Source of the DNA: Cloeon dipterum
Taxonomy: Eukaryota > Arthropoda > Insecta > Ephemeroptera > Baetidae
Length of the DNA stretch: 64,000 bases
Reading direction: 5' to 3'
Assembly (NCBI RefSeq): GCF_949628265.1
Contig: NC_088790.1
Span: 15,504,545 to 15,568,544, forward strand
This document shows, one piece after another, positions 1-64,000 of this stretch. Positions within the stretch are counted from its first letter, which is position 1; each line of letters starts with the position of its first letter. A program made the translations under genes and the position numbers. The notes below the pieces were generated by a model. It made no database searches. It saw only the letters and a list, made by a program, of their open reading frames with translations, and had not been told where the DNA came from.

Positions 1-177
1 AGCTAAAATTTTGGAATTCCGAGTGCCGTTAGAATAATTTGGACCGCGGTAGCCGTCAAGCGCATAATTGTTCGGGTTAAATAGCTTGGCAACAATGGAA
101 AGTCTAACAAGCAGCTCGACAATCATTTTAAAAATTGACCCATCCTTATCTTTGTACTGACCGCTCTCCTTGTCCAT
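1..177 (-). CDS. Possible first coding exon of an unknown gene, cut by the left edge
   Basis: On the minus strand an ATG (177-175) opens a frame that runs without a stop to the window edge (59 codons). An in-frame TGA lies two codons upstream, so this ATG would be the start. The reading begins MDKESGQYKDKDGS and continues through a hydrophobic stretch (IVELLVRLSIVAKLF) to NPNNYALDGYRGPNYSNG. The mixed polar composition looks more protein-like than the surrounding AT-rich DNA, but I do not recognise it. It could be a chance frame: 59 codons is not exceptional. Confidence 0.25.
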   Translation of the reverse strand, partial: MDKESGQYKDKDGSIFKMIVELLVRLSIVAKLFNPNNYALDGYRGPNYSNGTRNSKILA

Positions 178-2354
178 CGCTCAAACTAACGCAAAGACCG
201 ATTTCAAAAACTCCAACGGCACGGGTTATCTGAATTTAGAAATTTTACTTAAAATTCCTTAAAAGTATTTTAACTGTCCAAATTGGCAGAAGGAACGATA
301 AATGTTGAAATTTATATAGATTGCTTGACAAATTCGACAATTTCAAATTAGTATTTTAGGTCACATTGCTTGTGTTTCAATTGTGTTGGACAGCCTCCAC
401 ACACTTTTGGTGCAACGAATAATAGTAAAAAAAACTTTGACCTAATCTAGAGGTAAAATCAAGAAAACTCCGGAAAAACTTCCAAATTATGACCCCAATT
501 ATTTTTGTTATGATTTTTTCCCAACGTAACGCGAATTTTAGAGAAAAATATCAATTTTAGAGCCGTTGGTGACATTCTCTCCTCCGTGGAACGTGAGTCC
601 GATTTGCCGAATAAAAAGTGCTGGCCTGCTTTCCGCCGCGTCCAGGGCGAGGCGAGCCACGTTCGCGCCAGCGGCTTCGGTTGTGATGTTTAGTTTAATG
701 GCTAGTAAAGGCAATCCTATTCATCATCCATTCGCGCACACCACATTGGTTTTCTGGGGGTGTGAGCACAGATAACTTGGTCCACTCGGCCCTGCCTACA
801 TACATACATACATATTTAGCCGCGCGTGGCGGCAAGAAATACGTAGCTGCACCCCCGGCCGGATTTCATCCCTCTCTCGCCGCCGCGTAATATATTAAGT
901 GATAATGCAGCAGCGCGCGACTTCGGTGAAGCGTGCACTCTGATGCGATATTTTTCTGCCTCCGACGCCGAATTCCGCTGATGCGTGCCGAGCAATGTGC
1001 GCTCTCCGTCCGCCCGCAGCTAATTGAATTGACTAATTCCACCCGTGGAAAATAGTCGACTGAATTTTATCGAGGTACAATTGTAAAAATGACTGTTTTA
1101 GATTTTGAATTATCTTCTCTTTAAAAATAAATAATCTTTGAAAAGTTATTGGTTATTGAAGATATGGAAAAATTAATTGATCAGCTGACGTGTAATAATT
1201 AATTAAAAATGGCTTACAGTTTTGTGATTTATTTTAGAATAAAGGATTAGCAAGTAAGAGATTTTTTCATAAAAAATATGCAAGGAATAATAATAATACG
1301 GCCACTTGCTTTTGTCATTTAAATTATTTTTGAAAATAGCTACTGGAATTGAAAATGTAATCAGGAATTTATCGATCAAAAGGCCACAGTTTTTACTTGA
1401 GCTAACTTTGGATGATTTTGAACATTTTAAACTATTTTACATAAGAAATAAATGTTGACAATTAGTTACACGATTTATTCTGGATGATAACATTTCAGAG
1501 ATTTCAGTTGAATTTTATACCGTTTACTTCGCAAGGAAAATTTCAATTTTTTAAACTTTTTTGTAGTTGATGCATTCAGAAAATATTCCAAAAATCCCTG
1601 AAATTCATATAGAAAATAAAGAACTGATTTTAAATTTTCCGATTTTTCGTTCTAGATTGAAAAATGTTGATTTTTGAATATTTTATTGAACTCTGTGGTG
1701 TGAAAATCAAACGTTTATATTTTAAAGTTCACCAATAATAAAAGCTAATTAAAATTACAAACGAGCTGTGTTGCAAAACATCAAAAGAATAATAGATATA
1801 AATATAATAGTACAAACATTTGGGTTAAAAATTAGAATATTTTGGTAAAAGGGCTTAAAATATTACCTTGGGGGTTTCAATTGCTTGAAATTCCGTGATT
1901 AGTGCTCTGATTCGAAGCCCATTGCTTCATTACACGTACCAGAAAAGTTGAAAAAAAACTAAACGTGCAGCCCTTCTGATAGCTCAGCACCACTCAAACT
2001 TTGGCAATTTTCCAGACTTGCGCATAGTATTTATTTAAAAAAATTTCCTGTACTTGGATGTGTCTATAATACCTGGAGCAATTTCACGCTCTGAACCTGC
2101 TTAGAAAAAATAAACTCAATTTTACTTTGTTGATTTTTATTGCTTTATTTTTTTCTTAAAATGAGTTGGAAGTTGGAAGTATTATTTCCATGATACATTT
2201 GAAATTTATCAGTACATTTTCTTTCACCAAACATAAATATGCTTCCCGCAGAGCAGTCAGGTTGAGCCGGTTGCATACCCTCATCTGTTCCTTATCCTCG
2301 TCTGTGCAATAAATGTATTATATTGTATTAAACGTCTTTTTATTTATATTTCAG
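178..2354. other. Non-coding DNA, probably an NfI intron or upstream sequence
   Basis: Mostly AT-rich with no convincing exon. A GC-richer island at about 550-1020 interrupts it and contains a short TACA tetranucleotide run at about 797-812. On the minus strand, 546-725 is open in a protein-like frame (contains NITTEAAGANVARLALDAAE), but no splice context supports it. The region ends in a good acceptor (TATTTCAG, 2347-2354) for the first NfI exon of the window. Confidence 0.4.
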
Positions 2355-5300
2355 CGTCGATAATGCAGGGGCCGAACGGTATGCAGCCGCCCGTGAGTGC
2401 CATCAAGCTGGAGAACCCTGGCGGCTACTACTGCAACAGTTACACGCCGCCGGCGCCGGACCACTCGTCCATGCTGCCGACCGGTGCATATAGTAAGTGC
2501 TGTCCACTCGCCAGGGGGGGTTGGCAACGCGAGCCTCAAGTTCCGCTTGTGCCAGGTCCTATGTCACTTCCAAGAAGTTCCCAAAGCCCGGGTGAGCCGA
2601 GGAATAAGCGGCTCCGGAGGCTCAGCTCCACCGAGGAGGAGATGGAGCTGGCCGGCGCCGCCGCTTCAGGCCCCGTCCGCGACAAGAGCACGCCCGCCGA
2701 GGTCGCCTACTACGGACAGAGCCCCGCCTCCCTCTCCAGCCAAACTAGCTGGCACTCGGACGTTGACCACGGTAAATTAATTCACTCAAGATTATTTGAA
2801 CCACAGATCAATTTTTAATCCTAATTTAGCAATTCCATTTTTGACTCCGCATATTACGAATATTATCTGTAAAAACTGTAACAAATTAAGCGATTACTAA
2901 TCAAGAAGAGCTATAGAGGGGAAGGAAACTTGTGATTTATTACACAGGGCTGTGAAATTTGGATTTTTAAACTACGGTTTTGAGTGTTTCCACGAGAGAT
3001 TTAATATCGTCTGCAATTATTAAATTGACATTTACTTAAGGATGTCGTTAAGGTGGTACACAGGCGTCAACATAGCATCGTTTGGTGGAAAAATTGAAAT
3101 ATTTTTTTATAATGTCAACAACCTTTTTTTTAATTTGAGGTAATTTCTATTTCACGTGTAACATCTGAAAAAATCAGTGGAATACAATTTTTGCCAATTA
3201 AATGTTTGCAAAATTTCAGCGTGCTGGCTTAACTTTGTTATATCTGTCAATCTTTAGTTTTTTTAGATGCGTTAGGGTTGAAAGTTGCAATAATGGTTCA
3301 GGTGAAAAGTGAGAAAATCAAAATTTCACGATCGGTTTAACATGGTTAAGTGAGTTCAGAAAATAGTACCATCAGAACAGGTTAGAAATTAAGCCTTGGC
3401 GTCAGGGGAGGCTGTCTAGATAGGCACTGCAAAGTTTAATTTTTCTAGCTCGAGATATTATTTTTTGTTAACGCTGAGATTTCACCCCGATTTTCTAAAA
3501 TGGGTTTCGGTCAAAATTGATTATTTTGATACCTCTATACCACCTGAAATCAAAAAATCAAATGATATTTTGAAAATTGGGGACGATTTAAAATATCTTT
3601 TGGAAACAAACTTATTGTAACAAATTCCTCAGCCCTATAGGTTGTCATTACTTTGGCTATTCTCTCTCCTCATGTGTGTAACACGCCTCCACTCTCTCAA
3701 CTTTACTGTACATTCACTCACTTTCACTATCTGTTCTTTCGTTCCTTCAACCTGTACAAACTCACACACCACACCAGGTCTCTTTTCTATAATTATATTT
3801 TTTGTTCTTGTGAAACACCAGGCAGCTGCGCATACGAATCACTTTAGTCGAGAGCACCAGACAATTATGTGTAAAAAATAATGTTTTAAGATATAAGCAC
3901 ACACAACCTATGTCTTCTATTCGCACACACAATTGATTTGTCTTCTTAATTTTGCCACAGGGTAAGTCGATTTGAGAATTGCACCTGATTGAAACCTTTT
4001 GTTTTTTCTGCACGTGTTTTGCCTGAACTTTTGTTTTTCACTCTTCTCTAGAGTAGCCAAGTAATGCGTTGACGACGAACAAGTAAATTATTCCAACTAA
4101 AATAACGAGCGGTGATTTTTTGCTAATATATCCGCAAAGAAAAAGCCGGAGCGAGAGATGCGGGGTCAGAGCGTTGCTGGAGATTGTTTGTGTGTGTGCT
4201 GGTTTGCAGGCTCCTCTGTTCACTCGCCGCACGCGCTGGTCGCCAAGGTAAATAAGCAGGAGCCGGGCGGCTTTCAGGGCGGCAGCAACCCCTCCTCGTC
4301 CGCCTTTGGCAGGGCGAACCACCACCACCACCACAACTCTCCACCCCACCCCTCTAGTCACGCCGCCGCCTCCACAGCCCCCGCAAACAGCCCTCGCCAA
4401 GGTAGGTCCGCCCCAAAAGCCCAATGAAAGATGGCTGGCTGCTCGAAACAAAGAGCAACGAATTGGCCAATTGGGAAAGTGTTAAGTGCTCAGAGCCACC
4501 AAGAGTTGGCGCTACCGTTAATTTACGATTTTCGAGTACTTATTACATTGTGATTTCAGATGCTACCCTTTGGCTTAAAAATATTTTGTTAGAAAAATAA
4601 TTTTGCAAAGAAAAATATTTTTTCTGTCGTATCTACTGGCTATTGACTCAACCAATGTTGGTTCCCAGCACGTCAGATGAATCCTTTTTCGCCGAGAATG
4701 CACAGTGGCCTAAAAATAGTAAATAAATGGTGGCTACAGCTGTTGGTAGCTTTGAACACTAGGGATACTTTCCCGACCGGCGAATGAATGAAAAATATTT
4801 TGGGCTCTTTGGGATCAGCACAATTAGTTTAGGTAACTTTTGAAATGCTTTAGGAGCTACTTAGCTGCTCTTATAATAGACTTAAATTAGAAGAAAAAGG
4901 AAAATCTACAAATATTGGGTGAAAGATAAAGTTCGCGTAGATGAGATGATCCAAGACGTTTGACGTCACAAGCTAAAGAACTGTAAAATACATATATTAA
5001 TTCAAACAAGGAACTAAAAGAGTGAATCGGTTTTGTGACTCTTCTTTTTCAGTAGATTTCTGAGAAAGCAGTACAGAATAAATAAATTTAAAAAAATCAC
5101 TTGATTAGATAAAGGTTAGTTTCATTTCACCCTTTTTGCAGATTTTTAATAATCTAATTGGTCGTCCTTCTGCCCTTCAGACCATTTTCTCTTAAGATAA
5201 GATTCAGATCGTAGAGAGTCTGCGTTTTAATTTACTTCTGGTGTGCTATCCATTTGTAAAGTGAAACCTAGCAATTAGTAATGCCTATACTAACATCTGA

Positions 5301-8300
5301 TAATAACATTGTATTTGGACTAACACGCTATAGAGTTGAGAGATGATGACGTGGATTTGCGTTTGTTTCAGTAATCCTTGCATGCGATGACTGAGTCGTC
5401 TATTGTTAATAGCAGGTACTTCTGTCTGTGTGTCTGATTAACCCTATTAAATATGCTGTGTGTGTGCACCAAATCCACCAAACCCTGTGCAACTTCTACT
5501 TTTCCTCCGGCGCTGCTGCGAACTTTACAACATTTTCTCCTCTATTTCTAGTCAATGTTTGCTGTTGTGCCTCTCTCTATCGCTCCTCTGCGGATGCTGT
5601 CACACAAACTTTTCTATATCTCGGTGTTGTCTAGAACTTTTATAACACGTTTACTGTACACACACATGACACACACTCACATACACGCCTTGTTGGAAAA
5701 TCTCTTCACTTCGGTCTCTTGTGTGTCGAATTTCTGTGTCCGACACTCTCCCAACTCTGTATACTACATTCTTTTGGTGTTAGATGTGGACGAGGGCATC
5801 CTTTCAATGTGGCATGGGTGTTTTTAACCGACGTACATTCTGCTTTGCCTCTGATGCAGATTTTTAAACTATATTTGTATAAATAAACCTCGACTCGTTT
5901 TACCGCGAATCAATTATTTTTAAAGAATCTTCCTCTATAATTTAATTCAAAATAAAAAAAGATGAGAATGCTCTATGTGGGATATGATCTGTTTTGTATA
6001 CTTTCTCTCAAAATTAAATTCCCAGCCACTTATATTCTTCTCTTATCGGTGTCAATTTGTCGGTGTGTCCGAAAAATCTGCCCGTATACTAACGCGTCTC
6101 GGGCTCTGCATTGCATTCCAGGCATGTCCTCGCACGGCTCCGTGGGCACGTCGATAGCGGCCTCCAGCATCGGAGGCGGCACCTCCTCGAGCGGCTACTA
6201 CCCACAGCCGTCCGCCTCCGAGCACCAGAGCTCGCAGCACAGCCCCACAAAGTACCCTGAGAATGGACACGACACTCTCTCCGATTTTGTCACTTTCGTC
6301 TGCCAGGAGGCGGAAAACACGCAACAAGGCTCACAGGTAAGTTGAACACCACCATTTTTGTTTTAAAAGTTTGTTCAAATTGTTTTACAAACAAGAATAA
6401 TTTCTTTCTGTACATTAATTATAATTTGATTTTGACCAATTAACCCAAATCATTATCAAAAATATTGTTTGTAAATAAAACTGCAATTTTCTTCAGTTAT
6501 CAAAAAGAAATATAACAATTTTAATTTTAACTGAATCATTTTTTAATTTGGGTTTATTGGTTTGTTTGCAGGCGGGCTCGTCTCGGAGTCCATCGAAACT
6601 AGCACAATACTACCCGAGTTCGATGTTGCCACCCCCGCCACCCCCTCCGATGGCCCGACCTGTAGCCATCATTCGCTCTACAGGTACTGCTGTCCCCTTG
6701 GCAATCAGCTACTCCGACCGTAATGACTTGTCAACTTTCTTAATTATAAATAAAATTATAATTGAGACTCTGCGAAACGGGTAGATTTGACTCTGTGTCT
6801 TGCGTTCGCAGGCGAGCTGTCCGTGTCCGCGTCCAACTCGCCGCCGGCCTCCTCGACGCCGCCCATGGGCGAGTCGTCGTCGCCGCGCGATGGCAGGAGT
6901 TCGGCCCTCACCCCCTCGCCGCCGGCCTCGGCTGGTCAAGGCGAACTGCCGCCGCCACCCTCCTCCCGCTCCGTCGTCAGCGGACCCTTCTGCGTCAGCA
7001 GGGACTACGCATTCTCCCACTTGCACCCCCAGACAGGACAGGTGAATATTCTTTGAAATTTTCGTACATCTGTTATATTGAAATTTAATAAATCAATTTT
7101 ACCCGTTCGCGCGGGAGATTATGGAACGTTGCCTAGACCGATTAAGAGTGAAAAAATGTTTCACAAAAACTGGAGAAAAAATGTATGCCAAACCGAAAAA
7201 ACTAGATTGCTTTTAATAAATTTTAGCTTCTTTCAAGTGTAGTTAAATATGCTCAAAATGTTATGATAATGCTTTTACTCAATGAGCACCAAAATAAATA
7301 ATCGAATTTTCCAGTTGTTCACGTACCCGAGTCTAAGTCCGGTGGGCGCAATGTCCGGCGTGATCAGCCCAACGAACCTGAATCTGTTCTCGTCACCGGT
7401 GAGCAACTCGCGAAGTTCGTCCCGGTCGGCGTCGTCGATCCCGCGGTGGAACACGGCGCCGTTTATCAGCCTGGAGGAGGACTACATGATGGCACCGCTG
7501 ATGGGCCCCGGCAACAGCGCGGTCGAGGCCATGGACGATGGTAAGGACGGCCCTGAGGCGCCGCCGCCACCTCCGCCTGCTCCGCCGACCCAAACCATCC
7601 AATGATACACTAACAATTCGCAATTCTGAGACTTGTGTTCCGCTCGCCCAGGCATGTTGAGAATGACAATTTGTTGCTTTTTTATTCACTAAGTGTGTAC
7701 TTTTGCGTACGTTGTTGTTGCATTTATTTTTGCGAGTGTGCTACGCTGAACTGACCTTTTGTTGCTCTTGTTGAACATTGTTTTGTGTATTTTAAGTTTA
7801 TTTTTATTTTTTGTGTTTCTCTGATGAATATAGAGAATTGAAAGGGGGCACATAGGCAACCGGCTGGACATGTATGACGGGAAATTGCATAACCCAGAGC
7901 CTAAAGGCGTTTTTTACTTCCAAAAAGTAGCATTTAATGGTTATTTTGTTTTTATGAGTAAATTAACCACAAAAATTGCTTGTCTACGACTCGGCGTAAA
8001 ATTTAAATAAATTGGTAAGCTTATGAGTATTTTATGCGCCTTCAAAAATTCAGCAAATTTATCGTCCTGATTTATTTCTAAAAACAAGCTCTCAAACTTA
8101 AACAATTTAAATAAATCACGAAGAAAAATAGTCCTCAGGTTTGCCTTGACGCCTCCTATCAATCTCTTATCATTTGTGCAATTTCGCTGAGTGTCTCCGT
8201 GTTGAGTTGCCGATTTGAAATGTTGTATTTTGGCGGGGAACTGATCGAGTGGTGACCGTGTGTGTGTTGGTGTCCGCAGAACGCTACTTCAGTCCGGTGG

Positions 8301-8482
8301 TGCAGCAAGCCGGGGGCGGCGACCCCATCGACGCCTCCGAGCACCAGTCGGGCCAGACGGACGGGTCGCCGCCGCACGAGACGTCGTCGGTGACGGTGGC
8401 GGCGGCCGGCGTCGCTGCCATCACGGTCGTGGTGCCGGAGAAGGGTGCCGCCACCACGCCGCAGCAGTCCTCCACGGCCTGA
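2355..8482 (+). CDS. NfI: Nuclear factor I (NfI), C-terminal exons only (5' part outside the window)
   Basis: Seven exons join in phase: 2355-2771, 4210-4401, 6122-6336, 6572-6683, 6812-7041, 7315-7540 and 8280-8482 (stop TGA). They encode about 530 residues. The first exon starts in phase 1, so the gene begins upstream. The product is Ser/Pro/Gly-rich and lacks the N-terminal CTF/NF-I DNA-binding domain, which earlier exons would carry. The family call rests on order and wording of tail motifs: a basic NKRLRRLSSTEEEMEL stretch followed by a WHSDVDHG segment (compare SKRPKTISIDENMEP and TWHERDQDM in vertebrate NFI), DTLSDFVTFVCQEAEN, a polyproline MLPPPPPPPMARPVAIIRSTG segment, and SPTNLNLFSSPV near the end. 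NFI proteins bind TTGGC palindromes as dimers and regulate transcription in the nucleus; the tail is the regulatory half. Reading through the last donor (7541) gives an alternative C-terminus ending at 7605. If not NFI, it is another proline-rich transcription factor tail. Confidence 0.58.
2493..2555 (+). other. Candidate 63-bp in-frame facultative intron inside an NfI exon
   Basis: Within exon 2355-2771 a perfect donor (GTAAGT at 2493) is followed by an acceptor (GTGCCAG, ending 2555). The 63 bp between are a multiple of three and have no stop, so both spliced and retained forms stay in frame. Retention adds 21 residues (KCCPLARGGWQREPQ and flanks). The removed size fits the many 48-64-bp introns of the neighbouring genes. 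Confidence 0.45.
4402..6121 (+). other. NfI intron, 1.7 kb
   Basis: Starts GTAGGT and ends TTGCATTCCAG. It is AT-rich, with CA/CT-rich stretches around 5430-5760. A perfect CRE-type octamer TGACGTCA lies at 4961-4968. I see no other exon with consistent phase. The preceding intron (2772-4209, 1.4 kb) likewise shows nothing beyond pyrimidine-rich runs. Confidence 0.5.
7096..7151. repeat. Copy A of a ~55-bp dispersed repeat (core GTTCGCGCGGG)
   Basis: This lies in the NfI intron 7042-7314. It matches 33661-33715, in an intron of HEATR5, at about 80% by eye with one gap. Both copies share the GC-rich core GTTCGCGCGGG and a shared 3' ATTAAGAG block. I found no inverted repeats or target duplications around either copy. 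It is probably a fragment of an old interspersed element. Confidence 0.5.
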
Positions 8483-11400
8483 TTTGAATTTCTCGATTAA
8501 AAAACAGCCTTGTTTGTTTGTTACACGCACACACACACACACACTCACACACACGACTCAACTGAGAAAGAGAGAGAATGCAATTGTTCAAGTTTTTGCT
8601 CAATATTGTTTGTGGCGCCACACCGGCCCCCCTGCCGAGCGCGGAGTTTTATATAAGCCACGACCTATGCATGAGGACAGGACGACAGACAAGTATTAAA
8701 AATTGCAAATTGTGCGTCCGACTCGAAAGTGCAAGCAAGTTGGTTATTTGTAATCTCATATGTGCGTATATATTCTGTATCAAAGGCGTTATTTACTTAG
8801 TGGTATGCTGTTGCAGATGAATACTATTACCATATACATGACAAGTTGCTAAACAGGCATTTGGTCTCACATCTGAAACGTTCGTTACAATTTCCTCCGA
8901 TCATTTACAAATGTGCAATATTTATCACCGTGAAACTATATTTAAAAAATCAAATCAGAGTGCAGAATTTTCAAATAATTTTAGTTTTCTCGTTGGAATT
9001 GATTTTTAGCATTTAAATTAAAAAGAAACAAGCGAGTATATTACTGATGCAGATAAAATGCAGCGCTTGGAAAACTCAGAAAACTAAACCATTATTTGAA
9101 GCAAAAATCGATTATTTTTACACATCTGTAGCTCTTGTAATCTCTGTTGACGATTTTTCATGACAAATTACAATTTTTAGGACGCTATCTCCGAATTTCT
9201 GCAGGAAATTTCCGGAATTTGAGTTGTCCCGAAAAAAGACATTTTCTACAATTAGCTTTATTTTATTTATTATTTAAAATACCCTCCTAAATACGCTCTA
9301 CATATTTCCGATATACGAAGCAAAAAGAAATCATTTTTGCACATTTATAAATAAAATCAAACAGAAGCAAGTAAAGTTTCGGGGGTAAGCCCTAAATGCC
9401 TGTTTGCAAACCCTGTAAATACCTTTCTGGGGGAACGCCGCGGTTGCAAAACTACGAAAAAGAAAGAAAGCACACTCTTATTCTCGCAATAACAGCCATT
9501 ACGAAAAGTGATATGACAAGTTTATAGACCTCAAGATATGAAGTGTTTGGGTATATTCGTTTTTAACTGTTGAAGTGTTGATTCGAATTTGTTGACGTTC
9601 AAGCGGTAGTTTTTAATTGATTGCGGATTGGATTTTTGAACAGAATGTGATAACACTTCTAGTTTGATCTAGTTCACATATAGGCCCGTTGAGTTTGAAT
9701 CGAAGACACTTTTTAACCGTTTCTCGCGCGACGCAAAACCCGGAGAACGAAAAATTCTCTGCTGCTAGTGGCTTTTGTAACGTGTACATAATAACAATAA
9801 TTTAATTACCACAATATTTAAAAGGCCTATACACACACTACACACGAAATTTAGGAAAATTCTAGTGCCATAAAATTAACACGAGAAAATTGGTAGGTGA
9901 TTAGCTAGACTATAATTAAAGATAATTACCAAGTGACAAATTTTATATATATAAACACTTAATGATTATTGATTGAAGAAAAAGCTCAACAAAGTGCTAT
10001 TTTGCAATATACTCGTCGTGAGGGAAAACAATTTTAGTGCGCGCTGATTACTTAAAAGCAGTTTAATTGTATAAAGAGAGACGGCTGTACTCTATTAGCT
10101 GAGGGAAATAGCAATAATAACAATTAGTGATCCGACTAGCTGTACTTAAAATTCGAAACTCCAAATAAAGAAGGCCTTTTCAGCAGTTGAACGGTTGTCG
10201 TGTTCTTTTCCAGCTAAAATAAACGAAAGAATTGCGTTTTTTAGACGAGACGAGCCTTAGATGCCTTGCAACGAAATTGTAGTCACGATCCACACTTTAA
10301 TTGTGATGAGAGATTCGGAAAAATGATGATTTCTAGCTGCCGAGAGACAGAATAAAATTGTAATCTGAATTAGAACAGCGATACAAGTAGGCATTGTGAT
10401 GATATAAACTAGTAATTGGCAAATACTATGATTGCAAAGCGCTTTTTTGTGCGAATTTGAAAACGTCGAAAAATTCGATTTTCTTTTTCTGGTCGAGTCT
10501 AGCTTGTTACTCTTTTGTGGAATTTGCGTGTGTTCTAGATTAGCGACAATTTCATATTGTGTTCTGTTCTAAACAAAGTAAGAGTAATACATATAACTTA
10601 TTATTTGCAAAGGTACAAATACGTCAAATTAAAATGATGCGAGTGCTGTAGACGAACAAAAAATGACGACAAGTAAAAATCAAAATGTACACCGTAATAA
10701 TAATAATTATTATTAAACTACTGCGCTATTACTATAATTAATATTAGGGGTCCAGTGCTGCTGCTGAGAGGTGTAAATAATAGTCGAGAGAAAACCTCAG
10801 ACATGCTATTTAATTATGAAAAAAGCTGGATTTTAGCGCGTGGACGAGAAAAATGGACATTTTGATAAAAGTAGGAGCAAAAAGGAGAAAGAGAGCGGAC
10901 TAGCCGCGCGTCACTTGTACCATTAATTACAATTAAATTGAATTTGCGAGTTTTGCGCTGTTGTATTTAAGAAGTGTGGACATTTTTGAATACGTAGCTG
11001 CTGAGACGTGGTGCCAAAAATACTATTTAACGGTTAAATTCGTAAGTGGATGCAAGCTGCAACTAAACGCACAGGTCTATCAGTTCGTTTATTTCTGAAG
11101 AGATGCTCGTTTGGTTTCGTCTCAACCTGTAGTGCCTGAATACTCTGTCAAAAAAGCGGAAAATTGATTCATTCAATTGTATAAAATGGTTATGTAACAC
11201 CACAACAAAAACTGTACAACACTTCACAAATAACGAAATATTACATTTGATAAAGCAATAACTACACGACGTACCATATTATATGACTAGTGAGTTCATT
11301 CTCATTTTCTACCATTTCATGACCTATACACACACATTATTACGACATGCGCAAATGTTGAAAGCTCAAGTTTGAGTCCACGCTGGAAAAGTTTGATTAA

Positions 11401-11900
11401 TCAAAAAGTAGACTGAGTTGTAACTGAATATTTTATTAATTTTGCCAAAAACGATGTTTATAATCGACCCATTTATTATTATTTGTTTGTTTGTTTTTCC
11501 TGTATAAAACCCGATGTAAATAAGATTTGTGCGCGTCCGCGGGCGTTGTGAGCCGAGGCGCGTCTCAATTTTTGCTGTTTGTTTGCCTTTTTCGTTCACA
11601 AATTGTTTCCGAGATGAAAATAAACACACACACTCTCTCACTCACGCAACGTGAAAGTTCTGTTTTGTGAAAATATACGTACAGATGCTGCAGAAAGCGA
11701 GTAAAAAATAAGTGGAGGTGATAGTGGAGCTGATTACAATTAAACGATTACCCCCAATTATGGTTATATTATTATTATTCATAATGTATAATGTTTGAGA
11801 CAAACTAACATGAAATTTAATGAAAAATTAAAAAATAAAACAAAAAATGATACAACGATGTGAAGGTGCGTTTTAATTGCATGCCTTTTATTGTCCTCTT
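8483..11900 (+). other. Probable long NfI 3' UTR and intergenic DNA
   Basis: No coding frame with exon-like composition follows the NfI stop at 8482. A (CA)n/(CACT)n microsatellite sits at about 8525-8556. Candidate poly(A) signals are AATAAA at 10164-10169, another within 11620-11630, and one near 11833. Which is used cannot be told from sequence. The open frames here (for example 11366-11641 minus) are AT-rich and not protein-like. Confidence 0.35.
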
Positions 11901-12429
11901 CCTTTGTTATTTTCATCGTGCTTGTAAAATTTCGCACATTTTTATGTGATTCTTTTTTATACAAGCGAATCCCATTACGCGGCGGCGCAAATAACATACC
12001 TTCCGCCTGCTTGAGTAAGTGCTGCGTGCGTAATTATGAAAGCAATTTATTGCGAATTGTTTTCTTGATAATTTAAAAGTCTGCATGAAACGTGCTCAAC
12101 TTCACGGAAACACCAGGAGAGACCTGGCGATCTCATAATAGATATTAAAATAGCTCAAATTAATAGAGATAAAAATTAAATTTGTTTATAACTGAGAATT
12201 TTTGGTGATTTTTTTTGCCTAGAGAAAATTGCTTACAAAGAGAGCGGAAATGTAAATTTGAAAATAATATGGATTTTTTCCATCAAAGGAAAATATAAAC
12301 CCTTTCAATCTTTTGCGCTTGGATTAAAAATGCTGAGGAAAATAATTAGCAAAGAGGCTCAATAAAAAGTTTCGAAAAACGAGACGAGAGCTCTTTTCCC
12401 AGAATATGAGGTGCAAATAATTCTAAAAG

Positions 12430-12662
12430 TAAAAAAAAAACGCTGGCGTTAATTGAGACGTCTGGCTCATTCCACCTGAGCAGATTTCCATGCGGCGGCG
12501 GGTGCGGAACGAAAAAACCCATAAAGACAGGCGGTGATTGTGGAGTGGATCAAGGCTCACGCACGCAGGGAGGAAATTTATAATAGGTGCGAGAGACGGT
12601 CCAATTAGCAGCGGAGGGAGCGTTTTTTGAGTGTCGAGATACCCCAGACGGACCACGAGCAG
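12430..12662 (+). other. Possible non-coding first exon
   Basis: A GC-rich island in AT-rich surroundings ends in a strong splice donor (GAGCAG|GTAAGA, donor at 12663). It carries no clear open frame on the plus strand. Its place 1 kb upstream of the coding start of the membrane-protein gene makes an alternative 5' UTR exon of that gene the simplest reading. The 5' boundary is not visible to me. Confidence 0.3.
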
Positions 12663-13649
12663 GTAAGAGAGAAAGGAATAGCTAGGGTAGTGATTTATAG
12701 ATGTTTTTAAAAGGGTTTGGAATCAATTTAAATAGTTTTAGGCATTTTTACCAGTCTCTCAGGTAAATTGTCTGATAAAAATATGCCAGTTTATAGAATG
12801 CCTATTATTTATTTTTTATTGAAAAAGAGGTTTATGTAAAATTTAGGAGATATTCTCGATTAATTTTTACAGTCTCAAATAAAATTTAAAACTATTTAGG
12901 GAATATTTTTGTTCCTTCCATGTGAAACTCACCCGTGAAATCATAAAAATGACTCTGTTACTCGACGAGAAAATTTAAATATAAGTTCCAATATCGCTTC
13001 TTATAAATTAAAATACTAATTTTAGACGAAAAGTTTAAATTATTTTTCATAAAATACGAACTGACTAAATGAATTAGAATTTTTATCCAAATTTCCCAAG
13101 ATAATAATTTACAGGTGACAAATATAACATGATTTTTTTTAAAAACTTAAAAAATATTGAGGTTTTTGTAAAACACAAAATATAAAATAAAATTACAGTA
13201 AACGATTTAGAGCAAATTTTAGGTTTTGAGGTGAGTTGAAACGGTTTTTAACGGCTCTTAAGTATGCTTTTAGTTAATTAAATAGTGTATCAGTATAGTC
13301 TTTATAATGTGTTCTCAATGTGTAATGCCTAAATAAAAATCTAAGCTCAGAAAAAGAATTGTTAGCGTCTTGAAATCCCAACCCTAATACTTATACACAA
13401 AATGCCATAGTGGGAGCGTCGGAGGGGGCCGAAGGAAAAACGCGCAAGCAGGAGGAGGCAAAAAATAAAATAACGAGAGGAGAAGAAAACCTGTTCTGCC
13501 CGGAGCCACCTCACGAGGACCCAACGAGCAAGAGAGCACACTGCACAGTGAGACTGGTACCTCAGCACATCTCGAGAGCAGTGTCTGCCGCTTTTGAAAA
13601 GGCCTCTTGTCACTTTCCACCCGCTTTTGTCTCACTCGCTGGCTGCCAG

Positions 13650-13658
13650 TCAGTCAGT
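13650..13658 (+). promoter_or_regulatory. Tandem arthropod initiator motifs (TCAGTCAGT)
   Basis: Two overlapping TCAGT initiators lie about 70 bp upstream of the ATG at 13725, in a GC-rich stretch. TCAGT is the common arthropod transcription-start consensus. No TATA box is evident upstream. The start site itself is an inference. Confidence 0.3.
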
Positions 13659-13724
13659 TTTGCGTGCGACGTCGCCGAGGATGCATCCGCTCTCGTGAAT
13701 TTGAGGATCGAAATATACCCGGCC

Positions 13725-16700
13725 ATGGAGGTGAGTTTTGTTTTCGCTCTCTTTATTCTGACAGAGTACAGTTATACCAGTTTAGGACCTTTCTTTCTTT
13801 CGCTCGCTGAAATAATTGATCGGTGTTAATAGTGAGAAAACAATGCGCCTCTTTCATTCCGAGAGTCACGAAGCAGCCAAGCCATTATAATACGAGTGAA
13901 CGCCTACGTTTTTCCTAACTAGATTGAAACTCGAGCGCGGCTGCTTGATGAAAAGTGCTGAGACTTTGAGACACACGGAACCGGTTTCAGTCAAATTCAT
14001 TCGCCTTGAACGCTGCTCAGGTATGTGACACGGCTTTGGATTTGCGGACAATTATATACGGACGTAAAAAAGCCTAAAAATATTTGAACTTTGATGGGCT
14101 TTTTCTGTGGCTATAAGATTGAATTTTAAGAATTTTAGAAATATCAAGGAAATCCTAAAATTAAATTATAAGAGTCCGGTCTCACACCACACTATTAAAC
14201 AGCAGAGGGAAACGACATTTTCATCACTGATGTCAGTTTCAAAATAGTGTTTTCTCATTAATAAAGTTTTATTCCATTTTGGTTGCTGGTTCAATCAAAT
14301 ATTAATTTATGATCACTTACAAGGGAAAGCATTCTCTTGCAACACAAACCAAACAAGAAATTATAAAAATATAGAATACTTTAAGTTTCTGAATATATCC
14401 AGCAAGCACTGGAATGAACCAAAATATAATTATAAAAATCTTCCTTCAAAGCCAAGACTTTGTACTTTGACAATGTTTCAATTATTGCCTTACTATCACA
14501 TTTTTTTCTAGCTCAAAGTAATTAAGGATACCCTTTTTGTGGAACAAATCAATTAGGATTCCTTTTTTCAGCAAAGCAGTCCCACAGATATTTTGGCGAA
14601 AGCACGATGCATTGTGCAATTCGCAGCTTAACAGGTTTTTTATATCAGAGAAATGCACGACTTTAGACGTTTTGTTTCCTTCATTAGTTGAAAATTTAAA
14701 TTATTTTCGCCAATTTGATGCTCCTTGGATACCCATTTCGTTTATCAAAATGAAAAAAACATATTTAGAAGCCTTTTTTCTCATTATTTCGGTACAGCAG
14801 ACAAGAAAAGTGTTTTTTCTCTGGAGAGATTCTCTTAAACTCTTGATCAATACAATTTCCCTCAAAATGCCATTCCAAAATTTGATAAAAGATAGAATGT
14901 CTTGAATTCTTATCCCACACAGAAACTGCTCTCTCTAGAAGTTAATTCGATTTTATTTTACAAATAACTATACTCTTTTAGAAAATACTATATAATTAAA
15001 TAAGTAATTTCTAGAAATATGGCTGTTTAATTCTTTAAAATCTTGCAAATCAATGCTTTGGGTTTTTCATTATTCAATCATTTTGATGTCTATATGCGTT
15101 TTATGGAGTGCGAGTATTCAAATTTGGTCCTAAAATGCATACAATTTTCTATAGTTTTTATGAATGCGCCCTAGCTTCTTACGGCACATTGGTGAGCGAT
15201 TTGCAGATTGTATGACCAAAGTGAAGCCAATTACGGCAGCTTGAGACTTGAGCTGGTGCAAATATCTTAAGACAAAAAAGTCTACAGTGCTTGTTTGTTG
15301 CTCATCGTAAAAGAGAGAAGCCAAAAAAATCAATGAGGGGAAGCCCTACCTGCTTGGGGCATCAATGGGAAAAGAAAATCAGAGCCCGTTGAAAACGAGA
15401 GAAGTCTCGATTTCTCGGATCGCATCGCCGAAATCCATTGAACCGGTGATACAGAGCCCACTTTGCCCAATTACCAGCTGCATATTCCGTGGGAAGCGGC
15501 TTAATCATCATCCCGCTGATCTATGGCGCGCAGGTGTAATTTTCACCAGGAATTTCTCTCCCGTGTGTAGAAACAGGAGTCAAGTGGTCTGTGTTTTCGT
15601 ATTCAATGGCGTCGGTTTATGTTGATGAAGGAAAAACGCTGAGAATCGCGAAATGAGACACTCGAGGGGAGACGGGTACGTGTCTTTATTAATGAGATCA
15701 CGCTCAAGACAATATAATATCATGCATGCGAGGGAGAGGAGCAGCAAAACTCAAACGGCCCCTCTTAAACAATATATTTCCATTCAGCTGCTTCTTTGAC
15801 AAAAAATATTTTTATCACTTGACAGGAATAATTTTTTTTCATTAAAGAGTCTATGAAAAGATGAATTAAATTAAATTTTTAATATAAACTTCGAGTGTTT
15901 GGTTTTTACGTTTTATAGATTTTAAGAATTTAAATAGAAGGACTTAATCATGAACTTGGTTTAACCAAGGCTCGATCTGTAAATTTGGATTGTCCTTATT
16001 TTTTGGCTAAAATTAATTGCCCTCGAATCTTGTAATGCTAAAAAATGCAACCCAGCTTTAGACACTTAATTCCATTTTTCAAACCAATCGTATCACATCT
16101 TTGACCCAACAAAACTGATCCAGATTATTCTCTCGTTCTATCATAATGAAAGACGCAAATTGAAGATATAATGGAAAATAGACTTTTTGCGTTGTTGTGT
16201 GTATTCTCTGAATGAAATTTGTTGTTTATATATCCTGTTCCTTTCAAGCCTGAAGTGGCAATATATTTTACTGTTTTTCAAAATATTTTCGTGACTTTAT
16301 CCTCTAATTTCTGACAGAGGAAATGCACTTCCCACGATTCTGTAAACGAGCTTGCTGCTATCGTGGCTGGGTTCAATAAAAAGCTTGACAAAATAATAGC
16401 CCGCGTATCTGAAATAAATGCGCATAACTCACAGAAACGAGAAAAGAAGGTAGCTAGGTGGAAAAAATCGCGAGTATGCGCTCAACGTGTGAAATGAAAT
16501 GCGAGTTTACGAATTTTTTCATTGTTAGACACACACGCACACGCGGACAAAAATGTTTCTCAGCAGGTGTTATTGTCTCTGCGGCAAATGGATAATTTTC
16601 GACTCTGCGGGTAACGAGAGTGCAGCAATTAAAAGTTGCTTGTTTGTTCCACAAGCTGCCATCAACAAAGCTTGTTTGCACCGCGGTCTTCTGGCAACTT

Positions 16701-19700
16701 ATTAAGACAGAAATCTTCACCTTTAACATTATCGCGAGAAATTTTAAATTCAGTCCAAGAACAGAGAAACGATGAGTAAGCGAAATTTTTAATTTTCAAT
16801 TTGAAATAAAATAAACTTGTTAGGTGAAGCGGAAAAAATGAAAAATCTGTAGGTTATGTTCAGCGTTGCTGGAAAATTAAATCAAACATAACAAATCTTT
16901 GGATAATAAATTATGAAAATATTTTTGTGGCCATATGTAATATAAAGTACTCTTGTTGGGCCAAAGCCGAAGATGAAGACATTAGGAGCGGTCGGAGGTG
17001 TGTACGGTGGTATAATAATAATAATGCTGCTGCTGCTTTGGATTATACTATAAAAGTTGTACTTTTCAACTGCCCCCCGCTCGGCCTTTTATATTCTCGG
17101 CGCGGTCGCTCGCTCCTCTTTTTCTCTCTTTCTCTCTTGCTGCGGTTCGCTTCAAGGCTGCCCTCGAAATTATCATTGTGTTTGCTGGCCGGCTCTCTTT
17201 CTCTCTGTAAATTCGTTTTAGTGCCTCATTTAAAACAACTTATCAGCTTAAAGCTAGTAACGGAGAGAACGTAAAATTGCTCCAAAATGCTGCTCGAAAA
17301 CGCCTTTTAAGAAAGGAGAATTGCGTTTAAAATGAACGGTCACAGAAAAATGAAAGGAATTTAATCACGTTTAAATTACTCGAGAAAATTCTCGGAAGAA
17401 AATTAAATCATCAATTACCTCACTGCACTTTGCTGATGTTTGTGTCTTTATTTTAACCCTGGCAGCATGAAACTGAAATTGTTTCTAAAATTTAAAAAAA
17501 GGTCAGATACATACCAACTATCTCTTCCTGAATGCGACCCTCGAAGCGAAAAATTATTATTCTTGAATTATCTGTACAGGCGTGCGGTCGAAGGCGTTGC
17601 TTCTACCTCTCCCTTTTGAAAAATATTATTCCGGTGCCGCAACTATAAATTAACCAATTAAGAGGGGATTCTTTTCCGCACCTGCCACTGAAAACAAACA
17701 CTCAAGCGCATCAGACCCTGTTTTTCCCATTATGACGGCAGTCAGGTGTATGAGATAATTTCAAAACGCGGCTGATAAGCGCGTCAGGTGCGGAAGGGGA
17801 CGTATTTTTCATTGATTCATGTCTATTAGCCAGATAAGAAATAATGGAAAAATGAGAGAAGGGGAACAATCGTTATTTTTATGAAAAGGTATGATTAAAA
17901 ATTATATTAAAAGTGGTAAAGGAAATTAAATATCTCATCAGAATTAGGGTTTGCACAGTTGCCTTACATTTTTTCCTTGGTAATTTTTTTACGGAAAAAA
18001 TAGAAATTTCTGAAAACTGGTGTGAGATATTTTTTGTAATTTATGCTAAGCCAAGGACGAACTACTGAAAAAATTCTGGTCGAAAGTTCAAGCGTGAACA
18101 ATTTCAAAATTTCTGGGTTTGAATGACGAATGACTTAACTTAAAGTTAGGTTTAAACTGTTTAAAGCAATATTGTTTAGCTATTTAAATAAAATATATTT
18201 AGCTAAGGTAAAAGGCAACCTCTCTAAAATTCATTGACATCCGAGAATGCCGATGATGTCTCAAAATCTGTATACTGATTAAATGAATAGAACCCATTTT
18301 ATAATAAAAAACTCAGTTTTAAATATTTTAAAAGCGATTTTTTTAACATTGCCTTTTATTAAGTTAAAATCGCATTTTGTAAAACTCTGATACGTGTGAT
18401 TCACTCATCCCTTGAGGAATTTGCACAGAGTCATAAAATTTACTGCTCGTTACATGCTCAATTTCTGCTCATGACGCGAGTCAATAACCCCTGCTGAGAA
18501 TAATCGAAAGCGTCTGATGTCCAGAGTTCGATATCAAAGCCCGGCCGGCGGCATTATTAGCAGATGTAATATAATTAAGTTGTAAAATGTGATAGGAGCG
18601 AGACCGAAAGCAGACGAGCCGCTTCACGGAGGGTAATTACTTTGGATGGCCGCGGCGTGGAGCGTTTAGTTCACGTCGATTGTGTATCGGCTCATGGGAG
18701 CGAATTGGCAAATCGAGTTTGTTGGCCGGCGCGGAGCGAAAGAAGCGAAGAAATTTCTTTCCACCAACGTATATGCACATCTTTTATGTTCGTGCAGCAG
18801 CCAAGAATCTCGTGCTGCTGGCTGGCTGCGGCGAACAGAGAGGGAATTCAGGTGGGGGGATGCTTCTCAGGTACTCGCGGGTGGCCGACTTTAGTCTCTC
18901 ACGATTTTATGCCTTTTGCGATCCGCAAGTGAGGCAGACTTATTAATTAGAGTTTGGCTTTTTCGGCTGCCTTTCACGAGTTTTCGTCCCAAATCAAATT
19001 TTATTGCTGTATAAGATTCTCTCTGAGAGAGCTAAAAAGAAGTTTATTTTTCATAGCTTTTTGAATCGCTTATATATTTCATTTGGCCGCTTCAAACCGC
19101 AAAAATTCGATACATACAGCAGAGAGAATCTGATTTATTTTTTACGATTGAGCAGATAATATTTTAGGATGAGAAGTAACCTACAGAAAAAATAGTTAAT
19201 TTAGATTGAAAAAATGATTCAAAATTAAATTAATATTTTAATTTTCTGCTTTCCATATTTGATTATATTTGTTAAGCTTAAAAAATAAGGTAAAACGAGT
19301 GTTTATTTGATAAAAATTGCTCTCATGTGACTGCCATTAAATCAAATTACTCCAACCTGACAAGGATTCGGTCTTTGCTGAGATCGCGACGGTCACACAA
19401 AAAGAAAAAGTGCTCATTGGGTTTGGACCGCCCAGCGCGCCAAGTCATGCTGGACAAAAAGTGCTGGCGGTCGTGCACCGGCAAAGACGTGATTTTCAAC
19501 AGGTACTTCGATTTAATGCATCATTCAGGGAAAAATCCCAGAGCTGCTGCAACTGCCACGAATCGACTTTGGCTTATTGTTGTGCCGAGTATTATCTCGC
19601 TCTGGTGACAACACGCTTTTCTTCGTTTAAGGATATATATACGTTTAAAATTACCAAGTTGCTGTCTAATTGGCTTACAAGGTGGTGTTCAAGTGAATAA

Positions 19701-22700
19701 TTAATTCGGGTATAATATTCAAACGTTAGATAGGTCAAAAAAATATCTGGCATGGTAAAATTTTTTTGATTTGAGTTGTCAAAGTGAATATTTTTTTATG
19801 AAATCTACTGGCAATGCTTTCCCCTCCTCCACTTTTAGTAACTTGTATTTCATGTATCCGAAAAATTCCATAAGCAATGTTAGGATGGTTTAGATTAGTT
19901 GTCCCCGAAATCTCAATAAAAATCTTTCAAATATAACAATATATATTCTAAAGCTTACAATATTTCATAAAAAAGACAAAAATTACAGTTTTTCCTTAAA
20001 AATTAATTTCTCTGTCTAAAACTCCTAAATTCAACCATTTAAATAAAAAAACATTTAAAATCGCCAGGAAAAAACCAAAGCCCTATATAGTCAGAGTACT
20101 GGTGTTCCATAGGAAGTTGATTAAATTTTATGTTGTTTAATTAATATTTTTATACTTAATTTTATACTTGGCTACCAACTAATTAATTTCAGAACGCGAC
20201 TGCCGACGATGATTGGTGGGCGGACGCTGAGGAAATGGATTCGCTGATGCCGGTGAGCGCCCTGCAAAACCTGGTCGACATTCCCCTGTCCTCGGAGAGC
20301 ATCTCGAGCATTGGCTTTCTGCCACCACCTCCGCGGCCCTCAGCAGAGATCCTGGCGCTCGACGAGTTGGGCAGCGAAGCCTTCACGTCGAGCTGCGACC
20401 TTTGCTCTTGGGCTTGGAGCAACCCAGCCTTTGCCATAGACCCTAATCGTGAGTGCCATAAAATTTCTCTTTCTCTTCGCTCGTTCGTCAAGAGAGAACA
20501 GGCCGACGCCTCTAGAAATATGCTTTTGCGCCATCCATAAACTAAAATACGAGATTGTTTTATAAGACAACTTTCAGGTTCTAATAATTATGCGGATTTA
20601 TAAGCTTAAGTGAGTATATTGTTAAAATAAGAGGATCGCAATTTTAAAAGATTTATTGTCATAAAATATTTTTTTAAGTTGATGCTTCATTTCCAAAGTC
20701 TGAAGTTCTTTTGTCTTTTATTCCCTTCCATATTAGGCAGCAGCAGTTGATATTTTTTTAATAGAGTCCACAAAAATTCTATAATATTTGTGCCTGACTT
20801 AATAAAAATATTAAAAATAATAGAAGGAATTAAAATTTTCCCATTATTGGCAATTCAATATCAAAATAATTAAACAATTTTTAAACCAAATTGAATTTAA
20901 TTTAATACTCTCTGTACAAAATTTTTGAATTATTTCAATAATGACCGAGAAATAAAGAAAAAATACCGTTATTAATGCTGATATTTATTAATCTTCAAAA
21001 TTTTCAGATCGGTCCTTTATTCAATAAAGGTAAATTTGGAATTAAAGCTTCATCTGAAAATGTTATTAAAGCATTTCTTTAGGAAATCCCTAGTGATTAA
21101 TAATTTAATATTGTCAAAAAAGGTTTAAAACTATTCAAATTCTTTCAAATTATTCTTATAAATTAGATCGTCCCTATAAATGAAATGATTATTATCTGTT
21201 GAAGGAATTTCGCCTCTTGCTCCTGTGTCGTACGGCGAGCTTGGTTGGACCCTGACACTCATCATTGTCGCATTGCTCTCCGCAGTGATTGGAGCGATCG
21301 TCACAGTCACGATTCTTCACTGCAGAAGGTAATTCAATCTTGCCTCCGCATCGAATCGCAAAAGCTTAATCTAAACGCGATATCACAGAATGAAAGGGAT
21401 TCAGTCGTCGTGCTGCAACAGTGAGGACGAGGACGAGGGGCGTACGGCGTCGTCGACGCCGGAAAATCAAAATCCTCAAAACCCGTTCGCCGGCGACAAC
21501 AAAACGCCACCGCTGCCGTCATCGCGGAGGCCGAGGGGCGGCTTTTGGAGCCGCCTCTTCAACAGACACCCCATCTCGTCGAGGGGCCGCTGCGAGAGCA
21601 GTCTGCAGCGCCGCCCGCCTCGCCGCCTCTGTCCTCCGGCGCCGCCGACTAATGAAAATCACTACACCGTCACGGGAAGGTAACAAAAAATATGACATTT
21701 GATACACATGTGCTGGCGGAGAGTCGGAAACAAAGGAGTTTTCACTCCAGCAAATTGAGACAGCTTTTTCTATATATACAAAAAAACGTCTCTTTCCTGC
21801 AAGGAATAATATATATTATGCTGAGTAATATGTGACAAATAAAATCCAGACACTCTTAAAAATCGATGGCAATAGAAATATATAAATTAATTTTTTATTT
21901 ACATTTTCCCTGAGTTTGAAAATAAATTTGTTTTTCAGTATTTGAAAATTATATCTTGGTGAAACTTTTTTACAGCTAAATTTTTAGAAAATTCCAATTT
22001 GTGGAAAGATATTAAAGACGATGACGATATGCGTCATGATTTACTTTAAGACTCACCAAATGAGCACAAAACACTTAATTATAAGACCATGTAAACTGTC
22101 TGTAGAGCCAAAAATCGTCTAAAAGCAAATTGCTTTGTGAAGCCTTATTTAAAACTTGCAAAATTATCTACAGAGTCGGTACATTACAGATTTTTCTACA
22201 CAAAAAAATATCATTTTTCAGTTAGCAAGTTTGTGGAAAGTTGAATTGCAGCAGCTTGATATTATACGCTTCTTCAACCGGGTTGATTTAGAAATAAACC
22301 ATTCTAAATTTTAATGCTGAGATTTTGGGCGTAATGCGTTCAATGCTACGCACAGGCTCTACTCCGAATCACAAAATCGTATTGTATCTGGTATTTCCTT
22401 TCTCGAATTTGTTGGTTTCGTAATCTGAAAAAGATGGATAAAGCTTGCAATTAGTTTGATAAATTATACAGTTTGTCGACAGTGTTTGATTCTAATAAGG
22501 GAAAATTTTCCTAGCATATTATGTTTTCCTAATCAATTTTTGATGAAGTCAGCTACAGAGTAGTACAATGCTTGAGAAAAGCAGAGGAACAGTTCCAGAC
22601 CAAGAAACTACACATCGAAGTTATTCAGTGAAACCAACTGATCCTTTTTTAAAGAAATCGTATGACCATTGTAAAAGAATTATTGCATTCCTCTGAAAAT

Positions 22701-23857
22701 GTTTGGCAAAAAAATCACTATGAAAAATTTACGTTAAATTATCTAAGCTGCCTCCTTCTAACTGGAACCTAAAACAGCCTAGTCCAAGTAACAAATTTCA
22801 ACCGATTATTTTAACAAAGCACAATAAAATTGTAGATATTTTGAACTTGAAATTTTATCAAAAGTTATAGGTGCATAAATTTTGATTAACTGATTTTCAA
22901 AACATTTTAATTTCAAATGCTTAAATTCCAATTGCAAGTTTAGACTGATTGTGAGATAAAAAAGACATCAAAATTTTTAGATGTTGAATAGTAAAATAAA
23001 TCTCTAGATGACAGAGAAGTTTTTCCAAGAAGTTAACCGATTTAACTGTAGCTGTACCCGCACGTTCTGGCGTAGATCAAATTTGTATCAATCTCGCTCC
23101 TATAGATGTCGCTAAATTTGAGTGTTTCTTCGTCGCGATCACTACCATCTAAAGGAAAAAATTCAAAAGAGAAAATACTAGCAAAATATCAAAGTGCCGC
23201 TTGATCGATTTTTTACTGTTCACTCTCTGCTAGAGGTCTCAGTCAACCGCGCTGCTCCAGCCAGCCAGCAAATACGAAACAAATCTAACTTACCATAGTA
23301 TTTTTTTTTGTCTGAAATATATTCTTCGGAACAGACTTTTGAATACGCGGACATGCAATTTCATGCTAGCAGGGTCCCCCAGGAAAAATTGTCTTTTGCA
23401 AAACAAACTATTCAAATCACTCTAACCAAACACTAATTAGTATAAATATCCTGAGCTCAAACATTTAGTATTATTTTTGCCAATATTTCTCTTCTCTCAA
23501 TGGTGTTTTTACACTGTGTTAAAGTTAAAACAGCAATATTCCGATATGTTTAGGTCATCAGTAGACACGACATCACACGCGGGAGAAGAAGCCCTGTACG
23601 CAGAGCTGGAAAGGGGAGCCGACCCTGCGTATCAAAACACCGGTTACCAGAATCCCGAGTTGGACCCTGAGGCGCCGCCGAGCGCGCCCAGCAGCGCCTA
23701 CTACTCGGACCTGAGCTGCGGACCTGACAGGATGTACGAGGCAGTGGGCGAGGGGATGGCCACCTGGCACACTCTGGACCTCGACTCCTACCGCCACCAC
23801 GACCTGATCATGACCACCTCCCTCGTCGCCAAGACAGTACCTTCGGACTATATTTAA
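13725..23857 (+). CDS. Unrecognised single-pass membrane protein with tyrosine-rich cytoplasmic tail
   Basis: Five exons join in phase to 326 residues: 13725-13730 (ATG GAG, then donor GTGAGT), 20193-20448, 21205-21328, 21389-21679 and 23554-23857. The N-terminus has no signal peptide and carries an N-glycosylation sequon (MENATADDD). An acidic and proline-containing segment of about 100 residues follows. A hydrophobic helix at about residues 103-125 (TLTLIIVALLSAVIGAIVTV) is followed by HCRR, so positive-inside suggests N-out, C-in. The tail has a CC pair, an acidic patch (SEDEDEG), an arginine-rich part and tyrosine motifs: LYAEL, AYQNTGY, AYYSDL, MYEAV. It ends SDYI. These resemble docking sites for SH2/PTB adaptors, which is inference. 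I do not recognise the family. The two-codon first coding exon is the least certain part, but phase and start context fit. Confidence 0.7.
13731..20192 (+). other. 6.4-kb first intron with several GC-richer islands
   Basis: Begins GTGAGT and ends TTAATTTCAG. Islands of higher GC lie near 15360-15620, 16440-16730, 16970-17260, 18470-18950 and 19370-19600, in otherwise AT-rich sequence. None offers an exon with matching phase and splice sites. Short (ATA)n and (GCT)n runs occur near 17010-17035. The islands could be enhancers; nothing in the sequence proves it. Confidence 0.4.
21680..23553 (+). other. Intron of the membrane-protein gene, 1.9 kb
   Basis: Starts GTAACA and ends GATATGTTTAG. AT-rich throughout; no exon, element or repeat recognised inside. 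Confidence 0.5.
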
Positions 23858-24204
23858 TTTCACCTGCACGCATGTGCAGAAATTAATTATTCTTCCTGTT
23901 TGCCATATATACGCAATTATGTTGTTAAAATGCTTGAGACTTCGCCTGATACATGTTTTTTGATAAATGGTGTGTAGCAAAATTTGTGATGCATTTTTAA
24001 AATATTATTTTATATGTTTTAAGAGGAAAAATGTGATTTTGTTGATCATTATGACTAACACACGACGTGAAACAGTCGGTTTATGGTGGTTTGTTAAGTT
24101 TGAAATTCTAGGACATGCATTTACTAAAATTAAATTATGTTTTTCAGACTGCTTTGATGTTAGGATTTCACAAGCTATTGTACTTAATTATGTAGGTTAA
24201 ACAT

Positions 24205-24210
24205 AATAAA
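24205..24210 (+). terminator. Poly(A) signal AATAAA for the membrane-protein gene
   Basis: First canonical hexamer downstream of the stop at 23857, giving a 3' UTR of about 370 bp. From here to about 24890 I see only AT-rich intergenic sequence. Confidence 0.4.
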
Positions 24211-24898
24211 ATCCAATTGAGCTATATTGATTTGTAATTTTACGATCGAACCTATTAATGCAAAGTATATAAAGCGCGTAGAGCGCAAATAATATTAAAA
24301 GAGTAAAAAGGCATTAACTTTTTGGCTGCGCCCACGCATTTTCTTAAATGTGCTACGGATAGTTAAGCATGTACTCTCCAATTGAGCATGGAATTTCAAG
24401 CAATTTCAACACAAGTCAACTGCCAACTAAAATCTACCAAAATTTTGCCAACTAGTTTTCACGCCAAATATCAATCGCATTAAATTAAAATTTCAACGGA
24501 AAAAATCGAAATAAATCAAAGTATAACGCAAAAGAAAAAGGCCTAATTTAATGCACCACACAAGTTGAAAAAGCATGAGATACATATGTATTAGGAACTC
24601 AAATAATTATATTGTTCTGATTCGTCTGATTAATACACATACAGAGTTAATAAATAACGTGTTAATAATATTTTCATCGCTAAAAAATATCAAGGATCGA
24701 ATCACTTCAAATGCATAGCAATAATAATCAAGCTCAGCAATATTATTGATAATTGTGATAATTGCAAACAAACAGATTATAACATACAAAAATGCTACAT
24801 ATGTATCAAGTTGATTTTTAATTTTTCATAGTCAGCAGTAACATAAATTTGAAAGAATTAAAATTATGTGTTCAAACTATAACCGCGTCTTTGAGTCT

Positions 24899-24908
24899 GT
24901 CACGTGAC
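24899..24908. promoter_or_regulatory. Palindromic E-box GTCACGTGAC upstream of LSG1
   Basis: A perfect 10-bp palindrome with a CACGTG core, about 240 bp before the LSG1 ATG. CACGTG sites bind Myc/Max and related bHLH-ZIP factors, and ribosome-biogenesis genes are classic Myc targets. That LSG1 is regulated through it is inference. Confidence 0.4.
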
Positions 24909-24923
24909 ATCGATTGCTTGCAC

Positions 24924-24971
24924 GCGATTGGTAAGGAGAGTAAAGGTACCTTTACTCTCCTTAGCGATTGG
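24924..24971. repeat. 32-bp perfect palindrome flanked by 8-bp direct repeats
   Basis: Positions 24932-24963 read identically on both strands (arm TAAGGAGAGTAAAGGT). The palindrome is bracketed by identical octamers GCGATTGG at 24924-24931 and 24964-24971. The layout is that of a transposon insertion reduced to two abutting inverted-repeat arms with an 8-bp target duplication, as in hAT or P elements. Each octamer contains an inverted CCAAT box (ATTGG). It sits in the presumed LSG1 promoter, 24 bp from the E-box. Confidence 0.75.
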
Positions 24972-24987
24972 TTAGTTCATTTTGTTT

Positions 24988-25026
24988 TGATCACACAGGC
25001 ACACACACACACACCAACACACACAG
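24988..25026. repeat. CA-rich microsatellite
   Basis: Interrupted (CA)n tract immediately upstream of the LSG1 start region; nothing else in it. Confidence 0.7.
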
Positions 25027-25146
25027 GCAGTCCGTATAAGCTGCACGTGTGTTTCGCTGGACAAATTTAATATCAAAAATAACAAATTACTCAAAATTAT
25101 CCCAAACAGCTGGTAAAACCGTAGGTAATTGTGTATTAAACGGAAG

Positions 25147-28100
25147 ATGGGCAACAAGAAGAAAGCGACTGGAAAATGCGGACTGGGAAAATCTCTGGTC
25201 AAGGACCGATTCGCGAAGAATGTCAACAAAAGAACTGTCGGAGACTCGATGGTATGATCCATTTTCAATGCCAAATTTTATAATTGCATTGCATTCTTCT
25301 CTGGATAGCTCCACACCGCAGAGATTAACGATGGTTACGACTGGGGTAGGCTGAATTTGCAGTCTGTTACGGAAGAAAGTTCGTTCCAAGAGTTTCTCTC
25401 CACTGCGGAACTCGCCGGCACAGATTTTAAAGTAAATCTTTTCATCTTTTAAAATGCTTAAAAATGTATACGTATGTTTCTTCAGAGTGAAAAGTTAAAC
25501 GTGTCAATTGTTACTCCAACTACTGGACTGCTAAATAAGAGCGAAAGGGCGAAGAAAGAGGCTCAACACAAAGAGCTGGCAAACCTTCTGAAAATTCCTC
25601 GAAGGTACGTAGATAATAGTTTCCACCAACTTGAATACCGTGTTACGTAACACCAGGTTTCTTCCTACGTCTTGAATTATATGAAAATCAAAACTGAATC
25701 CTAGAGGGATGAGTCCATGCAGGCTTTTGCAGTATCAATCCTCTTTAAAATTTAGGCTTCTCATTTTAGGCCACACGAAGCAAAATTTATTTAAGAAATT
25801 TTTGTCGATAAATTTAGATACTCCCAATATAATTTTTAATAACTTGAAAACATTTGTTGAAAAGGATGATTGAAAAATCACTGGACAGTCCGTTTTTTTT
25901 TATGAACAATAAACAACCATATTTTTCTTGATGACATTAATGTCCACTCCTATTTTCAAACCCTGGTGTTATTATTAAATCATATTATTTCTGACCCAAG
26001 ACCAAAATGGGACGCTTCGACAACCGCAGAGCAGCTGCAAGAAGAGGAGCGAGCATCGTTTCTTCAGTGGCGACACGACCTGGCAATGCTGCAGGAAGAG
26101 AAGGAACTCATTCTCACGCCCTATGAGAAAAACCTCGAGTTTTGGAGACAGCTGTGGCGTGTTGTCGAAAAGAGGTGCGTATATTCAATTAATGATAAAA
26201 TTGAAATAACATTTAATGGCTCTAGTGACGTTCTTGTGCAAATTCTGGATGCGAGAAACCCTCTACTGTTCAGATGCGAGGATTTGGAGTCTTACGTAAG
26301 AGAGGTAGACCCGTCAAAACAAAATGTGTTGCTGCTGAACAAAGCAGATTTTCTGACTGAAGAACAGCGCAAGATTTGGGCTGATTATTTCAAAGAAAAA
26401 GGCGTCACAGTAGCGTTCTTCTCTGCAATAATGGAGGACATAAAGGTAACTACCATTAGTAAAATCCTTCAGAAATTTGAACTTTAAAATGTGTTTGTTT
26501 TGTAGAATGAAATTGAAACTATAGCTGAGGAAGATGAGACCTCTGAAGATGAAGAGGATGATGAAGAAGAAGAAGATGATGATGAGGATGAGGAGGACAG
26601 TTCTAAAAACAAACCTCCCCCAGAAAAGGTTGAAACTGCCGAAGAGTCTAAAGAAGAGGCTGAACAAGTTGTTGCGCCAGATTTGGATCTCTCCTCTAAA
26701 ATCCTGTGCAGACAAGAGCTTGTTGAATACTTCAAATCTTTTGAAATACCTGGCAAGGATGTGACTTGCATCGGACTAGTGGGCTACCCAAACGTTGGCA
26801 AGAGTTCCACAATTAACTCCCTGCTGCAGGAAAAGAAAGTTTCTGTCTCCAATACACCCGGCAAAACTAAGCATTTCCAGGTTTGTCTTTTTTAAATAGT
26901 TAGTGTACTTCGATTTAATTTTTAAAATTTTGGTCATTTTCTTGAAAGTCCTGTAAATTTTCTAAAATAATTGGAACGAAACATATCCACCACATTAATG
27001 AAAGTCTAAATGAATCCGTTGGTTTCACCAAAAATCCAGAGTTCCTCTTAAAGAACTTTTCATTTTCCATACCAAAAGAAATGGATTGCAAATTTTATGC
27101 TGGGATACAACACTTTAAAATAAACAAAACAGCATTTTCTTGAACAAAATCAATTTAAATCCTTCTCTTTTGAGGACCACAAATTCAAAAGTTAATTGGC
27201 AAACCATACATACTAGTTTACATAAATACATGTTGTGTTTGGAAATATTAATTTGAACGTGTTAATATATTGAATTGATATTGAAGAAATTTATGAAAAT
27301 ATTCTTTGCAGACGTTGTTTTTGGAGCCAAAGTTGATGCTCTGTGACTGTCCTGGTCTTGTGATGCCCTCTTTTGTCTGCACAAAGGCTGACATGGTCAC
27401 AAACGGAATCTTGCCAGTTGACCAACTGCGAGACCACATGCCTCCAGTTAACCTGATCACGAGTCTCATTCCGAGGCACGTGCTTGAGGACAAATACGGA
27501 ATCATCATCAGTCGGCCGCATGAGGACGAAGACCCTGACCGCAACCCGACTGCTGATGAGTTTCTAAGCGCTTATGGATGTAAAATTTCAATGGTCAGCA
27601 GATGACAGTTAATTTTGATTGTTAAATTGTAGACAATCGAGGCTTCATGACGCAGAGGGGCCTTCCTGACGTTTCCCGCAGTGCTAGGTGCGTCCTAAAA
27701 GATTACGTAAATGGAAAATTGCTCTACTGCTATGCACCGCCGAACTGCGACCAGAAAACTTTCCACACCTTTCCAGAGCGAATCATCAAACCTCAAAATC
27801 CATGCCAACCGATGAATCAGCGTTTTAAGGTTGGTATTTCTTTTTCGATCCAGGGTTTGCAGTTCATTCCGTTTGGTTTCTTTCCACTGGCTGATTTTTC
27901 TGAAAAAATTAATTCTGCAAAGAAATGTCCGTTTTCTTCAATGAACAAGAATTTCCTAAATTTTCATTTAATTAAGTAAAATGCAAGTAAAGAGTAAAAT
28001 TGTTTTGTTTTAGTTAAGAATTAGGTGTCAGTAAAATTTAAATTTAGTAAAAAAATACAAATAAATTAATTAATAGAAAAATATTTAGTTAACTAAAGAT

Positions 28101-28689
28101 TAAAAATGTGAAACAAATATTTTTACATGAAAGAATAACTTTATTGAAATATTTGATTCTTAAACGTAACTGACACTAAATTTTGCATTAATCCAAAAAA
28201 ATGCTACTTCCTTAAAACTGGTCCAAAGCAGATAAAAAGAACAGGTTAAAATTTTAACCCTTCCAAAAAACTGTTCTAAAATCGGGGAAAATTTGAATAA
28301 TTTAAAAATAAACAGGACAGTCTTTTTGTCTGGTACACCCTTTTGACTAACTCTGGATCTATCCTGACATTTAACTTATGTAAAATTGTAAATTCAGCCT
28401 TCCAAAATCTCTGGTGAGACCCTGGACAAAGTTTTCTTCGCCAAAGCCACGATTGGAGCGCATGTTAAATCAGCCGTGCCCACCGTTGGAGCTGCTTCTG
28501 GCCTTGCGTCCGGATCAAGGTGTACCACAGCGCTTTTAGTTTGAATAACAAATTAAAACTGACTCTTAATTTAGTGTCGCAGGTAGTTCAACAAACCTGG
28601 TGTCGTCTGGCAAACCCAGCAAGAAACATTTTAATAAGCATAAAAAGGAGAAGTTGCGTAGGGTGTATGGGTACTTGGATCAAGCCTGA
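25147..28689 (+). CDS. Lsg1: LSG1 / nucleostemin-3, large-subunit GTPase (60S export factor recycling)
   Basis: Ten exons join in phase to 605 residues: 25147-25251, 25309-25431, 25486-25604, 26001-26174, 26226-26445, 26506-26880, 27312-27579, 27633-27829, 28398-28519 and 28575-28689. LSG1 is a cytoplasmic GTPase that helps release the export adaptor Nmd3 from pre-60S ribosomes. The GTPase motifs are circularly permuted as in YlqF/YawG proteins: DARNP (about 182), NKAD (212-215), then the P-loop GYPNVGKSS (about 340-348), NTPGKTKHFQ, and DCPG (384-387). A basic N-terminus starts MGNKKKATG, then DGYDWGRLNLQSVTEESSFQ, a hallmark of the family. A run of Asp/Glu at about 255-280 precedes the P-loop, and the C-terminus is lysine-rich (KKHFNKHKKEKLRR). 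The length matches insect orthologues. Donor 26881 (GTTTGT) and donor 27830 (GTTGGT) are weak, but protein continuity across them is unambiguous. Confidence 0.96.
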
Positions 28690-28722
28690 TTTATAGTGCA
28701 CTGCTACTGTATGTGATTTAAC

Positions 28723-28738
28723 AATAAATAAATAAAAA
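28723..28738 (+). terminator. LSG1 poly(A) signals (overlapping AATAAA)
   Basis: Two AATAAA hexamers (28723-28728 and about 28731-28736) lie 34-50 bp after the stop, predicting a very short 3' UTR. Confidence 0.6.
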
Positions 28739-28739
28739 C

Positions 28740-29640
28740 AATTTAAATTTATGATACCACTCAAGGAAGGGAATACAAATTGTTTTCTTAATCATGACAT
28801 TTTTAGAGCACAGCCACAATAAAAAATTAATAATGTATGAAAAATATTCTCTAACTTAACTAAACTTGTATTATCTTATAAATATTTCACAGGTTACCGT
28901 ATACAATTTTTTAGAAAATTGGCTCGAAATTTTGCATGCTAATCAAGCGGTGAGCAACGTCTGCTGCTTGGAAATCATTATATATTTCGCCAAAAGGGAA
29001 ATGTGTACCTCGTAATTCGCTCACCATTGGATAGATTGCAATGAGAAGGGTCGAAAATATGGTGGAGCGCTGTTATAATATCAGCATAGTTATTGGAAGC
29101 CAAAAGCCAACTTTTTTCTGAAACAGAAGTTCGATAATTACTATTAATTAATTTTGTGTTCTCATCGTACTCTTGAATTTAGTATGAAATGAGTTATTTT
29201 CGTAATTTTTATTGGCAATAAATTATTTTGCCACTAAATTTTTATTCATAGCAGAAAAATATTTATGCCACATTGTTGATGAAAAATCATTATTTAAAAT
29301 TTGCCTTCTAAATTTTGATAACATGCAGCTAATTAACTAATATATGAAAGTTCTCAGGGAGACATTGACACAGAAAGCCATGCATTGTTTACGCGCCATC
29401 ACTTCAAACAATCTGTCAACTTATGCTAGCCAATCAGGACGAGGCTAGCGCCACTTCCACCCACTCACAATCAAATCAGCAGCTGATTAGGGGGAGAGGT
29501 TTAGATACAAAATTTTCAATCCAAAGACAAAAATGGACCGAGCAATGCCAAAATGAGACAGAGACGCTGATTTCTTGCACTGTTGACCTGGAATTGCAAA
29601 TTTGATTTTTTTCGTGTTTGTTTCCCTCGCTTCCGCAGTT
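28740..29640. other. Intergenic AT-rich DNA between LSG1 and HEATR5
   Basis: No exon, element or RNA gene is evident. The 5' UTR exon of HEATR5 probably lies at the right end: a GT donor (GTATGT, 29747) precedes the acceptor TTTAG at 29809-29813, just before the ATG exon. Confidence 0.4.
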
Positions 29641-29820
29641 GTTCTGCGTTCGCTGAAGCCATAAACTCGACTCGGAGCCGTCGTCTTCATCGCATAACTT
29701 GACCCAATTGACATGGATCCTTGAGTTTGAGTTGCTTCGATTCACACAGTATGTAAGATGATTTTAAACCGTTTGTTTCAACATATTGGTCTCAACTTTC
29801 TACCCGTATTTAGGTCTTCG

Positions 29821-42340
<12,520 letters not shown>

Positions 42341-42355
42341 TTCGTTTATTTATAT

Positions 42356-42361
42356 ATTAAA
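42356..42361 (+). terminator. HEATR5 poly(A) signal (variant ATTAAA)
   Basis: ATTAAA lies 16 bp after the stop; no AATAAA occurs before it. The next kilobase to the protease promoter is AT-rich and empty as far as I can see. Confidence 0.35.
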
Positions 42362-43355
42362 GAGTATTGTGCAATGATTTTTATACTTTCCTAACAATGA
42401 GTTGCGTTGTAAATTTCAATTAATTAGTCCACGCAACTTTGCTTTAGTTGTAAGGTCGGGGAGATAATACATTTTTTGATTATTTGCATTTTATTAATTT
42501 TTAACTTGAGTAATGAGATGGCTTTTAGCGTGAAAAACGAGTGCTACCTGATTGATTATTAAAATTAAGGTAAATAAACGATTTAGTTTTTGGCGAAATT
42601 GTTGATATGTGTGGGTACCAAAATAATTAATTTTAAAACGAATTTTCAATCCAGTGTTCATTCACATTATTTTTTCCAGAAAGGCCCCTGAATTTTTACT
42701 TTGGCTTAAAATATTGCGAGATTAACTCATAAATGTTTCCAGATATGAAACAATTCCCTAATATTAAAAATTATCCTATTTTTCAAACATTCAAATAACT
42801 TAGATTATTTGGTGATAAAAAATACTTCAAGAGAATGTTAGCGAATATTTAAAAATTAGGTAAACTTCTTCATCTTTCAGAAATGTCTAAACATTTCCAA
42901 ATCCCAGGACAAACACCTCAGGGAAATTTCAAGTTTTTCTCAGAATGTTAAAAATAACCCATCAATCAATTTATCCAATTAAAAATATTGTCCATGAAAC
43001 AAATTTCATCGGAATTGAGCAAAAAATTATTCTAAATTCAATTTTAAAATTTTCGTTTTTCCTCAATTGTCAAATGGAAAATTTCCAACACGAATCAAAT
43101 AATTTCACCAAATTTTAAAACATAGCATCCAATTGGATAGGTGCAATAAAGACACGTGTCATAATTCCTAAAAGGTAGCGAAATGGAGGTGTTATATCTA
43201 ATGTTGAAATGTTTATTCGATGAGAATTTTACGAAAAATAAAAGAATACATTACGGAATCGAGAATTATGCCTTATAATTTTGCCCTGAGCAGAGTGAAG
43301 TGCAAATCGCAGCAGGGAATACAATTCCGGAACAAACCAGCGGTATGCTGGCATT

Positions 43356-43363
43356 TTATATAG
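43356..43363 (+). promoter_or_regulatory. TATA-like box (TTATATAG) of the CUB protease gene
   Basis: TTATATAGGGGC about 90 bp before the ATG is followed by GCAGTCAGTC (43394-43403), an initiator-like motif. The spacing is a few bases longer than the usual 30, so the exact start is uncertain. Confidence 0.4.
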
Positions 43364-43447
43364 GGGCAGTTTGTTGACTCTCGGTTCCCGAGTGCAGTCA
43401 GTCGTTAGTACAAACCTGAGCTGCGGACCGTGCAGGCTCATGCAGAC

Positions 43448-46400
43448 ATGGCCGGTCGTTTGTTGCTCATTCTCTTTGGCACCAGGTACATATTTTTTAG
43501 ACTTTTTTTAAAACCTTAGACGCCCTTCTGCTTGCAGTTCGATCCTAATTTTTGTGAGAGCAGCAATCCTAGATTTTGATCTCTTGCTTGACCACCCTGA
43601 AGATAGTAGTTTAGATTATGCGTTAGTAAGCGCAGACAATCGAAGCAGAGACGGGAAAAGGACGCCCTACGGTGGACACGGAAGCTATGGTAGCTACGGA
43701 GGAGGTAATTTATTGGAAAATTAAGGTGATGACGATCTACTATTTTTTCTAAAAATTTGCTAAGAATATCGTTATCGTTTCATCGTAAAATCTAATTTCT
43801 ATGTGATTTTCAATAAATTTGTAACCTTTATATTCTCAAAAAATGGGTAAAGTCAGTTTATTTCTATTATTTATTTACTCGCTGCTTACATTTCAATTTA
43901 TAAATTCAAAATCAACCTCTATTCTAGGCTAATTTACTATCTTTTCTTCATCACGCATTTCCACGATCACATTTGACATAATCTACCGGCAAAAAGAATT
44001 ATTTCGTCAAGTTTTTTGTTGAATTTTAAGAGAAAATACGATTGATTGACGAAAGTTTAAATTGTGTCACTATGATCTTCAATATTTTTCATAGTCAGTG
44101 GTTGAACAGAGTTTGAGCAAAATAGTAAAAAGACCAACCCTATTTAATGGGTTGCAAATGTTCAATTATTACTCTTTGAGCTAAAAGGGATTTTCCTCAA
44201 TTCATCATTTAACAGATATTAATAATCAAGTTTATGAAGGTTTCAGACTTGAATCAATTATAGATTAAATGCGGCTTGAAAGTGTTTCATCGTTCCCATT
44301 GAATATACAGTATAGATTTCCCTAAAAAATTCAACCGTCTGAAATTCATGATCCTATACTCTTTGCTATTTTTAAAGTTACATCAAAATTTAGTTACTTC
44401 TCATAATATAAAAAATTGGAAGGTGTCCAGATTTATTCTAAAAATTTTCTTGTGTTCTTCACCAACAGCCATAAAAGTTTTGTTGGTTTTATTGTTTTTG
44501 GTTCTATCGTGGAGAAGTCAATCATTCTAGGTACTTCCGTATGCCTTTCCTTGCAAAATAAAAAAAATTAAAACGCCTTCAATTGTATTTTAAATCTTAT
44601 TTTAAGAGTGCGCAAAAACCTTTTTTCCGAAAAAACAACTGCATTCCAAAATACTCTTTTTATTTTCAGCATTTGCCCTCACTATCCCGAATAAATATTG
44701 TTTCTTTTTTTTGTCAAATCAGGGTATCAAAGGTATCGGCCGTACTATCCGCGTCCGCACTACACGACAGAGTCGCCGACGCCGCCACCACCACCCTTGG
44801 AGTGCGGCACTGGACCCTTTGACGGAGGTGCACCACTCACCTGCATGCTCAGGACGGAGTGTATTGCTCAGGGTGGCAGACTCGGCGAGCCGTGCGGAAA
44901 AGGTTTCAGCCGAGGATTTTGCTGCCAATGTAATCAAGATTATTTATGAATCACGACGAGTTTGATTTTATTCATCAATTTTAGACCCGAACGTCATTCC
45001 CTGCGGACAGACAACCTCTTTGGTCCACTCCATCATACGCAACCCTGACTACCCTGACTCGACTTCTAACCCCATCGTTTGTGTCGTTGGGATAGTCCCC
45101 AGACCGGAGGCATGTGGCATTAGGTAAATACGGAGATTAATAATTCTATATATTATATATTCAATAAGATTTTCAAAAGATTAAAATACATGTTTTTATT
45201 AATTTTTAATTTTAACAAATATAATAGAAGTGAAGCTTGTTGAAACAGAAAGTAACATTTTATTTTTTAGTTTGATTTTCCAGCCAGGACTTACTCTCCA
45301 AGAGTTTTCAAAGAAAATATATATTAATTTCGGCAAAACGCAAGACCAAAAATACTGAATTTTAAAAAACGTATTTTATTACAGTTAAAAGAAATTTTCA
45401 ATTTTTTAACTTTCCTATTTCAAAAAGTGGCACAAAATTTAATACAAATTTATAGGATCGAGTTTATGGATGCAAAAATGGGGCCGACAAGAGATGGCTA
45501 TTGCTACCAAGACATGCTGACGGTCGCGGGTGGCGGATCAGTCGAGTCCAACGGTTTCAATACTCAAATCTGCGGTTTGGCCAAGGGATACGCAAGTAAT
45601 ACTCGCCGATTGTTTTCCCAAATCTGGAAAATAGATACATATATACCTACACAGCTATGATTCCGGTGAACCAAACGAGTGACATGGTCCAGATCGTCAT
45701 TTTCGGCCAGAGCAGGGATATTATGTGGAACATAAACGTCACTCAAGTGCACTGCGGATCACTTTATCTTCCATGTAAGTCTCTTTAAAAATTAATCAAT
45801 TATATAGGACAATTTACAAAAAGACTAACCAGCGATTTCTCCCAATAATTTCTCAGAAACCTTTAACAGCACTTTAAAAAATCTCACGTTCCCAATTGAG
45901 TTCCAGGCCGCTTTTTAGCTGCCGTTTTCGCATTTTGGATCATTTAATTACATCATATTATTTACTCGTTAAAAAATAACCCAAAGTCTCAAACCTTTCC
46001 ATTTGCACATGTTAGAGGTTCTAAGAGGAAATTAAAATATATCTGTTGTAAGGTAAAAATTGGAATATGAAATATCAGTCTGTGGAAATAAATCGGTAAG
46101 TAAAAAAACATCTAACCCTGATTTCCGATTTTCAGTCAACGATCTGTGCGGCGTGCGAAATAGTCCCGTCGCCCACAACGCAAGGAGTTTGAAAACTTTC
46201 CCGAGCACACCGCGAAATATGTCTGCTAAGGTGATCACAGAAAAGGCCGAGCCTACTCCGGTAGTGGTGGAAAAGGTCAAACCAGCACCTAAGTTGGCGG
46301 CCAAGGGCGTCGAGGATAGGTGGAGCAATACCACCATCGCCGAAGCCAAAATCCTCGGGGGAGCAGCGGTCGGTGGCATCCAATATCCGTGGATGGCGGC

Positions 46401-48813
46401 AATTTTCTATGACGGAAGCCACATTTGCAGCGGGACTATAATTGCCAGGCAGTGGGTGATGACGGCGGCCCACTGCGTCACCTTTTAGTAAGAACTTTGA
46501 ATGAAAAAATAATATATGTGTTTTCCTTCCTATAATATAGCATATTATGCTCATTCCGTTGGGATATGACACTAAAAGTTGGAGAGGGTCAATCTAGCGT
46601 TGACTGCCACTAGGAAGGAGATCAACCAAACACATGTCCTTTTTTCAAAAATCCAAAAATTGTTCAACTTATAGAAGAGCACTAGGTTTTTTTATAATGC
46701 GCTTTTTGCTTTACATTCGATTGTCATGGATTCCAAAATTGCAAAATGAACAAACTCAACACCATTTGAAAGCTAATTAAGAGGACTATAGGGCAACAAA
46801 TAGACAATAAGAGTCATCGTCAAAGGACTAAAATTATGCCGAATTCCTGAAATCACCGTCAAATAACGGAGACCCAAGATTTTTCTTACGCAGCAGTGCA
46901 AATAAAAAATGTTTCAAACTCGATTTTATAAGGGCTGAGAATTTCAAACTGTTGAATATTTTTATTTTTATGCACCGTAACAGTAGCCTTAAAAATTGTG
47001 AAAAATTGAGTTATTCGGATCCTTTAAAAAACTTTAAGAATGAATCATGTACTCGAATGAATGAACTTAAAACCCATATAAATCAGCAAAGAAGCCATCC
47101 AAAGACGACCATATATATTTTGCTCTAAACAAAAAAGTCCCGAAACCGTTCTGAAATTACTTTCTTCTACAACTATACATTGGATTTTTTTGCAAATAAA
47201 AACCGGTAGTGACATGAGTTTAAATAGGTTTCCTCTATGCTATTTTTAATGAGTAGTAGTGATAAAGTCCAAAATGTGTGTGTGTAATTTCTTTAAAAGT
47301 AATTTAATTATAAACATCAATTCACTTTCAGCGCTGCGGACAACCTTTTCCCGGTCAAACGGATCCGCGTTTGGTTGGGTGCCTACGACCTCACCCTGAC
47401 GCCGCGTCAAGAAATCAGGAGAGTTATCAGGAGAGTGGACCGCGCGTACATCCATAACGAGTTCGAGGGCAACAATTACGACGTGGCCATCCTAAAGCTC
47501 AACGAGACCCTGATTTACAACGCGGCGATTAGGCCAGTCTGTTTCCCTGAAGACATAGGTAAAACGAATAAAATACCTCCAAATAATTACTTGCATTTTC
47601 ACCCGAATTTAACAAAAAAAAAATTAATTTTAAATGAAAATCGAAGAATAGATATCAACATGACTGAACCTATAGAAGAGCATTATTCTTCCTTTCCTTG
47701 TGAACAATTAATTAAATTATTGGCCGTAGCTGCTATTAGAACACAAAAACACTAGAGTGCTTGAGTTTTAGTTTGCGGTTTAGAAGACGTTATTACCAAC
47801 TTCAAAAACAATTGATATGAGAGATTACTATATTCATGGGTCGGTGAAACATTTTAAAAGTCAAATTCCTCGACTATAGTAACGCATATTTTAATATTTA
47901 ATTAAACACCGTTACTGAGTTTGTCAAAAAGAAATAATATGTAATAAGGGGATCAAAAAGCTTGCCACTCTAGGTGGTGAAAAGGCAGCAGATAAAATAA
48001 CGAATCACAGCTACGTATGCCTTGCAGAGGGAAGAAAGTCATTTTGTCACCCTTTCTTCGTGGTCTAATCTGTCCCTTAGAAAAACATATTGCAACCTTG
48101 CATAATTTTCAGATCAAACTTACGCTACTTGGACTGGCATCATCGCCGGCTGGGGCACGAATGGCGGCGCCGCCAAGAGCAACGTCCTATTGGCGGGCAA
48201 CGTGCCCATCTGGCGAAACACGGCTTGCGTGACCGCATGGAGTGCTCAGAGTGTGGAAATAAAGGACAGTATGATCTGCGCGGGCGACGGCTCGGTGGCC
48301 CAGTGCACGGTTGGTATCTTTTTTATTAGTTTATTCGTTAAAACAAACAAAAATTACAAGGAACTAAAAAAACAAATTTTTGCATCAGACGTTCATAATT
48401 TCATGAAATTAGAGAGAAATCATAGGCCTATCTCGGTAATGTGGTATTTATACATGTTGATCTTTAAAATTGGGGTAATTATTGTTGTCTGATCATATGC
48501 ATCACAAAAGTTACACATTTGGTGCAAAATATTGTTTTTTATTCTATTTTAGTAGGTATGCCGGATTTTCGTGTGAACGAAACAAAATGTGTTGCAGGGT
48601 GACAGTGGCGGGCCCTTGATTGCGGCCGATGAGGATGGTTTGTACTCATTCCTCGGCATCTCATCCTTTTCGGCGCCGCCCGCCTGCGGAAACCCTGACT
48701 TCCCCGACGTTTACATGCGCACCAGCAGCTTCCTCAGCTGGATCGCCCTCGTGCTGGCCCTGCCTGCGCCCCCCGACGAGTTCGAAAGCCCCTACGGACC
48801 CTACGATCCCTGA
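43448..48813 (+). CDS. Secreted CUB-domain S1 serine protease (zymogen)
   Basis: Ten exons join to 600 residues: 43448-43485, 43538-43704, 44723-44929, 44985-45123, 45456-45595, 45655-45774, 46136-46487, 47332-47558, 48113-48309 and 48598-48813. A signal peptide (MAGRLLLILFGTSSILIFVRA) leads into a Gly/Tyr/Pro-rich linker. A cysteine cluster ending RGFCCQ (to about residue 137) resembles the disulfide module before CUB in insect proteases. A CUB domain follows (about 140-268, NPDYPDSTSN to NVTQVHC), then a Lys/Pro/Val-rich linker. The S1 catalytic domain is predicted to be activated by cleavage after Lys342 (EAK|ILGG). The triad is present: His383 (TAAHC), Asp438 (NNYDVAIL) and Ser532 (GDSGGP). 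Six residues before the serine, the S1-pocket position 189 is Ala (VAQCTGDS), not the Asp of trypsins, so substrate preference should differ. The start ATG at 43448 is preferred over 43440 because only it gives a signal peptide and correct phase. It probably acts extracellularly in haemolymph cascades or digestion; the role is not shown. Confidence 0.92.
46488..47331 (+). other. Introns of the CUB protease longer than 300 bp
   Basis: Introns 43705-44722, 45124-45455, 45775-46135, 46488-47331, 47559-48112 and 48310-48597 are AT-rich. I saw no element or exon in them. The stated range is the largest one after the first. Confidence 0.5.
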
Positions 48814-48869
48814 GTTTTCTTTCGAAATTGGGGAAATTGGAATCTTTTAGAATTCATTCGTATTTATTG

Positions 48870-48875
48870 AATAAA
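48870..48875 (+). terminator. CUB protease poly(A) signal AATAAA
   Basis: Canonical hexamer 56 bp downstream of the TGA. Confidence 0.55.
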
Positions 48876-49068
48876 AATGTTTCACAACTCCACGTTTCAA
48901 AATCAAAGATGTTTTTGTACTTTTTCTGCTACCTTTCTATTTTTTCCAGCATCCAAAAGCTTTTTAATTTATACCGGTGACTACTTTTCTTTAAGGAATG
49001 TGAAAAAAAATTTATTCGCTTCCAAAAAACTGGTGTTACATAAAACGAGAGAGAAAGAGAAATTATTG

Positions 49069-49256
49069 TCATTGTATTCGGGATCGTAGAATGGATTCCA
49101 CCACCAGCCAGGCGGCCAGAAAAGCGGATGGATGGCCCCATTCTGCCCTCTGCTCGAAAGCTTGTTGACGCTCGTTAGAGTCATAGCCGAGATCACCGAA
49201 CGCCTGCCAATCTGAATCTTTGTCCCCAACGTGCCCAAGTCTGATGCAGGTGCTAC
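49069..49256 (-). pseudogene. Coding-like exon fragment, gene unknown
   Basis: A GC-rich block in AT-rich DNA, preceded on the minus strand by acceptor-like AGs (AATTTAG, CATCAG). Two frames are open across it. One reads GHVGDKDSDWQAFGDLGYDSN, then AEWGHPSAFLAAWLVVES, and stops (TGA) at 49069. The other contains FWPPGWWWNPFYDPEYNDNN. The first has the more balanced composition. No phase-consistent upstream exon was identified, so this could be a terminal exon of an unannotated minus-strand gene, a relic, or neither. Confidence 0.25.
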
Positions 49257-49259
49257 TAA

Positions 49260-50187
49260 ATTATATTGAAAATTGTAAGGAATCCGGCACTCTTGTCTTG
49301 AACATTACTGAAGTCTCCGCAACCCTCCACTTTTTTTCATTCTAAAGTTCAATAATTGCAATTATTGTATTACTGTTTTTATTTGAAAAAAATATACACT
49401 CTCATTTGCTCAAGTTAAAATGCTTCTCATTTTAGCATTCGAACGGGGTTGTGGAATTTTTAACTAAATTATTTTGTGCCGTAAATCTCAAATCAAAAAA
49501 TATTTTTATAGCAAAAAAGTTCTTCAGAACTTATTTGTTTGATCAATTTACCCTTAAACACCAAAAACATGCTTTCCACTCACATCATGAGATGACAAAT
49601 AGAAAAAAAACAGGATTTGCTTCAATGTGCTAGAGGCGAAGCGTTGTAAATCTAAGGGGTTGTAAAATTGGTTCCCTGGCAATTTTCTTATAAAAAGCCT
49701 AGAAAAGGGTCAACCAAATAAAAAGTTTAAATATCAAATCGATATCCCTATAACAATAACGAAAAATCACAAAACTAAAACTTCCCCGATTAAAAAAGTA
49801 TATTGTATGTATATATTATACTCTTTATTTTGGACACATATGCTTTAAAATTTCACAATCAAAACTCGTTGGGGTGGCGAACTATAACTTATTGGTGTTT
49901 TTATAGCTAAAAACATTATTTAACCGACGTTATGTCAGTGTTTTCAATCGATTTGAATATTATTTTTTCATGGGGTTAGTATCAAACAGACAATATTCAC
50001 CACACACCTACGACTGTGAGTGTATGAAAGCATACGACTTCAAGCTATATTCTCCCTTCACTGTTTTGGGCTTTGGGTGAAAGGAAAAAAAATTTAAATC
50101 AAAGTGAGTTCTGTCTTTTCCAATATCAGTTTCGTTTCATTAAATTTTCTACAAATTTTTAATTCAGCTATCACTTTTTCCATTCCA
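49260..50187. other. AT-rich intergenic DNA, includes the 5' UTR intron of the next gene
   Basis: No coding or element signal is seen. It ends in the acceptor CATTCCAG (to 50188) one base before the ATG of the first small secreted-protein gene, implying a spliced leader exon somewhere upstream. Confidence 0.4.
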
Positions 50188-50189
50188 GC

Positions 50190-50839
50190 ATGAAGCTAGT
50201 GCTAATTTATTTCTTCTTCTTTTGCGGGCTCACTGTCCAGCAAGCACGCGGCCATCCTGGTGCAAATAATCAACTTAATCCCAACAATGACGTTCTTGAC
50301 CACTTAAAATCAATAATAACTGATGCGGAACAGCTCGGCAACATGACCTTAGCAAGGTACACCACAAATAAAGGTAAAGAATAATTTAAATATGTTAAAA
50401 ATATGTTTAGTGATATGTCCTCGGTATAGCTGACAAACACGAAGAATTCCTGGAAGCGCTCGCCAAGCATGAGAAAAGATGCTTGTCTAGCGACGGACCC
50501 ACTCAAATAATCCATCCAGATCACAAACCCAAAAAAATTGAGTTGACATGCCGATTGTACGCGCTGACCGTGCGCATCTCGAAACAATTCACCAAAAGCG
50601 AGCTTTTCGATCGCTTCGTGAAGGGTGGACTCAGTTTCGGACTGATGATCGTGTCCTATTCGGCCTCGTTATTTTCCGGGGTGCCACAATGCGATCAAAA
50701 TACTTTGTGCACTATGTTGGCCAAATCACTCACATTGGCGGCCAAGGATTTCGTCAACAACCCTCAATTGGATGGCGTAAGCAAGGTGATGGCACAGGCC
50801 ATCAGGATGATAGTCGACCTTGTTCCTGAGAAGATTTGA
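50190..50839 (+). CDS. Small secreted protein, C-x5-C family member 1
   Basis: Two coding exons (50190-50373 and 50430-50839, phase-1 intron of 56 bp) encode 197 residues. A signal peptide (MKLVLIYFFFFCGLTVQQARG) is followed by a polar segment with sequon NMT. A helical body runs EEFLEALAKHEKRC, then FTKSELFDRFVKGGLSFGLM, then VPQCDQNTLC, and ends VDLVPEKI. It shares with the genes at 51695 and 62176 the acceptor abutting the ATG, a single phase-1 intron after the spacer, a Cys about 14 residues into exon 2, and the C-x5-C pair. I do not recognise the family. It is inferred to be an extracellular protein, perhaps defensive or glandular; nothing shows which. Confidence 0.8.
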
Positions 50840-50899
50840 ACATGTCCTTGACGTAATTAAAATGTTTCATCTTACTTGTAGCTTATATACGATTAAAAA

Positions 50900-50905
50900 A
50901 ATAAA
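50900..50905 (+). terminator. Poly(A) signal AATAAA, secreted member 1
   Basis: Hexamer about 60 bp after the stop. Confidence 0.5.
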
Positions 50906-51258
50906 ATGCAAAGTTAATTGAAGTTATTTAATTTAGTTTAATTAGTATCTAATCTGATGATGATCAAATTATGCCTCTTTTTTCTACCACGGAAATTATT
51001 TTAAGTCACACTTTTTTCGTGCTCTTACTGGCAAAAAATAGAATAAATTTAATATAATTTTGTTTGAGTTTGAGAAAATATGCATATATGAGCTATTATT
51101 CATACAAGGAGAACAAACTAATTGAACCGAAAAAAAATATTTTTCTTAGTAACATTATACAGAGTTTTAAATAAGATGAAAATGTGCTAAACTATCGAAT
51201 TGAAGCGAAAAAACACATTTTTTCGGGTTAATAGGTACGTCCCCCCTTGACAGAGCCC

Positions 51259-51265
51259 TATATAA
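51259..51265 (+). promoter_or_regulatory. TATA box (TATATAA) upstream of secreted member 2
   Basis: CCTATATAAC lies about 430 bp before the ATG at 51695. As the ATG directly follows an acceptor (TTTCAG, 51688-51693), a leader exon near 51290 spliced to 51694 would fit. The strong TATA box suggests regulated, high-level expression, which is inference. Confidence 0.35.
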
Positions 51266-51694
51266 CAGCGGAGAAGCTCTTTTACTAGAAAAATTAAGAA
51301 AAACTGTTTCGTTTTTAAATTTCTAAAAAAGTAGTAGTTAGCTATACTGATCGTACTATTATTTACTAACTTGTATAGTTAAAAATTAAGAAAAATAACA
51401 AATAATTTTAACTTATCCTAAAAGCTATATAAATTGTTCAATCCAATACATTTCAATATTTCGCAATTTTATAATAATATTATCCATATCATTTTAACAA
51501 CAGACGTGAATACTATAACAAATTAAAACCATGCCCCTCTCTAACTATTAAAAACTTAAGCCATTGGCTTGGTTCTTCATTTAAAGTAAAACACTAGCTG
51601 TTTACGCTTCGTTCCATACGAGCGACAAAACTTTTAAGTGAGCTTAAGTCTATTTAATTTTATTAATATTTCCCTAAAATAATTCAATTTCAGA

Positions 51695-53026
51695 ATGCAG
51701 ATACCCGTATTTTTCGTCGTTTGCGGGTTCGTGGCCCATCTAACTGGCGCTGATATTGCTTATGAAAATTACAACGATCGCGATCCAAAAAACGATCCTT
51801 TTGCAGACACCGATTGGGAGCCGATACCCGATTCTGAAACGGAATTGAAAGTGCTGGTTAAGGACACGCAAAAGCTTGTCAGAGCAACTTTTGACAGGTA
51901 CAACAACCAGAAAGGTAATATACTTTTCATTTTGCCAACAGAATTAGAATTGTAAATCAAAACGGTATTACAAGCATAATTTTTTTCAACAGAGAGGGTT
52001 TACACAATATTCCGTTCGGGTTTTAAAAAAATATGCTTTGTTTTCTAGACAATAGACATTTCCTCTATTTTTTACTCTTATCATTAGCGAATTACTAATT
52101 AGTTTTTCTTGCATTTCTTAGGACTTGAAATCACTCATCCAAACATTGAAAAATGTTCTCAATAATATTTATTAATTCAGTAATTGATAAGATTAGTATT
52201 TGCAGATGGATTATTAAAAATAGGACAATTTTGTTGTTAAGCTGGAAATATATTTAATAACATTTTTAGAAACACACAGTTGCAAAATAAACGTGCTAGT
52301 TTTAAAACATGAGTGTGCTTTGTACCTGATAATAATAAAACAAAACAAAACAAAAATGTTCTCATTTTGGTATTTGACTTCTGTCAGGGTTTAACCTGAC
52401 GATATCGTCAGGTAAAACCCTGACAACTTCAAAAAATAAGATTGGGCAATTTTTATGGAAACCAAAAGAAACCTCATAAGAACAATAAGTAGGGCTGCAT
52501 GATTCGCTATTTAAATCCAGATTTCTGGTAGTTTGATCTCATTTAATTTTTGCCTCGTTTATATTTGTTAATCAATCCCAAAATTAACCTTTTCACAGGA
52601 GACATTCACGATGACTTCATGGAAATGCTTGCAAGCTACGCGACGTGCAAACCTCAAGAAGGAAACCCCGCGCTCATCACACCCAACAAGACATTATACG
52701 AAAACAACCCTCCGATGCAGCAATACGAGATTCCTCGCCGCCTCTTCAGAATGGCCATGGCATTCGTGAAAAACTTCACCAAGACCAGACTCTTCCACAA
52801 TTTCGTAAAAGGAGGGCTGGAATTTAGTTTGGAAGTCGCGGCATTCTCGGCGCCGTTGTTGGCTAAGGTGCCCGAATGCGCTCAAAGTCCTATGTGCACA
52901 TTGACGGCCAAAGGGATCGAAGGGTCAGCTAAGGGGATCCTCGAAAGCAATGACCTTGATTTTTACGCAGAATTTGTTGCTGAAACCATTAATTGGTTGT
53001 TGCATGGAATAACATACGATCAATAA
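51695..53026 (+). CDS. Small secreted protein, C-x5-C family member 2
   Basis: Two coding exons (51695-51914 and 52599-53026, phase-1 intron) encode 215 residues. The signal peptide is MQIPVFFVVCGFVAHLTGA; then comes an acidic spacer (DPFADTDWEPIPDSETE). Exon 2 parallels member 1: DDFMEMLASYATC, FTKTRLFHNFVKGGLEFSLE, VPECAQSPMC. The FVKGGL and VP-x-C-x5-C blocks are nearly superimposable, so the two are tandem duplicates. Sequons NKT and NFT are present. The intron (684 bp) carries the 44-bp palindromic insertion at 52377-52430, absent from member 1. Function unknown. Confidence 0.82.
52377..52430. repeat. 44-bp palindrome flanked by 5-bp direct repeats
   Basis: Positions 52382-52425 form two 22-bp arms with one mismatch and no spacer (arm begins TGTCAGGGTTT, centre GATATC). 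Identical ACTTC pentamers lie directly on each side (52377-52381 and 52426-52430). The form matches that at 24924-24971: bare inverted-repeat arms joined head to head inside a target duplication. Confidence 0.65.
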
Positions 53027-53054
53027 TTTATATCTCCATAGAATACAAATTTTG

Positions 53055-53060
53055 AATAAA
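53055..53060 (+). terminator. Poly(A) signal AATAAA, secreted member 2
   Basis: Hexamer 29 bp after the stop. Confidence 0.55.
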
Positions 53061-54136
53061 AATCATTCTTCGTCGTAAAATTATATTATTTGTTTTATTC
53101 TTTTTAAGAAGATTAATTTTGTTCATAAATGTTTATTTGCTAAAAATTTACTTGCGTTTTGATTTCTGCATATTACTGTGTTGAAAATTAGTGTTTTTCA
53201 GCTGTTGAGTTAGACATTAATACTTAATTGTTTTGATTTTTCCTTCCAATTCCTCATAAATGGAATAAATGGATAAGTAATGATGATGGCATTTGAGTCA
53301 AGCATGTTGCAGTCTAGGAAGTAAATCAAGAACAATAACCTTTTATAGTAGATAATTGAAATGTATGTAGTTGCCGGGTAGGAGATAGGAAAGAACTGCT
53401 CTGTCCGACTGCTAGATATAGACTGTATATAGTATACGTATTCGCGGGTATCGTGCATGTGATTGAATATGACATGATGGCCCGCATCCCTCCCCCGCCC
53501 CCTCGGGACGTATTTTACTGCTACGATGATGACCGATGACCCCGCTGATTGTCACCCAGCAGATCTCGTCAAAATGTGTTCGACTACGTCGCGTTGTTAA
53601 ATTCTGGAATGATTCTACCTGCGACTATGTCACTGGTTGTGTCTGTGCTCAAATGATTGATTTGACAATTGTGAGAATAAACAACCAAATTGTATTAGCC
53701 TGTTCCATGCTTTAACTTAGCTTTTAGGAGTTGCCATTATCGTCGTAAAATCAGTAGAATTATCCATTAGCTTTTTGAAATTTTAATAAGCCGATCTATT
53801 TAATTTGATAGAGCAATACATTTTCTCTTGATACTTTTATTGAGAAGGGTTCTAGAATGAACACAAAATCTACTTCGTCGCGCACCTTACATTTTATTGA
53901 AAAAGGATTGAAATACAGGCATAAATAATTGTACTGGGCGCTGCCACACAGCGAATTGAAAATTATTTTGACAAATGGTTGGATGCAGTTGATCGATACA
54001 GAATGTGTTTACAATTTGCATTAATAAAATTTTTATGACTATAGTGCTTCACCTCATTGTAACGAGTAATTGTAATCACTCGTTGAATTTGTTATTTTCT
54101 TATCTTTTGACTCTGGCGGGCGGGAACAAAGGGGGA
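53061..54136. other. Intergenic DNA, nothing firm
   Basis: AT-rich except for a GC-richer patch near 53470-53620. That patch encodes only a 22-codon plus-strand frame (MMARIPPPPPRDVFYCYDDDR) and has no splice context. Confidence 0.3.
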
Positions 54137-54293
54137 TCACGGGCGGCCGCCGCTACCATATTTTCCGGTGCCATCTGTAATAAAATGAATAAATCATGTA
54201 TTAACGATTCCAAATTTTTTAGATGATCCCTTACCGAGTGGTGGCGGACGAACATAATTTCCCGCGCTTAATACCAGTGCTTTCCCCATCCGA
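54137..54293 (-). CDS. Possible 3' end of a small peptide-precursor gene
   Basis: Two minus-strand exons fit splice rules: 54293-54235 (acceptor ATTGCAG, donor GTAAGG) and 54174-54137 (acceptor ATTACAG, ends TGA), with a 60-bp intron. Joined in the consistent phase they read MGKALVLSAGNYVRPPPL then DGTGKYGSGGRP and stop. A Gly/Pro/Arg-rich C-terminus of this kind recalls short secreted immune-induced peptides. An upstream exon with a signal peptide is required, because the first exon begins mid-codon, and I did not find it. This could be chance. Confidence 0.3.
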
Positions 54294-55670
54294 CTGCAAT
54301 AAATGAAAACAAAAATTAATAAATGGATTTGAGTTGAGCAAATTTCTCGCTTGATTTATCATTTATGTCTGTCAAATTTAAACGATCGACTATTTTTATA
54401 TTAATATTTGCCCAAATTGATCAACATCATATATGTGATGGTAAAGAAATAATGAAGACCGATAAATTCAAATGAAGAATTTTGTTGATGAATGGTATGC
54501 AGATGAAATTCGATCGCACACAAATTCAATACTAAAACTTAAATTATTTACTTTATAATTGACCAATAGGACCTTTTCATCACCCCTTTCCTTATTTGCA
54601 TATTGTATTTGGAAGACAAAATACATAAAATTTTAGTAATGCATTGTTCATTTCCATTTAACAAGGGTAAATATACAAATATTTGCGCGCCTTTAGTTGT
54701 CTTTTATATTGATTTAAGTAATTTAGGGACATCTATTAACTGTTATCCATAATCAACTCTTCCGCAAAACAAGTCGTAAAACTTGCCGGCGCGTCATCTG
54801 TACAATGGATCTATAATATATTATTTATAGTGTGTTGCAACTTTGTTATTGACGGTTATATTATTACGTTATTAGTGGAGTGACTTGATTCTTTGCATCA
54901 ATGAATTTAAAAATGCCGTGACACTCTTCGGCCTGATCAGCCCAACGCAAACAGAGCAAATTTTATTTATAAAAACGGTAATTCTTGGGTAGCGGTCGGC
55001 GGCCGCTCGCAGCAACTTGGGGCAGATCAGGCTGACAATGGACTATGGAGTGAACAGAAAGCAAAAACGCTACAATCTAAGTAGGGCTGTTGTCGTGACA
55101 TGACTCGGTCTGATCAGGCAGATCAGGCTGAGTCCCGAGTCATGTCACGACAGCTGTGAAATTTAGACGATCGCCTAAGTATTTTTTCTGAGCTTTAAAT
55201 TATTGTGGAACCATCTACCGAGGACAAATCGTGTAAATTTAGGTCATTTAAACCAAACTTAAAATTGTCTAAATCTTAAAAAAATAAATATAAATAAATA
55301 AATTAATTATATTGTAAAATAAAAACCGTCTTGAAAAAACCGTATTTTTTCTTTCATCATTATGCCACGACAATTTAAAAATTATCAAACAACATGAAAT
55401 AAAACTGAACTGAGAAATGTTGATCATTGCAATAGAAGAACATCGCTCTTAAACTTGAGACAAATTTTATCCAAACAAATCTACTGATTAGCTCAGATGA
55501 AAACTTGTACTCTTATATATATACCTTTGCACGCGAAACTTGGAAGTGCTTTATTTCCGATGAATTTGCGGCCAACACAGTGCTGAGACCTTCAAGTATC
55601 CTATTATGTCCTCCACAGGGAAGACGCGTTGTTTTATATAGAGAGGTGCCCGCCCCGATTTCCCCTTCCG
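54294..55670. other. Intergenic DNA with TGATCAGGC-type repeated motifs
   Basis: AT-rich. Three blocks contain variants of CTGATCAGGC or CAGATCAGGCTGA, near 54930-54943, 55023-55035 and 55109-55130. The last lies inside the loop of the hairpin at 55091-55152. No gene recognised. Confidence 0.35.
55091..55152. repeat. Hairpin with 18-bp perfect arms
   Basis: Left arm 55091-55108 (TGTCGTGACATGACTCGG) is the exact reverse complement of 55135-55152, around a 26-bp spacer that itself contains two GATCAGGC motifs. It may be a folded-back MITE or Helitron-like end; no target duplication was found. Confidence 0.7.
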
Positions 55671-57000
55671 CTAGAGCGTTCATCGGGAGCGGGAATTAAT
55701 GGGACTCCCGGATTTGCTCGTCTCTCCGGGTACCGCGGGAGCCTCCTTCGTTGATCGGGAGCGGGACAGGAAAGTATTGGGAGTGTAAAGTCAAACCCAA
55801 TCGGGACTGACGGAAAGCTCAAAAATCGATTTTTTTAGATTTATTTTAAATTAATTTTATGTTTATTGAATTTATTATATCACTGTTTTTTAGTTCTGTT
55901 TTGCTATAATAATGATTTCTCGCTGCGAAAGCAAAAATAAAAATTATGATGCACGATATTTGGCACGCTTACGTGAGTGTTATGTTCCACAAAGCGGTGG
56001 AGGGTGTTCCTTGTGTCCTTCTTTATGGAGGGACAAAAGGAAACCTACTTGCATTTTCCAGGGATTTCACCAAAATTTACAATAGCTAGGAAATCATCTG
56101 TAATTCAAACCAATTTAATCCGTATATGGTTCATATTATTTATCGTATTATAAAAAAGTGCCTATTTTATTAATATTATGTATTATTTTCTGACTTTTGA
56201 AATTTTGGTTTAATGCGCTGGATGCTAAATAGCTATCTTGTAATTATAATAGTAGCAGCGATTTGAAAATAAAATAGTTCAACTTGCACACAGCAAGCCT
56301 GTAAAACAAGCTGCATAACATCTTTTAAGAAACTTGCCAAGGTGCGCTATTTTGTATAAAAATTTTGTTTACTTTATAATCACCCTATTTTATTAAGTGC
56401 ATGCTATTTGAAAAGACCGGGAGTGCACCCATGAAATTGAGAACTGGGACAAGACCGGGAGCGAGTGTTCACCAAATCTCGGGAGGCGGGTCAAAACCGG
56501 GAGTAATTTTTTTTTTTTTTTTGCTCTTTTTTATCCCTGTCCGAGGACCGGGAAGGGCGCGCACTGCACTGGCACGAATGCTGAAACCCGGGTCCCAATA
56601 ACACCGCGAACGGATAACATGGGCGCACCAGGCCGCACAGGGACCCAGCCCACTGTAGTGCCACTTGCCTCCGCACCGAGGACTGCATTGAAACGCTAGA
56701 CATTCGTCCCGTGAAGCCAAATCACGCATGCTGGAAAGGTGCAAACCAGCAAGTAGCGAGTCGGCGCCGGTGCGCCTCCCAGCCCGTTGAGCAATTTGAG
56801 CATTTCGAGTCACCAAACTAACCACTTTTTGCCATCTCTGACATTGGGTAGCCAGTATTAGATCTCCAAACTGCTCAAATACCTCCCATTGCTTTGACAC
56901 TCCTGAGAGTGCCTTAACAATGCGAGCCAACGGGCTGGTTATAATAATGCGGGACAGGACAGGAGCGGGAGTAGATTTGCTCTCCCGATGAACGCTCTAG
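55671..57000. mobile_element. 1.33-kb terminal-inverted-repeat DNA element (non-autonomous)
   Basis: The ends are 19-bp perfect inverted repeats (CTAGAGCGTTCATCGGGAG at 55671-55689, its complement at 56982-57000). Taking the TA inside CTAG as the target duplication would fit Tc1/mariner-like or other TA-inserting elements; longer flanks do not match. Subterminal copies of CGGGAGCGGGA-like motifs recur at both ends. An internal GC-rich 460-bp segment is open on the minus strand (56930-56469) with protein-like wording (KQWEVFEQFGDLI, AGLHLSSMRDLASRDE). I do not recognise it as a transposase, so it may be captured sequence. A T17 tract lies at about 56506-56522. Confidence 0.6.
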
Positions 57001-57472
57001 TTTGAGATATGGGAAGAAAGAAAATTCTGGTGAAATTAGGAGTATGGATGAATATTATTTTTAAATTATATAATATTTTTAAGCAAAAGCAAAAATGTCA
57101 ACATGTATTTTTTTAAATATAAAATATATTTATAACAGAATATGATCAGGTACACTAGTACATACAGTATGAGTATAGGGAAGCGTTTTACAAAGGGGGG
57201 GGGGCACAATATTCAATAATTAAATGACCGCTGGTTTCACTACGTCAATTCAGAACGACGGCCCACGTATACGAGTTAAATTTATATAGAAAGTCTTTAC
57301 GGTTTCATGTGTTTTAAAAATATTTGGAATTTTTATCGACTTTCAAGATTTCCAGAAATTGATGCACATTACGTCATTTTATGAATCATATAATTTATAA
57401 CCGGGTAGGTGTATCTGTGTGTTTTCTGAACGTGTGTTAATACATTCACCAAAAATAAAGTGATCTTATGGC
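57001..57472. other. Short AT-rich gap between two elements
   Basis: Contains a G-run near 57197-57206 and no recognisable feature. It ends with the left target-duplication copy (57465-57472) of the hAT-like element. Confidence 0.4.
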
Positions 57473-58780
57473 TAAGGGATGTGCAAAAAAGTCGATTTGG
57501 CAAAGAAATAATCGATTATTACAGTCGGAAATTTAGAGGCAAATAATCGGTTTCTAGGCTAATAATCTATCAAATAATCGGTTTCATATGTGGTTTCCTG
57601 TTCCTGTAGTTGAAAAATCTATAATTTAATCGGTATTATGTTTCATCCTTTTCTTTTACTTTTGGCGAACAATTTTTTTTAAATCAATTAAGAATATCAA
57701 AATTTATAAAATTTTACCGAAAACCAATTTTAATTTTTATAACAATCTTAGCTCTTGTGGAATGTTTGAAAAGTGTTTAGTTTAGACAGCTAAAATTTAA
57801 TCCAAGTCACAGTGATAGGTCAAATACATTAAAAAGATCAGTGGTTGAGTGAAAGTTAAAAAGTGGAACTTAAACAGTCCGATAATGATTAAAAATATTT
57901 TTGCATCGTTGGCTTTAGCAAGTTTTTCTTCCTATTTATTGTTTTTTAATTATGCAGCAATGAACTTCTACAATGAGCAATAATGAAATCAGGTCTTTCA
58001 AGCAGTTATAGTTCAGGTTTTGCCAAATTGCTCGAAAAATTAAAAATTAACTTAAATTTTCGCTTGATTTTGACCTTTTTGTCGTGATCAGTCCAATTAA
58101 TGGTGTGTGATTCATGATTCATGAGCTAAATTTCTCTTCTTGTGAAATAAATCATGATTTCCAATAAAGTGAAAGAACTGGCAATATGAATAGCCGATTT
58201 TCTTGCACATTGAAACGGCAACCCGGCAAAATTCAAGCATTTCTCAAATTTCAGGTAAAGTTTAAAAGGATTTTCTCTCTTTTTCTGTAGAGATGTTCTA
58301 TAATTAACAACAACTTTTTGTACCTGGTTACCTCATGCGATCCTTACAAATTATTACATTCCAAATCAATCATTGCTCACGTAACATTATTGCTAAAAGA
58401 TAAAAAAATTAAATATCAAACAATTAGCTATAAAAGCAATTATACTTTAATGAACAATTGTTGAAAAATTAACAGTTTTTTAACATTCCCTTACTAAATT
58501 GGCTTTGCCAACTTCTCTGCTGCTTAAAACATTGTTGCACGTTCGCAGATTGCGCGGTTTTCGGCAAAATATAGTGGAAAATAACACCCCTTTTTAAGAA
58601 ATCAGACAATAATCGCTTTTTTATGGGAGAGATAATCGAAAAATAGTCGTTTTGGATGCAATAATCGATTTTGAAAATCTGTCAAAATGCTTAAAAATTG
58701 ATGATTCGTACTCATTTGATAGTCCCGACATCATAGAGGCAAAAGAAAAAATAGTCGATTATCGGCTTTGCACAACCCTA
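57473..58780. mobile_element. hAT-like non-autonomous transposon, 1308 bp, intact ends and TSD
   Basis: The left end TAAGGGATGTGCAAA and the complemented right end TAGGGTTGTGCAAA form imperfect hAT-type terminal repeats (TAGGGTTGTGC class), continued inward by further similar sequence. An exact 8-bp duplication CTTATGGC flanks it (57465-57472 and 58781-58788). There is no transposase frame, so it depends on an autonomous relative. Subterminal zones are filled with variants of AATAATCGATTATT and AATAATCGGTTTC, probable transposase-binding repeats. Confidence 0.85.
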
Positions 58781-58788
58781 CTTATGGC

Positions 58789-58970
58789 GCTTTTGTGTGG
58801 CGGTGCACCTTGCCTTTGTTGACATGGAACGCAGCAGCGAGCTCATTCAGCGCAATCGCAACAGGTTGGCGCTCAACAATCCTGCACCTGCTGTTTTGCT
58901 GCCACAGCCACTCAACCAGCACCCCCCCCCCCCCCAATCCACCAGCAGCACCCCCAAAATCTCTTTATAG
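58789..58970 (+). pseudogene. Coding-like fragment next to the hAT insertion
   Basis: A GC-rich frame immediately right of the element reads MERSSELIQRNRNRLALNNP, then a proline run, and stops at 58968-58970. A 14-base C homopolymer (58922-58935) encodes the prolines. The frame also extends leftward to the insertion point, as if the element interrupted a gene or an already dead copy. Family unknown. Confidence 0.25.
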
Positions 58971-60464
58971 ACAATAAATATTTGCATCTATTTTTTGTAT
59001 TTTATGAACATAATGCGTGGATCACTATTTGAAATATTGAAAGTAACAGACAGTCTGTGTTTGGAGCAATTTTCCGCTCTGAATCAAACTTAAAAGAGTA
59101 TTTTTAGTTAAATAAGCAATCATAACGAGAAAGTAGTTTATATACAAAATTCAGGAAATTATTTGTCAGAGGGGGGTAACTACTCGAGTACGGGGTCCCC
59201 GAGCGCCCCTGAAAGGGACACGCAATTCTTTTAATAAGGAGTGCTATTAATGAAGGAGATATTCCGATATTCCTCTGTGAAAGAAAAGAACGAGAGATCC
59301 CTATACCACCCGTGTTAAATTTAATAACATTTTTACATTGTAAGATCGTTTAATAAGATTATTTTCAACACTCAATATGAACTTCATGTGTAAAAAGTGA
59401 AGGGTTTTTTCCATAAATTAGAGATTCTAACATCACATCAGAATTAATAGCTATCACAATTATTTTAAGAACCGGTTTTAGGATTGACATTCGGCAGTTT
59501 TGGCTTTATATATGAGCTGTACAGCGGAGAAAACCTACGAAAAAGACACCAAGTTCAATGAAATTCGAAATTTTCGAAATATTGTATCTCAGGGTGACGT
59601 CAGGAATTTTGCTGTTAGCAGGTAGTCCTCCGATATCTGAAGATCTATATCCTTAATTTCACAAGCACGTCAATAACATCCCGCAATCTAATAATAGATT
59701 TTGTATTTTTTTTCAGGGAGATGAGCAAAGGATGGCATTAGAATCAATGTGGCAAAATAGTAAACATTTTCTGTTGTAAACATGTTGTTTACTCGATCCT
59801 ATTCTAATGCATCTGCTCAAGAATTAAATAATTGTGCAACCTTGTCTGGCAGGTGGTTGAAAACCTGTTTGCGATTGTGACGAAATCACAATGACAGCTT
59901 ATACTTATCTACTCAACTCCACTTATCGTATAATGGTTATTGTAAATTTAATAGTGGTCACTATATAATCTGAATTTAACCCCCGTCAATACTTTTAAAT
60001 TTTACAACGATGTTTTTTCGAAACAGTGAAGCAACAAGCTTATTTGCAAAAGTTTAATAAGACGAATCGAAAAACCGACTCGGTACCCTGAAAAAGGTAG
60101 TTAGTTTTTTCACTTCCATTGTAGGTTGCCGCAGTATGGGATTTTGTTTTAAAAACTTAAAGAATTGTTCATGTAGACGTTTGATACCGAAATATAATAA
60201 CTGACCACCAACTAACTAGACCACCACAAAAAAAGTGAGACTGCCAGATAAAGATTCTCTTTAACTTATTTAACTTTGCCATCCGCGTCCAAATTTTTAA
60301 AATAAGTATTTTTTTTCAGAAAAAAACATGAGTATTTTTGTCTAAGATTCACTTTATTGAAAATATTATTAAAGTTTATCTGGTTGAAATTTAAAAATCA
60401 GTAAAATAATTATTATTCAAATTCTTTAATATTTTAAAAACAAATTGTCATAATCAGGTGTAAA
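58971..60464. other. Intergenic AT-rich DNA
   Basis: Nothing recognisable apart from the minus-strand poly(A) signal (AATAAA on the minus strand, plus 60353-60358) of the gene that ends at 60465. Confidence 0.4.
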
Positions 60465-62176
60465 TCAAATAGGAATTCCGACCATGCTTGCTAGCATTTG
60501 GATGATTTTGATGGTGATTACGATAATGATGTTCAAAAGGATAGGGTTGGCGAGTACGTAGCCGCTGGCGTAGACGAAAATACTGGCTAGGATTGGGCAG
60601 AGCGGCGTGGCTATGCAAACCGGCGTCACCAGCAGCGCCGAGCCGAGAATGAAGACGGCTGCCAGGGCCAGGGTGACACCGACCCTGACTACAAGCCTGA
60701 GGGTCACCTTCTTGAGCGCTGGCAGCACAATCTTCATGAAAATTGGCCTCACCACTTTCTTGATCATAGGCCCCAGAATCACGATAATGCTCTTCACCGA
60801 TTGCACGAGGTCGCGAAATTTGGTCCGCGTGTCCTCCGTCTTCGTCAGCTCCTTCGGCCCGGGTAGAGCAGAAACAATGTCCTTTTCAGGGCGGACTCCA
60901 TCGGCAGGATTTTCGGGCAGGCACAGGTAAGAATCGGCAAACGCGTTCAGATACCAATCAAACTCACTGACTGTTAAAAAAATTAAAATATAAATTGTCG
61001 TTTTTCACGAAAGATTTGATATTGCCTGAAATTACCGAGATTACATAAATATGGCAACTCTATCCTAGATTATTTTTCTTTAGGGTAGTATAGATGAAGG
61101 TGTTGAAATAATCGAGGTCGACGGGAAATTTCCGGAAAACTGGGATGAAATTTGGCTAATATCTCGAGCTCTAAGGAAAACAACTATGTACTAAAAGGTG
61201 TCTATTCAGACAGCCTTCACATCTTTTAAATTATAGTAATTTTTAATGTTAGAAGTTGGAGTAAATTTTAAATTAATGGTTGACGAAATTTCTCGGGAAA
61301 ATTATTTTTTCTAAGAGTTAAATGTTGTGCACATTCACCGGAAATTGGACGAGATAACTGGCATATCAGGGCGTTTCGTGAGCACCCTGATGGCTTTCAA
61401 AAGGTCAAACTGCATATAATATTATTATTATTCCTCTTCACTTGGACGGCGTGCAGATCTTACACAGATCGCCCAAAGCGCGGCATCGGTAAAATGGCTA
61501 TTATATATGGGAATTGAATGATGAGGGCTACCCTGACACCAGAGTTCGATTCCCTGCCTGTTCTGATAGTCTTGTCTGGCCTCAGGGATGACCCCAATAG
61601 TATTTTCCGCAAGTAAAAAACAACCAACCGTGCAACTTTGATTTTTCACATTATTCGCCTGAAATTTGCCGCACCCTGAACATTCTCTGGCATACTTCAT
61701 TCGCTCAGAGCAACATTTTCATCCCATACCTCTAGATCCAGATATTACAATACAAATTAGTTTATACAAGTTTGTTTTATGCTCTGGTTATTTAAACTAT
61801 ATGATTTAACTATTAATTAGTATGGAATTATTATCGCTGATTTAAAGTTTTTTGGAATTAATTAAGGGGTCGATGGTGAGGGTACAAAAAACATACACAC
61901 AAACCAGGATATTATAGTACTACTGTAATGCTATGATTAAAATTTAAAAAATTCAAAACGATCCGATAACAAATCTATTATAGAATTTTTCGATAGGTGA
62001 TCCTGCCAAGAGTAAAAAATAATTATAACAATGGTAAATATTTTGGGGTTTATATTTCCAAACTTACGGTAACAGACTTCATCTTTTCTGCATTCATAAG
62101 ACTCCAGGTTCCGAAGGTCGGCAACAGTTTTCTGGGTTGCCAACCCGCAGAGGAACAAAAGAAAAACAAAACGCAT
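60465..62176 (-). CDS. Small secreted protein, C-x5-C family member 3, hydrophobic C-terminus
   Basis: Minus strand, two coding exons: 62176-62068 and 60970-60465 (stop TGA), with a phase-1 intron of 1.1 kb (donor GTAAGT, acceptor TTTAACAG), encoding 204 residues. The signal peptide is MRFVFLLFLCGLATQKTVA, followed by a short Cys-containing spacer (ECRKDEVCYR). Exon 2 begins SEFDWYLNAFADSYLCLPEN, aligning with the EEFLEALAKHEKRC and DDFMEMLASYATC starts of members 1 and 2. The C-x5-C pair is TPVCIATPLC. The acceptor again lies just before the ATG. Unlike its relatives, the last ~100 residues are strongly hydrophobic (VGVTLALAAVFILGSALLV, ILLNIIIVITIKIIQMLAS) with a lysine-rich stretch before them, so it may insert in membranes; that is inference. 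Confidence 0.72.
61440..61600. repeat. Possible tRNA-derived SINE remnant
   Basis: Inside the intron of member 3, GAGTTCGATTCCCTGCC (about 61538-61554) matches a pol III B box. A degenerate A-box-like GATCGCCCAAAGCG lies about 75 bp upstream. No tail repeat or target duplication was verified. Confidence 0.25.
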
Positions 62177-62179
62177 CTC

Positions 62180-62796
62180 TAAAAACAATGAAAATGATTA
62201 AAACTGTTATAGAATATTTAATATGAAATTGAAAACGCTCCGGTTTACCTATGCCTGCCTGTGTTAGAAATGACCTATGTTCAAATAATAGTCAGAACAT
62301 TTAATAGTACTTCGTATATATATTATTAATATCGTCAGTAAACGATCACACGTATACATAAGAGAAAATTTAAATATGTTTTCATTGTGTTAGCGTAATT
62401 CACCTCGAAAACATACTGTAGTAAAAATTATTATTAAATCATACAAACCAAAAACTCTGCGTGATTATTATCATTTCAATTATTTCCATTGTAAAAATGT
62501 TAGTTATTTAATTAACTAACATCTCATTTTGTTTAGCTCGCAAAATTCTATAGGGTTTGTTTTCTAAATGTTTTTTATTTATGAATTGTAAGACGTCTTT
62601 TAGACGGTATCTTAAGGCACCTGCTACCAGAAATAAATAATAAATTTTGTCAAAAAATATTTTTAAAAAAATAGATGGCAAATAGTGTAAAAAGTATAAT
62701 GTAGAGTGCTCGCGGCCGCCCGCCGATTTACTCTACTGAAAACACAAAGTTTTGATAGAGCCACGAGAGGGCAGCAGCGACTTTTAAAGTCCAACC
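62180..62796. other. Upstream region of secreted member 3
   Basis: On the minus strand a leader exon probably ends at a GTAAAC donor near 62249. A TATATATA box lies at 62315-62322. The rest, to the MITE, is AT-rich with no feature. Confidence 0.35.
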
Positions 62797-62999
62797 AGAG
62801 CCGGCTCTAGACATCACCAAATGTTTTTGACTATCGATATAAATCGATATATATCGTCCGAAAAAATATCGATGTTAAAATATCGTCCTATATAACCTAT
62901 GTTAAGCCACAAAAAACATCGATAAAAATCGATAAATATCGTCAGAAAAAATATCGATATTAAAAATCGATTTTTATTTGGCCATGTCTAGCCGGCTCT
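62797..62999. mobile_element. 203-bp MITE with terminal inverted repeats
   Basis: Ends are imperfect inverted repeats (AGAGCCGGCTCTAGACAT on the left; complement AGAGCCGGCTAGACATG on the right), bracketed by AACC on both sides (62793-62796 and 63000-63003). The interior is built of ATCGAT/TATCG-rich, nearly self-complementary sequence, so the whole element could fold into one long hairpin. Superfamily not determined. Confidence 0.65.
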
Positions 63000-63376
63000 A
63001 ACCAAAACAAATAATTAGATACCAGCCAGCAAATTTGGTGCAGCTGCAGTTCGGATTCCAAGTTGTCACGATTTTAATAAATCTCAGTAATTTAGCATGA
63101 AACGTAATTATTGTCCTTTTAAATCTTTTTAAAAGTAATAACAATGCTACGAGGCACAAAAATCACCGGTGAGCCCTAATTTCACAACCAAATTTTTGGC
63201 AGAGTGATTGTTTTGTTATTACAAAATATTTATTCTGAAGCGTATATACTTGCACACGATCATTACGGGTGACCGAAATTCTTATCTCCTTCGTTACAGA
63301 AATCGCCAGAGAAAAATTACTCGTATTTTGTGGACTGTCCGATCTGTGACATTAATTGTTGCACACTTTTTATAAA

Positions 63377-63942
63377 ATGTCTCAGATCATGATCAGAAGT
63401 CCCAAAAATGTTCTTCAAAGGTGCTACTTTCCTCTTACGCAAATCAGGTATGAAACAATTTGAGATCTCATCCGTTTGATCCTTTTTTTAAATTCTGTAA
63501 TTTAGTATTTTTGTGGCCAATTAAGAGATTGTAATTTTCCCTTTGTATGTGTACATACTGTGAGAGTAGTTAAAATTGTATTTCCATAGAATCCAGAATT
63601 TTTGTATTTTAAGATTCATAGATCATTAAAAAGATTTTTTTCAGAACAAAAAAGCAGACTGCCGGGGTGGACTCGTTGCGGGAGCGCAACAAGCAGCGAT
63701 ACTGGCGATTCCCGAAGACAAACACAGATACTCGGCAAGTCTTCGACTACTTCCTAGTGCTCGACTTTGAGGCAACCTGTCTGGAGAACGAAAAGATTGG
63801 CGTGCAGGAGATAATCGAGTTTCCGTGCATCAAAGTAAACGCGATCACCCTGGAACCGGAAGCTGTGTTCCACCAGTACGTCATGCCCACAGTCAACCCG
63901 CAGCTCAGCGACTTCTGCACTAAACTGACCGGAATTACCCAG
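63377..63942 (+). CDS. ERI1/ERI3 (Snipper)-like DEDDh 3'-5' exonuclease, first exons only
   Basis: Two exons join in phase: 63377-63447 (ATG, donor GTATGA) and 63645-63942 (acceptor TTTTTCAG, donor GTTAAT). The gene continues beyond the window. The product has a basic leader (MSQIMIRSPKNVLQR), then YFLVLDFEATC, which carries the first catalytic Asp and Glu of the ExoI motif, then QEIIEFPCIKVN, FHQYVMPTVNPQLS and CTKLTGITQ, all typical of the ERI1/ERI3 subfamily. These enzymes trim structured RNA 3' ends (histone mRNA, 5.8S rRNA, small RNAs; Drosophila Snipper is related). The remaining catalytic residues lie outside the window. An alternative upstream ATG exon (63144-63168, donor GTGAGC) ends in phase 1 and does not join directly. 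Confidence 0.85.
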
Positions 63943-64000
63943 GTTAATAAGAGCTGCGTATTTTCGAGGGACTTTTTTTAAAAGACAAAAACTAAAAATT

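Follow-up and report, generated by a model that had tools for sequence, protein, structure and literature searches.

A cluster of small, probably secreted proteins that appear to form one family in Cloeon dipterum

Three neighbouring genes in a 64,000-nucleotide window of the Cloeon dipterum genome (the window being the whole stretch of DNA that was analysed) raise the question of whether they belong to one protein family and, if so, to what kind. We label them m1 (50190-50839), m2 (51695-53026) and m3 (60465-62176). An earlier note had read them as genes for 197, 215 and 204 residues, each with one phase-1 coding intron, and these two-exon models proved exact in all three cases, in coordinates, strands, GT/AG sites and intron phase:

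50190..50373, plus strand: m1 exon 1, putative signal peptide MKLVLIYFFFFCGLTVQQARG and spacer; AG 1 base 5' of the ATG
50374..50429, plus strand: m1 intron, phase 1, 56 bases, GT..AG
50430..50839, plus strand: m1 exon 2, predicted four-helix domain; Cys 79, 102, 149 and 155; P-x-C-x5-C at about 50684-50710
51695..51914, plus strand: m2 exon 1, putative signal peptide, then a long acidic spacer; AG 1 base 5' of the ATG
51915..52598, plus strand: m2 intron, phase 1, 684 bases, GT..AG
52599..53026, plus strand: m2 exon 2, homologous domain; Cys 90, 167 and 173; P-x-C-x5-C at about 52871-52897
62068..62176, minus strand: m3 exon 1, putative signal peptide MRFVFLLFLCGLATQKTVA and a short spacer with its own C-x5-C
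60971..62067, minus strand: m3 intron, phase 1, 1097 bases, GT..AG
60465..60970, minus strand: m3 exon 2, P-x-C-x5-C at about 60597-60623; the most hydrophobic member

The shared anatomy claimed for these genes is largely borne out. Besides the AG of m1 and m2, that of m3 lies 0 or 2 bases 5' of the ATG (local sequence TTTTTAGAG-ATG), within the 0-3 bases proposed, and all three proteins have secreted-type starts, as their hydrophobicity and the cleavage sites that we assumed suggest, with no dedicated predictor used. The P-x-C-x5-C motif is present in m1, m2 and m3 as VPQC, VPEC and TPVC, respectively, which agrees with a pair preceded by P or VP, and FTK-x-x-LF-x-x-FVKGGL is indeed common to m1 and m2. 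The cysteine placed at about 14-17 residues into exon 2 lies 17 residues past the split codon in m1 and 16 residues past it in m2 and m3; it is absent from two further members described below, m4 and m6, and thus holds for the three genes but does not define the family.

Our comparison of m1 and m2 leaves little doubt about this pair: m1, used as a query against the whole 190-Mb genome, finds m2 at 35% identity with an E value of 5.8e-18, and m2 recovers m1 in turn. Over 134 aligned codons of exon 2, identity at the first, second and third codon positions is 0.45/0.70/0.44, and 22 of the 44 identical residues are encoded by different codons; because the second position is best kept and synonymous codons differ, it is the protein, and above all its polarity pattern, that is conserved. 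Such conservation argues against the idea that the frames are decayed copies or chance ORFs and no functional genes, which we regard as very improbable; five frames are intact and carry signal-peptide-like starts, and the coding splice sites are intact wherever an intron exists. Two observations lean the other way: a probable remnant of the family (m5) lies nearby, and codon usage in the five coding stretches scores only at the 67th-93rd percentile of 249 other ORFs of at least 100 amino acids, which is unremarkable and would not by itself identify them as genes.

A weak genome match of m1 on the same chromosome (E 0.49) turned out to be a full gene, m4, and the family appears to comprise at least five members: m1, m2, m3, m4 and m6. 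The additional loci, all on the chromosome designated C5, are:

C5:15379841-15379709, minus strand: m4 exon 1; phase-1 intron with intact GT/AG ends
C5:15378322-15377949, minus strand: m4 exon 2, P-V-C-x5-C; the whole protein has 168 residues
C5:15380500-15380676, same strand as m4 (minus): m5, remnant-like, about 0.7 kb upstream of m4
C5:15582963-15583481: ORF of m6, a single exon of 150 residues that starts MRFVLLLVLCVLAQQVSG right behind an AG

Along the chromosome, m4 with its neighbour m5 (both minus strand) is followed by m1 and m2 in tandem, by the inverted m3 and by m6, over a span of about 205 kb, with about 175 kb between m4 and m1 and about 16 kb between m3 and m6. Four of the five members (m1-m4) have two coding exons separated by a phase-1 intron, and the same four carry P-x-C-x5-C. 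The exception, m6, has one coding exon, no coding intron, and T-A-C-x7-C in place of the motif; like m3, it opens with MRFV and continues into a hydrophobic run, with an AG adjacent to the start. In m4 the closest CAG acceptor is 57 bases 5' of the ATG. As to a common promoter or leader sequence, a comparison of 600 bases of upstream sequence from the five genes left just two shared 10-mers after filtering.

How firmly each member belongs to the family was assessed with profiles. A profile of m1 and m2 scores m4 at 22.0 bits and m3 at 10.5 bits, values reached by none of 5,000 shuffles in either case; m6, at 5.2 bits, is matched by 17 of 5,000 shuffles and is not separated. When built from m1, m2 and m4, the profile ranks m3 as the top new match among the 6,519 ORFs of 264 kb (E 0.0023) and m6 as the second (E 0.086, above the inclusion threshold and over about the last 40 residues only), and their scores of 16.6 and 11.7 bits are reached by 0 of 5,000 shuffles each. 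A separate profile of exon 1 from m1, m2 and m4 fits m3 (0 of 3,000 shuffles) and, more weakly, m6 (35 of 3,000). The shuffles preserve composition but not helical periodicity, so that unrelated amphipathic helices might beat them too; more weight is therefore given to the ranking among ORFs and to the test with exon 1. By these sequence comparisons, homology can be regarded as established for m1, m2 and m4, and less strongly for m3. The claim of a three-member family thus stands as far as the kinship of m1-m3 is concerned, through the exon-2 profile ranking and shuffles and, for m3, also through the exon-1 profile; the number of members given was too small.

A narrower family of m1, m2 and m4, with m3 and m6 as unrelated secreted helical proteins that carry a cysteine pair by chance, would account for the low scores of m3 and m6 against the m1-m2 profile and for the outcome of single whole-genome queries, in which m3 finds itself only and m6 finds itself and one chance match, neither recovering another member. 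The consensus of m1, m2 and m4 likewise retrieves from the genome no members beyond these three, and m4 recovers m1 weakly (E 0.28). Moreover, 11 ORFs of at least 80 amino acids in the 264 kb contain P-(0-2)-C-x5-C, of which 4 are members and 7 are not, and the motif by itself is not distinctive. Against this narrower grouping stand the position of m3 and m6 as the top new matches of 6,519 ORFs, their signal-peptide-like starts, the independent match of m3 exon 1, and pairwise E values of 1.4e-5 for m3-m4 and 0.007 for m3-m6, which apply within a set of five sequences only. We consider it unlikely; that one family includes m3 is highly probable, and that it extends to m6, its weakest member, is probable at a clearly lower level. 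The clustering of the genes is no independent argument for the membership of m3 and m6: the whole-genome searches used single sequences over 190 Mb in 10 contigs, and the profile searches covered 264-304 kb, so that the nearness of these two partly reflects the area searched, and diverged members beyond the profile-searched 304 kb would be missed.

Three other loci came up in these searches. A match of m6 on C4 (E 4.64) is antisense to a long frame, which we take to encode an RNA-binding protein, and was rejected as a member; a match of the five-member profile at C5:15558741-15558899 (E 0.1) shows, by eye, none of the family features; and a turn-like frame of 42 residues at C5:15387894-15388019, candidate m7, has no supporting exon that we could see.

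The libraries searched do not recognise the family. In agreement with the earlier statement that no named family fits, no Pfam family passes its cut-off with full-length m1-m3 searched up to E 1 (two m1 lines, with E values of 0.081 and 0.22, fall below theirs), and none is returned for the five domains searched up to E 10, a range in which program filters drop most matches above E 0.1. PHROGs, a library for microbes and their viruses, gives 0 families for the five domains, and NCBIfam, a microbial library, gives a single line for one member at E 0.083, which is noise; both say little about an insect. A viral origin found no support, as a scan of IMG/VR with m2 exon 2 yields six pattern stretches and 0 relatives. 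Rfam has 0 matches within the window, 0 tRNAs were found, and the open-access papers searched yielded no description of the family. We file it as unrecognised by the libraries searched but of a familiar kind, that of small, clustered, fast-evolving secreted proteins.

All five members begin with a hydrophobic, signal-peptide-like stretch with a small residue at -1 of the cleavage site assumed on the same basis as above, and they are in all likelihood secreted. With these assumed sites, the mature net charges are +2, -10, +4, -6 and +1 for m1, m2, m3, m4 and m6, a range that suggests no common electrostatic target; the mature cysteine counts are 4, 3, 5, 2 and 2 in the same order. The 19-residue hydropathy peaks of m3 (2.53) and m4 (1.87) exceed the usual membrane-helix cut-off of 1.6, and these two proteins may therefore sit in or touch membranes.

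Structure prediction was applied to m1 and m3, with both models built on the same five sequences, and a helical domain is predicted for these two only. The model of m1 exon 2 has helices at residues 34-54, 57-82, 85-88, 91-109 and 112-129, with mean pLDDT values of 83-92 for blocks of residues 41-130; the model of m3 shows the same helix order at low confidence (mean pLDDT 54.8). In both models, the cysteine pair sits between two longer helices before it and two after it. Unrelated folds, which the earlier note had named as evidence against a family, are thus not seen, with the reservation that the m3 model is poor. We consider a compact helical domain with a cysteine staple likely, and a saposin-like arrangement of its helices a tentative suggestion.

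Among the closest known systems are saposin-like domains, notably the plant-specific insert of aspartic proteases, a permuted form (3rfi; prophytepsin, 1qdm). The proteins could be membrane- or lipid-active in the manner of saposins and NK-lysin, with a role in defence or lipid transfer for which their amphipathic helices would open up and enter the lipid. In a search of the family profile against solved structures up to E 10, the sole line is surfactant protein B, a saposin-type chain (E 0.79), with the C-x5-C in register, where neither matched stretch passes alone; the saposin-like domain 3rfi is the only structure with an rmsd below 6 Å among the 50 matches listed for m1; and m3 is strongly hydrophobic with a net charge of +4. 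Several results speak against this reading, which we hold to be improbable. Profile-profile alignment by hhalign gave a probability of 0.8% for a permuted and 0.1% for a regular saposin profile, home-made profiles of 4 and 2 rows used without a positive control, and sequence kinship to saposins is thus unsupported; under the permuted profile, the members take ranks 27, 46, 237, 421 and 499 among 1,675 scored ORFs, and under the regular profile, which left m2 unscored, ranks from 151 to 430 among 1,589. The structural comparison of m3 (12 chains) contains no saposin, and the net charges show no shared cationic character. SapB_1 and SapB_2 gave no match in the Pfam search of the five domains up to E 10, and no member has the six cysteines of three disulphides; m4 and m6, which have two mature cysteines each, are four short of that number, which makes three saposin disulphides impossible there. 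Compared with the plant-specific insert, the family also lacks a CxxC partner for its C-x5-C, has an extra N-terminal helix, and has no long linker between the halves.

Could the genes belong to a secreted insect family that is already known, the aphid bicycle proteins for example, and have diverged beyond the reach of sequence models? Bicycle genes have many small coding exons; m1-m4 have two, and m6 has one. As described in PMC13041983, bicycle proteins are fast-evolving and all-helical, with signal sequences, a reported saposin-like fold and no sequence kin; they are named after a pair of Cys-Tyr-Cys motifs, are predicted to contain one to six such domains, exceed 650 in one aphid, and include some without cysteines. 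Like our family, they are invisible to sequence search, and a domain from one solved bicycle protein is nearest to the plant saposin insert prophytepsin (PMC13041983), which may be compared with the 3rfi match of m1. The exon structure and the lack of a Pfam match above cut-off argue against membership, as do the two mature cysteines of m4 and m6, with which two Cys-Tyr-Cys motifs are impossible, a point that is not absolute given the cysteine-free bicycle proteins. We thus regard such an origin as doubtful. Among published families, the bicycle proteins are the closest parallel found, an insect family of rapidly evolving helical proteins with signal sequences and no match to known domains; ours differs in its cysteine pattern and exon structure, with a single domain, one conserved cysteine pair and five members found. 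Osiris proteins are likewise clustered insect secreted proteins, with an early cysteine pair, a hydrophobic stretch and DUF1676 as the defining domain. By this general description m3 resembles them in its early cysteine pair and hydrophobic stretch; no Osiris/DUF1676 match is present in Pfam for full-length m1-m3 up to E 1 or for any of the five domains up to E 10.

The reading we favour, with a probability of roughly one half, is that these small secreted proteins form a lineage-restricted family which arose by local duplication and has a helical scaffold, a stapled turn and a changeable surface. Each gene start would encode a signal peptide and a variable spacer that is removed or flexible. 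In the compact all-helical domain that follows, P-x-C-x5-C (C-x7-C in m6) would form the turn between helices two and three; the two turn cysteines probably bond together and staple the turn, and the four helices would be held by a hydrophobic core and this local staple. The hydrophobic pattern is kept and most other residues drift, which most likely reflects a scaffold that is stable outside the cell and can vary freely at its surface. Secretion and the m1 fold are predicted; we infer the staple, the scaffold role and the site of action. The proteins most likely work extracellularly by binding a lipid or a partner molecule, and saliva, gut, haemolymph and the reproductive tract are the candidate sites.

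The favoured family adds, from one window, a set of secreted proteins that the searched libraries do not recognise, and indicates that gene anatomy and weak profiles can trace small secreted families. A more specific proposal, which we consider a long shot, is that the domain would have arisen independently as a circularly permuted, saposin-like ('swaposin') fold, reduced to a single staple and serving as a scaffold for fast surface change in an early-branching winged insect, in parallel to what is reported for the bicycle proteins. If the saposin-like reading were true, unrelated families of secreted insect proteins would have arrived at one and the same scaffold, and this would inform which folds tolerate rapid surface change.

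Finally, a trypsin-family gene lies directly upstream of m1, and frames close to m4 are presumably carboxylesterase-like, to judge from their sequence. In the genome, neither (TTAGG)5 nor the Trichogramma-type (TTACTTGGG)3, a motif taken from PMC8977481, was found. One match to an odorant-binding protein was found, against 191 published genes, and matches to odorant receptors number at least five.

Beside the family member m4 lies a stretch, m5, which resembles the C-terminal half of the family proteins (C5, same chromosome, whole-chromosome coordinates; L018, L019 and L032, local stretches around m5, m7 and m6 with their own numbering):

C5:15380500-15380676 (L018 about 6132-5956), minus: m5, 59 residues
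C5:15387894-15388019 (L019 3350-3475), minus: m7, short frame LCQEIENCELLAKSIFSFYARNFI
window 56469-56996, between m2 and m3, and L032 about 3320-3560, near m6: similar non-family sequence, compared by eye
window 46057-48492, same strand as m1: serine protease of the trypsin family, with matches in three frames
C5:15473489-15473848 and 15474258-15474617, minus: a pair of almost identical frames, 120 residues each, ~0.8 kb apart

On the same strand as m4 and ~0.7 kb upstream of it, m5 is probably the remnant of a family member; the first half of the protein was not seen there. The m7 frame is similar to the part of m1 that comprises its C-x5-C turn and its third helix.

The non-family sequence common to the m2-m3 interval and the vicinity of m6 is probably a dispersed repeat, the copy near m6 appearing by eye to be inverted. 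Across the whole genome, neither exact (TTAGG)5 nor a (TTACTTGGG)3 array was found, and matches to odorant receptors and odorant-binding proteins were few.

The paired 120-residue frames (C5:15473489-15474617) probably reflect a recent tandem duplication. The protease gene lies directly upstream of m1.
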